A DNA stretch of 64,000 nt from Acanthamoeba castellanii str. Neff. Lineage: Eukaryota; Discosea; Longamoebia; Acanthamoebidae. How positions within the stretch are numbered: position 1 is the stretch's first letter; every line of letters begins with the position of its first letter. A model generated the notes under the pieces. It worked only from the letters and a program-made list of their open reading frames with translations. It was not told the DNA's origin and did not search any database. The position numbers were made by a program, and so were the translations under genes. The stretch spans positions 1,735,669 through 1,799,668 of the forward strand of contig NW_004457442.1 in the NCBI RefSeq assembly GCF_000313135.1, read 5' to 3'. Below are positions 1 through 64,000 of the stretch, piece after piece.

Positions 1-3000
1 TCGGTGAATTTCTGGAGCTGGACCTTCTGAAGGATCTGGGCGAGATCGAGCGCGAGCTTGGTGCCGGCCTCCTTCTCGTAGTTGGCCATCAGCCACGGCG
101 CCAGTCCCAACTGTGTGTCGTGTGTGTCGTGTGTGCCACGTCAGCATCACCGCCACCTTAAGACCCATCTCGAAAAAAAGAAGAGACGCACGAGCGAGGT
201 CAGGTAGCGGTGCTGGGGATCCGGGTGGACCTCCACCAGCGCGTTCTCGGGCGGCAGCAGCGCCACTTGCTTGAGCAACTGCACACAGGACGCGTCAGGC
301 GCACGACACGCGTGACACGACACACGCACGACCGCACACAACACGCGACCGCACACGCACACGTGCGCGAGGTTGAGGGATTGAGGGGGGGTTTGAAACC
401 TGGATGGTCTCGGCGGCGGTGAAGTCGGAGGTGAGGCCCTTGAGCAGGAGCGGCTGGAGGCCGGTGAAGGCGGGCTCCCGGTTGGCCGGCATGTTGGCGA
501 CAAAGTGCTGATAGATCCGCGGGTCGCTGAAGTCCATCTTGGCGAAGAACGCCTCCAGCACCTTCACAGCGAGTGCCCCAAAGTTAAGGAAAAAACACAC
601 GACACGCACGATACGACACACTACATGGCACACGACACACACGACACACGCGATTGGAAAGGATATATAAAAACTCTTGCTGGTAGTCGGCGTAGAGGAC
701 GGAGGTGATGGCCCAGAAGATCTGGTGGTACTTGAGCAGCTCCTCCGCTGGCGTGGCCTCGATGATCACCTATTCACAGTGCACTGTGAAATCAGCACCC
801 GCGTATGCGGTCACGCGTGTGCGTGTGCGGTGGTGAGCGTACGATGAAGGTGTGCATGATGTCGATGGCGAGGCCGATGCGGTCGATGGGTCGCTTGGCC
901 TCGTGCTTGTACAGAATGCTAAGAATGACCGCGACGGCCTCCTCGTTCAAACTACAGCCCAGCGGCAGCAGTGCGCGATAGACGTGGAACGAGCGGTACA
1001 CGTAGTGCGCCGGAATGCGCCCGATCTTGGCCGCCCACGAAAGCGCTGTGTCGACACCACACGTGTTCAGCTTCTCCGCACACACGTCACCGCACACGCG
1101 TCACCGCACACACGCACGACCGCACACACGTCACCGCACACGCCCACGCACACGCACACGCGGGAGTACCTTCGGCGCCCCAGGAAGAGGGGAGGAGGGT
1201 GAAGGAGGGGAGGAGGGTGACGACCTCGGCGACCCACTGGCCCAGCTGCTTGGCGCTCTCGATGTCGAGCGCGGTGATGGTCGGGTCCTCGTAGGCCCAC
1301 GGCCGGCGGTCGCCCAGGGCCTCGATCCGGGCCAGGAACTTGGCCGCGGGCGAGTCCCGCTCGAGCTTGCCCACCTGGCCCGACGTCAGGGAGTAGACCA
1401 GGTTGGCCAGGAAGATGCGCGCGTGGCGGTGGATGAGCGCGTTGGGCGAGTCCAGGTTGAGGAACAGCACATGGAACACCACCTGCAGGTGGTCGCACAG
1501 CTCCACGATGTGCTCCACTCCCAACTCTACGTGTGTGTGCGGTCAGTACGTGCGGTTAGCGTGTGCCGTTAACGACGTGTGCGTGTGCGATGTACCGATG
1601 AGGAGGATCATGCAGGCCTCGAGGCTGGAGAGGGCGTGCTCCTGCTTCTTGTCGACGGTCACGATGCGGCTGAACTCCCACTTGCTGTTGCTGCCGCCGC
1701 TGGCGCTCTTCTCCATGCTCTGGCCGGCGCCCAGACCGTCCTCGCTCTCCTTCTCCGACAACTCCTGCGTTGTGCAGTTAGCACATGAAGCGTGTGTCGT
1801 GTGTCGCGCGGTGTGTGTCGTGCGGCGTGTGCGGCGTGTAGTTACCTCGGCAGAGTCCTCCTTCTCCTTGTCGCCTCGCTCCTCGTCGGCGAATTTGATC
1901 TGGGTGGTGTCGTAGAGGCCAGCGATCAGCAGATCGATGGTCGCCACGGGGTCCACTCTGCCCAGGAACACGGCAATCTTCCTACCCGTCGGCAGGAATT
2001 GCTCGTTGCGCTACACAACAAAACGATAGCGCACACGACACGACACGACACACACCGCGCGCACGACCACACACCGTGAGAAGCACGCTTTGATGGGGGG
2101 GAAAGCTGGAGGGTGGGGCGTGTACGGTCTGGAGGATGGTCTGGACGATGAACTGGAGAATGGAGGCGATGTTGGCCCGGTAGCGGGCCACCAGCTGCGC
2201 CCACAGCCTCTCGAGCAGGAACGGCTGGAACGACCCGTACTTGAACGTCAACGTGCACAGGTTCTGGAATGCAACGACATATTCCACATTCCAAGGTATA
2301 AGCATCTGAGGAATGTGTGGCATGTGCGTGTTGTGTGCGAGAGTGATGGGGTGGCGCACCTCGAGGAGGGAGACGGTGGCGTCGGACGGGAGGACGGCGA
2401 AGTCGATGGCCTCGAGCCACGGGGGCAGGTAGAAGAGCATGTGCGCGTGGCCGTGAATGCCCGTCGTGGTGATCCGGTGCCACGCCGCGCTGAACACCTC
2501 GAACGCCAGCTGCGGGTAGTCCTCCGCCAGCAAGCTCGAAATTTTGTACTGCATCGCACACGACACGACACACGTACGATCGTCGCACACGTCAGCACAG
2601 TGTTGCATACGTCGAGACGACGATCGATGATCATACCTGGAGCGCGGCCGACGTGTCGAGAACGCCCGTGGGCGGGCAGATGCAGTACTTGTCGTTGTTG
2701 GTGATGTCCTGCAGCAGCTTCTGCGACAGCTCACGCACCTCGTGCAACTGCAAATCATTTTCCACAAATTAGTAAATTCAATTTAAATAAGAAATAAAAA
2801 TTGTAAAAAGAGAGGGGTACCTCGTGGGCCAGGTTGATGAGGCACAGGTTGAGGAGGGCAGGAATGGGCAGGGAGCCGCCCAGCTGCCGCTCGATGATGG
2901 CCCGTCCGGCGGCCATGAAGTAGCCTCGGCTCACCTGCTTGTCGTCGTCATAGCACTGTTGTGCGATGCATGCCCACAAAGAAGCGGGTGTAAGCTCACA

Positions 3001-3487
3001 GCCGTGTGTGCGGTCATGCACGTGCGATCATGCGCGTGTGCGATCGTGTGTGCGTGTGCGTACGAGGTCAAGACACAGGGTGAGGAAGCGGTCCTCGTGG
3101 CCGGCGTTGCTCTCAAGGTAGATGTCGAGCGCGGACTCGCCGATCGAGTTGACCTGCACGTCGGTGATCTTGAACATGTTGGTCAACAGCCCGGCGATGG
3201 GTCCGCGCGGGTCGCTCGACTTCTCCGCCTTGTAGAAGTCGCCTCCGCGCAGCAGAACGCCCATAGCCTGCACCCACAAAACAATACACCCAATATTATT
3301 AGTGCGCGTGTGGTGTGTGCGGTGTGTGCCGTGCGGTGTGCGTGTGTGGTTGCGCTCGTACGTTGAGTGCGGCATACTGAAGCGAGCGAGCCTTCTCCAT
3401 CGACTCAGCGTCCGCACACTGCAAACGCCACACAAGGTAAAGAATGTCAACAATGCACACAACACACACGACACACACGACACAACC

Positions 3488-3570
<83 letters not shown>

Positions 3571-6500
3571 CGATACACACGACACACGGTACCTTGATCA
3601 GTTGGTTGGCGTCGGGCGACTCCTTGTCGGTGAGCGCCTTGGGCGCGTGACCGCAGTACTTGGAGCAGAAGAGGAACAGCTTCTTGCGGTACTGCTTGGG
3701 GAAGACCTCGGCGAGCTTGGCCGGCATGCCGGCGTGGACGTGGTGCACCACGCGCGCAATGACCGAGAAGAAGTCGTAGCGGAGGCCCTGCAGCGGGTCC
3801 GACCACTCGCCCACCACCGTGTCCAGATAGGCTCGCGTTTGCTATATAGCAACCAAGCGACCATGTAAACGGTGGTGAGTTGGTATTTTGTCTGCGTTAT
3901 GTGCGTGGGTGTGTTACGATACCTTCATCCAATCGAGGTAAGAATTGAGCAGGTTGGGGTTCATGGCCGGCGATTGCAGATTCTCCGCAGTAAACCGGAA
4001 CACAACTGTGTTTGTTGATGTTGCCATCGTCACCATGGTGAGCGTGCGTGTAAACTACGGCACGGACTCGCTTTTTTCGGATCCGAAAAAGAAAAGCACG
4101 GAGGAGGGGAAGAAGGCGGGCGTACGGCCGAGCTGGCAGCGGAGGACGAACTGGGGGTCCTTCTGGTGCTGCTTGCCCTTGGAGGGCTTGAAGTTCTGGT
4201 AGACCTCCGTGTTGTAGGGGTCCAGCTTGTCCAGAAGCGTCGGCACAAAGCTGGACTTGACGAAGCTCAACGCCTGCGCAACAAATTTGCGCAGTTCAGA
4301 CTCGTGTGTCGTGTCGTTGGCTGTTCGTGTCGTGTGCGGCGACGCACCAGAACGAGGAAGGGAGACAGGGTGGGCAGAGTCTTGAGCACGCCCAGGATGG
4401 AGCTGAAGACCGCTTCGGGCTTGGTGCACTCGACCTCCTCCGCTACGTCACCCTCCGAACCTACCACACGGATCCTTAGCTCGACGCACACGCACATACC
4501 GCACACGCACGCACACCACACGCACCGCGCACGCACGACAAACGGTATGTTTGGGAATACCGTAGGCTGCGCAGGCGGCGACGGCGTAGTTGCGCCAGAG
4601 CAGGCTCTGGGACTCGAAGTCGGGCGAAACGCTCTTCTGGTTGCGCGTGGACTCAAGGTAGGCCTGCGCCGCGGCCATGCGCGGGACGATGTGCCGGAGT
4701 GCAAAGTTGACCGTGCCTTCGTTCGCGCACAGCGGGACCAGCGCGCCCAGCATGCGCGCCCACCGCAATTGCGCGTCTGTGTACGCGCACGACACGAAGT
4801 GGTTGAGAGAGCGCGCCGACAAAGAGTCGTGGGTGGTGAGCGGCGTACCGTCCTTGTGCAGGCCCTTGTTGAGACTGACGACCTCCTCGAGCGTGCCCTG
4901 GCTGGCGGGCTGCGCCTTGTAGGCCCCCTCCGAGTCTCCACGGGCGCTATTCACATCGACAGAGCTTTGTGTGTGCGTGTCGTGTCGTGTCGTGTCGTGT
5001 CGTGTCGTGTCGTGTCGTGTCGTGTCGTGTCGTGTCGTGTCGTGTCGTGTCGTGTCGTGTCGTGCGGTCAGCGTGCGCACGTGCGTGCGGCCAACAGCGG
5101 GACTGATGAGTACGTACTCGCTGATGGACCGCCAGTCGGCGTCGGTGGCCCGGCGAGTGGTGAGCTTGTTCGAGCTGCCGCTGAGGCCCAGGAGTCGGAG
5201 CTCCTTGGCCGCCTCCTCGCTGTGGCCGTCCTTGAGCGCGAACGAGCGCTTGGTGATCAGATTCCGGTCGACATCGCCCGCGCCGGCCAGCTTGTTCGCG
5301 TTGGCCTCGATCAAGTTGGCCAGCAGCACGGTTTCCTCCACCGCAGTCTGTATCGCCAATTTTATACGTAAATGCGTGTGCGTGTGCAGTCGTGCGTGTG
5401 CGTGTGCGGTCGGACCTCTTGGGGCAGGACGGAGTTGACGTGGCGCACGGCCTTCATCACCTCCCACGCCAGTTCTCGCACGTTGGCCAGCGGGTGGCAC
5501 AGGAAGAGCAGGGCCGTGCCGTCGACCTCGGAGATGGGGCACACTACCGATTTGACGTTCTCCAGTTGGCCCTTCACGGACGCGTCACACGCACACAATC
5601 AATCGATCAGCGGTTGGGGGGGAACGGAAAAAGAAGAAGAGTGAAGAGCGACGAGATGTCTACCGATGCGATGTAGGACTTGCTCTTGTCTTCTCGCTGC
5701 TTCTGCTCGAGCTTGAGCTCTCTGTCGCTCTCCATGTCGTGCCACAGCTTCAAGAGGACCGAAAGCTGCGCTCGACACGACACGACACGACCAACGACAC
5801 TCAGTCGACACAAAACGAAACACTTTCAGAGAGGAGGGCCTTGGTCGTACCTTGGAGAGGGACTTGCGGATGAGCTGGGGATAGATATCGGGAATGCTCG
5901 ACGTGACCCGGCAGAACTGTTCGACGATCGTCGCCCGGAGCACCGGCAAGCACTTGGCCATGTGCTGCAGCACCTGGAACGCCTCATTGCGGATCGCTGC
6001 ATTCACCGAATACGATACAAACGATCAGACGCGCTCGTGTGCGAGTGCGTGTGCAGTGTGTCCGTGTGCGTGTCTGTGTGCGTGTGCGGTGGTGTGGTGG
6101 CTGCGTACCGTTGTCGACGTGTAGGGTGTACTTGGCCAACGTGTGGACCAGTTCGTGCAGGGGCATCTCGGAAGGTAGCGCACGGCGCAAACAGGAGAGC
6201 GCCAGAGGCGCCACAGCCAGCTGACCCGCCTTGTCCTTGCCCACAAGCTCTGCACCACCACAAGAACCATCCGTCAGAGTCGTGCCCTGTACGCGTGCGG
6301 TTGATGCGCGCGTGCGGTTGTGTGTGTGTGCGATGGTGGTGCGTGTGCGTGTGCGCACCCTGAACGGTCTTGCTGTTGTACTTGGGGTCGCTCAGGAGCA
6401 GGGTGCCAAACTGCGCGTGCACGTCCGCAATGATCCGATCCAGCGCCATGCCCATGCCTGGCCAATTCATGAGCAGACACAGGGGTTAGTTGGGGAGCGA

Positions 6501-9054
6501 TCTTCGCTTAAGGTGGCGACGACGGCCGAAAGGTACCCTTCGCGAAGTCGTCGAGGATGATCTTCTCGGTCTCGGCGTGGAACCGGCGCATGGCCTGGCG
6601 CTTGAGGCTCGGGTTGGCCTGACCGCGAGGCACCACCATGGTGGTGCGGATGGTGCCCACCTGCTTGCCCGAGCCCTTGAGCGTGCCGCCAGACGACTTG
6701 CCCCCGCCGCTGCTGCTGCCGCTCGACCCCGAGCGCCCTTCGGTGGCGGGAATCAGCCGGTCCGTGATGGCGTTGAACGAAAGCAGCGCCACCAGCACCT
6801 TACTGCGCTCGGTGTTAGTCTTATCGCACAATCGCACACGCGCACACGCGCACCACCGCACGCGCACAACCTCCCAATCGCATACGCGCACAACACAGAA
6901 GGAGAACGGTACTCGGGCGAGGCGCGATCTTTGATGAGCTCGAGCACGACGCTGTGCGTAGTCTGGTCGAACTTGGCCACCGACAACAGGGTGATGATGT
7001 CGACGATGATGTCGACGCACTCCTCGCCTGGCTGAATCAGCTGCTTCTCTTTCTTCTTTTCCTTGGCCGGCTGAATGAAGAGCTGGTCCAACAGCTTGGC
7101 GCACTCCTCGCCGAAGCTCTTGGTGTCCTTCACCGCCAGGAATTTGAGCAGCAGGTGGTAGATCGACTCCAGCGCCAGGGCCTTCAACTTGGGCTCCTTG
7201 AGCGACTTGAAGAGCATATCCAGCATTTCGTAGTACTTGGCCTCGAAAAACTTGACGTGGGCCGCACAGAGCAGGCCCGTAAGGAGCGGATAAAACACCT
7301 GCACATCCAACATAGGCTGGTGAGACCTCACACACCATCGCACATCACTTTGTGATGGGCTTTTAAAAAAAACTGCACAATACAAAAAGTACGCACGTGC
7401 TCACGGCCCTTGATCTTCTTCTTGCCGTACTGGGTCATGATCCGGTCATAGAAATCGGACACGATCGCATAGAAGTCGGCCAACACATCTTTTTGCGATT
7501 CTGTTGGCAATTACGTCATATAAATTAGTAAATAAACAAACGAATGTCCACAAAAATGGCGCTGGGCGAGGAAGTGTGGGTGCCTTCGGTCTTGGACTCG
7601 ACGATGGGTATGAGGATGCTGCCCTGGAATGTGCCATACGCATTCCATTTGCCGGGTGAGCCAACCACCGCGCAGCTCGGGCCGTGGGCGGGGGGAGTGG
7701 GTGTACCAAAAGCTCGGCGAAGGCGGCTTGGAGTTCCTCCTTGAGCTTCTTGGCCTTGGGGTCGAAGTACTCCTCGCGCACTCGCTTGATGAAGGCCGCC
7801 GACTCGACGATCTTTGCGTTGGTCGAGATCTGCGCAGAGGGCAAGCAAGTGTGAGGGGCCGAAAGAAATAACAAAGGAAAGAAAAAGAAAAAAAGAGCGA
7901 AGACGTACGTCCATCTTGACGTTGCGGAGGGCGTAGATGGCGGAAAGCGAAGTGGAGAGGTCCTTGGCGCTGCTGGTGGCCTCCAGCACATCGAAGAGCT
8001 TCTTCATGATCTCTCCGAATCGGCTATGTAGATCAATGAGCGTGAGTACACACACCTCGCCGCGCGCACATACACAGATGTACCCCACATGACGCGACAC
8101 ACGACACACACGACACACGTACTTTTGAGAACACAGCTCGCCGAGGATCTGAGAGAAGAGCTCGTAGATGTGAAGTCGGTTGGCCACGGCCATATCTTCT
8201 TTTTCTCCCTTCTTAGCCTTGACCAGCACCAACGCCCTAGGCAAAGCACGAAAAGGAAAGAGAACGAAGGTTTAGAGAGAGGGAGAGAGAGAATGTGCAT
8301 CGAGCGAAAATGTGGCGAGGCCTCGTACTTGTTCTCCTCAAAGTAGAGGAAGCAGGCCTTTTCGAGCTCATCAGCGGCAGCGCCTGAGATTGGGTTGTCG
8401 GATTCGTCCGCGTTTGGCAGCACCTCCAACACCAGCCGACAAAATACATAGTAAATGGTGTACTGCACACACGGCACAAGAACGTGGTGAGCGCATGGCA
8501 CAGAGCACACACGCACACACGCACACACAGCACGCATGTACCATTTTTCGCTCTTCATAGGTGGCCTGGAGCTGGGCGGCCTGGGCCTTGTTGAGCTCTT
8601 TGGCAAAGTCCTCCCACATGTCAATCTTCTTGCTGAGCTTCCGCTGTTGCCAATCGAGCAGAGCGAGCACGAGGCTGCTCAGGCAGTTCTTGCCCATCAT
8701 GCCGTAGGCCTCGAGCAGTTCCTTCCACTTGGTGTCATCCTCCGCATCGAACTGCGCCGCATCAACAGTTCAGCACACAACACGACACGACACGACACAC
8801 AATACAACAATCGTTAGTGGCTCAGAGTGCAAGAGATGGTGGCGAAGGGAAGAGCGTGCCTGCTCGTAGACGACCCAGTAGGGATCGGAGAGGGTCTTCT
8901 GGTAGGACTTGATCTTGTCCTCGACGTAGCTGATGAAGTGCCGGTTGAGGCTCCTCGCCACGAACTCGCCGGGCGTCGAGAAGTCGCCTTGTTTGGAGTG
9001 CGCGAACGGCGCCTCCCAAGGCAACGCCACACGGTACAGCTTGGCCGGATCCAT
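1..9054 (-). CDS. fry: Furry/Mor2/PAG1-type cell morphogenesis scaffold (spliced, C-terminus outside window)
   Basis: The gene starts at the ATG complementary to 9052-9054 (MDPAKLYR) and runs leftwards through about 25 short exons; the last one visible covers about 1-115. Furry proteins are roughly 2,000-3,000-residue HEAT/ARM-like scaffolds that act with NDR kinases and MOB proteins in polarity and morphogenesis. The match is by pattern. An N-terminal block (EFVARSLNRHF...KIKSYQ, about 8880-8980) corresponds to the Furry N-terminus. The stretch FYPLLTGLLCA...ALESIYHLL (about 7150-7310) aligns with the YPL-TCLLC...ALESLYRLL block of animal FRY. The later run with HTLAKYTLHVDN and LLKLWHDMES (about 5700-6200) fits the conserved middle region. 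Introns are rich in CA/GT and CACG repeats, including pure AC and CGTGT arrays. Exon joints were not all verified. I am confident of the family, not of each boundary. Confidence 0.85.
3489..3568. repeat. (AC)n microsatellite inside a Furry intron
   Basis: About 40 uninterrupted AC dinucleotides lie in an intron of the Furry gene. On the sense (minus) strand this reads GT. Pure repeats of this length are normally length-polymorphic. Confidence 0.97.
4976..5064. repeat. (CGTGT)n pentanucleotide array inside a Furry intron
   Basis: About 18 almost perfect copies of CGTGT in tandem. The same motif occurs in short runs in many other introns of the window, for example 24900-24935 and 60480-60520 in the complementary orientation. 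Confidence 0.95.
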
Positions 9055-9601
9055 TTTTCTTCGCCCCTTTTTTTTTAATCCTTCGCTTTCGTTCTTCGCT
9101 CTTTGCTGTGTGCACCAAGAATCTGCGACAAAGAAAGGGAGGTGAGTGATCCAAACGCAGCCCTTCCTTATGGCAGCTCAGTCTATAAAAAATCTTCTTC
9201 TCTGAAGATGTGGCAGGCGGAATTCGAAATGCATCGATGAAGATCAACATTCAGGGATGCACGTACCACAAGACTCGAAGATGAAGATGAGGAAGATGTG
9301 GAGATGTCAGCGGGGCCTAAAAACAGAAAGCGAGAAGGCGAGTCGGCTTTTGAACAAGGGGGTGGCCACAAGTCGAAAGTGTTCGCGTTTGCTCGCTCCT
9401 TTGCGTGTGCCGTAGACTTGGGCCGCCGGCTCAGGGTGTCTGTCGCCTTTGTGGTCGTTCGGGCGTTGGCGACTTCATTTTGGCGTGGTATCTCCGGCAT
9501 CGCAACATTATCTGAATTATTGTTTAAAAAATATCTCATTTTAATTACGCAACGCACGAGATCGGAACACGATCAAGACCACATGTTGGGTTGATACAGC
9601 G
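9055..9601. other. Divergent spacer between Furry and the Vps62-like gene
   Basis: This head-to-head spacer should hold both promoters. The first exon of the Vps62-like gene may also lie here: an ATG at about 9304 opens a frame beginning MSAGPKNRKREGE. I could not find a donor that joins it in phase to the first clear coding exon. No TATA box or RNA gene is evident. Confidence 0.5.
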
Positions 9602-12218
9602 GTGAATGGAATCGACTGGATTCCTCCCTCATATGTGATAGTGCCACCGCCTGCAACCGACCGCACGAAGCCAGTCGCTCGACATGCGACCATCTTGAAA
9701 CCTTCCATCTTCGTTCCTCCGCCCTCTTCCTTCATCATCACCACTTCCTCCTCCCCTTCTTCTCCTTCTTCTGCTGCCGTGCCCGCCCCGAAGGTCAATC
9801 TCGTGACGATCGCCAAATTTCAAAAGATGTGGTCGTGCACCACACAACGAAGGATGAAGGCCAGCGGCGGGCTGGACGAGAAGGAGGGAGTGACGTGGTA
9901 TCGGCCCATCCCGCCCCCGGGCTACGCCGTAGCGGGCGACGTGGTGCGGCCCTACCTCGCCGCCAGCCCTCGCTTCTACCTCGAGGCCCCCGTCTTCGCC
10001 ATCGGCCCCTTCCCGCCCGAGGCCGCCCAACGTACGCACCCGTTTATTTTTTATTTCAATTATTATTGTTTTATTTCATTTTAGTGTATTATTTTTTTAA
10101 TATAATTATAATTTTTCATTTTGTGCAGGGCCAGGCGCAGTGATGGCGGACAGGAAGAGGAGCGCCGCTGGGTTGCGGGCGAAGAGGGAAGTGCTCCCTC
10201 GGCAGCCCGTTAACTACTTGGCAAAGGTACGCACGCGCTGGACATCACCGCACACGCACACAAGGCACGAGCAGCTGACCGACTGACTGGCCGTGACGTG
10301 TTTGCTGTGTGTGTAGCCGGTGGACTTTGAGGTGGTGTGGCGGCACGAGGGCGGAGTGCGGGGCATGCTGCCGTGTACCGTTTGGCGACCCGTCCCGCCG
10401 CCTTCGTTCGTGGCCGTGGGCTGCATCATCACCCTTACCCACAACAAACCATCACCCGGTTCGTATTACCACCACCACCCCTCTTGTTTGCGTGTGTGCG
10501 TCTTGCGGTGAGTGCCAACTGACTGTTCCCACAAACCACAGACTGTGTGGTCTGCCTCCATGAAAGCCTGGTGGTGCCTGCCGAGGTGGACGCCCTGCTA
10601 TGGACAGCCTCCGCAAGCCCTGCGTCTGCCGCTGCGACCAACAGTACGTACTCAAAGAGAAGAGCTCAATTTATTCAACCGGTTCCGTCATTTGACGCTC
10701 GACCGATCGTGAACTGCTCCAGAGAAGGGCAGAACGTTGACCAGAGCAAAGAGCGAGCGCGACGTGACCGCTCACACAACAGCCACGTTCCTATTCGGCG
10801 ATGCCGAAGAGGTCTATGGTACAATCACAACGACATCATTGCCCTATTCATACTAATTTTAAATACATAGACTAACGGTTGGCGTCTAACATTAGGCAAG
10901 TCTACGAGCGACGGCGTGGTCGTCTGCAGCGTAAAGCCCAAAGAAGGTGATGACGAGCCCGCGATTGCGATTGGCTGCAGCCTCGCTTTGCCGGTTCCCA
11001 CGGCGACAGACGGCCTCGCGCCGCCGGCCCTGACGGGCGCTGCCTACTGCCTACGGCGGAGCGTGGTAACGCATGCGGTCCACAACGCCGAGCCGTATCC
11101 GTTCACCACGGCCGGCGCGTCGCCGACGGCCGCCAGAACCATTCCCTCGACCTCGACCACAACTTCGACCTCCCTGCCGGCGTCGCCTGTTTCGTCCCTG
11201 CCCGCTTCCCCTTCGTCCTCCTCCTCCATGCCGCCATCGCTCTCCTCGTCTCCTTCGTCGTCTTCTTCGCCAGCATTGTCGACGAATGCGCAGAGGCCAC
11301 TGCCATATCAGGCCTCGACGGCGGAGATGTCTCCTCGCCGTCTGCGCAGCGCCTCGAATCCCCCGCGCAGCCCATCACATTCCAGCCTGGCCTCGGCATC
11401 CTCCGCATTTGCTGCCTCGTCGACGGCTGCGTCGCTGCGGAGTCATCGGTCGGCGTCGCACGCAACATCGCCGCCGCGGTCGAGCAAGCGCGTCACCCAC
11501 ATGCTCGATCGACCCTCCATCGCCGGCTACTCCATCACCTTTGCGCCGCCCTCGCCCTCCCTCCCTTCGGTGAAGCCCACTTCACGATCGTCGCCACCCT
11601 CTTCATCGTCGACACCAGCCAGGCCAAGCTATCGCATCTCGTCGCTCGTGCCTCCGTCACCATCTCCGTCATCATCTTCGTCGCTGCCATCGCCGTCCGT
11701 GTCTATGTCTTCGTCTTCTCTACTCCCCGCGTGGCATCTTCCGCGCCTGTCCATCCAAGCAACACTACTTCCATCTTCTTCTACATCATCGCTGCACTCG
11801 CTCTACCCGCACACGAGTCTGTCATCTCCCCCGTCGCTCGTTGCGGCGGCCAGCGACCGACGGTACACCATCGGCGCGGCGGGGGACGAGTACGAGTGCC
11901 CGCGGTGCCACGGCCACAAGGGCCAGGGTCCGTTCGGCCCATGTCCGCTGGGCTCGATCCACTTCACCCACATGTGTGAGCTGTGCGAGGGACGAGGCAG
12001 CGTGGCCGGTACGCGGAGCAGTAACCACCCCAACGCAATCTCACCGCGCTTACCCACCGCCGCGCTTTTGGTCAGGTCCGTCGGAACTGTGCCGATTGTG
12101 CGAGGGCGAAGGAGGCTTCGGCGAGTTCGGCAAGTGTCGGCCGGAGTCGCTTCACTTCAGGGCGTGCGTCAAGTGCCACGGCCGCGGCTTCCTCTCGGCC
12201 CGAGGCCACTCCAGCTAG
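9602..12218 (+). CDS. Vps62-like protein with C-terminal CxxCxGxG zinc-cluster region
   Basis: Exons read 9602(or upstream)-10031, 10129-10226, 10317-10458, 10542-10643, 10896-12008 and 12076-12218, all in phase with GT..AG introns. The N-terminal half has the hallmark of the Vps62/DUF946 family: WYRPIPPPGYAVAGDVV (near 9900), repeated in weaker form as VWRPVPPPSFVAVG (near 10385). These proteins have been linked to vacuolar sorting, but their biochemical role is unknown. A Ser/Pro-rich, probably disordered stretch (about 11120-11850) follows. The C-terminus then carries cysteine pairs (CPRCHGHKGQG, CELCEGRG, CRLCEGEGG, CVKCHGRG) resembling the zinc-binding repeats of DnaJ. The stop is TAG at 12216-12218. 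The true start was not found: the frame is open back to a TAA near 9542 with no ATG, so an upstream exon is needed. Confidence 0.75.
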
Positions 12219-12448
12219 TGTCCCAGCGCGAGGTACGTTCGTCCCCTTTGGGCCGGTTGGTGCCTTGGTCATTGCTCACATTCCACAAATTAATTAAGCA
12301 GGAGACATTCCCGAGTTTTTTGGATTAAATTTCAAGTATTTGCGGATTTGGCGCGAACGCACGAAGCGCGAAGCGTGTAGCCAGGTGCTGCTTCTCGTAC
12401 GAGTACAAGCTTCACGACGTACTACTATCTCCGAACGAACTGCTTGCG

Positions 12449-14985
12449 ATGTGGGGCGCCGACAGCGATCCCAGCTTTCTACCGCTTCAGCCTTTGTTCG
12501 ATCTGCCGCCCTCGCCTCCGCTTGCTCCTACTTCCTCGTACTACCACTCGTTGTCGTTGTCGTTGTCGTCGTCGCGAAGTGGGTTGGCATGCGATGAGGG
12601 CCTACACGCAGTCGCTTCTGGCAGCTCTACGACCGCCAGTGCGATGCAGGACGTCAAGAGACCCCTCTCGCCCTCCCACTACGCGGACCCACTCAGCTGT
12701 GCACCATCGCCACCCCCCTGCCAGGTACCGCCCACGCCATTTCTTTACACTTAAATTTCTTTCTGTAGAAGAAATACATCAATAATGTTTGAATATCGTA
12801 TATTACTTATATATTTAGAAGGATGCGCGCGGTAAGGTCTCCGCTGCAAGGAGGGCGGGCACCAAGACCAAGGCCACGCGAACGAGAGCTTCATGCGAAC
12901 GAGACCCGGCCCCGCGCAAGAAGCCAAAGCTGGCGCCGACGGCCACGACTACGCCTGCAGAGTTTGCAACCGCCGCCGTCGGTATAAAGCCCCGAAGGGC
13001 CCAACAGCAGCAGCCGCCGCCGCAGACGCGGACATGCCGACCCGACCCGGACTGCTTCGACCCCATCCCCGGAACCGGGACCCTTGCGCCCGTTTGGGGG
13101 GGTGGCCACGACCCTGCGGCGCTGGAAGGTGCCGACGACGAGGTGGTCATGGAGGAGGGAGTCGTCGCTCACCCGCCGCAGAGCGAGAGACTGACTCTCG
13201 CCGACCAGTGCGAGCCGATGGTTCGCAGATGGACGAGGCTCGAACCCCTGCCGAGCGAAGACGGCGACCTCCTCGATTACGAGAGGGAGGAACAGTTCGT
13301 CGTGTTGTTGGCTGCACGACCCACGGCCCCGCAGGCAGGTGCCGAAGCGGCCGTTCGCGTGCGGGGTACGTGTTTGTTGATTGCGTGTGAGCATGTGCAC
13401 GCGACGCAAGATGGTACTCACGCCGTGATGTTGGTGTTGTTGTTGTTGTCGTGCTATGTCTAGACGAACAGTTCGCGGCTCTGGCGAGGCGGACGGCTGA
13501 AGAGGATCTTAGCAACGCGGTGGAGGAGGCGCTGACACTCGCCAATTGGGCCAGCGGCGAGCTTCTTGCCCTGAGCGAGCTGACCGGGTGCCTTGCTGGC
13601 ATGCCTTCCGAGGATTTGGGTGCGTATCGTGTGCTCGGTCGTGACTGTGTAGCGTGACCTTCCACCATCTGACGTTGCACCGCTTCTTCTCGTGATTGTA
13701 GACCCGAGTGAACGGACGAAGGCCACCAAGAACTTGGCCGCCCAAATCGTGGCGCTGCTGCAGAAAGGTCCCACGACACGATCACACATCAGCTCGTGCT
13801 TTTCCATCAACAGACGCCGCACGTCCACCATATTGTCCGTCCTCAAGGTACACCCGCACACGCCCAATCACTGAAACTTGTATTGGCTCGTCCGTGTTCC
13901 ATTCTCGCCTCACCTGAAAATTCTTCGGCTTGTTTGACGCAGGGCGTGGGACTAATCGAAGAGGTCCGGCTCCCGAGTTCGAAGGAAAAGCTCATCGTTC
14001 TCAACCAGAAGCAGATGGCCATCTGTAGCGACTTGCCAAAGTAGGCGATCCTTCTTTCTTGCTGCTGTGGCTTGCGCGCGCGTGTAAATCTGACTGTGGC
14101 TGTCGATGCAATAGGTATGTAACGATGCTGCACCAGCTCAAGGTCATGCGCGTGCGGCTGCTGCTCCACCTTCGTTCCCTTGATGGGGAGACCTCGCCTT
14201 CCGACGATATTCCGCCCGCGCGCCCGTCCCAGTACGACAACCCCATCGAGATACTCGATCTCCCATACTCGGCGGCGGCGCACGCGACACGGCCGCGCTC
14301 ACCGGTCGATACCGCGATGACGCTCGAGCCAACCCTTCCCAGAGCGTCGCCGCCGCAGCAGCCCACGGATATTGACGCCGCCGCTGCTGGCGCTGGTGCC
14401 GCATCGGCGGTCGTCGACGAGTTCGAAGGGGAACAGGGCGATGCCCTGGGCTCCTACGTCTCTTTCCTGCTCGGGGCGATGCAAGTGCAGCCGGAGGCCC
14501 CGCAGCCTCGAGTCGCAGGGTGCGACGAAGTCGTCACGCGTGAGCCCCTCGACATAGAATACGCCATCGCTGCGATCTACGACGACCTGCTCGACCAACA
14601 GCAGCCCAACCACCCTCCCTGGCTATCGAATCAAGGGAACGCCAACCCCTACGCCAACGACTTGGATCTGAACGAGGGCGATTTCGCCTACATCAGTCAC
14701 CTCAGCCACAACGACGCAGCGCGCGTGCTGGACTTGAACGAGTACGACGACGGCTACGATGTCGAAGGCGACGATGACATGCCACCGGCGAGCGCCTACG
14801 ATCGCGGAGCCGCGGCTCAACCGATGCACAGGCTCGGTGCCGACGCATCCGCTGGCGGGGCGTGGCCGGTCGGGAACACGGGCGAGCTGGACCAGCTGTT
14901 CTGCGAGGAGCAGATGACCCTGTTGACCACCGAGACCTTCGAGGACGTACTCCTGCCCGACGAAGAGAGCCCCCAGTTCGACTGA
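12449..14985 (+). CDS. Putative nuclear protein with E2F/DP-like winged helix
   Basis: Six exons (12449-12724, 12819-13365, 13464-13619, 13702-13847, 13943-14040, 14115-14985) sum to 2,094 nt, or 697 residues, with every junction in phase. Residues about 330-410 look like a winged helix: a first helix (ATKNLAAQIVALLQ), then a recognition-helix and wing segment (NRRRTSTILSVLKGVGLIEE) close to the RRRIYDITNVLEGIGLIEK pattern of E2F/DP proteins. The region before it is basic and has an NLS-like RKKPK (about residue 122). A Gln/Pro run and a long acidic Asp/Glu-rich C-terminus that could act as a transactivation domain are also present. The E2F dimerisation and marked-box regions are not obvious, so this may be another winged-helix family. 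ATG 12449 is the first in-frame ATG in an open exon; an upstream exon is possible. Confidence 0.6.
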
Positions 14986-15116
14986 CCGCCACCGACGTGC
15001 TGGTTGTGGTTCCAGCAAATCAGTACAAATTGTGTTGTTGGTCGCGCAGTCGTCGTGTTTGTGGTTTGTGGCGTTGTTGGGCAGCGGGGTGCGCATGGCA
15101 CGCTGGTACTTCGAAG

Positions 15117-15200
15117 GCTGTAGACCCGTTGGTCGGAGGTTCGATTCCTCTCCACCGGATTGTGAACACACCGGTGGTAGCTCAGTTGGTAGAGCAGCGG
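15117..15200 (+). tRNA. Circularly permuted tRNA-Tyr (GUA) gene: 3' half upstream of 5' half
   Basis: The 3' half (positions 31-73) occupies 15117-15159 and the 5' half (positions 1-30) occupies 15171-15200, with an 11-nt linker between them. Joined as 5' half then 3' half they give a complete 73-nt tRNA. The acceptor stem CCGGTGG/CCACCGG (15171-15177 with 15152-15158) has seven pairs, followed by discriminator A. Positions 8-9 are TA. The D stem is GCTC/GAGC with loop AGTTGGTA. The anticodon stem is GCGGG/CCCGT (one G-T), loop CTGTAGA with anticodon GTA (15120-15122). The variable loop is TGGTC and the T arm is GGAGG-TTCGATT-CCTCT. The C1-G72 pair is the known identity element of eukaryotic tRNA-Tyr. 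Box B (15138-15148) therefore lies before box A (15178-15189). No 5' half exists upstream and no 3' half downstream. Leader GCTGGT (15102-15107) complements trailer ACCAGC (15210-15215). A possible Pol III stop, TTTT, lies at 15241-15244. The joint at 30/31 differs from the usual 37/38. Confidence 0.85.
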
Positions 15201-15240
15201 AAAAAGATGACCAGCAGCCGCAACCACCTCCCTTTCGTTC

Positions 15241-15244
15241 TTTT
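15241..15244 (+). terminator. Possible RNA polymerase III T4 terminator of the permuted tRNA
   Basis: Four T residues lie 40 nt after the 5' tRNA half, at a plausible distance for ending a Pol III precursor transcript. Four Ts is the minimum for such a signal, so the assignment is weak. Confidence 0.35.
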
Positions 15245-15430
15245 CGCGTCATGTTTCGTCTTCATTCTTTGCTGGCCGAAAGGAGGAGAGCATGTACATC
15301 GATTTATTGAAAGATGTGGATGGTGCAGGTGCGGAGCGTTCTTTCACAGCAAGACCATTTCATGCGAAATTGAGGTCAAGCTCTTCATCTTCAACGCTTG
15401 TGCATCCATCAAAAAAGATCATCTACGTCT

Positions 15431-15700
15431 CTAGGCAAAGACAAAGATGACAACCACCAGCCCCACCACCAGGATAACGTTGCAGATGACGATGGGGATG
15501 ATGTACTGCGAATATCACTTGATCTCGGACCAGATGAAGTCCAGTCGCTCTCGCATGCGTGCCGTGAGGCAGGTCCCGCTCGCTGGATGCTCTTTCGCCA
15601 TCACGTCGCCCGTGCCTCCCCCTTCGAGATCGAGCGATCCAGCAGACTCCAACAATCGTCGCCGTTCGCCATCTTCAGCCTCACCATTACTTGTTGCCAT
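15431..15700 (-). CDS. Small possible membrane protein with an in-frame TGA before its transmembrane tail
   Basis: From the ATG at 15700 the frame encodes 61 residues (MATSNGEAEDGERRR..., ending DFIWSEIK) and meets TGA at 15515-15517. The same frame then continues for 27 codons to a TAG at 15431-15433. Those codons spell a strongly hydrophobic segment (YSQYIIPIVICNVILVVG followed by more Val/Ile/Phe), a convincing C-terminal membrane anchor. A hydrophilic start, a charged Arg/Glu segment and a terminal anchor form a coherent small tail-anchored protein only if the TGA is bypassed. Options are readthrough, selenocysteine, a nonsense mutation or sequencing error, or chance. The only possible intron across the TGA (13 nt) would shift the frame. 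I recognise no family, and no convincing SECIS element was found downstream. Confidence 0.4.
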
Positions 15701-15931
15701 CGTATGTGATGCGTCGATTTCTGAGCTACTATGCGTTCAGGCAGGCCAGAACAAGCTTTCGACGATCAAAGATGAGCTTCCCATTAGCAGCAGATGGCAC
15801 ACGATCTCGCGCTCTTGAAATTTTCGGAAGCATTTCGGAAATCGATTTCTCTTTTCGAAAAAATCTCGTCAACTTGCTTTCGTCCCACTTCTGGCTTTCT
15901 GGTGTAGCCGCATCACAACACTTGTGAACCG

Positions 15932-17323
15932 ATGGAGCAGGCACCTGGGTTAGCAGCAGGAGCTCCGCCGGTGGTGGGCATGGGCATGTCGGTCGCCCTC
16001 ACACTCATCTCAGGCTTCAGCACCGGCCTGGGTGGCCTCATCGCCGCCTTCCTCGGTGCGCTCTTCCCCCCTCTTATTCCCCCTCCCCCTGGCTGACCAA
16101 CCTGGGCCGTCGGCCGTGTCATGCGTGTGCGGTGATGCGTGCGTGTGCGTGTGCGGTGCGGTCGCGATCACAGCATCGCCGGGTGAGGAGCTGGTGGGGC
16201 AGATGGAAGCCTTCTCGGGCGGGGTCATGCTCTTCCTCTCCCTGTTCGACCTTGTGCCCGAGGCCGCCCACGTACTGGGCCTCCCCGCCACCCTCGTGGG
16301 CGTCTCCTGCGGTGCGGTCCTCTTCTGGGCCATCGCGCGGCTCGTCCCTGACCCCAGCCAGCCCTTCTCCAACGCCCTGGCCGGCTACCTAGGCGCCCAA
16401 CACTCCACACTCCCCCCCTCCACCGCCACCACCACTCCATCATCACCACCACCTGCGAGCTCTCGCACGGCCTCATCGTCATCCCCTTCATCATCGGCGC
16501 TTCGGCGGTCGCTCGTGCGACGGACCAGCAGCGAACGCGATGACGCCGGATGCGATCCGGAGACCGGACTCTCTCTCGGCGCCATGGAGGCGATGTCGGC
16601 GGGCGGCAGTGCTGCTGCGAGTGCGGCGACGGCTGCTGGTGGAGAGAGCGGGGAGAAGCAGGAGCGACGGATGGTGTTCTTCCGGATGGCGTTCATCACG
16701 GCCCTGGGCATCAGCATCCACAACTTCCCCGAGGGCGTGGCCCTCTACCTCTCCACTATGAAGGGCCTGAGGTGCGTCTCCCTCTGTGTGCGTCGTGCCG
16801 TGGTGCGTGTGCGTGTGCGTGTGCGTGTGCGTGTGCGTATGCGTGTGCGTGTGCGTGTGCGATGCTCACCGCCCAGCACGGGGCGAACATGACAGCTTCG
16901 GCGTGGGGCTGGCATTGACGATCTCGCTGCACAACATCCCCGAGGGACTGGCCGTGGCGGTGCCGATTGCCTACACCACGCGAAGCAGGTTTTGGACCAT
17001 CGCCATCCCGTTCCTCACCGGCATGTTCGAGCCGCTGGGCGCGATCGTGGCCGGCCTCTTCCTTCACCCCTTCATCACAGAAGAAAGGTGACGGACCGCA
17101 CACGCACGGCACACCGCACGCACTTACTGAATGCTGCGATGTACGCAGGCTGCATTTCCTGCTGGCGATGGTGGCGGGGATCATGTCGTTCATCTCGCTC
17201 AACGAACTCGTGCCTGTGGCGGTGAAGCACTGCGGCGCCTACCCGGCCGCCCTCGCCACCGGCGCCGGCATGTTCTTCTGCAAGCTCTTCCTCTTCGCCG
17301 CCGCCATGCTCCCAACCCTTTAA
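15932..17323 (+). CDS. ZIP-family zinc/divalent metal transporter
   Basis: Four exons (15932-16055, 16174-16771, 16896-17087, 17149-17323) sum to 1,089 nt, or 362 residues. The protein has eight or so hydrophobic segments and the two signature metal-site motifs, HNFPEG (about residues 224-229) and HNIPEG (about 253-258), found in TM4-TM5 of ZIP transporters. The overall order fits the ZupT/ZIP11/ZTP29-like branch, which moves Zn2+ or similar ions into the cytosol from outside or from organelles. The loop after the third membrane segment is a long Ser/Thr/Pro-rich stretch (about residues 115-190) in place of the His-rich loop common in other ZIPs. The intron between the two motif exons (16772-16895) contains a tandem GTGCGT run. 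The final codons are followed directly by TAA at 17321-17323. Confidence 0.92.
16799..16859. repeat. (GTGCGT)n hexanucleotide run in a ZIP intron
   Basis: About ten copies of GTGCGT, with one GTATGC-type variant, lie inside the third intron of the ZIP gene. Confidence 0.9.
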
Positions 17324-17455
17324 CACCAGCCTGGTAACACAACACTCGACGTGCCACACAGCAAACACACAACACACATCACATCACACAAGAACATTGG
17401 TATTGTGTAGCATTCGTAATATTACATGAATGGTGAGTTGTGTTGTTGAAGGTTG

Positions 17456-18089
17456 TCAAGGTCCAACAAACAAGTGCAGCTCGGCGTCGGGTCCAACGAT
17501 GCAGCAGTCTCCAGCCTCGATGCCCGTCACACGAAACTCGAGGGTGACGCGCTCCCCGGCCCACACTTCGTTGATCACCACCATGTCGCCCTTGTGGAGC
17601 GGTCGGAAGGACTCAAGAAAGTAGGCACGCAACCACTCCGCCCACACGCTCGATGCTACCCCTGCGTAGCGTGTCGTGCGTGTTTCATGAGCGCGTGTCG
17701 CGTGGTGTCGGTCCGTGTGTCGTGTGCGTACCGGGAGGCAGGGTGGAGGCGACAAGCCGCATGTCGATCTTGGTGCCGTAGGGCACGTCGAGCCGCGGCT
17801 CGAGCGTGATGTGGTCGTGCGGGAGGGCGTCCAGGTTGAGCCGGAAGGCCGGGCAGATCTGCACCTCGCCCTGGTCCGGACCCGCTCCGGCCGCCTGGGC
17901 CTCCGGCGGCACGGAGAGGACGACGCCCAGGGTGGCCTTGTCGAACCGCCCCCTGAGCAAGACTATGTCCCCGCGAAACAGGCCCAGCGCGTCCATCGTG
18001 TCGGGGTGCATGTAGACCAGCGAGTTGTCGGTCATGACGCCCGGGGCGACCTCCGCCACCCGCAACACTCTCGACTTCTGTCCGCTCAT
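17456..18089 (-). CDS. Stand-alone Cdc48/p97 N-domain-like protein
   Basis: Two exons (18089-17732 and 17661-17456) encode 187 residues. The whole protein aligns by eye with the substrate/cofactor-binding N-domain of Cdc48/p97. The double-psi barrel half contains LFRGDIVLLRGR, like LFRGDTVLLKGK in p97. The second half contains LRAYFLESFRPLHKGD, like VYLKPYFLEAYRPVRKGD, and then CCIVGPDAELH, like YCIVAPDTVIH. There is no linker and no AAA ATPase domain: the TGA at 17456-17458 follows directly, and the next gene to the left (ZIP) is on the other strand. It might compete for p97 cofactors such as UBX/UBXL or VIM proteins, but that is inference. An alternative start three codons upstream (18098) is also possible. 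It is not a truncated pseudogene by any visible sign: no stops and clean splice sites. Confidence 0.8.
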
Positions 18090-18346
18090 CCTCCTCACGT
18101 GAGATGTTTGCTTGGCACAGGTTTGTTAGTTTGTTGAGCACAACAGCGTGCGCGCTCCAACGCTTTCTACGAGAAGAACGAAACAAGAAAAAAGGAAGAA
18201 ACAAAAGTTTATGGTTGGGGTCAGTCAAGCGCTGGTGCCTCGCGTTCGGCGACTCCCGCGCGTCTCTGTCGTGTGTCGCACCGCCGGCAGCCGCTCCACT
18301 TTCCTGACCAACGGCTGCTCGTCGCCACACCCGACACAACTCAGAG

Positions 18347-20254
18347 TCAGACCAACTTGTTGGTTCGTTTGGCGGAGGGTGGTGTGCGCACCTGGGCGTC
18401 GTCGGACGGTGGCTCGGGCCGCAGCTTGCGATTCGACTGGCAGCCCTCGAGCATCAGGACCTCCTCGCGCACCTCGCCGAGCACCAGCTGGCCGTCCCGC
18501 TCGGCGTCCTTGTCCTCATGCCGCTCCTCGCGCAGCAGGTCATCATCGCCGTCGAACGGCCGCAGCGTGTCGTAGTCGCCCTGGTCCCGCTGGTCCATGT
18601 CTCCATAGTCCAGCTGCTCCGCCCCGTACGTGTAGTACACACTGCCACCACGCCACCCATTTTTTAAAGTCAGACCTAAACCAACAACACACGCGCACCG
18701 CACACGACACACACGACACGCGCGTACGTTGACTCGTTGGCGGGATAGTCGTAGATGTCCTCCTCGGCGAGTACGTCGATGTCGGGGTTGGCCGCGGCGG
18801 GGGTGTCGACCGAGCACCCGAGCCGCGCCAGCTTCTCCTCATGCGCGCTCTCGGCGGCGTCGCGAGCGCGGTCGCGCTGCATCTGCGCCGCCAGCACCCC
18901 GCGCAGGCTGTTGCGGCGCTTGGCAGGGAAGGCCGGCGTGCCCTGCGCCTCGACCTCCTCGCGCTGGCGCTTGCGGTCCCGCGCCACGGCCGCGTTGTAG
19001 CGCTCGGCCTCGATCTCTTCGGCGGTCATCATCACCAGGCCCAGGTCCCGCACGCCGGCCGCCGCCGCGTCGGCCCGCGGCAGCCGCGCGTCGGTGAGCT
19101 CGGCCGCGTCGGCGCCCGACCACTCGTCGTCGTCGATCCCGTGCTCGCGGTAGTACAGCCGCCGGTTGCGCTCGGGCTCTTCGTCGGCCCGGCGCCGGGC
19201 CTCGTTGGCCTCGTGCAGCGTCTCGCCAAAGTAGGACTTGAGGCTGCGCGCCTCGTCCAGCGCCGGCTCGAGCTCGGCGTGGTCGTCCAGCACCCCGCTG
19301 TACAGCTCCTGCACCACCATCTGCTGGTCCTCGTTGACCAGCTGCAGCGTCACCTTCTCCTCGGCGTGGTGGCAGTCGTTCTCGTCGTGGTCTTCGCCCG
19401 GCAGCCGCGCGGCCCTGTCATGTCGACGCGCCATCACGGCGTCGATGTCGCGCGCCACGTCCTGTCGGTCGCGCTCGAGCTGCAGCTCCTCCTCGAGCTC
19501 CGGCTTGGCAGGTGGGGCTGGCGTCTGCTTCTGGGGCGTGGCGAGTCGCTGGGCGCGTTCGGCGACGATCTCGCGGCGGATGTCATCGACTCCCTTGCCG
19601 GCTTTGCCGCCGCGGCGCATGAGGGCTTCGTCGATGCGCTCCTCCTCGAGGCGGGCCAGCCGCTGGCGCTCGGCGTCGTCGCCTAGGCCCAGGCCCAGCG
19701 GCACCTCGAGCTCGGCCACCACCTTCTCGCCCTGCTTGTTGACATATTCAATCCTGATGACACGCACGCACGCACAGCACGACGTCAGCACGACACACGC
19801 ACACGACGACACGACCGCACACGCACGCACTTTTCCTTGAGTTTGTCGAAGGCCACGACGCCGACACCGGTGCCGACGCCCTTGCGGGTCGCCTCCTCCT
19901 CGTCTTCGAGCACCCCGAAGGCGGCATCGGGGTGGGGCGCCATCAGCTGCGGCACCTCTGCGGCGTCCTCGCGCAGCAGCGGATCCGGGGCGGCGGTCTC
20001 TATCGCCAGCGTCTCCTCCGCACTTGTGCCCGAGAATTAAATTAAAATTTATAATTGGATTTATTTTTATAGTGCACGAGAATAAAAATATGCCATATCT
20101 ACCACAATAATGACATATAAAAATAAAACAATAATAAGGCTTCAATTATTTAATCAATAAAATAACAGAAATATGTGTGGGATGCTGGTGTGAGGTACTT
20201 GACAGCGTCTGGTGTTTCCGCACAGGTGTCGATCTCGCTAAGCCTTGTTGACAT
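18347..20254 (-). CDS. Unrecognised acidic, coiled-coil-rich protein
   Basis: A short first exon (ATG at 20254, MSTRLSEIDTCAETPDAVK) joins a long exon ending near 19816, then exons at about 19755-18730 and 18640-18347. The product is about 550 residues, dominated by Asp, Glu, Arg and Ala. It has long predicted helices (for example DDAERQRLARLEEERIDEAL and EEEIEAERYN-type repeats), an RKR-rich patch around 18950-18990, and a C-terminal DYG/DQRD-rich acidic segment. There is no membrane segment and no recognisable catalytic motif. I do not recognise a family and assign no function. The acceptor of exon 2 is ambiguous because several AG dinucleotides lie close together near 20010. The terminal exon reads to TGA at 18347. 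Confidence 0.65.
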
Positions 20255-20927
20255 GGTGTTATTGATGTTTGTTTTTGAATTGAGTGTTTTGATTATGTGC
20301 TGGACGAAGAATGGAGCAAATTTTCGATGGCATGGGCCGGCCCGCCAGGATTCTGCGGATCGCACACATGTTCACAGGAATTTCAAGTCCACCTCGTCTG
20401 AATGCCAAACGATACGCGTCAGAATCCCCAAAGATGTAACTCAGACTGTGCAAGCATTGGGCTGCAGAAGAACAAAAATTGGGTTGCGATTTCGAAACAG
20501 ACATCAAAATCGTGTTTTGGTTTTTGGCGCGAAGGCTCCATGCAGCGAAAAATCTATTTTTCTGTCTTCTTGCGTTTTTCTACGACCCCACACATCTATT
20601 TATTGGGGACAGGTCACCGATGCAGTTCTTGCAACATCCCCCCAACCACCAGCTTCTTTGCAAACCCTTCTCCACGGGCCCCTCGTTCCACTTCGCAAGT
20701 CACGGCAACCCAAACAATCTCATTGCTTCCTCTCTCCCTGCATTTGATTTGCACTACATCCACCAAGATCAGACACCAGACTTCGATGGCCATTTCCCTC
20801 CCTTCGTGCTTGCATTCCACCCACTCGTACTACGACGTCTCGGCTTGGCACGCGAAGAGAAGACCTGAACAACTGCACTACTAAAACGACATCAACAACC
20901 ACCGACCTACCCATAACAAACAACAAG
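20255..20927. other. Divergent intergenic spacer (acidic protein / eIF5-like)
   Basis: About 670 bp separate two divergent start codons. It is more AT-rich than the coding regions and has pyrimidine-rich stretches just before ATG 20928. Open frames here lack splice-compatible context or codon bias and I judge them non-coding. No RNA gene was seen. Confidence 0.5.
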
Positions 20928-21690
20928 ATGGAGCTCTCGCCCTACGTGATAAGCGCGCCCGCCACGAGCCGGCTCCTGGCGATCGATCCCGAGTGCCAGG
21001 ACGACCCCTTCTACCGCTACCAGACGCACCAGCTCGTCGTCGCCTTCCAGGGCAAGCGCGCCCTGCTCACCAATCTCGACACCGTGGCCCACAACCTCCA
21101 GACCTCTGCTGACTGTACGTCCAATGCCGCCACTCCTTTCGTGTGTGTGTCGTGTCGTGTCGCGCTGACTCGTATGCGTTGCGTCTGCAGATCTGGCGAC
21201 GTACCTGGCCACCAGCCTGAACGCTGCGGTCAAGCGCGACAAGGCGGCCGCACCAAAGCAGGGCGGCTCGGCCACGCAGACGTCGTGGACGCTCTACCCG
21301 GCCACCTTCACGCTCGACAAGATCAACCTCTGCTTCCGCGCCTTCCTGACCAGCTTCGTCATGTGCCCGTCGTGCGCGCTGCCCGAGCTCATCGACATCG
21401 TCGCCGATCCCTCCAAGCCGGCCTCCCCGCGCGGCCAGGAGGCCCTCCTGGGCGCTTCCTCTTCCTCTTCTTCTCCGCCTTCTTCAGCGAGCGCTAACCC
21501 GGCAAAGGCGAAGAAGACGAGGGCCGGCGCCGGCAAGAAGGTGGCGACCAAGTCGGTGACGGTGCGGTGCCAGAGCTGCGGGTGGAACGAGCCGCTGGAG
21601 AAGAGCCTGAGGCGTGTCAAGAAGAACGTCAAGTTCGTGGACTACGTGCTCGCCCACCCGCCTCAGCAGTCCAGCCCCACCCTCATCTGA
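20928..21690 (+). CDS. eIF5 N-terminal-domain-like protein
   Basis: Two exons (20928-21114 and 21191-21690) encode 228 residues. The start matches the opening of eIF5/eIF2-beta-like domains: after a short leader, DPFYRYQ corresponds to DPFYRYKMP of eIF5. A helix-rich middle (YLATYLATSLNAAVK, where eIF5 has PPTYPTKYFGCELGAQ) follows, then a LCFRAFLTSFVMCPSC block matching the eIF5 FIKKFVLCPEC element. The zinc ribbon is CPSC (about residues 120-123) with CQSC about 70 residues later, split by a Ser-rich and Lys-rich insertion. In eIF5 this domain stimulates GTP hydrolysis by eIF2. The arginine-finger region near the N-terminus is not conserved here (DPECQDDPF precedes FYRY), and the C-terminal W2 HEAT domain is absent. 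It is probably a divergent relative or mimic rather than the canonical eIF5. Confidence 0.7.
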
Positions 21691-21867
21691 GGCTGCCACT
21701 CCCCTTTGATCATTCTTTTCACACATTTCTCACCTTTGTCCACCCACCCACTCCACATAAACTTCTTCTTTTACATCTGATCTGTTCATGTTCTGCAACA
21801 TCACAAAACAAGTGTAAACATGTTGGCTTGCACCACGGCCACACCATGAAGCTTCTTCTACATCACC

Positions 21868-24800
21868 TCAGATGGGGCCGCCCCGACCCGTGCCACGACC
21901 ACGGCCGCCAGCAACGACGGACGGCGCACCACCTGGGGCGGACGGACCCGACGGCTGGATGGTTGACCCACGGCCGCGGCCCAGGCCGTTGGTGGCGCCG
22001 GGCATGGGCGCGCCACGACCCCCGGAGCCGCCTGGCGCGGGCGGTTGGCCGCGACCGCGGCCACGACCACCGCCGGACCCGGGCTCGGACTGGTCCTTGG
22101 GCGGCGGGAACGTCGACTCGCGCGTCTCGAGCGTGGTGCGGATCACCGACAGCGGACCCTTCACGAACGCCTGCCAGGCCTCATGCCCTGCGTGTGCGGT
22201 GGTGCGGTCAGCGCTCGGGGAGGCCAGAGTGATTGGAGGGAGGTGGGTGGGTGGGTGGGTGGGTGGGTACCGTCGAGGTACTGGGAGACCTGGGGATCGC
22301 CCGCGGAGGACTTGATGATGGTGGTGGCCACCGTGGCCAGCGCGCCCGCGTAACCGACGTCCGTGCGCGAGGCGCCCTCGACCAGCCGGTCCACCAGCTT
22401 GAGGTCTCGCAGCAGCTGGTCCGCACCCCAGCCAACACAATAACACACGCGCAACACGACACGACACGACACGCACACGACACGACACGACTGGTAAATC
22501 CTGGGTGGTGGCTTGAAGGTGAGGAGGGGAAAGGAGAGGAGTACGGTGAGCTTGAATTCGCGGAGGAGCGGGTTGGTGAGGGCGACGGCGAGGATGCGCT
22601 CCACCACGTTGTGCACAAAGTTGTTCCACACGAAGGTGAAGAACAGGTCCAGGATCACGCTCCAGAAGTTGAGCTTGGTCATCGCGTGGATAAAGCCGAT
22701 GTTTTGCGGGTTCGCCGATTGCGCCACCTGCACGCGACACACGACACATGACACACGACACACGACACACGCGTGAAACACGCGCACGACACGCACGAGG
22801 TGCGGTGGTGGTTGGCCGTGGATATTGGCGACCAGGTGGGGGCGCAGTGGGGGGAGGCAGGCGACGTACGAGGCGACCGCAGAAGCCGAGCACGCGCAGG
22901 CGGACGAAGCCAAACTTTTCCTTGGGCTCCCTGATTTTGAGCTTGTCGATCACCTTGTCCAGGTCCTTCTCGATGAGCTTCCACAAAGGCGAAGGCTCCC
23001 GCGATGGACCTGACGGCCGGCGACGCGCCCATCCATCAGCACACGACATACGGCACACGCCGCACAGCGGATGGCGCACCCTTCTTCTGTGCCATGGCCT
23101 CGTACTTGAGCAACTCGAGGATGACCGCCACACCGGCTGAAAACGCATTGGGATCCTAGGCGCCCATCTCGGAGTTAAACCGTGCGTGTGCGATTCACAT
23201 GTGTCGCGTGTGCTGTGTGCTGTGTGCTGTGTGCTGTGTGCTGTGTGCTGTGTGCTGTGTGCTGTGTGCTGTGTGCTGTGCTGTGTGCTGTGTGCTGTGT
23301 GCTGTGTGCTGTGTGCTGTGTGCTGTGTGCTGTGTCGTGGCACTGTGTCGTTACCTTGAGTTCGAGAATGCAGGGGACGAGGACGGCGAGGCTCTTCTCG
23401 GCAGCAAACTGCTGGAAGATGAGCGGAGTGTCGATGCCCTTGGTCACGTGCCTCCCGGCCAGGGCGATCAGCTCCTGCAGCACCTCGCCGGCCAGGCCCG
23501 AGGCCTCGGGCGCCTGCGGGTCGGCCAGGACCTGGATGATCGTGGGCACTAACTCGCCGCTGGCCAGCCACTGATTGAACGACTCCGCCGCCAGCACTCG
23601 CATCTCTTCTCGCACCACACACACACACACACACACACACCGCACGCACACACCGCACACCGCACACACGTCAGTTGGCAGTGTTTGACGTGGGCGAGTG
23701 GAGGGGGGGGAGCAGCCGGGTACCGGAGGGCGGGCCGTCGCTCTTGACTTTGGCGGGCGAGGGCGAGAGGAGCCACAGGATGGAGAGGAGCAGGTTGGAC
23801 ACCTCCGACTGGTGCAGGCCCTCGGCGAACGACTTCACAAAGTTCTTGGGCTCCCGCTCGATCAGGTAATCAATCACCTACGCGACACGACACACGGCAC
23901 GACACACGACACACGCACGCACGACACGCGCGGATGTGAGCGCCTGGGGAAGAAAAAGAATGAAGGACGTGTGTGAGGGGGGGGGTACATTCTCGGGGTT
24001 GTTGACGATGAAGACCTGGAGGATGGCGGACACCTGCGACGGCAGCACGCCGTTGCGCTCGTCGTCAAACTCGAGCGTGTCGTCCTCCTGCTCCAACACA
24101 ACGGCCGTTGAGCAAAAAAGAACACCGCACGCACACGCACAAGCGCACACGCGCGCAAACCGCACACGCAGACACCGCGGGCTGGTGTGTCGTGCCTTGG
24201 CGACGAAGGAGAAGAGGAAGTGGAGGATGCGCTCGATGTTCTCTTCGGTGAAGATGGAGGCCTCGGTGCCCTCGAGGGCCAAGATCTCGCAGCTCGTGTG
24301 GATGCACCTTCAGAGAGAGGGAGGGAAAGACCCCCCGAGTCGTTCAGCGCCACCGCATCGCACACGCTCCACCACCATCGGACACGCACACGCACACACG
24401 GGCGGGTCAAAGGCGTACTGGATGCGGAGCTCGACCAGCTCTTTTTCGTCCTGGGTGACCGCCTTGGCGCGCAGGGCGTTGGGACTGAACGCCTAGCACA
24501 CATTCATATGTGTGTGTTAGCTTAGGAGTGGGGAGGACCAAGCGCGAGCCAAGGTGCAAGCGCGCGAGCGAATTCATTGTCTTCCCTCTTTTTCCTCACC
24601 TGATTGAAATTGCTGACGTAGTCGAGCAGCTGCTCCAATATCTCCTCCTCATTCAAACTGTGCGTTGCGTGCCGTGGTGCGTGTGCGGTGGTGAGCCCAA
24701 GACGAAGAGAGAGAGAGAAAGAGAGAGCAGGCACGTGGGTGAAGAGGGAGGGAGGGTGGTACAAGTTGACGAGCCGTTCGTTTCCGTTCTTGAGTTCGAA

Positions 24801-25103
24801 GAGCACGTCCTCGACGTCGGACAGCAGCAGCACCTCCTCGAGGGTGAGCTCGCGACCTTCGGCCTCCGTCCTCTCGAATATCTTGTCCACCATCGTTTCT
24901 GTGTTGTCACGACACGACACGACACGACACGACACCACGACACACGCACAACCGCACACACGCGACGACGCAGAAGACACCGGCCAGCGGGCGTCAAGGA
25001 AAAAGAACGAATTGGGGGGGGGGTAAAAGAGAAGAGAGGTACGTTGAATGAAGGGGAGGGCCGCTCCGCCAATGCGCAGGCCAGCCGGCGTGGTGGCGGC
25101 CAT
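21868..25103 (-). CDS. PP6 regulatory subunit (SAPS domain) with GRG-rich tail
   Basis: About 13 exons read leftwards to TGA at 21868-21870. SAPS proteins (PP6R1-3; yeast Sit4-associated proteins) target the PP6/Sit4 phosphatase. Early in the protein, GRELTLEEVLLLSDVEDVLF with NGNERLVNL parallels the LQELMDEDDILQECKAQNQKLLDFL opening of PP6R. VIDYLIEREPKNFV...SNLLLSILWL (about 23780-23875) parallels the VITFLKK...MDLLLRLVS block. The segment LNFWSVILDLFFTFVWNNFVHN (about 22610-22680) parallels the MDLLLDLFFKYTWNNFLH block. The last exon ends in a Gly/Arg/Pro-rich region with repeated GRGRG, resembling an RNA-binding RGG tail, which is not typical of PP6R. Start: the ATG at 25103 (MAATTPAGLR) has a good AAGATGG context. 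An upstream exon starting at about 25234 (MASVSEL) is conceivable but would not join in phase. Confidence 0.78.
22237..22268. repeat. (GGGT)n run in a PP6R intron
   Basis: About seven tandem copies of GGTGGGT-type tetranucleotide lie within an intron near the 3' end of the PP6R gene. On this strand it is a G-rich run that could form a quadruplex. Confidence 0.85.
23211..23335. repeat. (TGTGCTG)n heptanucleotide array in a PP6R intron
   Basis: About 17 copies of the 7-mer TGTGCTG in tandem, interrupted once near 23277 by a shortened unit. It is confined to one intron of the PP6R gene. Confidence 0.93.
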
Positions 25104-25390
25104 CTTGGGCTTCACCTCATTTGCCTTCACGCACCTCGATCAGTCTCCATTTATTAATCTTGCACCAGAATAATATTAACAGCAATAATAAAACGAGAGG
25201 GGATGGAGCAGTACCAGCTCAGAAACGGAAGCCATAATATCCAAAGAGAGTGAATAATATAATGAAGTGGATTTTAGTTCCTGGCTGTTGCTTTTATCTT
25301 CTTCTTCAAAGTGTAATTCCAGGTTTTAAGGCAACCTTTTAAGGTGGCAGTAAGCGTGGCAGAGGGCGGTTGGTGTGGTGAACAAAATAA

Positions 25391-27937
25391 TTAAAAAGCT
25401 GTGGCGGCCGATGAAGAGGGAGAGCTCTCGAGGCGGAAGAGCTTCTTGGGGTTCATGACCATGTGCGGATCGAGTGCTCGCTTGATGTCTACCATCACCC
25501 GCACCGCCACCGCGCCACGTTCCTGCACAACAATACATCAGCTCGCATATCACACCTACACGCACGCACCACCGCACACGCACACGCACGCACGCACGCA
25601 CACACCCACACCCACACGCAAGCACGCACACGCGCAGCGTACCTGGTAGAGGGCGTCGATCTTGCCCATGCCGACGCCGTGTTCGCCGGAGGCGGTGCCC
25701 TCGAATGCCAGGGCGCGCTGGACGAGTCGCTCGTTGAGGCGGCGCATCTCGGCCACCTCGAAGGGGTCGGTCGAGTTGAAGGGCACCAGGCAGTGGAAGT
25801 TGCCGTCGGCCACATGGCCCACGATTGGGCACGGCAGCTTGACCGCCGACTGGGCAAAGTCGGCCTCGGTCTCGCTAATCACCTGGGCCAGGTGCGACAG
25901 TGGCACGCACACGTCGGTCACCCACAGCCGCATCTGATGGCGCCCGAACTGCACATTCCACATACATTCGAGATAAAAGGAGTGCGTGAGTTGTGATGGA
26001 ATGTGCATTGGAATGCACGGCTTGCGACGTACGTCGTTGCGGTACTTGGCGGAGGCGTAGTAGGCCGACCGCCGGGCGTGCCAGAGCGCGTCGCGCTCCT
26101 TCTCCTCGTCGGCAAACATGTGCGACTTGAGGCCGTTGCTCTGGGCCACGGACAGGGCGACCTTGGCCTCTTCCTCCACTTCCTCCACTGCCCACGTTCG
26201 CATTTTACCCACGTCAGTGTGTGCGTTATGTGTGTGTCGTGTGTTCTGTGTCGTGTGTGTCGTGTGTCGTGTGTTCTGTGTCGTGTGTGTCGTGTGTCGT
26301 GTGTCGTGTGTGTCGCGTGTGTCGTGTGCGTGTCGTACGGGTGGGGGCGTGGAACTCGAGGAAAAGCGTGGGCGTGAGGGCGTAGGTCTTGTTGAAGAAC
26401 GCGTTGACCGCCGCCAGCGCCTCGATGTTCAGCAGCTCGCACCTGCCCATAGATTCACACGAGCGTCAGCCGCGTTCTCCTCCTCCTCCTCCTCCTCGTG
26501 CGGCGCCATGCGAAGAATACGAGGCCGTACCGGGCGAGGGAGGGGAGGTCGGCGTGCAGGAAGGCAACCACGGCCGCCGAAGCGTTGGCGACAGAGTCGA
26601 ACAGAAGGATACCCGCCTTGACGGCTCGCGGCACCGATCGTATCTGCAGATGAAGAGAAGCAATTGGCCCGATTGGCGTCACGGCTTAGTGTCGTTCGAC
26701 ACGACACAGCACGCAACACGCCCCCACGCGCACCGCACACGCGCACGCACCCTGACGGTGAGTTCGGTGATGATGCCCAGCGTGCCCTCCGAGCCGATGA
26801 ACAAGTGGTTGAGATCGTAGCCGACGCTTTACACCACGCGTACACAGTAAGAGTGGGAATGCGGTCATCGAGCTTCGAACGAAAGTGGTGTAGGGGCGGC
26901 GCACCTGGACTTGATGACACGCGAGCGAGTGTCGATCACCTCGCCGGTCGGGAGCACCACCTTCATCGAGATGACGTTATCACGGATCGTGCCGTACTTG
27001 ATCGACAGCGTGCCACTGCGCGCGCAGTCGGAATGTCAGACACGCATACACACCTCACACACACCGCACACGCACGACACACACACACGACGAGCACCTG
27101 GCACCGGTCGAGGCGTAGCCGCCGATGGTGGCATCGCTGCCGGGGTCGACCATGAACATGAAGCCCTTGTCCTTGAGCCACTCGGCCAGGGCCGACTTGC
27201 GGATGCCGGCCTGCACCGTCACCATGAGGTCCTCGCGGTGCAGCTTCAGCACCGCGTCCATACGCGACACGTCGATCACCACCCCGCCCAGCTCCGGCAC
27301 CGCTCCGGCCTCGAGTCCCGTCCGCGCGCCCGCCACTGCACACAATCAAAACAATGTGAGCTTGTGCGTGTGCGTGTGCGGTGATGCGTGTGCGGTGATG
27401 CGTGTGCGGTGGTGCGTGCGCGTACCGGTGACGGGGATGCGGTGCTCGTGGCACAGGGCGACGACGGCGGCTACCTGGGCGGTGGTGCTCGGGTAGACGA
27501 CGGCCTCGGGCATGGAGGCCTCGTGGTAGGAGTGATCGATCGAGTGCGCGCGCAGCTCGTCCTCCTCGACCTTCCGCTGCTTCAGGGCGGCGTCGCTCTG
27601 CTCGTCGCCCGAGGGCGTGAGCGGCGAGGCCACGGTCATGGGCAGCGACCGGAGCTTCCAAAAGGCGCGGCCGGGGCCGACCGCGGCCGCCAGCGACGCG
27701 AACAGGGCCTGGTCCACCTCCCCGTACTGCGGCAGGTCTGCACCGACCGCGCCTGCCGCGCATAAAAAATATCAATAAATCGAACAAAGAAATTATAAAA
27801 AAAGTAGAGGCGGGGAGGGTACAGGTAGTGGGGTGGTGGTGGCGGTAGAAGGAGACGCCAAAGGCGAGCAGACCCACGACAAGCGCGGTGAGCACTGCCA
27901 CCCAGGCCGATGAGGTTTGTGCAGATTGCTTGGCCAT
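25391..27937 (-). CDS. FAD-dependent D-lactate dehydrogenase (cytochrome type)
   Basis: The start is ATG at 27937; the stop is TAA at 25391-25393. The protein begins with a hydrophobic segment ([18 protein letters not shown], about residues 11-28), likely a mitochondrial or membrane anchor. The FAD-binding PCMH domain follows, with [15 protein letters not shown] and HRIPVTG, then [44 protein letters not shown], and the [15 protein letters not shown] element. The FAD-oxidase C-terminal domain contains [21 protein letters not shown], later [10 protein letters not shown], and [13 protein letters not shown], near the conserved catalytic histidines. This order is diagnostic of the DLD/LDHD family, which oxidises D-lactate and related D-2-hydroxyacids to ketoacids and passes electrons to the respiratory chain. 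Introns are CACG-rich, and several carry the shared 15-mer described in the findings. D-2-hydroxyglutarate dehydrogenase is the nearest alternative. Confidence 0.88.
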
Positions 27938-28158
27938 CTAGTGCCGTTGCTTTGTGTGGTTGTGTGCGTGGGTTTCTCTTCTCTCCTGGCCTGTTTCCCG
28001 CACGCACTGCTTTATGGGCACTTACGATTGGCGGAAGCACCACATTGCAGCAACTCTGCCGCGTTTTTCCATCAGTTGTCATCGATATCTTCGCATTTCC
28101 TTCTTTCTTTTTCTTTTTCTTTGTGTTACATTGCAATGTGGTGGGGGTTTTATTTATT

Positions 28159-30018
28159 TTATTTGCCCTTTCTGGCGGCCTTCACCTTCTTGCCCTTCTT
28201 GCCCACCTTGCCTGGTCGCGCAGGGTGGTGTGAGTGTTTCGTCTTGGCCGAAGACGAAGAAGCCGATGACGAAGACGAAGATGAGTCGGCGCAACACAGT
28301 GGGCACATGCAGGTGAAGTGGTAGTGTGAGAGGAGTTCGCTGCGCCGTGATGTGGTGGGCTTGTCGACATCAATGTAGCGGATGCAGACCTCATCGCCCG
28401 CCGGGATGTCGTGGGTGGCCACGAACTGGACCGCCTGCCCCTCGCCCGTGCGCGTGCCGCAGTTGGGCGCGCAGCTGTGGTTGAAGTAGGACCCCTCCGC
28501 ATAGAGTACCATTCCCATCGACACCAGCTTGTCGCTCCACATCCCAAACGCTGTGCACACGCACACACACGAACACACGCACACGTGAGCACATAGATAA
28601 TCACAAGAAGAGAGCAAACTTATAGTGAGGGCGTGTAACTGTTGCTCTCAATTTTGGAGATGTACTCCATGAGCTCCTGCGAGGTGTACTTGTGCGCGAG
28701 CGAGCAGCTGGCCAGCATCTTTTCCACGTATCGCACCACCTCCCTGTCATGAGAGGTTGGTTGAGTGTGTGTGCGTGTGCCCTAGCGCGTGTGCGGTCGT
28801 GTGAAAACTTGGTGCGTGTGCGTACATGTCGCCTTTGTATCGGTCGGGCGAGATGGCGAGCGAGGGCACGTTGGCAACGAGGCACAGGAAGTCCGCGAAT
28901 CGAGGCTTGCCCGAAACGCCGCCAGCCGGTGGTGGTCCGTCGATCGCCTCCAGCTCCCGTCGCGCCAGGACGTGGAGCAGCACCCGCACCACCGTCTTGT
29001 CGTCCTACTCACACGAGTTCGTGTGGTCGTGAGTGTAGGTTCCTAGACCAACCACGCTCGCTAGTGCGACATGTTAAGTGCCAACGTACCTTGGTCAGCT
29101 TGCACGAGGCCAGGAAGGCAAGGCCGGGGCACTGAAGCGGATGCAGTCGATCCTGCGTAGATCATGAACCAAGCGAGCGCGCTCAGGGACACTCGCACAC
29201 ACGGCACACACATGCACACGAGCTATGCACGACCGCACACGCGAGGTACCTGTTCTTTGCAGGCCAAGGAGCAGTACCAGCTCTGCCTACATCGCTCGCA
29301 CCACACCTGCGCGGTACACTTACGGCTCACCTTCTGCTGCTGCTGCTGCTGCTGCTTCTTTTCCTCTGCTGCAGTCGCTGTCGAAGTCGTGACGTCCGGC
29401 GCTCCGTCGTCGTGGACGACCTGGTCGGTCAGGCTCGTTGGCTGCGCCTGGCTGACGTCTGCGCAAGCACCCGTCTGAGGTTGTGTTGATGCGTCCGCTG
29501 CCATGGTGGCGCCGTCGGGGTGACCCTCGCTAGGCGGCTCGTCCGCCTTTTAGTGGTGCATGAGCCCCCGTACGACAAACGCCCCCGAGAAGACACGACA
29601 CGCAGCACACGTGGACGCACCTGGGTGCTGGCAAGTGGGAGGTGGGTGAAGCGGTAGCAGCCCTGGCAGAACCGCTTCTTGTGACTCTCGTGCACGCCCA
29701 CCCCGTACGGCTCCGCCTACTTGATCAACATGTTAAAAATTGAGATTAAATCTTCGAAGATTAAACCGGAAAAAATCAATTTGAGATGAAATTGTGAGGG
29801 GGAGGTACAAAGAGGAGGTCCTGCCCGGCTGGGATGGGGCGACGGGCTACGAGATACCGCCCCTTGCTCGGGCTCTTTGCCAACCCCAGCCAGCCCCCAG
29901 AATCGGCGAAGTAACGGCTTGGCCCCACTAACTCCCTCTCACTTTCATTTCCGCTCAGATTGATCTTCTCTTCATCAATGCCGCCTTCGCGTTTTGACGC
30001 GGCCTCTGCGTTCTCCAT
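28159..30018 (-). CDS. SET and MYND domain (SMYD-type) lysine methyltransferase
   Basis: The ATG at 30018 (MENAEAASK) opens the gene; the stop is TAA at 28159-28161. The SET domain is split by a MYND zinc finger, as in SMYD proteins. The N-terminal SET part is KGRYLVARRPIPAGQDLLF. The MYND finger starts at FCQGCYRF and continues with CTAQVWCERCRQSWYCSLAC, and HPLQCPGL after it. Between its first and second cysteine pairs lies an insertion that includes a Gln run encoded by 29336-29359. The C-terminal SET core has YFNHSCAPNC (the NHSC cofactor/active-site motif) and GDEVCIRYID, followed by post-SET cysteines (CMCPLCC). The protein ends in a Ser run and Lys-rich tail (KKGKKVKAARKGK), a probable nuclear signal. 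SMYD enzymes methylate histone and non-histone lysines; the substrate cannot be told here. Confidence 0.85.
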
Positions 30019-30101
30019 CCCCAACAGATCGATACAGAATAAATAAAGTTGTTAAACAGAAAAGAAAAGAAAACAAGTACAGTGGTGGCCGCTCTGAGTG
30101 A

Positions 30102-33100
30102 TCAGCGTGAGTTCAGCCAGTAAACGCGGCCTTGGCGCATCGCGAGAGATCTGGAGTGGGTGACGATGAAGGTCATCAACCCGCGCGGGTAGTACTGACT
30201 GAACGGGAGCCTGTAGTCACGCACGAAGTACTGTTGCTCGCACAAAACACGAAAGACAAAGAAGAAGGTGAGAATGTGTTGTTGCGTGACGGGTGCGTGA
30301 CACAAGGTGGAAAGATGGTTGTTGATGCCATGGCAGGAGGTACCTGCTCAAGGGCAGCAAGGGGCAGTGGCCCTTTGGCTTGCAGTTGCTTCTGCAACCA
30401 TGCCAGAAGAGCAGTTTGCGTCCTGGAAAAGGCACACACAAAAAAAACCCACATGTCAGCGCGACGAGGAGAGGCGAAGTGGAGAGGCCCGGGCACGTAC
30501 TCGAGATGTCGGGCCAGGGCGTGGACGGTGTCAGCCGGGTCGGCAGTCGGCGTGTTGTTGAAGTGGACCAGCGTCTGAGGGTCGGCCTCCCTGCAGCGTG
30601 ATTAGCACGCGTGTGCGCGAGTGTTAGCGAGACGAGCAAGCTCTGGCTTTGGCCTGGCGATTGTGTCGCGTACTTAATGTCGTCAGGGGTGACAAGGATG
30701 GCAAATTGTCTCGTCAGATCCGCGGCCTTCTGGGCCAGCAGGTCCACAAACACCTTCTGTCGCGCTTGCTGCAGAGCCAAACATGTAAGAAGTGTGTGCG
30801 TGTGTGTGCGTGTGTGTGTGTGTGAGAAAGAGAGAGAGACGCCAGAACTTAGGTCACCACGCCGCACCTTCTGCTGATGGGCGCACTTAAGGGCGACAAT
30901 CTTGTCGACGATCTCCTGCGCGGTTTTCGGAACCACCGAATACCATTCGAGCGGGTACGGAGTGTTGTGGGCTACGCTGACCGCCTGCAGACAACAGTCG
31001 GTCAACCACGCGATCAGTCGCTCGCACCACGGCACACCAGGACGAAACGTACCAGTCGGTTTTCGATATAGTTGATCACGAGTGGATTGGCCGCGGTGAG
31101 GTAGGAGATCAGGTCGAATGTGGTGTAGTGCGGTGCCAGCTCCCTGCCAAGCGCCGCTACCTCGGTTGTTCTGTAATTTCACAAGTTCGGTGGCATGCTG
31201 GAGATATCTGACAGCATGCGCGCTAGTGGTGGTGTGGTGCAAACACGAACCGCTTCTTCTTCCGTTCTTCCTCGACCTGCGTCACCAACATGCTGTAGGC
31301 TGTCTGACTGGCTGACGTGTTGGCCGTGCCATTGACAAAGTTGATGAACTGTTCCAACGGTTCACACGAAGAGCCGAGATGTGTCAGCGAATGGGCAAAG
31401 GCAGCAGGAAGCACAGGAGGGCGCGTACGGTGCGAGGGCAAAGCGCCCGCAGCGCGGCGACGTGGGCGTCGAGCTTGGCAGGGTCGGCCTTGATCGCGGC
31501 AGGTGCTCCCGCCTTGAGGGCTTCGATCAGCTCGTTTTCGCGCGCCATTCGCCGCTTATCGTACTCCTTGAGCTGCTGCAGCACAGCACGCAGCGTGATG
31601 CGCTCCGTCGTAATCGCCGTTGATGGCCCCGATTGCTTCTTCTTCGCAGCCGCTGTGGGTGGACCAGAACAGCGCGCAGTCAGCGATTTGGAAAAACGAG
31701 GTCGTCGCCGTGGACGAGCTAAGAACATACCAGCGTTGATGAGGTCATCGCCCGCTAGGTATCGCATGCACAAGGGGTCCGCGATCTCCTCCACATCGCC
31801 TGTTGCGTGTGTTCGTTAGCCTTTGCGTACGCAATGTGATACACACGAACAACACAGACGGGCCGTCCGTACCAACGAACCGCCACTGCTCGCGTTGGGT
31901 CAGCTTGGCGAGGCCCCGAATCAAGCGTTGCTTACGATTCTCCAAGTGCCGTTGAATTTCGTGCTGTTGCAGACTGCGGATGACGTCTGCAAGTTGACAA
32001 CACGCGGTCAATACTATTACACGCACGCACGACACACAGCACACACAGCACTCAACGTACTATGCTCCTTGCCCGGCGGGATGAGGATGCCGACGATCTT
32101 GTGCTGCGGCGCAGCAGCGTCGGCATCCTCTCGCTCCTTTCCCTTCGCTGTTGAAGGTTTGGCGTGCACGATGGCACGCACGATCTGGATCCGCGCGTCC
32201 TTTTTCTTCGCCACACCTAGCGGTCCAGCATGGCGTGAGTAACGAAATGCATTTCCACCCAACAAGCAGCAGCAGCAGCAGCAGGTACCTTTCTCCAGTT
32301 CCTCCTGGAGGACCTTGAAGGTGGGCAGGACAGAGCCGACCAGAATGTTCTTGCGTAGCAGCCGGTTACCCAGGCCCACGTCGTTTGTGGAGCTGTATTT
32401 CTGTTGACGCACACGCGGATTTCAGGGTCGGCAGAGAGAACTCGTGGACGCCAGTGGAGCCAGAGTACGTACCTCGATCCACATCTTCTCGGCCCGCCGC
32501 ATGTTAGTGACTTTCGTGTAGTTCGTTCGGAGATCTGATCGCGGGATGGCAGTTCTTTGATGACCTGCACAACGGTGGAGGGAGTGAGTGGACCATCCAT
32601 TTGGCGTTGTTTGCCCAAGTGCTAGCTCGTGCGCAATGGGGTACCCAAATGCGGCCTGGTGATGTGGAAGAACGCGGTGGTGCCCTTCTGAACCGCAAGC
32701 ACGATGTTCCCAGACCTGTCGTTGGTGTAGAAACCCGTATCGGACTGTCGGTTTACGGATGCGGGGTGGTGGTGGGTGGTGGTTGGGTGGTTAGCTAGTC
32801 CCCAGAGCAAAGACTCAACACCACGCGCATACAGGATTGACGAGACGAGGGGACGTACTTGTCGCGGATCGCGTGCGGATGCGATGGTGGCTTGGTAGGA
32901 CCGCAGGGCGTCGTCCCACTTGAGACCGCGGTCTACCTCGATTACAAAGAGTTCGGTAAACTGTTGCTTGCGTCGATGTTGCTGTTCTTCCTCCTCAGCG
33001 GTGGCGGTTGAGGTTCCGGTGTCCTTCTCCTCGTTCTTCCGCATGTTGATGTTGGGATCCTGTGACGAACACAAAGCCAGGTATATGAGTGTCCATGCCA

Positions 33101-36100
33101 TACCACGACATCGACTTGTAAGAAACGAGAACATACCATGTACACGACGGTCTTCTTCACCAACTGACCCTGCAGATCGAACACGCCGTCGTCGAAGGTG
33201 CCAGCCTTGATGGCCTCATTCACCTGCGCAATCTCGATTAGGCCCTTTTTTTGTTCAAGATGAGAATCGGGGTGAGAACTGACGAACCTCCATTTCGTAG
33301 TAGTTGGTGAAGAGCTGGAATATGAGGATCTGGTCTTCCACCTCCAATCCCAACAACCTGAGCAGTTGTAGATTTGTATGACCGGTGGTGAGGAAAAACA
33401 GTGGACCGGATGAATGGCGAGTGGTGGTGGGGGTACCGATTGAGAAAGTTCTTCACTTTGTCGTTTGTTCCTGTAACCTCGACCAGTGACAGACTTTCCG
33501 CCTTGGGCTTGATCTCAGCCAGTCGGCAAGTTTGTTTGTCTTGCTGCTGTGCCTCCTGTGTGCCACACCACATCCCGTTGTAAGCATGCCACGTAACCGC
33601 CACGGTATGCGTCTTGTAAATGCACTTACCTGAGTCTGCGCGGGCGCAGACTCCCCAGGCTGGGGTGGAGCCGTCGGCGAAGCGATGCTAAACTGCGACG
33701 TCCCAGGGATGGGCGGGCGGCCATAGCGCCCTGGACCCCGGCCAGCGGCAGCCGTGGTAGCGGGCTGAAAGCCCGTTGGGTTGTTGGTGAGCGGCAGCGC
33801 AGCGGTGCCAGCGGCTGCCGAGGGTCCGGCGTACTGCGGACGGCCATGCGTTTGCGCGATAGCCAGCTTCCGCTCCGCATCGTACATGGCAGTCGCCAGC
33901 CGAGAAATCGCCTGGCGAGAGTGCATGTAAATAAGTGTGATGTAGATATCATGCGGCAAGTCACCTCCCCGGGGGTGGTCACACATATATGACGGAAGTT
34001 ACCTCGCGTGCATATTTGGGCTGCAGCAGGTAGACGGAGAGCGTGCGCGAGGCGGCACCAGCCCGCCGGTCGGCGCTGGTCAGCGCGCCCAGTGAAGCCA
34101 AGCGACCGGCAATTGTCGAAGCCAGACGTCGTTCTCCTCCCTGACCACGCGCATTGGTCAGCTACAGAATAGATGTCACGCTAACGTCGTGTGTACGGTA
34201 CCAGATCGGTGATAAGGAGCTTGTAAAAGGGCGCGGTGCGTTGGTGCGATCGATGGGTCCGGCCGAGCTGCTGCACAGCCTTGTCGGCGGCCCATGGCAG
34301 CTGCAGCACGATATGTACACGCTGCTTCTGGTTCTTGCAGCTCTGTTCAACATCACGACCATCGCCAATGTCAATGGGGTAAGTGCTCTGACCACCACAG
34401 CGCTGGGTGGTACCTTGTCGGCCTGCAGTGAGATACCGATCGAAGCGGCCTCGCTCACGATGGCGATGTCCTTCTTTGCATCCATGAACAGGTTTCTGGG
34501 ACAAGTCGAACACGATCGAGTGAGCGCCCAGCGGAGCGGAGGTGGCGCCGAGTAAATAGGCAAGACTTAGCGGGCCTTACCGTTCTTCAATGTTGTCCAC
34601 CTTAGACTCCCTTCGCTCGATGACGAACCGGTCGCCCACGCGCACCAATCGCTTGCTTCGCCCTATACATATCACCCAGCCACACGCAAAAGCCGGCGTC
34701 AATGCACGATCAGGCGCAATTATTAATATGTTGAACCGCGAGAAGTGAACGCATACCTGTCATTTCGGCGAGCTCGTCCGTACCACCTAGCCTGTCGATC
34801 AGGTCGTCGAGCGGGTTGGCCGGCAGGTCCATCTCCTCCAGCTAGTGTTTCGCCTAATCGGTGAGCATAGGCCACAACAGTCCATGAACGGCAAAGGCAG
34901 CGTACGCGCTTCAGGTAGTGTTTTCTCTTGGCCACCCAGTTGGGCATCTCCTTGCCCGTCAAGTTGTTGGTCGTGGGGAAGCTGTTCAGACAGCAGCCCA
35001 TGATGAGCTTTGAGCTTTTCAAGGCGAGAGCGAGGCAGGCCAAGCGTACCGCTCCTCGAGTAGTCGCTTTAGCAGTAGACTGGGCGCCGAGTCAATATCA
35101 TCGACCTCATCGCCCGCCTGATGGTCCATCACACTCTCGCCCGTGGAAAACAGGCCGATGACTACAGCGCAATCTTTGTCTAGAGCTTCCTTGACCAACT
35201 TAACGCAGTCTTGCACCCTAACATAGTTGCAGAGGAGGGGGGGGGAGGGTATTGGCGTGAAGGCCATGCGATAACGCAACCTGCGGGCATGTGACGTACT
35301 TGACGGCCAGACACATCTGTAGGAAGAAGCGCTGGTGAGCGCCCCACAGAAGCGCCTTGGCATTTGTGCGCTTGCCCTTAACCGGTCCCGCTTCGGCATG
35401 CGCGTTGAGGAAGTCGGTCACCAGGTCTTGCCAGAATCTAAGACCACCCATAGCGTCAGTCAACTGGTCTGCGTGGAGTGCGGTACCATGTTAAGACGCA
35501 CCTGGCTGCCGCGTTGTACATCGCCTTTTCCTTGACGGTGAGGGAGTGCTCGATTACATCAAACGTTGTGCCCTCGTAGGACAGATGTCGACTGCAGTAC
35601 ATGCCCAACTACAACACGATGCGTTTGTGTTATGTTAACGCGGAAGCGGCACGCCAAACGGCTGACAGGGACTGTGTACGTACAGCTTTCATCTCCATGG
35701 CCACCATCTCCATGGCTGCCACTCCTGCCTCATCGATGCGTTTGTGGAAATCGCGGAAGTCGGCAAAGGCCGTGCCCGGACCCCACAAGCCCAGTCGGGT
35801 CATGTAGGCCATGTGCTTGGGCTCGGTCGCACCCGTCGCCGACACGTACACCACCTGTGCCCACCCATTCACACGTTTGAGAAGTGCACACTTGCGTGAT
35901 TGGTTGGTGTCCTGTGGTGTGGCGTACCCTGGCGAGGGACAGAGTGTCCTGCAGCTCTGACACCTTGAGCGCTGCCTGAGACGAACCCTGGCTCTTGCCC
36001 ACCTTCAAATTCTTGGCGAAGTGGCCCTCGTCAAAGACTAAATGAAAGGTACCGATTGGGTATCAGTCATTGCCAAGCATCGATTCTCGCTCACACGGCA

Positions 36101-39100
36101 AACATTGTTGGGGGAGACCATACCGATGCAGCCTTCGAAGTCGGGACCGCACCACTTGACGAGCTGATTGAACCGCGAGTAGGTCTTCTTTTTCCTGGTG
36201 GTCTTGCTCACCAGCATGCTATAGGTCACGAACAGGACTCCGTCTGCGCAGTCACCACCAAAGTACGACCAACGAAAGCGGTGAGACCGTGCCCGCGGCT
36301 TGTGCTCATTTGCTGTGTGTGCTGCAGACGCCACAGCAACGTACCCGAATCAGCGGGGATGGTGTGGGTGATGTCCAGGGGCATGGTGTACAACGGAATG
36401 TAGTAGTTCCCATTTTTGCCACAGCCCACATCATCAAGATCTAAGGGGGGTGTGATGGCAAACGTATCATATGAGTAGCCGTGCAACCCCCGATTAATTG
36501 AGGGAGGTACCTCGTCGGGCGTCCTTGGCCAAACCGTTGCTGGCGGAGAACCAAACCGACTTGCGCCTCCCCTTCAAAAAGTTGTCTGCGGACGGCGAAG
36601 AACAAAAGCACCATTGTTATAAGTTATGAGGTACCAAACTGAGTCCGGCATTGGCCAGAACATACCAGCGATGATCGCGGCGATCTGGCGTCCCTTGCCC
36701 ACGCCCGTGCCATCTCCGCAGAAGTAGCCAGCGCGCGTCTGGTTCAGTAGCATCTTTTCGTGCCGTTGGCCCACCATCACCACGGTTTCCTGCGTGCATG
36801 ATGAAGAGCAAAGCGACTTTTAAGCGAGGTGGCACACATGCTACTCCCGGAGAGAAGGGCGGCGCACGTATTGGAGGGTGGACAAAAGAGATTTTTCTCC
36901 CTTTTCGGTGCACGCCGGCGGCAGTTTTGGCTTATATGTCGGCTCCGGCGGCTGCGCCGAAGCCAGTGTCGCAGCTTCCACGATGTTGGCTGCCAATGGC
37001 GCAGACACACGCCAAAAAATGCGTGAGAACAAGATTAATCTCTCCTACACAACACTTCCTCTCTATCTCTCTCTCTCTCTCTGGTTTCTCTCTTTGGCGT
37101 ACCTGGATGGGTGCAGAAGATGGGAATCTGGGGCTTGTATCCAGCGTAGACCATCGCCTGTAGAAGGAGAACGAAGAGCGAGGCGTCAATAACGTGAATA
37201 GGTATAATCATGACGCGCTGGTGTCCCTGGGAGACTCAAGCTGGCTGAGCGATTACCTCCTCGGATTGGAAGACGTCGTCATCGCCTTCGGGCGGCTCGG
37301 CTGCTCCCTTTCCGCCGGCTCCCTCCTTATCCGCGGCCATCACCGCGCTCACGGCCTGGTTGAGGTTCATTCCGTTCTGCATCATCTGCTTGGCAACTAC
37401 GGTACGGTGGAAAGGGTGAGCGCTAGGGAGAAAAAGTGGGAACTCGAGCACGAGAGAGCACAGAACAAGACGAGCGATACTTACTTTCGGCCTTGCGCTC
37501 CATTGCAGTGAGCTGCCTGCCCCTCCGCGGAGGAGGCGCGGGCGCGGGCGAGTCCTCGCCCTGCGACGCGTCGTAACGATCTTGGTTGAGGAAGAAGGAC
37601 GTCATCGGCTCCTCGGTTTGCGAGTCATCTGGTAAAGGCACAAGTGAGTGAGCGTAGGCCACGACAAATGGTGTGCGAACCGCTTTACGACGTACCAAGG
37701 AGTGAGTCGTTCCTCTTCCTGACGACGGGCTCTTCCTCATCTTCATCTTCACCGTCGCTGCCAAGCTCGTCGTCATCGATCAAGTGGAAGTCATCGTCAT
37801 CATCGCGCTTCTTCCTTGGCCGCCCGCGCCTCCTCTTCACGGGCTTCGGGCTTCTCTCCTTCACCCCGAAGAACTCCCGCAGATTGGAGGAGCGCGTGGC
37901 CGAGCGCTTGATCGGGCTGCGACGAGGGAGAACTACGAGTGAGCAACAAGCTTGCGCAATCTCTGCCCTTCAATTCAATATGCTTGTAGAGGTGCAGTAC
38001 CTCATCTCGAAATCCTCATCATCATCACCACCAGTAAGGTCCACAACGCTAGACTTCGACGAGGGCACCTTGAATGGCGATTCCGCCTTCTGACATTACA
38101 CGATTTCATGCCAGTTAGATCCAATCGCTCTATTAAGAATGACTATGCTATGAGTCAGGTACCTTGGCCGCTTTGCGAACAATCTCCTCGTCCTCATCGC
38201 TCAGCTTCACTGGATCCTCCTCTGCTTCTTCGTCCATCGCATCGTCGTTGCGCAGTTCTTCCTGCTCCGAGAAATCCTTATCTTGTCCATCCTCTTCCTC
38301 TTCCTCGTCGTCGTCTTCTTCCTTTTCCTCGTCTTCCTCGTCTTCCTCCTCATCTTCCTTCTCCTTTCGTCTTGCCTGCGTCGTTTCCTTCTTCCCCTTT
38401 TTCTTGGCGCCTTCGTCCTCCTCGTCCTCCTCGTCCTCCTCGTCGTCATCTTCTTCCTCCTCCTCTTCCTCGTCTTCCTTCTCCTTTCTCCTTGCCTGAT
38501 TCGTTTCCTTTTTCGCCTTTTTCCTGGTGCCTTCCTCCTCCTCCTCCTCTTCGTCATCCTCGACCTTCCGTCTGTCCTGCGTAGATCCCTTCTTTCCCAC
38601 CTTTTTCTTGGCTTCTTCCTCTTCAGCGCGGCCTTCGCCTTCCTCTTCCTCTTCGTCGTTCTGCGTTGAACGTCGTTTTCCATCGCTTCCGACTGCCCTG
38701 GGTCGCCCCTTGGCCTGCCCCGTCTTGAGCTGTTCGCGCCCGGCCTTACGCTCCTCGAGCGCTTTCTGGCGCCTGGCCAGCCTTCGCTCCTCTCGCGCCC
38801 GCTCGAGCTCCCGCTCCTCTCGTTCGGCTTCCTCCCTCATCCGCTCGGCGAGCTCCTGCTCGCGCGTCTTCGTATCCTTCACCCACATGAAATCAAACTG
38901 GTCGTCTTCATCATCTTCCTCCTTCTCCTCCTCCTCTTTGTTTTCTTTCGCTTCATCCTGCGCTTTTCCTCTTCTTCCTCCTCGTCTCCTTCCTCCTCCT
39001 CCTCCTCCTCCTCCTCCTCCTCCTCCTTGTCGTCGGGCTTCTCCGCTTGCCGCTGTTCGGCTGATGTCGCTGCTGTGTCTTCGTTCGCTTCGGCATCCAT

Positions 39101-41399
39101 GTGGTCGAACCCTGAAACGAGAAGCTCGTTGTCGGACTGCAGCTCAGCGTCGTCCATCGGCTCGGCTTCCGATTCCTCTTCGTCGTCATCGTCCTCTTCC
39201 TCTTCTTCCTCCTCTTCTTGCGCTGGTTTGAGTTTCTGTTTGGCTGTACCCAATAACTTCCGGGGCGTGCCGACGGCTTTCGCGCGTCGCACTGCCGCTA
39301 TCGCTCGTCGTTCGGTCACCTGCTCGTCCTCCTCGGACGACGACACGTAGCAGTCGGTCTCGTCGTTGAAGTAGTCGTTGCCGAGGATCCGCTGTTGAAT
39401 CGCGTACGCTCGCTCCTCCTCCGGGGTCATCTTCCTCTTCTTCGTCTTCTGGTCCTTCGCTCGCGAATCGCTCAGCTTTCGCTTCGTCGAGGGGGGCCGC
39501 GCGTCAGCCGATGGCGGCTCTCGCGTGTCCTCAAGCCTGTTGACCGTCACCAACACCGGTATCTGGCTCAGAATCTCCTCAAAGTTCTCCTCCTCCTCCT
39601 CCTCCTCTTCATCTTGGTCGTCCTCATCCGCTGCCTTCGAGTGCTTCTCCAGCGCAGTCGATTTCCTGTCCTTAGCCTTCGCTGCCTTCTCCTCTTCCTC
39701 TCCGGGGTCCTCTTTCTCCTCCTCTTCTTCCTCCTCCTCCTTGGTCTGTCGGCGCGATTGATCCGCCTTGGGCGTGGCCGGTTGTCCAGTCGTGAGCTTG
39801 GGCCAGAGCTCAGAGTGCTTGAACGCTCCGCTCGTGGATTTCCTCGGCGTGGCCTCGTCGGTGGCCTTTCGCTTCTCCGCCAGTCGCTTCGCTACCGGTG
39901 CCCTCTCCTCTTCCTCTCCGAGGTCCTCATTTTCCTCCTCCTCATCCGCCGCCGCCGCCTTGGGCGTGGCCGGTTGTCCAGTCTTGAGCTTCTTGGCCAA
40001 GAGCCAAGGGTTCTTGAACTCTCCGCTCGTGGATTTCCTCGGCGTGGCCTCGTAGGTGGCCTTTCGCTTTTCTGCCAGTCGCTTCGCTTCCGGTGCCTGC
40101 TCAGGCGCTGTGGTTTTCTTTTGCACCGGTGCAGCCTTCTCAGCGCTCGTAGATTCGCTGCCCTTGCGCGCCTTCTTGACATCCTTGGTGGTCGTTTTCT
40201 CCTCTTCTTCCTCCTCCTCCTCCGCTTCTCCTTCGGGTGTCACTCGCTTGGTCGTTTCCTTCTTCGCCCCCGTCTCCTGGCGCTGCGGCTTGGTAGATTT
40301 GGCGTCGTCCTTGCCGTGGTCTTTCCGACGCGCACCAAGGCCGACGGGCTCATACCGAACGGGCGTTCCCGAGCCTGCTGATCTGGCAGACTCGATAAAC
40401 GACTCATGGAGAAAAAATCTACCATCACAGATGAGCGGTCGGTCAGCAACGGAAACCGAAACTCACGCAACGGCAACAAACAGAGCATGGACGAGGAAGT
40501 ACAAACCTGACGCGTGCGAGCTTTCCTCTCTCTATCCTCAACAGGAGAGTATTGCCCTTCTTTTCCCCAGCCTCTTCTTCGTTATCCTTGTCAACGTGCC
40601 AGTTCAGGTTTGTTTCAGTCATGTCGCGCACCGGCAGCTCGTAGTCGCCTGCAACCACCACAGAGGTTAGTATCACCCACGCCGCCATCAAGTGTGATGA
40701 TGGCCGATGTAAGCGCGCCTTTGATGCCGAAGGCGACGCGTTTGGTTACGGTGTTGATCACCTCAAAGCTGATGAAGCCCTCCTTGAGCCAGTTGGGTGC
40801 CTCGCCGCTGGAGCGTGCCAGCAAGAAGCAAATATGTCAATTGCGTGAGACAATACACCAACAAGACTCGAAAGAGTGCGAGGCGTACAGGGGCAATCGC
40901 TTGGGTGGTATGACCCGAGCCTTGATGGGTTTGACGGAAGCAAACCCTTGAACGCGCTTCTTCGTGCGGTCTACTTCACCCGTCAAGAGGCACCTTTTGC
41001 AAAAAATATAATATTAAATAAAGTGTAAATAAAATGAATCCAGTGCGAAAAGCATGCTGCGTGATTGAGGGCTGAGTACCATACGCCGCGAGCGTTTGGT
41101 TCGATAGCTTGTATAACGGGCTCTTTGGTAGGGTCGCGCACAGGAGGCGGGGTGTCATGTATCGAAGGATAACCCTCATAGATGATGGTCGATTGAGATG
41201 GCGTGGGGTCCTCCTGCGGCGCCAGGGTGATGATTATCTTCCACTCGGGTGGCGATCGCTCACCATTTCCATTCGATGCCTGTACTCTGCTAGAATTACT
41301 ACGCTGGCTGCTCGAGGGAGTGGATCTTTGGGGTGCTCGCGAGGGTGTCACAGATTGCGATGCATCCTTGCGCGGACGCCCCCTCGCTGGCTTCTCCAT
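30102..41399 (-). CDS. sbno: Strawberry notch-type helicase with acidic N-terminus and C-terminal extension
   Basis: The ATG at 41399 starts with an AT-hook (RGRPRK); a second AT-hook-like [10 protein letters not shown] lies near 37830. A very acidic, Lys-rich region follows (38160-40240). The core matches Strawberry notch: [21 protein letters not shown], Walker [17 protein letters not shown] (about 36680-36735), the box FDEGHFAKN (about 36020; DECH in animals), [11 protein letters not shown], helicase-C elements ([35 protein letters not shown]) and the SBNO C-terminal domain down to [12 protein letters not shown] (about 32060). SBNO proteins act in chromatin and Notch-related transcription. 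In-phase exons continue past the usual SBNO end to TGA at 30102-30104, adding about 500 unrecognised residues. Two breaks need checking: a frame change in the acidic run near 38960-38985, and a one-base shift near 31140-31190. The last part could instead be a separate gene starting at ATG about 31182. Confidence 0.82.
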
Positions 41400-41855
41400 G
41401 GGCGCTCTCTCTTACGGCAGTGCCGCCCCTACGACCTTTCGTGTAGCACCAAATTATTCCTCCTATTGACCCTCTTGATCGAGGGCGCAGGAAAGAAAAG
41501 AAATCAAAACGTGCGACATTGGCGGGAAACTGGTGCCAGGAATTCTTGAGTCCGGCATTCCTTGCCTTATTTCATATTTTTCGATTTTTGGGATTTTGCC
41601 GGACACGGGCGACGAGAGGAACGACGAGAGAATCAATTCGAATCCGCCCCTCGTGATCCATCTTTGCACAGCGCTCGGGAGTCGTTCCTCTTCAATCGTT
41701 GGTCGCCAAGGACCTGACGCAAAGACTGCATGGTCGAGGCCTTCCAACTCGATCCAAGAGAGCTCATTCTTTTGGCCTTCAATTTGCATCATTGCAACTT
41801 CAAAGGAAGAGGAAAAGATTCGCGTGCATTTAGACGGCCACTGTCTGCATCGATC
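41400..41855. promoter_or_regulatory. Divergent promoter region between Strawberry notch and LSD1
   Basis: The two start codons are 456 bp apart and point away from each other, so both core promoters must lie here or within the first exons. The stretch is AT-richer around 41560-41600 (ATTTCATATTTTTCGATTTT). The element TTCGAATCC at about 41637 resembles a Pol III box B but has no tRNA around it. Confidence 0.5.
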
Positions 41856-44800
41856 ATGAGCACTCGCGGTATGCTTATCCCCCCTTCCAGGCACAACAGA
41901 AACTCAAAAGATAGATTTGGCAAATTTACCGGGAGCGGTACGAGTAGGATCGAGGACGACAGAACGCAAGTTGCGACCGCGAAGGGCCAAGCAAAACGCT
42001 CCTGCTGTGATTCTTGAAGGTGCGTGCTGCACAGGGGATCACGTGGATTGTCCAAAATGCTAAAATTGCTTTGGCAATTGTATGGTGCACAGAAGAGAGC
42101 GAGGAGGAGGAATCAGAAGTGGCCAGCGAGGGCGAAAATGCGCCAGAAACCAGTACGTCACCACGCTGCACCTTTGCTGGCCCACGAGGTGCCGGCCTGT
42201 TCGCAGCAGCTGACGGTTCCTGTCAACAGATGCGGCTACTCAAAGCGGCCTGCCGGTGGACGGCCTATCGAGGCTGGAGAAGAACGAGCTACCCGCTGAT
42301 GTCCGAAAAGATGTGCCCGCGTACCTATCTGGTATGCACGCTCTCGTCTAATCGTTTCAAGCAACAAACTCTTGCCCTCTGTTATGAGCGTTCGCCAGCT
42401 AATGCACCATCGCTCACATTCTCGCTGTTCAGTGCGCAATGCCATCCTCCTGAAGTGGCAAACCAACCTGACCAAATTCCTGCCGCGAGCGGAAGCCTGT
42501 CAGGGATTCAAAGTACGTACTCAAGTTGGAAGTTCGTGTGTGGGCTCAACGATTTCGGACCCTAACCCATTTCCTCTGTCCGATGATGCGTGGCTGCAAG
42601 GCACGTTATGCGGCCATATCGGTGCAAGCTTACGACTTTCTCAACCGCTATGGGTTCATCAACTACGGCTTTGTAGAGCACCCACGCTCTAATTGGGGTA
42701 CATCTCCTAAGTCTCCTTCTCGCTAAGTTGTATCTGAGATCTAAGCGCGTGGCTCTCCATTGTTCGCGTGCACAGACCTCCCACGGCAGCGGGTCATCGT
42801 CATCGGTGCCGGCGCTTCTGGTCTGTCCGCTGCGCGGCAACTACAGAACATGGGGTACCGAGTGCTCGTTCTCGAAGCCAGAGACCGGATTGGAGGACGC
42901 GTCAGCACCAGCACTGTACTTGGCGGAGAAATCGACCTAGGCGCGGTACGTACACAGCGCCAGGTGTCAGCACAGTCAAATATGTTGTGTTAGCTTGGCC
43001 AATCCTCACTGATGATGGTGACGCCTCCTTATCGGCTAGATGGTGGTGACCGGAACCGAGGGAAATCCGTTTTACACCCTCTGCCAGCAGCTGGGCACCG
43101 AGCTGCATACTCTCCGCGACGAGTGCCCGCTCTTCCACAACTGTTCGCTTGTTCCGAAGGATGTCGACAGCGCCGTCGAGGAACTGTTCAACCTCGTGCT
43201 CGACAAGGCCGGCAATATCGATCCTCGTCACCTGAAACCAGACGACGGCAAGACGAAACCGATCTATGGCGTGCCTGCTGCTCGATTCTCGGGGTATGCC
43301 AGTCCCTTTATGCCGCCTGTGCCCTTCCCCGCTCGACCGGGCGGACCGCCGCCACCGACGACGAATGCCACGGTGGGAGCAGCCTTGGGACCTGCGCCTT
43401 CACCCTCAACAACTGCCGCTACCGGTGCCAGGTCGATCGCCCAAGCGTCGACGCCCATAGGGCCGCACACAGTGGTCAGCAATGTGCGGTTCAGCTACGC
43501 ACCGCCGCAGCGATCGCCAGGATTGACAGCTCAACCCATCACTGCCGGCAAAACTGCCCCATCCTCGGGGGCAACTGCAGCTGCCGCCACGGCGACTACG
43601 GAAGCCAGTGCGCAAACGCTCTCGGCCCAAGCGAAGAAGGAGAAGGTCGACCCGCCTGTCCAGACACCCAAGTCCGTCGCCAACGCCGCAGCCGCCGCCG
43701 CCGCCGCTGCCACCCTTATCGGCACCTCGCTCAGCCCAGTGAAGACGCGACCTCCATCAACGACAACTTCGCCAACACTGGCGCCAGCAGCGACAGCCTC
43801 ACCCACTACGACAGCGCCGACATCCAACGATCCTCTCTTTACCCTCTCGAATAATGGAGAGGCCCGCCTGAATTGGACCGCGATTCTGGGAGGAACTCGC
43901 CCTCTCGCCAGTGCTCCGCCTGGATCGACCCCGTCTCTGCCAACTTCTCTGTCTTCTACGTCAGCGCAGCCCCAACCGCAGCAGCAACCACCACCACCAC
44001 CACCACAGAAGCAACCGCAGCTTCAGCAGCAACCTTCGTCTGCTTCCCAACCGCAACCGCAGCAGCAACCGCAGCGGCGGCAGCAACCTTCGTCTGCTTC
44101 CCAACCGCAACGTAAGGTGCAGTTTCATCCCTTCCAGCCACCCACTCCGCAGGGGCCTCCGCGACCGAATGCGTCACTCTCGCAGCAGTACGTGCTCCAG
44201 GCGCAACTAGCTGCACAAGCACTCTCTGGAAGGGCGCTACCGCACTCGTACTTCCAGTACCCGACGCAGCTGTTGGGGCAGCAGATTCCTTTCCCGGGCC
44301 TTCTACCGCAGCAGGGCGCAATGCTCCCCGGAGTCATCGCGACCTCGACGAGTGTGACGCAGCCGAACGGAACCGCGATGACGTTTGATGGTTCGGCGGC
44401 CAAGCCCCTCGAAGTCCCTGAGAAGACCACAGCCGACTCGCATCTGTCGCTCGGGCGGGGTATAGATCACATCCTGCAAACGACTGGCGCTGATGGCTTC
44501 AGTGCCATTTCACCTCTGGAGAAGAGCATCTTCGACTGGCACATTGCCAACCTCGAGTACGGATGTGCCACGGATCTGGCGCGGGTGTCTCTGGAGCACT
44601 GGGACCAAGTACGTTCTACTCAGTTCTGCCTATCGCATGATCGTCCACTGAAGCCCTGTCGCAGGACGACGAATTCGAGTTCGGAGGCAAGCATTGCCTG
44701 TTAAAGAAAGGCTACAGCGAGGTGCTAAGAGAGCTGGCCAAGGGCATCAACGTGCAACTGGTGCGCTCCTTCGCTGCGGCGATGAATGTTGAACACACTG

Positions 44801-47779
44801 TCTTACACACGACACGCAAACAACAGGGCCAAGTGGTAACAGAGATTCAATACGGTGAGGACGAGGAGGATCTAAGGATGGGTGGGAAGAGCAAACCGGC
44901 CAAGGTGTTCACCGCAGGCCAGACCTATGAAGCCGAGATAGTCTTGGTCACGATTCCACTCGGCCTTCTCAAGGAAAAGTATGCGCCTCTTATCCCACTT
45001 TCCGCTTTCTCTTTGTTCGACTTGCTGATGGGGCCTGTCCTCTTACGGCAGGCGGCTGCGGTTCGATCCTCCCCTGCCGTCATGGAAGCAACAGGCGGTC
45101 GAGCGGTTGGGCTTTGGCAACCTCAACAAGGTGGGCCTGCTATTCCCGTACGTCTTCTGGGACGATACGGTGGACTACTTCGGCTGTGTTCCCGAGAAAA
45201 GCGAAGACAGGTGCCAACACACACCACAATGTCGCTGGCTCTGTGCTTTGAGTTTGCTTACACCTCCCTTTCCATCCTCCCGTAGGGGTGAGTCGTTCCT
45301 CTTCAACAATTTGCACCGGTGCATGGGACAGCCAATTCTGTTGGCGTTAGTCGCCGGCAGCGCCGCCATCGTGCACGAACACCGACCCGACGCTGAAATC
45401 GTCCAGCGTACCATGGCTATCCTTAAACGGGTACGGCGGCACATCCAGTCTCGACCGAGCTGTAGCCACGAACTTACGAGCTGTGTCACAGGCCTATCCG
45501 AGAGCTCCGTCGCCATTGAAGGCAGTCGTCACCCGGTGGGGCACCGACAAATACGCACGCGGCTCCTACTCGTACATAGCGGTGGGCTCGACGGGCAGCG
45601 ACTACGATCTGCTGGCGCGACCTGTATCACGTCGACTTTTCTTTGCCGGTAGCTCCCCCTCATCCTTTCTTGCGTGCGCCTGGTTTCTCCTCGGCTAAAC
45701 TACATACCGCGGCAGGGGAAGCAACACAGCGAGATCATCCTGCGACTGTGGCGGGTGCGTTCATCAGCGGGCTGCGTCAGGCTGGCATCATCGATGCCGT
45801 GTGGGCCTCAGGTACAGCTCCTCTCCCCCCCAATCAGCATCTCCCTAGGCTTACCTGATCTCGCATCAGGGCGAGCGCTGAATGGACCTGAGGATACGCC
45901 GATGAGGACCATCCCCAACAAGCGAAAGTCGAACAATAGCAAGATGGTCAAGCGCGGTAATCAACACGAAGACGCAGCACCGGACTCCAAAAAAGACTCG
46001 AAAAAGCGAAGTCGGACCTCGTCTGTCGATACGAAGGAGGAAAAGCGAAGTCGAAGCTCGCTTATCGATACGAAGGAGGAAAGGCGACGGGCCAAGATCA
46101 CGGGCCACACGACGAAGAGCGTCAAGGAAGAGCGCAAGAAGAGCAAGAGCAAGAAGGACAAAACCGATATGAGGGAAACGAAGAAGGAAATGAAGAAGCA
46201 AACGAAGAAGGAACCTGTGGAGCCACCGACAGCGAACAAGCGCCGCAAACACAATGTGGTGGTGGTGATTAGCGATGACGATGCTGACGAAATGATCGTT
46301 GTCGATGGCGACGATGTATTTCAGCCGCTGCCGTGCGACATCGACGTGCAACCAGCACCGCAACGACACGACAAAGAGCGGGACGCCTACCGTCTACTTA
46401 ACGATGAGGAAGCGGTGGTGATAGCGGAAGAGGAGGAAGAGGAAGGCTATGGAAGTGGGGAAGGCCCACGATCGACAAGGCGGGAGCGACAGGACGATAC
46501 CCTCAGAGAAGACGACCCCTTGCTCGATGCGGAGCTTTCCCAGCGAATGACGCGGGCCATGACCGAGAGCCACAGCCTCAACTTTGCCGACATCTGCTCA
46601 ATCGACGCCAAGTTTAAGGAGATCATGGAAACCGTGAGGGTGAGAGCCCCAACACTACTTGGCTTCGCGCGGGCTGTTGTTAACCTGGGGGTACTCAATC
46701 ATCCGATCCACCGAATTCTACAGGGGTATGTGTATGACGAATCCAAGACGGACATCGAGGACCTCAAGTCCGTGGCTTCCAAACTGCTGGCCCTGCTGGA
46801 TACTCTCGGTACATATCGGCCCATGGCCCAAACGGTTACGCGCTCTGGAGATGGCGATGTTAATACCCTTACCTCGACGCACAGGCTCGATAAGAAATCT
46901 CTCCCGGAAGGAGGCCGCATTCTTGTATCGACTGAGCAGCGTAAAGGCGGGCATCGAAGAGCTCGGCCTGCCCTTTGGTGAAGTCGTCGAGCGCGCATTC
47001 CAGATTGCCAGGACCATTTGGAAGGTACCAGATTAGACCTGCCGTGTATCGTATGGCGATTCAGCGCTAACAACGATGTAATAATCCCTCCGCCTTTCTA
47101 GGCCTTCTTGGCGCGGTTCCCCGAGGAGGAGTACGCCGTGTGGCTCGAGGAGGAAATGGAGAAAGAGAAGCGGCAGCGGGAGCGGGAGAGGGCGGCGAGG
47201 AGAGTCATCTATGATGACTTTTGCCTTGCCATTCGACCCGGCTCGACCTCCAAACAGGAAGACGATGAAGAACGAGTCCAGTGCATCACCAGCAACGGTA
47301 ACGGAATTGTCAGCAACAACAACGCGAAGGACGACAATGACGATCCCTCAGCGGTGGCGGCCATCAAGGGAGCCGGCGTCAAACCGGAGCCGGAGATTGG
47401 TACGCGCCCAACAAGCGCGTAGCCTTTATGTCGCGAAGGGCCAAACTGACGGCGGGTGGACGCGTCGGCAACGAGCAGGTAAGCAGAATATCACGCTCGC
47501 CTCCGAGCTGGACGCTCCCGCCAGCAGTAATCGCTTCTCTTTTCCTCTATTCCTTCCTTGCACCTTGCAACACAGCACGGCTTTTGCTCACACATCTTTT
47601 TCTTGTGGCTGCGGCTTCGATAGGTGGCAAGAGCGAGGGCCAACCGCGAAGCTGCACCACGCTGGCCCGAGATTTTGGCCCGGGGGACGGTGCGCACCGA
47701 GTCATCAATGCTATTGCCTTATCATCTTCTCACTCGCGGCTCTCTGCTCGCCCAGACCGCCATGAACGTGGAGAGGTGA
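41856..47779 (+). CDS. lsd1: LSD1/KDM1-type lysine demethylase without Tower domain, with long disordered insert and tail
   Basis: Eighteen exons sum to 4,680 nt (1,559 residues). A SWIRM domain (about residues 68-160, ending [15 protein letters not shown]) precedes the FAD-binding motif [17 protein letters not shown] (about 167-185) and [11 protein letters not shown]. Amine-oxidase landmarks include [34 protein letters not shown] (the FAD-proximal Lys, about residue 872), [25 protein letters not shown] and [23 protein letters not shown]1 enzymes remove mono- and dimethyl marks from histone H3 lysines. Where animal LSD1 has its coiled-coil Tower, this protein passes directly from GRGIDHILQ to the FDWH helix. 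A Pro/Ala/Gln-rich insert of about 385 residues (43300-44450) lies just before. A Lys- then acid-rich tail (about 1031-1559) follows the catalytic domain. Two exon joints need introns of only 22 nt (41869-41890) and 23 nt (47400-47422). Without the second, the frame stops at TAG 47420-47422. Confidence 0.88.
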
Positions 47780-48772
47780 AGGCCGGGAGAACGTAAGCAA
47801 CATACGGCGCAAGCAACAGGAGACCAGCAAGCAACGGAAGAGGGTGTGTATGTGAGTGTAAGTATCGATCTGTGTGGAACAACAAACAAAGTGTTATTAA
47901 TTGTGCATTGTGATTGGCCTTGCCACACAAACAACTTCCCAGCAGCCTGTTGGCGAATCCTGATGATAGCAACCTGAAAGGAGGGTGCATTGTTCAGTTC
48001 TGTCTCTTCATTCTAGATTGTCTTCTCTGCCTTTCGGTGTTGTTGCTCGCGACTTGAATGGCCAGGAGCCCAGGAGCCCAACCGCGTACGCACGACAGCG
48101 CAGGATCAAAGCGAAGAAATCTGGAAAGAACTTTGGTGACCCCACACCTCGGCCCACATTGTTCGGGCGTGGAGGTCGTTTGCCCAACGTCCCAATCGCA
48201 GTGCTAAGATAACGAGGGATCGTACCCTCTGCGCCTGCTCGGCGGCACGAACACCCTGAGCAGGCCGAGAGGCCGAAGGGCAGAACTCCCCCAGTTGTGG
48301 GAAACACTCGCCCGCCGTTTTGGCAACGAACGACAACCGAGAGGCGCTTCCTGTTGCGTGAAGGCTGTCGTGTCGCTAGTTGTCAGTACACTTGCACCCT
48401 GTGCGTTCTCAGTTCTCGTTGTGTTGCTTCCTGTGCCGTGCTTGCCCCCCAGCCTTCCACGGTACACGCCCCGATTGATTGTCATTCATCTCAGATTGTG
48501 TAATCATCGTCCGTTTCAAATTTCGTTTGTGGAGTTTCTCCGTTCCATTTGTAGAAGAAGACCAGTCTTGAAGAACAACATTCCCTTCCAAGGCTCACAA
48601 GCCGCTCTAACTTGCACGAAACGGGCACAATCAGGCGCATTCTCCACGCCGCAAGTAGGACAAATTTGCAAGATTTTCTGCGATTGGAATGATGTTGGTG
48701 ATCTTCGTTATTGACCTTCTGATCCTGGTGCAGGTGAATGCTTGGCCTCTCCTTAGGAGCACATAGTTCGAG
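47780..48772. other. Long spacer between LSD1 and the GATA gene, with a cluster of hairpins
   Basis: No convincing coding exon is seen. It should contain the LSD1 3' UTR and the GATA promoter/5' UTR. Between 48214 and 48274 three consecutive self-complementary elements occur: GAGGG/CCCTC (48214-48218 with 48225-48229), GCCTGCTC/GAGCAGGC (48233-48240 with 48258-48265) and GGCC-GAGA-GGCC (48263-48274). The minus strand contains GGTACGATCCC, one base away from a Pol III box B. This may be a small structured RNA, but I cannot name a family. Confidence 0.35.
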
Positions 48773-50560
48773 ATGGAGTACGAACCTACTACCGCGCCAC
48801 CTGGCGCCGAAATCACACCACCCGCCGCGCCTCCAGGCCTCGGCGATACGGCCCAACCGCCGACCTCCACGCCCAGCTCGATCACCGTCACTCTCAACAC
48901 CACCGCGCCCGTCATGTCCTCTGCTGCTGTGGCGGTGAAGAGGGAGCCTGGAACGGGCGACAGCGGTGGCCACAACCCGAACCAGAACCAGGCCCAGTTT
49001 GACCCAGTAAAGCAGGAGACCGTGGCCTCGGCCCACCATGACATCATGAACCAGTTCGCGGCTCACTCCTCTCCCAAGCTCCTCCCTTCCTTCTCCTTTC
49101 CTCCTCTCGTCCTGCCTTCTTCTTCTTCGCCCCCTTCAACGTCTCCTCCTCCACTTTCTGCTCTAGCTCCTTCTCTCTTTCCGTCTACTTCTTTTGCCTC
49201 TCCTACTACCTCTTCATCATCGACTTCTTCATCACCATCGTCTCTCCCACCACTTTCTCACTCTCCCGCCATGGCGACCCCACCTTCTGCGATGCAGTCC
49301 CGGCTGGCGCCCGCGCCCTCTGTGCCTCTGGCCACCTCGCCAAGCAGCTGGGAGCAACAAACTGTACGAACACCACCATCACCCACCACACCCCATGGAC
49401 CTTGTACTTTTTTCCGTTGAGTCTCGCTGACCTACTGCGACGATAGCTGGCACGATTGAACAGCCTCACGCAGATGACGAGCCAGATCGCCTCGATCGCG
49501 CTCGAGAAGACCGCAGCCAAGACCGAGGCGGTCGTTGAGGTAAATCCTCGTCCTCGTGTGCCCAGCAGCAAACCCGCACCCGCGGGCACACTTTGCTCAC
49601 ACTGCTCTCTGCAACGTTGTCGTGTGTCACTCGCCTGGAGCAGGACAACCCCGAGTCGGTGGTGGAGTGGGTGACCAGCATTTCGCGTTCTCTACAAACC
49701 GAGCTGCAGAGCGTCTATCTCACTCTCCACAGTGCGCTCGCCACTTCCCTCCGCTGCTGTTGACGCTACAACTGGGCTGAGGTTAATGTGGGCGGCCAGG
49801 TGGTCCGGCGGAACCGTCGTCGTTGCCTGTGCCCCCAGTCCTGGCGCTGCCCGCCACCGCACCAGCGCCCGTGCCGACCTCGGCCCTGACGCCGGCTCTG
49901 CTGGCGTCGCCCTCGGTTTCGCCGCTCTCCCTGTCGCCATCGCTCCCTTCCTTCATGCCCGGCCAGCACCTCCTTGTGCAGGTGCGCAACTCCGCCCGCA
50001 CACGCGCACGCAGACACGCACCACCGCAAGGTGCTAACACTGGGAGGGGCGTTCAGGCCGAGACGGTGCCGACGCCCGTGCTGATGGGTTCCCCGACCCC
50101 AATCTCGCCTTCGCAGCCATTGGCCGCTTCCACGGAGGAGTCAGGCGAAAGCAAGAAGGGCCGTCGGCGGCGAAAGACCAAGACCAAGGACAGCTTCAAC
50201 CACATGCAACGGTTCGCTGCCCTGCTCTCGCATGCGCGCCGTGGGTTGGGGGGTCCCGTCCTGACTGTGCGTCTCACACTGCGGATGGACTGCAGAAAAT
50301 GCGCCAGCTGCCAGCGGACGGAGACCACCAAGTGGCGACACGGCCCCTTGGGTTCCAACACGTACGACGCACCATCGCCCAACTGGCGTCAGCGACTGGC
50401 GTGCGTTGCGTTGTCTTAACGTTGTGGCGTCTGCTCGTGGTGCAGGTTATGCAACACGTGCGGGCTGGCCTACAGCCGGAAGAAGAAGCGGGAAGCCGAG
50501 CAGGCGGCCAAGCTGGGCGCCGCCGCCGCCGCCGCAACGGGCTCGATGCCCTCCCCATGA
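48773..50560 (+). CDS. GATA-type zinc-finger transcription factor
   Basis: Seven exons (48773-49363, 49447-49539, 49644-49731, 49800-49981, 50057-50211, 50296-50361, 50446-50560) sum to 1,290 nt, or 429 residues. A single GATA finger sits near the C-terminus (about residues 372-396): CASC, then TETTKWRHGPLGSN, then LCNTCGLAYSRKKKR. The spacing is C-x2-C-x18-C-x2-C, as in many plant and fungal factors, and a basic tail follows. It is split by an intron between the two cysteine pairs. Upstream are a long Ser/Pro/Thr-rich region (residues about 90-195), a helical segment around 198-260, and a basic patch (KKGRRRRKTKTKD, about residues 351-363). The factor should bind WGATAR sites in nuclear DNA. 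A possible SUMO site of VKREP type lies near residue 55, by pattern only. Confidence 0.92.
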
Positions 50561-51006
50561 ATCACATGCCACATCGGGGAAAGGCGCGCTGGCGAGAGAG
50601 GGTGACGGTATCGACCGTCCGAACGAACGATCGTTCAAGCGTTTAACCATGCCACGCTACGAAGGTGATCAAGTGCGAGGAGCGGAGGACGGGCACGGTG
50701 ATGGAGAATGAGCTCAGCTGAGAAAGGAGCCATGGGTTTTGCCTGAGGGCACGCACCGCACGACACACGGCAGACGGAACGAAAGCGAAAGAGAAAGAGA
50801 AAGCAAAGAAAGAAGGAAAAGAGAACAATAAATCGTTTGTGTGTGCGGGTCTTGGGTGTGCGGGGTGACCGCGTTGAGCAGTGAGAGGAACACGAGAATG
50901 GGGCAGCGGCACCACCCAGGGTTCGTTTGCTCTCCTGCCTCTTTTTGATGAATGGAATAAATCAGATTTGTTCATTGAATCTTGATTGTGGGTGGCCAGG
51001 GCTGAG
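50561..51006. other. Spacer between GATA and OPT genes
   Basis: About 450 bp in tandem arrangement, expected to hold the GATA 3' UTR (AATAAA at 50827-50832 may serve polyadenylation) and the OPT promoter. No RNA gene, coding exon or tandem repeat was recognised. Confidence 0.5.
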
Positions 51007-52660
51007 ATGGAGCGTGTGAGGATAGAGATTAACGGCGAGGTGACAGAGGAAGAAGACGTGGAGGTCTTCGTGAGGTGCACCACCCGCCAATTTTATTTTT
51101 ATTTTATTATTTAATTTTATTTACTGCATTTGCAGAGATGACAAAGAGGAGAGGATGCGAGAGCAGTTGGAGCGGGAGATCGAGCTGGAGCTCAAGGCGG
51201 AGGAGATCGTGGAGACCAACGACTTCACCTGGCGAGCAGTCATCATCGGTACGCCGCCTCAGTTAGCCAACTGACATCGGTGGCATTCGCTTAACGCTCC
51301 GTCATCATCAGGAGTGCTGGTGGGCGGCCTCACGTGCTTCTCCAACATGTACTTTGGCCTGCAGTCGGGCTGGATCAGCCTGGGGAGTCTGCAGTCGGCC
51401 CTCATCGGCTTCGCCGTGCTCAAGGTCGTGGCTGCGTCCTCCCTCCTTCAGCGGCCCAACCTCGTCTCGCGCGCACTGGGCATGGGACCCTTCGGACCCA
51501 AGGAAAACGTACGTGGCCTCATAGTCTGTGTTTATTGATGGCATTGGATTGACGTGTGTGTGTGTTGTGTGTGTGTGTCGTGTGCGTCGTGATTGTGGCA
51601 TATGTGTCGTGTGCGTCGTATGCGCAGGTGCTCCTGACATCAACGGCGGTGGCGACGGCCACGATGCCGCTTGCTGGCGGATTTGTGGGAATCCTGCCCG
51701 CGATTGGGCTGTTGACCGACGAAGAACGAGGGTCGGTCGACAAGGACCAGGCCTGGTGGTACTCCCGCCACCGCCCACCGTTCGGGTTCTTAGCGCTCCA
51801 ACCACTGTCGCGCTGATTGCACTGTCGCGTCGCATCGTGCCGGGTGCAGGGCGTTGGTGTTGTGGTCGCTGGCGCTGGCCTTCTTCGGTGTCTTCTTCGC
51901 GGTCCCGCTGCGACGACAGACCATACTCCGCGAGAAGCTCAAGTTCCCCTCCGGCACGGCCACCGCGCACATGATCAAAGTCCTACACGGCCAAGCATCC
52001 GATACTCTCGATTCACACAAGGTTTGCGTGCGTGTGTTGTGTGTCGTGTGTCGTGTACCGTGCGTGTCGTGCGTGTCACATTGCGTGTCATGCGATGACG
52101 CTGACCCGTGCGGCCAGCCGCAGGAGTTTGAGCTGTTGGAGACGGATGAGACGGTTCGCGGGGAGACGATGACCGCCTCCTCGCGCGCGCCGGCGGTGAA
52201 GCTGCGCCGGTCGGCCGGGGCGAGGGAAGACGGCGCCTCAGAAGACAATCTGAGTCCGCAGCAGGAGCTCGAGGCCGAGATCCTGGACAAGCACGAGGGC
52301 AGCGTCATGGAGAAGGCGGAGTGGGACCGCAAGTGGCTCGTCCTCTACCTCACGTTTGCCTTCTCCGGCGGCTACGTCCTCATCGGTACTCTTCCCCATC
52401 TTTGTGTCGTTCTAGTTGATCGTGTGCCGTGTGCCGTGTGCCGTGTGTTGTGTGTCGTGTCGCTTGTTAATAACGTTCTTGTGTGCACTGCTTAGGTTAC
52501 TTTATTCCGGTGCTGCTGGATATGCCGGTGCTCTCGTGGGTCGGGTTTGCGGTGGCCACCGAGTGGGGTTGGTCTATCAATCCGTCGCTGGGCTACGTGG
52601 GACAAGGCACACTCTCGCGCTCTCTTTGGTCACTTCTTCCAGACGAGCCACACTAACGCA

Positions 52661-52717
<57 letters not shown>

Positions 52718-54561
52718 ACGTACTTAGGAATGATCATGGGTCCGCGTACGGCTGTGTCGATGCTGGGCGGAGCAGTCGTGGGCTGGGCCATCCTCGGCCC
52801 GATCGCCCAAAGCGCCGGCTGGACCTCGGGTCCCGTCAACGACTGGCAAACCGGAGCACGAGGGTACGTCAAGAAAAGGCAACCATGTCAGTCTTTAGAG
52901 CTGCGCAGCTCTTCTCACTGCGCGCGCGGGTGTGTTGTGCGCGACGTGCGTGCAGATGGCTGCTGTGGATCTCGCTGTGCATTCTGCTGGCGGAGTCGCT
53001 GATGTCGCTTCTGGTGCTGGTCGGTAGCGTGGCGGTCAGGCGCTTCTTCAACCCTGCCCAGCGGTCGGAGAAGGAGGCCGAGGACATCGACCCCGCCCTG
53101 CCCCACCAGCACGTTCCCCAATCCTGGTGGATCTCAGGTATATCATCTGTGTGCATGTCGCGTCGCGTCGTTGTGCGTGTGCGTGTGCGTGTCGCGTTTT
53201 TTCTGTATGTGTGTGTGTGTGTGAGAGAGAGAGAGTGCTGAGTTGATTCGTGGCACAGGTCTGGTGGTGTCGTCGGCCATCTGCGTCGCGGTGCTCACGC
53301 CCCTGTACCACCTGCCCATCTGGCAGCCCCTCATCGCCATCGTGTTGGCCCTCTTCGTCTCCGTTCTCGCTGTTCGCGGTACGTCTGCCTGCCCAATTCC
53401 CCACCCACAATTCCCCGGCCCGTTGTGTGCCTACTCACCACCGCACGCGCTGTTGCCTGGACCAGCCCTGGGCGAAACCGACATCAACCCGGTCAGCGGC
53501 GTAGGCAAGATATCTCAGGTACGAGGCTTCTGCGCCCAAACGCCTGCTATCCGCCCGCCATCAGCGCTGACCATGGTCTCACCGCCCTACGCTTATTCAG
53601 ATCGTGTTCGCGCTGGTGGCGCCCAAAAACATCGTCTCCAACCTGATCGCAGGCGCCGTTGCAGAGGCTGGCGCGCTGCAGGCCGGTGATATGATGCAAG
53701 GCACGTACCACTGCACCGCCGCACACACGACGAGATGCGTCACGCGATGCGGGCGTGGTCTGATATTTTGTGTGGGCGCGCACAGATCTGAAGACGGGTC
53801 ACCTGCTGAAGGCATCGCCCAGAGCGCAGTTCTTCGGGCAGCTGATCGGCTCATTCGCGTCCATCTTCTTCTCCGTCGCCGCCTACCTTCTCTACACCCA
53901 CACCTACCAAGTACCCGGTACGCGCTTCCCGCAATACGACACACACACACACACACACACACACGCACGCACCACCGCACACACGGCAACTAATGTGGCG
54001 CGCGCAGGACCCAAGTTCCCAGTGCCGACGGCTGGGGTGTGGGTGAATATGGCGCGGATGGTCAACGGCGAGGTCGAGGCCCACAACGTGTTCCCGTTCT
54101 GCCTCGTGGCGGGCGTGCTTGCGGGTCTTCTGCCCGTACTCAGCCAGGCCTTTCCCAAGTGGGCCAACTACCTCCCCTCCGGCATCGGATTCGCCATCGG
54201 CTTGTGCGTTTTCCCACGCTCGTGCCATGTGTGTCGTGCGCAGTGCGTGTGTCGTGCGGTTGGTGCGCGTGTGTGCTGATGATCGGGTGGAACAGTTACC
54301 TTACGCCCAACTGGACGTTGCCTCGGGTGGCTGGCGGCCTGGTCAACTGGCTGTGGCTCCGCCGGTGGCCAGTCGCGCGTCACAACTACATGATCATCGG
54401 TTCGTAGTGCCATTTTCAATCACCCCTGCAAGCACCCCGACCTGGAGCTCACACGGCCAAATATTTGGTTAACAGTGGCGTCGGGCTTCGTACTGGGCGA
54501 GGGCACCATGTCCGTAGTGACCGCCCTCTTCATGGCGGCCGGCATTCCTCCTCTCTTCTGA
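51007..54561 (+). CDS. OPT-family oligopeptide/metal-chelate transporter
   Basis: About 14 exons run from ATG 51007 (MERVRIEING) to TGA 54559-54561. After an acidic cytosolic start, the first membrane segment ITVG-like VLVGGLTCFSNMYFGLQSGW is the classic OPT opening (the NIYFGLQTGW pattern). It is followed by FFAVPLRRQTILREKLKFPSGTATA, the GETDINPVSGVGKISQ motif (about 53470-53520), NIVSNLIAGAVAEAGA, and a final GFVLGEGTMSVVTALFMAAGIPPL. A charged cytosolic loop (about 52120-52320) separates the early and late membrane blocks. The order resembles the YSL-like OPT branch more than fungal peptide OPTs. Such transporters import peptides, glutathione conjugates or metal chelates with protons; the substrate is not predictable here. 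Introns are GT-rich or CA-rich, and one contains a pure AC run (52663-52712). Confidence 0.88.
52663..52712. repeat. (CA)n microsatellite in an OPT intron
   Basis: About 25 uninterrupted CA dinucleotides lie just before the acceptor of an OPT intron. Confidence 0.95.
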
Positions 54562-54752
54562 CGCCTCGCCGCAATTCGCACGACAACATTTATTTATTTT
54601 TCTTTTTGAATTTTCGCCGACAAGATGCGCGAAACTTCGAATTGAGGAATTTGCACGCTGAAAAAGATTCGAAAAAATAATACACAAATCAAAAGATCAA
54701 GATACAAGACAGAAGAGGATCAAAGAAGCAGCAGAAAGAAGTAGAGTAAAGA

Positions 54753-55549
54753 ATGAGTACCCCCTCGCGGCGACGATTGATGCGCGATTTCAAGCGCCTG
54801 CAGGACGATTCGCCCTCGGGCATCACGGCCGCCCCCTCGGATAACAACATTATGCAGTGGCAGGCTGTCATCTTTGGGTACGCTTTCTCCCACGTCTATT
54901 TCACCTTGCGGGGACGTTGATCTCCACGTTCCTTCGGAAACAATCTGCCACGATGCAAGACGAATTCGTGTTGCATCAAATCAATTTCAAGCATTTTATT
55001 ATTTTCTACCTTGTGCCTCCACGCTTTCTCTATCTTAGATTATATATTATTATATTATTTTTATTTTTTAATGCGTTATTGCAAACACATTGTTTCCTCG
55101 ACCTTGCCAGACCGGACGACACGCCGTGGGAAGGCGGCACGTTCAGGCTCAAGCTGGAGTTCTCCGAGGAGTACCCTAACAAGCCGCCCAAGGTCAGCTT
55201 CGTTTCGGCCATGTTTCATCCCAACGTCTACAACGATGGCAGCATCTGCCTGGACATCCTCCAGAACCAGTGGTCTCCCATCTACGACGTTGCCGGTACG
55301 CACCCACTCCACTCACACCTCCGCACGCGCACCTACGACATCGCACGTGCGTATGCACTTGTGCTGACGCGTTGCGTGCGTTCTTCTGTCGCAGCGATTC
55401 TGACGTCGATCCAGTCGCTGTTGTGCGATCCCAACCCTAACTCGCCGGCCAACGCCGAGGCTGCGCGTCTCTTTGCCGAGAACAAGCGGGAGTACAACAG
55501 GCGAGTCAAGGACGTGGTCGAGCGGAGCTGGGAGGACGTCGGTGCCTGA
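54753..55549 (+). CDS. rad6: Ubiquitin-conjugating enzyme E2, Rad6/UBC2 type
   Basis: Three exons (54753-54877, 55111-55295, 55395-55549) encode 154 residues, the usual length for Rad6 homologues without the yeast acidic tail. The protein starts [17 protein letters not shown], has the [13 protein letters not shown] and [16 protein letters not shown] motifs, and its catalytic cysteine falls at residue 88, exactly as in Rad6/UBE2A/UBE2B. The HPN motif needed for catalysis is intact (residues 78-80). Rad6 works with Bre1-type E3s to ubiquitinate histone H2B and with Rad18 on PCNA in damage tolerance, and with Ubr1 in the N-degron pathway. In the PDD region the family usually has GPxDTPWE, matched here. 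The first intron is AT-rich and about 230 bp, longer than most here. Confidence 0.96.
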
Positions 55550-56029
55550 AAAGTGTCTCTCCCTCCAAGAGCTTGTGCCGAGGGAGGAGAATGACAACAC
55601 AACCAGTAAAGTGCCAATATCTCACCACTTCAGCGCCTCGTCGTCGTGTGTGTGTTGTCGTGTGTCGTGTGCCTCTTGTCGACAGAGAAATATGTGTTAC
55701 ATTCCATGTAATTTCCTTTATTTTCCTTTTTATTTCTGGCTAACAATTTTGTTTTTGACGAGACCGGTTTCTTTTATTTAATTGGTCCAATGGTGGGTAC
55801 GTCGTTTCGGGCACGCAGGGCCGACCCAAAAGAGGAGTGCCGCTGACCAGTCCCCGAGTCGAGCGACAGTGCAGCCCAGCTCCCTCGAGAAATCCGTAAG
55901 TGGTCGGAAGAGAAGAAGAATCGACACAGGAGGGGAGTCGATCTGAAACACGGTCTTGCGTGAGGAGGAAGAGAGAAAGTGTGAGATCTCCTGGAGCAGA
56001 GAGATTAGAGTCGATTAGGAGGAGGAAAG
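55550..56029. other. Spacer between Rad6 and the Rh-type gene
   Basis: About 480 bp in tandem arrangement. It contains an AT-rich block with a run of T at 55705-55780 (Rad6 3' end) and a purine-rich 5' leader (GAGGAAGAGAG, GGAGGAGGAAAG) directly before ATG 56030. No gene or RNA is evident. Confidence 0.5.
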
Positions 56030-57610
56030 ATGACTTCCGACAAGGCACACTTCACCAAGCTCCCGGAGCCCATCTTCGGTGGTGATTCCATCCGCGATCG
56101 CCTCAACGATGAGTACCTCGACGGGTGCGCTTCACCGTCACCTCCCTCCCATTATTTTCTTTTTCTTCCTACCTCCCCATTTGCTTTCCCTTCGCACCCA
56201 ACATCTCTTCTCCCTTTCTCCACTCCTGTCGGCGAGAACGAGCTGAACTGGCCAACGTGGTTCTCACTGCTTCCCCGCATGTAATACAACAGGATTGAGA
56301 ACTACATCGATGAGCTCCACGCCCATCTGCTGACCATCCAAAAAGATGAGACCGATGCGCGAGGGGAGTTTGCTGAAGACCTCAAGAAGCTCGCCTCGGC
56401 CAAACCTGGTACCCCCCCTGCGGATCCTAGACCAAGATGATCATACGATTTTACTGACGACGGCGCCCAAATCGCTCGCAATTCAACAATTTGAACAATT
56501 TAGGCAAGAAGAGGACGAATGATGAGACTCAGTACCAGCAGATGTTCCAGTCCCGCATGAAGAAGATCAAGAGCCGCAGGAAGCACTTCCGTCAGATGCT
56601 CTTCGACGCCTTCGATGAACGAAAGAAGCTCATCGAGAGCATGGGCCTCCAGAAGCGCGAGGAGGAAGTCCTCCGGCGCAAGGTACCTATTCTTTCCGGG
56701 CGTGTGCGTGTGTGCGGTGCCTGATAGTTGAGTGCGCGCAGTTGCAAAAGCTGGTGGCGTTGGACAACGAGCCGGTGGAGAAGGCCCCCAATCTGGTGGA
56801 CCTCTTCTTCTGGGTGTACCTTATCTTCCAGGTCATCACCTGCGTCATCTACTGGGTCGCCTGCGACTACAGCGACGACACCAACTCTCCCCCCAACATG
56901 GGCTACACCCATAGGTAACCACCACCCCGCACACACACTCACCCCGCACACACACCGCCTCGCACACACTCACCGCACGCGCGATCAGGTCCGCCAACTG
57001 GTACACCATTTGGGTGCACGTGGCGATGCTCGTTCTCGCTGGCTTCTCGTTCTTCTACACCTTCATGCGGAAGTACGCCTACTCGGCCATCAGCCACACC
57101 TTCCTCATCACCGTCCTCGCCGCCCAGTGGTACGCCCGCCCGCCCGCCCCACCACACAGACCCGCGGCCTCGCCCAGCTGGGTCGGCTCTGACCCGAGCT
57201 CTTCACAGGACCATCCTGCACCTGATCTTCTGGCAGAATGTGGATGACGGCGGCGACTGGGCGAGGGGTGATCTGACGATTCTCTCGCTGATCGACGGTT
57301 ACTACGGCGCCACGGCGTGCCTGATCACGTTTGGCTTCCTGCTGGGCAAGGCCAGCCCGCTCCAGCTCGTCTTCCTCACCCTCTTCGGTACCACACACCG
57401 TCGCACGCACCCCGACACTATCGCACGCACACGCCGCTCAACGAGCTCTTGGTTTGCACAGAGGTGGGCTTCTACGCGCTCAACAGGTTCGTGGTGCTGA
57501 TGGTCCTCGACGCCGTCGACATCGGTGGCGCTCAGACAGTGCACCTTTTCGGCACCCTGTTTGGTACACCTTTCCCCACCGGCACGTCGTCGTCGACTTC
57601 CCACTGACCC

Positions 57611-57657
<47 letters not shown>

Positions 57658-58809
57658 CCCAGGTCTCGGTGTCGTGGGCGTGCAGACCCTGATCGGCCAG
57701 CTGCTGCAGGAGGACAAGGAGAGGCTCAAGGAGTTTGAGAAGGACAAGCAAGTGCGTGGCACAGATGATGTGGAAACAGTGTTTTTAGTTAATTCTTCTC
57801 TGACTGTTCATGTAATGCTTGTGCCTGTGTGACAGTCGTCGTATGTGTCCAACATCTTCACCCTGCTCGGCACCCTGATCATGTTCGTCATGTGGCCCGG
57901 ATGGAACGCCGCCTACGCCCCCAACGGCTCTCAGTACCGGTAGGCCCCTCCCCTCTCCAGCCGCACGCAATCGCGCCCATGGATTCTCAAGGCTTTCTCC
58001 CCAGTGTGGTGGTGAACACCTTCCTGGCGATCACGTCGTCGTGCATCATGGCCTTCCTCACCTCGCGCACCATCCGCGCCGGCAAGTTCCTCATGTTCGA
58101 CATCCAGCGCGCCACCCTCGCCGGTACCGTGCCCAAGCCCCCCAACCCACCCCAATCAGCTCTCTCCCTTGATCGTCCATGAGAGCTCATAGGACGACAC
58201 GGTCACGCGCGTCGTTTTTAGGTGGTATCGCGATCGGTTCGGCTACGCCCGTGGTGGTGAGCCCCGGTGGCGCCATGGTGATCGGTCTGGTGGCCGGTAT
58301 CGTCTCTGTGCTGGGCTACGCCTACGTGAACCCGGCCATCGGCTACTTCAAGATCCACGACCACGCGGGCGTGCTGAGCCTGCACGGCCTGTCGGGTCTG
58401 CTGGCCGGCGTCGCCGGCATCATCTCGACCGCCATCGCCTGCCAGAACGACTACGTGTTCGGCCAGCCCGTCGAGGAGCTCTTCCTCCGCGGCGGCTCGC
58501 AGGCCGGCTACCAGGTGCTGTGCCTCATCATCTCGATCGGCATCGGCCTCGGCGGCGGTATCGCCACGGGCGTGGTCCTGTTCTTCCTGGACATGCTGGC
58601 CCAGTACGTGCCCCAGGTGGCCGAGCCCGAGAAGATGCTCTACTCCGACCAGAGGCACTTCCACGTCCCGGCCGACTTTGAGCGCACCATCGTCCCCAGC
58701 AAGGTACCCAGCCCCCTACCCCTTCATTCCCCCGTTCTGTGCCTTCCCAGGTGAGGTGAGGCTCACAGTGGTGTGTTGTCAGGCGCCCGCGCCGAAGGCT
58801 GACGTGTAA
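56030..58809 (+). CDS. Rh/ammonium-channel family protein with N-terminal coiled-coil domain
   Basis: The gene starts MTSDKAHFTKLPEP at 56030 and ends TAA at 58807-58809. About 150 residues precede the first membrane helix. They are hydrophilic and helical: IENYIDELHAHLLTIQKDE, then MFQSRMKKIKSRRKHFRQML and ESMGLQKREEEVLRRKLQKL, a likely coiled coil. The membrane part has about 11-12 helices and the Rh landmarks. HLFGTLFGLG (about 57545-57665) carries the pore His of TM5. LLGTLIMFVMWPGWNAAY matches the LGTLFLWMFWPSFNSA region. GGIAIGSATPVVVSPGGAMVIGLVAG follows, and LHGLSGLLAG carries the second pore His (about 58380). Rh channels conduct NH3 and perhaps CO2 across membranes. Typical Rh proteins begin almost at the first helix, so the coiled-coil domain is an unusual fusion. 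The short C-terminal tail is APAPKADV. Confidence 0.88.
57617..57655. repeat. (GT)n microsatellite in an Rh intron
   Basis: About 19 GT dinucleotides form the 3' part of an intron of the Rh-type gene. Confidence 0.93.
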
Positions 58810-59022
58810 GAGGCCTTGGGCCATCGGCTGAGCTCAACAACAACAACGACAACAGGGAGGGGACTTGGGGGAGAGATCGCACACTCGATGGCGGGGGAGA
58901 GGAAAGGTAATTCGGTGTGTGTGTGTCGCTGCGAGAGGGAAGCAGGAATAAAGAGAGTCTTTGGATTTCATACTTGACGACTTGCAATGTGTCGGGCTGT
59001 TGAGAGCAAGAGGTTGAGGGGC

Positions 59023-59940
59023 TCAAATCCAGTTGGCGTAGTAGATGAGGGTGACCTGGTTGAAGCCCTGCTGGTTGTGGTTGCCGAACAGGACCAGACC
59101 CGCCTGCGACAGGATGCCGCCTACCTCGTTGCCTGCAACGCGCGCGACGTGCACACACCGCACGAAAGCGCCCCCACGTAAGTCCACAACCGTGGGTAGA
59201 GTGTCGCCGCGTGAGCAAGAAAGAAAGTCGTACCGGCCTCGGGCGGGGTGCCGGGCATCTGCTTCTGGAGGTCGATGACGCAGCTGTTCTGAAGGTTCAC
59301 GCTCGCCAGTGTGTACTCTACGCAACGTCGGACAAAACGTGAGCCATGACTACGCGTGCGGCAAAGGGGGGGGGTAGGAGACGACGGCAAGGTGTACCTT
59401 GGCCCGCAGGCTCGCCAAAGCCGAGCAGGATGTACTTGTTGTTGGGCGTGCTTCCGTAAGCCGAGCCGAACGCTGGAGAAACCATGAAGATGCAATTTTT
59501 AATGAGTAACAATAATAGCTGATAAATAAATAAAATAAATAAATAAATAACAAGGGAGTGGGCACTGACTTTGTGAGGACGATACGGGGATCTCGGCGTA
59601 GCTGAGCTCGTGCGAGTCCAAGCTCCAGATGAACGCCGCGCCTGTGTGTTGGAGCGACAGGGCGCGACACGCACACGACACAGCAGGGATGAATACAAGT
59701 GATGCGACACAGGCACGCACAACTGGGGGCTGGACCGGTGGACTGCTGGCTGTCGAAGAGCGCGCCAGACTCGGCCCAGATGATGTCGTTGGTGCCGTCG
59801 CTCCCCGAGGTGACGAACATGACCGCCGGCGAGTGGTCTAGGATGACACGGTTGACTAGCGACCCGTCGTCCGCCGACAGCAGCAACACCTGCGGAACCG
59901 CACACACGCACACACGCGCACACGCACACGCACGCGCGCG

Positions 59941-59995
<55 letters not shown>

Positions 59996-61381
59996 CAACA
60001 CACACAACGGCGGTCAGTCACGGGATACTGCAGGCGTGTGCGCGCACGCAGACGGACAGAGACCTCTCCGGGCTTCTCGGGGTCTTCGTTGGCCCGAGTG
60101 ACAAAGAGTTCCTGTTGGTTGGCGGCGTTGACCATTGCGCTGCGGATGACCTGCGTGGGGTACTGTCCGGCCGGGATGGCGACGACCGCGTCGATGCTCC
60201 ACGTCAGGGCGTTGTAGTTGACGATCACCAGATGGTCCGCCGAGAACAGGTACAGCCTGCCGGATGACGGAAAGGCGCACACAGCAGTGAGAACGTGTGC
60301 GTGTGCGGCGAAGCGTGCGCGTGTGCGGTGGTGCGCACTTGCTGGTGAGGCCGTAGGTGTTGGGAATGATCTTCTGCCATTGCACGGTCTGAGCGAACTG
60401 GGGGATCGTCAGGTTCCTGGTCGACGCCACGGAGCCAACGCGTGAGGACACATTCCCCAGTAACCGGCACCACACCACACCCGACACGACACGACACGAC
60501 ACGGCACGACACGACACGACGCCGGTTAGAAAACACGCACCGGCTGAGCACGTAGCCGTCCGCGGTGATGACCACCTCGACAAGGTTCCAGGGCGTCGAC
60601 CTGGGCACCAACACCTGCGCCCGGAGCGGTAACCCGCTCCCACACGTTAGGGGGAGTGGCAAAGAACTTGACTACCACGAAAAGTGTCGATGACTGCGGG
60701 GGCGATCGTGGACACGCACCACGACTGGACCCGTGGGCGAGAAGCCCTGCTTGAACATGGGCGACACAGCCACGTTCGTAGCCAAAGACTACACGACACA
60801 CGACACATGTGCGCGTGCGATTAGGAGCAAGGCCAAGGGGTCATATATGACGGGGCAGAGCTCGGGGGGTAATGTACGGGCGGGATGGCGGTGCGCTGGA
60901 GGAGCGAGAACGAGTAGAAGATCGTGTTGAAGGAGAACACGTAGGCGAACTTCTCCGACAGCCACAGCTGGTTGGCTAGTGCACAACTCATTAGCAACGC
61001 GCGACACGACACACGACACACGACACGACACGACGCGAAGGCGAAGAGGGTACCGTTGCTGGTGGCGTCAACATTGGAGACAGCTACCCACGCGGAAGAG
61101 TCGTCGGGGAAGGACTGCGTTCCATACACCTTGATGCCGTCTCCCTAGGAAGCAAACACACAAAAAATGAAATATTTCAAATCAAAGTAAAAGATAAAGT
61201 ACCCCGATAAATGTATTAATTTTTACTATTTAAAAAATAGAAATTAAGACAAGAGGGACAAGCCCGGTACCGGACAGGACTGCGCAGTCGCGGGGAGGGC
61301 AAGACAGGCGAGGAGACCACCGATTGCGGCCACCAAGCACGCCACGTAGGCTCCACGACCGGCGCTGGTGGTCAGTGTCAT
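59023..61381 (-). CDS. Secreted protein of unknown function, possible beta-propeller
   Basis: The start is ATG at 61381 and the stop is TGA at 59023-59025. A clear signal peptide (AYVACLVAAIGGLLACLALPATAQ, about residues 11-34) precedes about 11 short exons. The mature part contains repeated short strand-turn segments of the type RLYLFSADHLVIVNYN, VLLLSADDGSLVNRVILDH, AAFIWSLDSHELSYAEIPV and KYILLGFGEPAGQ. Each has alternating hydrophobic residues, about 40-60 residues apart, suggesting blades of a beta-propeller. No transmembrane anchor, GPI signal or catalytic motif is seen, and I do not recognise a family. It would be secreted or lumenal. Introns include a CG-plus-CA simple repeat at 59934-59996. 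Confidence 0.7.
59934..59996. repeat. Compound (CG)n(CA)n repeat in an intron
   Basis: A CGCGCG block (59934-59948) runs straight into about 23 CA dinucleotides. Alternating purine-pyrimidine runs of this kind can adopt Z-DNA. Confidence 0.9.
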
Positions 61382-61504
61382 GCTCGGCGCGATAAGATAA
61401 AGAACCTGTGTCGGGGCGGGGCGTCCCCATTGGCCCCTCCGCTCCGGGCAAAACAGAAAGTCGCCAGAAAAGAAAAACAATACAAGTGGCACATTCGTGC
61501 GACC

Positions 61505-62877
61505 TCACAGCTCGTCCCTCGTCTCCTTCCCTGCCGCGTCGACACCACCTTCGATGGTATCCGCCTGGCCTGCTACGCTTTCGCCTGATTGCAGCGCTCT
61601 GGCCCTCTGGCGTTCGGCCGCGGAGGTCTTCCACCACGCGACCATGTTCGGTGCGCCCCACAAACCGTCGTAGGGCGCTTCAACTCCTCCCTCAATCCTG
61701 TACGTGCCACCAGTTGGGTGCCGCACGCCAGATTGCCTAAGCTCCCATATCTATGCGTGTGCGGTGGTGCGTGTGCCTGTGTGTGTGTCGTACCAATAGA
61801 TGAGCGGGAGCGCGTCGGGCTCAGTCACCTCCAATTTAAGGAAGCGAGCACACAAGTCTGTGTGGCTAGGGTTACCAACCGATCGGACACCACAGTAAAG
61901 AGGGGAAGAGGTACCGAGATTGACTGTTGGGCTGCACATGACGCGAGCCACGTTGAACTCTTTCGTTCTTAGCGCCACAGCGGCGAGATTGGTCCATACG
62001 TTCCACGCGTCACGGCTGTGCTTGCTCGTTTCGAAGGGGGCGTAGCTGTGAAGAAGCAGAGGTCAGTAGGTTTGATGACAATGAAGCGCAGTGTCGTGCG
62101 AGTGGCCACCACGCACAATTGAACCATCCAGTGGCCGCTCGCCACGCTACTGTCGAAGTTCTTGTGGTCGAGGCGCACCACGTCGCGGTCGATGTGCACG
62201 TCAATGAATCTCTGAACAAAGAAAGGAGCAGAGATGTATCAGTCAATGACTTCTTTGTGGAGCACAACAACAACATCACCATCAAGAGAAGAGGTGTGCC
62301 TTGAACTCCAACGCACTGGCAACGCTCTGGTCGTTGGGAAGAGTCGACCCTTCCTTCTTGTACTGTACTCCCTTCTTCACCAGACCGTGGTAGTTGCTAC
62401 ATAAACATGGGAAATTCACGTGAGTGACCAGCAACTGGTGTAGTTCTCCTGATGGGTGGTGCATACACGGCCAGGAAGGGATAGCGCTTCTTGACACCGT
62501 AGTCCAGGCATGGCTCGATGAATTCGTTACAGTCTATTCCGGTGAGGTTGAACACGTCGCCCGACTTCTCGTAGAGCTCCATGGTCTCGAGCACCACTCG
62601 CTCTGCCCTGTCGCAGACCCCGCCACCACAGTGCTTGCTGTGCGTTCTGTGCCAAAAGGAAACGGCAGGCTTGAGTCGGCTATCATGGCATCGTGGCAGG
62701 GGAGAGGGCACACAGAAGGAGAAGCCACTGGCCGTTGGCGGTGGCTTGTTCGAAGGGGTGGTTCTCGTCCTCACCAAAGATTCGAAACCCAGAGTCAGAG
62801 GTGGTGTCGGCCAGGGCTGCCACAACCAGACCCACAGCGGCCACAAAAAAGAGTGCCAGCCTTGTGGACGACAGCAT
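61505..62877 (-). CDS. ER thioredoxin-fold (PDI-like) protein with degenerate active site and RDEL signal
   Basis: The start is ATG at 62877 (MLSSTRLALFFVAAVGLVVAAL, a signal peptide) and the stop is TGA at 61505-61507. The last four residues are RDEL, an ER-retrieval signal. Two thioredoxin-like modules are visible. The first reads NHPFEQATANGQWLLLL, then KHCGGGVC where a PDI would have WCGHC, and later FNLTGIDCNEFIEPCLDYGV and RYPFLAVY. The second begins DRDVVRLDHKNFDSSVASGHWMVQL, the characteristic strand before a PDI active site, but no CxxC follows. CSPTVN and a PLIYW strand come later. So the first module has C-x4-C and the second has none: a chaperone-like or scaffold role without classical disulfide exchange is plausible. 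Length about 330 residues. The gene is divergent from the armadillo gene, 253 bp away. Confidence 0.72.
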
Positions 62878-63130
62878 GGTGGCCAAGATGAGTTCTGCCG
62901 CGCCAGTGAAAGACCCTCCTTCTCGCAAAAAGTTGTGACGTCACCCCCAAGTGGCTTACCAAATAAGGGAAAAAAGTTCAAATATCTGACTCGAAAGGCA
63001 AGCACAGGAATGTCTGTTACGCTTCCTTTTCCAGCGCAGATACAAAACGTCAGGTCACGACGTTGGTGGTCAACACCTCGAAGCACTTGGGGGAGGAGCT
63101 CATCAACTTACCACAGACATTGCGGCCGCA

Positions 63131-64000
63131 ATGTTTAAAGCAGAATTTGAAGATTTGGTGCGCTAGCTCCTCGAAAACCTCCTCCATCACCCCGGGGGGC
63201 CGACAGAAGTGCATTACTGATCCCCCCCACAGAACGGGGATAACGACGACGATGTCGTGACCCGGTCCAGAACGCGGTCGGCCTACCGAGGAACGATTGC
63301 GCTCAAGACTCTGAAGAGACCCAGAGTCCAGACCCTGCGCAAGGTCTACGCGACTGCAGTCGGTGCGTTGACGCCCCTTATCACGCTTCCCTCCTTTTAC
63401 GCCCCTCCTATCTTACTTCTATCTATCTATCATCCTTCGATGATGGATCTTGTGAGACAGAGGAGGAGCAGATCATTTTGGCCGAGGACGGTGGCTTTGA
63501 AGAGCTGCTGTGCCTGCACAAGCACGAGCATCCCAAGGTCAAGATCCTTGCCTCGACCGTTCTCTCGCACCTCACCACCAACAGTACATTGCTGCCCTCT
63601 GACTACTAAACGGGGAAAGACTGCATGCATGTCGTCTGCTAACGTTCGGCCACACAAAGGCGAGGATGAGGTGGTCATCTCCGCGCTAGAGGGCTATGCG
63701 CCCCTCTTCGAGATGCTCGAGCTGAAGGAAGAGGAACTGCGCTCCAAGGCGGCCATGACGCTGGCCATCCTCGGTAAGCTACCACAGTGGGAGCCGCTGC
63801 TGGGCTATTAGCTAATTCGATGGTTTCCAACCCGGCAGCTGAGCATCCCGACAGCCAAGAGCTGATCCTCGAGGCGGCCGGACGCTGGTCCAAGATCACG
63901 GCGCTGGTGAGGTCCAGCAACTCCACAGTCCAGCGCGGGGGCCTTCTTCTCTGCGGCGCCCTCGTGGTGAACGGTATGCACAGCCAGTTTCGCTGTAACT
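63131..64000 (+). CDS. Armadillo/HEAT-repeat protein, N-terminal part
   Basis: Exons 63131-63157, 63233-63362, 63461-63583, 63660-63773 and 63839-63973 join in phase, and the gene continues past the right edge. The first exon is only nine codons (MFKAEFEDL). After a short basic leader (TRSRTRSAYRGTIALKTLKR), 40-residue helical repeats follow: IILAEDGGFEELLCLHKHEHPKVKILASTVLSHL, then VVISALEGYAPLFEMLELKEEELRSKAAMTLAIL, then SQELILEAAGRWSKITALVRSSNSTVQRGGLLLCGALVVN. They show the ARM pattern of I..L...L.S....VQ..A...L..L. ARM proteins are binding scaffolds, and no partner can be deduced from this part. The short 5' exon and ATG choice rest on splice phase and Kozak-like context (CAATGTTT) and are less certain than the repeats. 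Confidence 0.7.

Follow-up and report, generated by a model that had tools for sequence, protein, structure and literature searches.

The window analysed here, a stretch of 64,000 nucleotides from Acanthamoeba castellanii Neff, is part of a 2.0-Mb contig in a genome of 38.4 Mb that is assembled into 250 contigs. The host is borne out by a TROVE protein of 690 residues, translated from the genome, that agrees at 100% identity and full length with a protein of A. castellanii str. Neff. Positions 15086–15232 of the window hold both halves of a tRNA-Tyr(GUA) on the same strand but in exchanged order, the 3′ half first and the 5′ half 11 nt downstream of it, as had been described in an earlier reading made from the sequence alone. 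Judged by its sequence and that of its relatives, this locus is probably a nuclear gene for tRNA-Tyr(GUA) in circularly permuted form, belonging to a group of at least four in this organism with a common leader and trailer. What carries this reading is the gene order, the cloverleafs, the existence of a family, the common joint, the complementarity of leader and trailer, and the conservation of part of the locus in a relative. The features of the Tyr locus are as follows, with the type of evidence in brackets:

15086–15115, + strand: conserved leader (four-locus alignment, pair counts, fold)
15086–15091 (GGGGTG), 15097–15099 (GGC) and 15102–15106 (GCTGG), + strand: leader segments able to pair with the trailer
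15102–15107, + strand: GCTGGT of the leader (sequence)
15112–15115, + strand: end of the leader, CGAA, a word found in all four loci (alignment)
15116–15159, + strand: 3′ half of tRNA-Tyr, positions 30–73, beginning at 15117 if the joint is 30/31 (sequence, ARAGORN, joint test)
15120–15122, + strand: anticodon GTA, in the loop CTGTAGA at 15118–15124 (sequence, ARAGORN)
15138–15148, + strand: GGTTCGATTCC in the T arm, the internal B box by its consensus, here upstream of the A box (sequence)
15160–15170, + strand: 11-nt linker from the 3′ end to the 5′ end of the tRNA (predicted hairpin with the acceptor strands)
15171–15199, + strand: 5′ half of tRNA-Tyr, positions 1–29, extending to 15200 if the joint is 30/31 (sequence, ARAGORN, joint test)
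15178–15189, + strand: A box TAGCTCAGTTGG in the 5′ half (sequence)
15200–15232, + strand: conserved trailer (pattern search, alignment, pair counts; kept in the relative)
15210–15215, + strand: ACCAGC of the trailer (sequence)
15211–15215 (CCAGC), 15217–15219 (GCC) and 15225–15230 (CACCTC), + strand: trailer segments able to pair with the leader
15241–15244, + strand: TTTT, probable Pol III stop (sequence; termination at a T run as described in PMC3978253)

When the two halves are rejoined (15171–15199 followed by 15116–15159) a full cloverleaf results, which ARAGORN calls tRNA-Tyr(gta), in keeping with the identity first proposed. C1 of the 5′ half pairs with G72, and the 3′ half ends in the discriminator A73 (15159), with CCA not encoded. 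The unaltered window yielded no tRNA with ARAGORN and no match to Rfam at gathering scores, which is expected because the gene halves are exchanged. A permuted-tRNA finder, a check that the sequence-only reading had proposed, was run as a script requiring a T arm, seven of seven acceptor pairs across the gap and a D arm; it marked a single place in the window, the Tyr locus, and none in 60 second-order Markov shuffles. The same script picks up the Lys-like sister locus described below but misses the Met-like and Trp-like ones owing to their D loop, and it therefore serves as a control for chance and not as a census. Downstream of the trailer the Tyr locus has TTT at 15233–15235, the position at which its three sister loci have TTTT. 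Upstream, an A-box-like word, TGGCACGCTGG, is seen by inspection; it is without the consensus A and reads GGGC... in two loci, and the idea that it might stand in as a substitute promoter element is offered as such.

The three sister loci lie on contig C87, at approximately 121.7, 146.1 and 161.4 kb, the Tyr locus being on C124. At every one of the four, the 3′ half precedes the 5′ half on one strand with the linker between the acceptor strands; leader and trailer are similar across the loci while the tRNA bodies differ, being called Tyr(gta), Met(cat), Trp(cca) and Lys(ttt) by ARAGORN once rejoined (4/4). A DNA search with 221 bases around the Tyr locus led to two further places, both on C87, and a query with the Lys-like locus matched itself only in the genome. 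A pattern for the leader found six matches in the genome, four of which are the family (0–3 mismatches), with 0 matches for its control, and a pattern for the trailer found four, all of them the family (0–2 mismatches), with one for the reversed-pattern control. Such searches would miss permuted genes with other flanks; the family numbers at least four. DNA queries with the rejoined bodies are insensitive, the Tyr query having missed the conventional tRNA-Tyr genes.

Two members of the family, C87:146037–146189 and C87:121698–121850, one of Met type and one of Trp type, are near-duplicates of one another. Over the 127 bases from GCTGG to CCAGC they differ at 12 positions, eight of which are in the linker, one in the trailer, three in the anticodon loop and none in the remaining tRNA. 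From the Met-like to the Trp-like copy, the three loop changes convert CTCATAA into CTCCAGA, and these are the loops of the genome’s conventional tRNA-Met and tRNA-Trp, respectively; a natural anticodon switch is a possible description of the pair. The Lys-like locus (C87:161367–161522, anticodon UUU) has the loop CATTTAA, with A33 where tRNAs have U33, together with an extra acceptor pair, a G before CCA and a linker with a CTTCGG hairpin loop, and it may be decayed or of altered function. All three C87 loci encode a CCA ahead of the linker, which in the Lys-like copy is displaced by one base to a later position.

The joint at which the halves are brought together lies within the anticodon stem, as had been proposed from the sequence alone. 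Joints from 26/27 to 31/32 were tried, and 29/30 alone gives five of five anticodon-stem pairs in all four loci. The joint first favoured, 30/31, also fits, but for the Tyr gene alone, just as 28/29 also fits the Met-like and Trp-like copies. Over the three independent bodies (Tyr, Met and Lys) joint 29/30 restores 15/15 pairs, which for random bases and a fixed joint has a probability of about 4e-7, a figure that rises once the choice of joint is allowed for but stays small. The anticodon-stem bases have other partners in the fold predicted for the uncut Tyr RNA, and the match at 29/30 is therefore not explained by the uncut form.

The folds predicted for all four RNAs contain leader–trailer helices of the type GRGGTG/CACCTC, GGC/GCC and GCTGG/CCAGC, the Lys-like RNA having a different pairing near the joint. 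The complementarity between GCTGGT and ACCAGC pointed out in the sequence-only reading is present at the Tyr locus, though it extends further than stated there (GGGGTG/CACCTC, GGC/GCC and GCTGG/CCAGC), while the second short helix suggested by the same reading, CTT with AAG, is possible locally as one option only. Its proposal that the linker closes into a hairpin with the acceptor strands agrees with the predicted fold in 4/4 loci. When the four loci are aligned, 97.7% of cells are paired and 11 of the 33 pairs have changed on both sides, figures to be read with the caution that the structure was derived from the same four sequences. With partners slid by 1–3 columns, the number of such both-side changes falls to between 1 and 4, and 0/500 shuffles attain the values seen. 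Of the 11 changed pairs, the T and acceptor stems account for ten and the leader–trailer stem for one; the covariation thus supports the tRNA stems across the exchanged halves and gives no more than a hint of the end stem. In the Tyr and Lys-like loci the helix adjacent to the joint, CAT/ATG, does not hold together, and the Tyr precursor has a modest fold energy (z −2.16, with 8 of 200 shuffles as good).

A trace of the locus in another organism was obtained by a protein search with a non-coding reading frame that runs through the Tyr locus. The one match (P0123, E 6e-6) is a hypothetical protein of 75 residues from a JGI metagenomic contig of 1329 bases, with 27 of 37 alignment columns identical. 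Its residues TGGSSVGRAAEKDDQQPQPPPF agree at 22/22 positions with the translation of the Tyr 5′ half and trailer, including the last base of the linker, whereas the linker residues before them and the stretch just past the trailer differ from the Tyr locus. Later residues, DLLKDVDGAG.ERS, resemble, by inspection, window bases near 15300 in a shifted frame. The contig looks like the same genomic place in a relative, a comparison that, by way of the P0123 residues, covers the 5′ half, the trailer and their surroundings. In addition, the protein gene just upstream of the Tyr locus has an 86% identical relative (P0001) on another JGI contig. The open frame at window positions 14071–14982, with a stop codon ending at 14985 and thus 100 bases short of the leader, has two relatives only at E ≤ 0.001 among 5.8 billion proteins, both from JGI (86% and 32% identity).

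Conventional genes for the same amino acids are present in the genome. A pattern built on the 5′ portion of eukaryotic tRNA-Tyr matched 58 places, ten of them with one common Tyr word. Of these ten, 10/10 are conventional tRNA-Tyr genes in complete form; their exons are the same, and the intron that follows position 37 occurs in two versions. The sequence-only reading had held that several intact conventional tRNA-Tyr genes, coupled with an absence of RNA reads across the joint, would speak against it; with ten intact genes found, the first half of that combination holds. Other conventional genes number at least seven for Met, at least nine for Trp and at least four for Lys-TTT, as found around the 63 best-scored of 805 candidates, these counts being lower bounds since the RF00005 search scored 63 of the 805. 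As conventional Tyr, Met, Trp and Lys(TTT) genes exist, none of the permuted loci is needed for decoding, and the candidate explanation of the Tyr locus as the sole, essential source of tRNA-Tyr was rejected on the ten conventional genes. Among the other tRNA-like places, a conventional-looking tRNA at C232:116027–116054 was called Tyr(ata) and has an anticodon stem that ends in an A-A mismatch, and ARAGORN gave C207:1400697–1400768 as Asp(atc), an unusual anticodon.

A mechanism by which the Tyr locus could give rise to a tRNA may be proposed. Pol III would transcribe a single RNA comprising leader, 3′ half, linker, 5′ half and trailer, the ends of which would be clamped by leader–trailer pairing, such that two cut sites would face each other in an internal loop, one of them after CGAA on its strand. 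Both sites would be cut, probably by the tRNA-splicing endonuclease, another nuclease in its place being possible, and the halves would be ligated at 29/30 to form a circle. RNase P and a 3′-end nuclease would then open the linker hairpin between the acceptor strands, and the product would add to the supply of tRNA-Tyr and not be its sole source. According to PMC3978253, known permuted pre-tRNAs form circles at a potential bulge-helix-bulge, with the splicing machinery as the most likely agent, and the circles are possibly opened by RNase P and tRNase Z. A strict bulge-helix-bulge at the joint was found in 0/4 loci, and the best partial scores for such a motif were equalled by 289–480 of 500 shuffles; the loci were not placed among the permuted pre-tRNAs spliced at a bulge-helix-bulge. 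What the four loci have in common at the joint is the leader end CGAA(T), with the leader–trailer helix some bases off. It is conceivable, although this is put forward tentatively, that the loci constitute an amoebozoan permuted-tRNA cassette, in which the leader–trailer stem and the CGAA loop would drive cutting and circular ligation at 29/30 without a bulge-helix-bulge, with Tyr, Met, Trp and Lys bodies.

With regard to the enzymes, the splicing-endonuclease family PF01974 has two matches over the cut-off in the genome (38.8 and 27.2 bits against a cut-off of 27), and a tRNA-splicing endonuclease is required in any case because the conventional tRNA-Tyr genes bear introns. A search of the genome for RtcB found no match, even though the tRNA-Tyr genes bear introns, while the same search matched in 9/14 control genomes; the ligase is of a non-RtcB type or was missed.

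A different explanation is that the loci encode Y RNAs of the YrlA type, in which case the RNA would remain linear, its leader–trailer stem would bind a Ro60/TROVE protein and the permuted part would be a tRNA mimic that binds effectors. YrlA is a bacterial partner of Ro60 with an end stem and a tRNA-like domain, as set out in PMC8394870, and this build resembles that of the permuted loci: both have the order T arm, closed acceptor hairpin and D arm, a leader–trailer stem and a leader word of the CGAAG type. In a permissive search, the Rfam model for YrlA (RF02553) matches the Tyr RNA across the full model with 44 bits (E 5.3e-9) and the sister RNAs with 24.4, 24.6 and 30.4 bits, and an RNA of YrlA-like build from a cyanobacterium, located near a Ro60 gene, scores just 41.2. 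All four scores are, however, below the gathering score of 69, and a control made up of two ordinary tRNA genes side by side (41.1 and 31.4 bits as tRNAs) scores 35.6 as YrlA; the YrlA score therefore largely reflects the order of the arms and does not by itself establish or rule out a Y RNA, and a plain YrlA label was rejected on the strength of this control. The leaders carry CGAAG or CGAATG after GCTGG, with CGAA(N)G in 4/4, and GCTGG and CGAA(N)G resemble Ro60 sites, but the canonical site, in which a bulged C lies beside CGA:UUG, is absent by inspection from all four leader/trailer pairs. In a scan of bacterial genomes for a YrlA-like D-arm word, 80 of at least 118 stretches were examined. 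A script recognised a T arm and acceptor strand upstream in four of the 80, and Rfam was applied to three of the four. The cyanobacterial RNA, from Dendronalium phyllosphericum (L133, 4892–5027), lies near a gene with Ro60 vWA and TROVE domains and has a 5′ strand GG-C-CGAAG opposite CCUUGCC, which fits the Ro60 site with a bulged C given in PMC4726728; it is an example of a Y RNA-like gene beside a Ro60-type gene that falls below the Rfam gathering score for YrlA. A further stretch (L179) reaches 38.3 bits as YrlA among tRNA matches, beside a protein with no Pfam match. The Acanthamoeba genome has two TROVE genes, a point in favour of the Y RNA explanation:

C143:62153–63394: TROVE-domain gene with MIDAS-like DVSGSM
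C114:420847–422237: TROVE-domain gene with CSIAESM at the MIDAS-like position

Among the matches listed for the C143 protein, 11 of 120 relatives carry PF25045, the vWA domain of Ro60; the protein itself, however, has no vWA_Ro60 match, the names given to the same 120 are telomerase protein component 1 or p80-like in 26 cases and Ro60 in none, and against the PDB it gave two weak TROVE matches, with Ro60 not among them. Furthermore, the Acanthamoeba loci differ from YrlA in their matching anticodon stems, their anticodon loops, the CCA of three loci and their eukaryotic host, with the Ro60 site not seen, and it is not evident what purpose matched anticodon stems, isoacceptor loops or CCA would serve in a Y RNA. 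The Y RNA explanation is on these grounds considered unlikely. Permuted tRNA pseudogenes, spread by rearrangement and giving no tRNA product, would accord with the redundancy created by the conventional genes, with the A33 and odd acceptor end of the Lys-like locus and with the finding of just four loci, but would sit badly with perfect stems and covariation, with a duplicate pair whose differences, across the 127 bases compared, all fall in the linker, the trailer or the anticodon loop, and with a relative that keeps the 5′ half and trailer amid diverged surroundings; this origin is regarded as quite improbable. The draft state of the assembly, in 250 contigs, is what could be said for an artefact or a local inversion of an ordinary gene, the latter having been raised in the sequence-only reading as a way in which it might fail. 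An inversion cannot, however, yield two halves on one strand, the same build recurs at four loci, the rejoined Tyr body used as a DNA query matched the Tyr locus only, and the relative has the 5′ half adjoining the trailer, leaving this explanation with hardly any likelihood. With regard to viral origin, the trailer pattern had 0 matches in viral contigs, and of ten long frames beside the C87 copies two matched histidine-kinase ATPase domains over the cut-off, three had matches below the cut-off and five had none, a set of neighbours that would neither show nor exclude such an origin.

A permuted tRNA gene, the reading preferred here for the Tyr locus, can be set beside known examples. PMC3978253 counts 34 permuted tRNA genes in six unicellular algae and one archaeon, with tabled joints at 15/16, 20/21, 37/38, 50/51 and 59/60 and linkers of 5–74 bp in the eukaryotic genes; a later preprint adds permuted tRNA genes of Auxenochlorella (PMC12633428). 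The genes of Cyanidioschyzon merolae, Ostreococcus, Micromonas and the Bigelowiella natans nucleomorph likewise have the 3′ half before the 5′ half, a short linker, a downstream T run and a cloverleaf, and in C. merolae CCA is not encoded, as in the Acanthamoeba Tyr gene and in contrast to its three sisters (PMC3978253). The Acanthamoeba loci differ from these algal and nucleomorph genes in that the host is a non-photosynthetic amoebozoan, that 29/30 is not among the joints tabled there, that no bulge-helix-bulge was found, that leader and trailer are common to four copies and that conventional Tyr genes are present. The archaeon Thermofilum pendens also has a permuted tRNA-Tyr(GTA), with CCA encoded as in three of the Acanthamoeba loci; it differs in its joint at 59/60, in being single-copy without another isoacceptor, and in its archaeal promoters and endonuclease (PMC3978253). 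In the green alga Auxenochlorella the permuted genes were found after the ordinary tRNA set proved incomplete (PMC12633428), whereas conventional Tyr, Met, Trp and Lys(TTT) genes were found in A. castellanii.

Among the open-licence papers listed in searches on permuted tRNA and amoebae, none with permuted tRNA genes of amoebozoans was found, in line with the sequence-only reading, which knew of none; in the A. castellanii genome paper, searched by term, ‘tRNA’ occurs in the references only. Within these limits of the literature, the Acanthamoeba loci are new in their host, their joint and their shared flanks, permuted tRNA genes themselves being known. They would extend permuted tRNA genes to the Amoebozoa and to a free-living heterotroph, with a joint outside the reviewed table and a flank module common to different tRNA bodies. 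They would also bring two questions within reach of experiment in a culturable organism: whether a site that lacks a bulge-helix-bulge is accepted by a splicing endonuclease, and what maintains permuted genes beside conventional ones. If the cassette described above is true, its resemblance to Y RNAs would point to a way in which Y RNAs that mimic tRNAs could have arisen from permuted tRNA precursors. For the annotation of Y RNAs, the control used above (L188, 3248–3360) is a false YrlA match across its two tRNA genes, and illustrates that an Rfam YrlA match of about 35 bits can be two adjacent tRNA genes.
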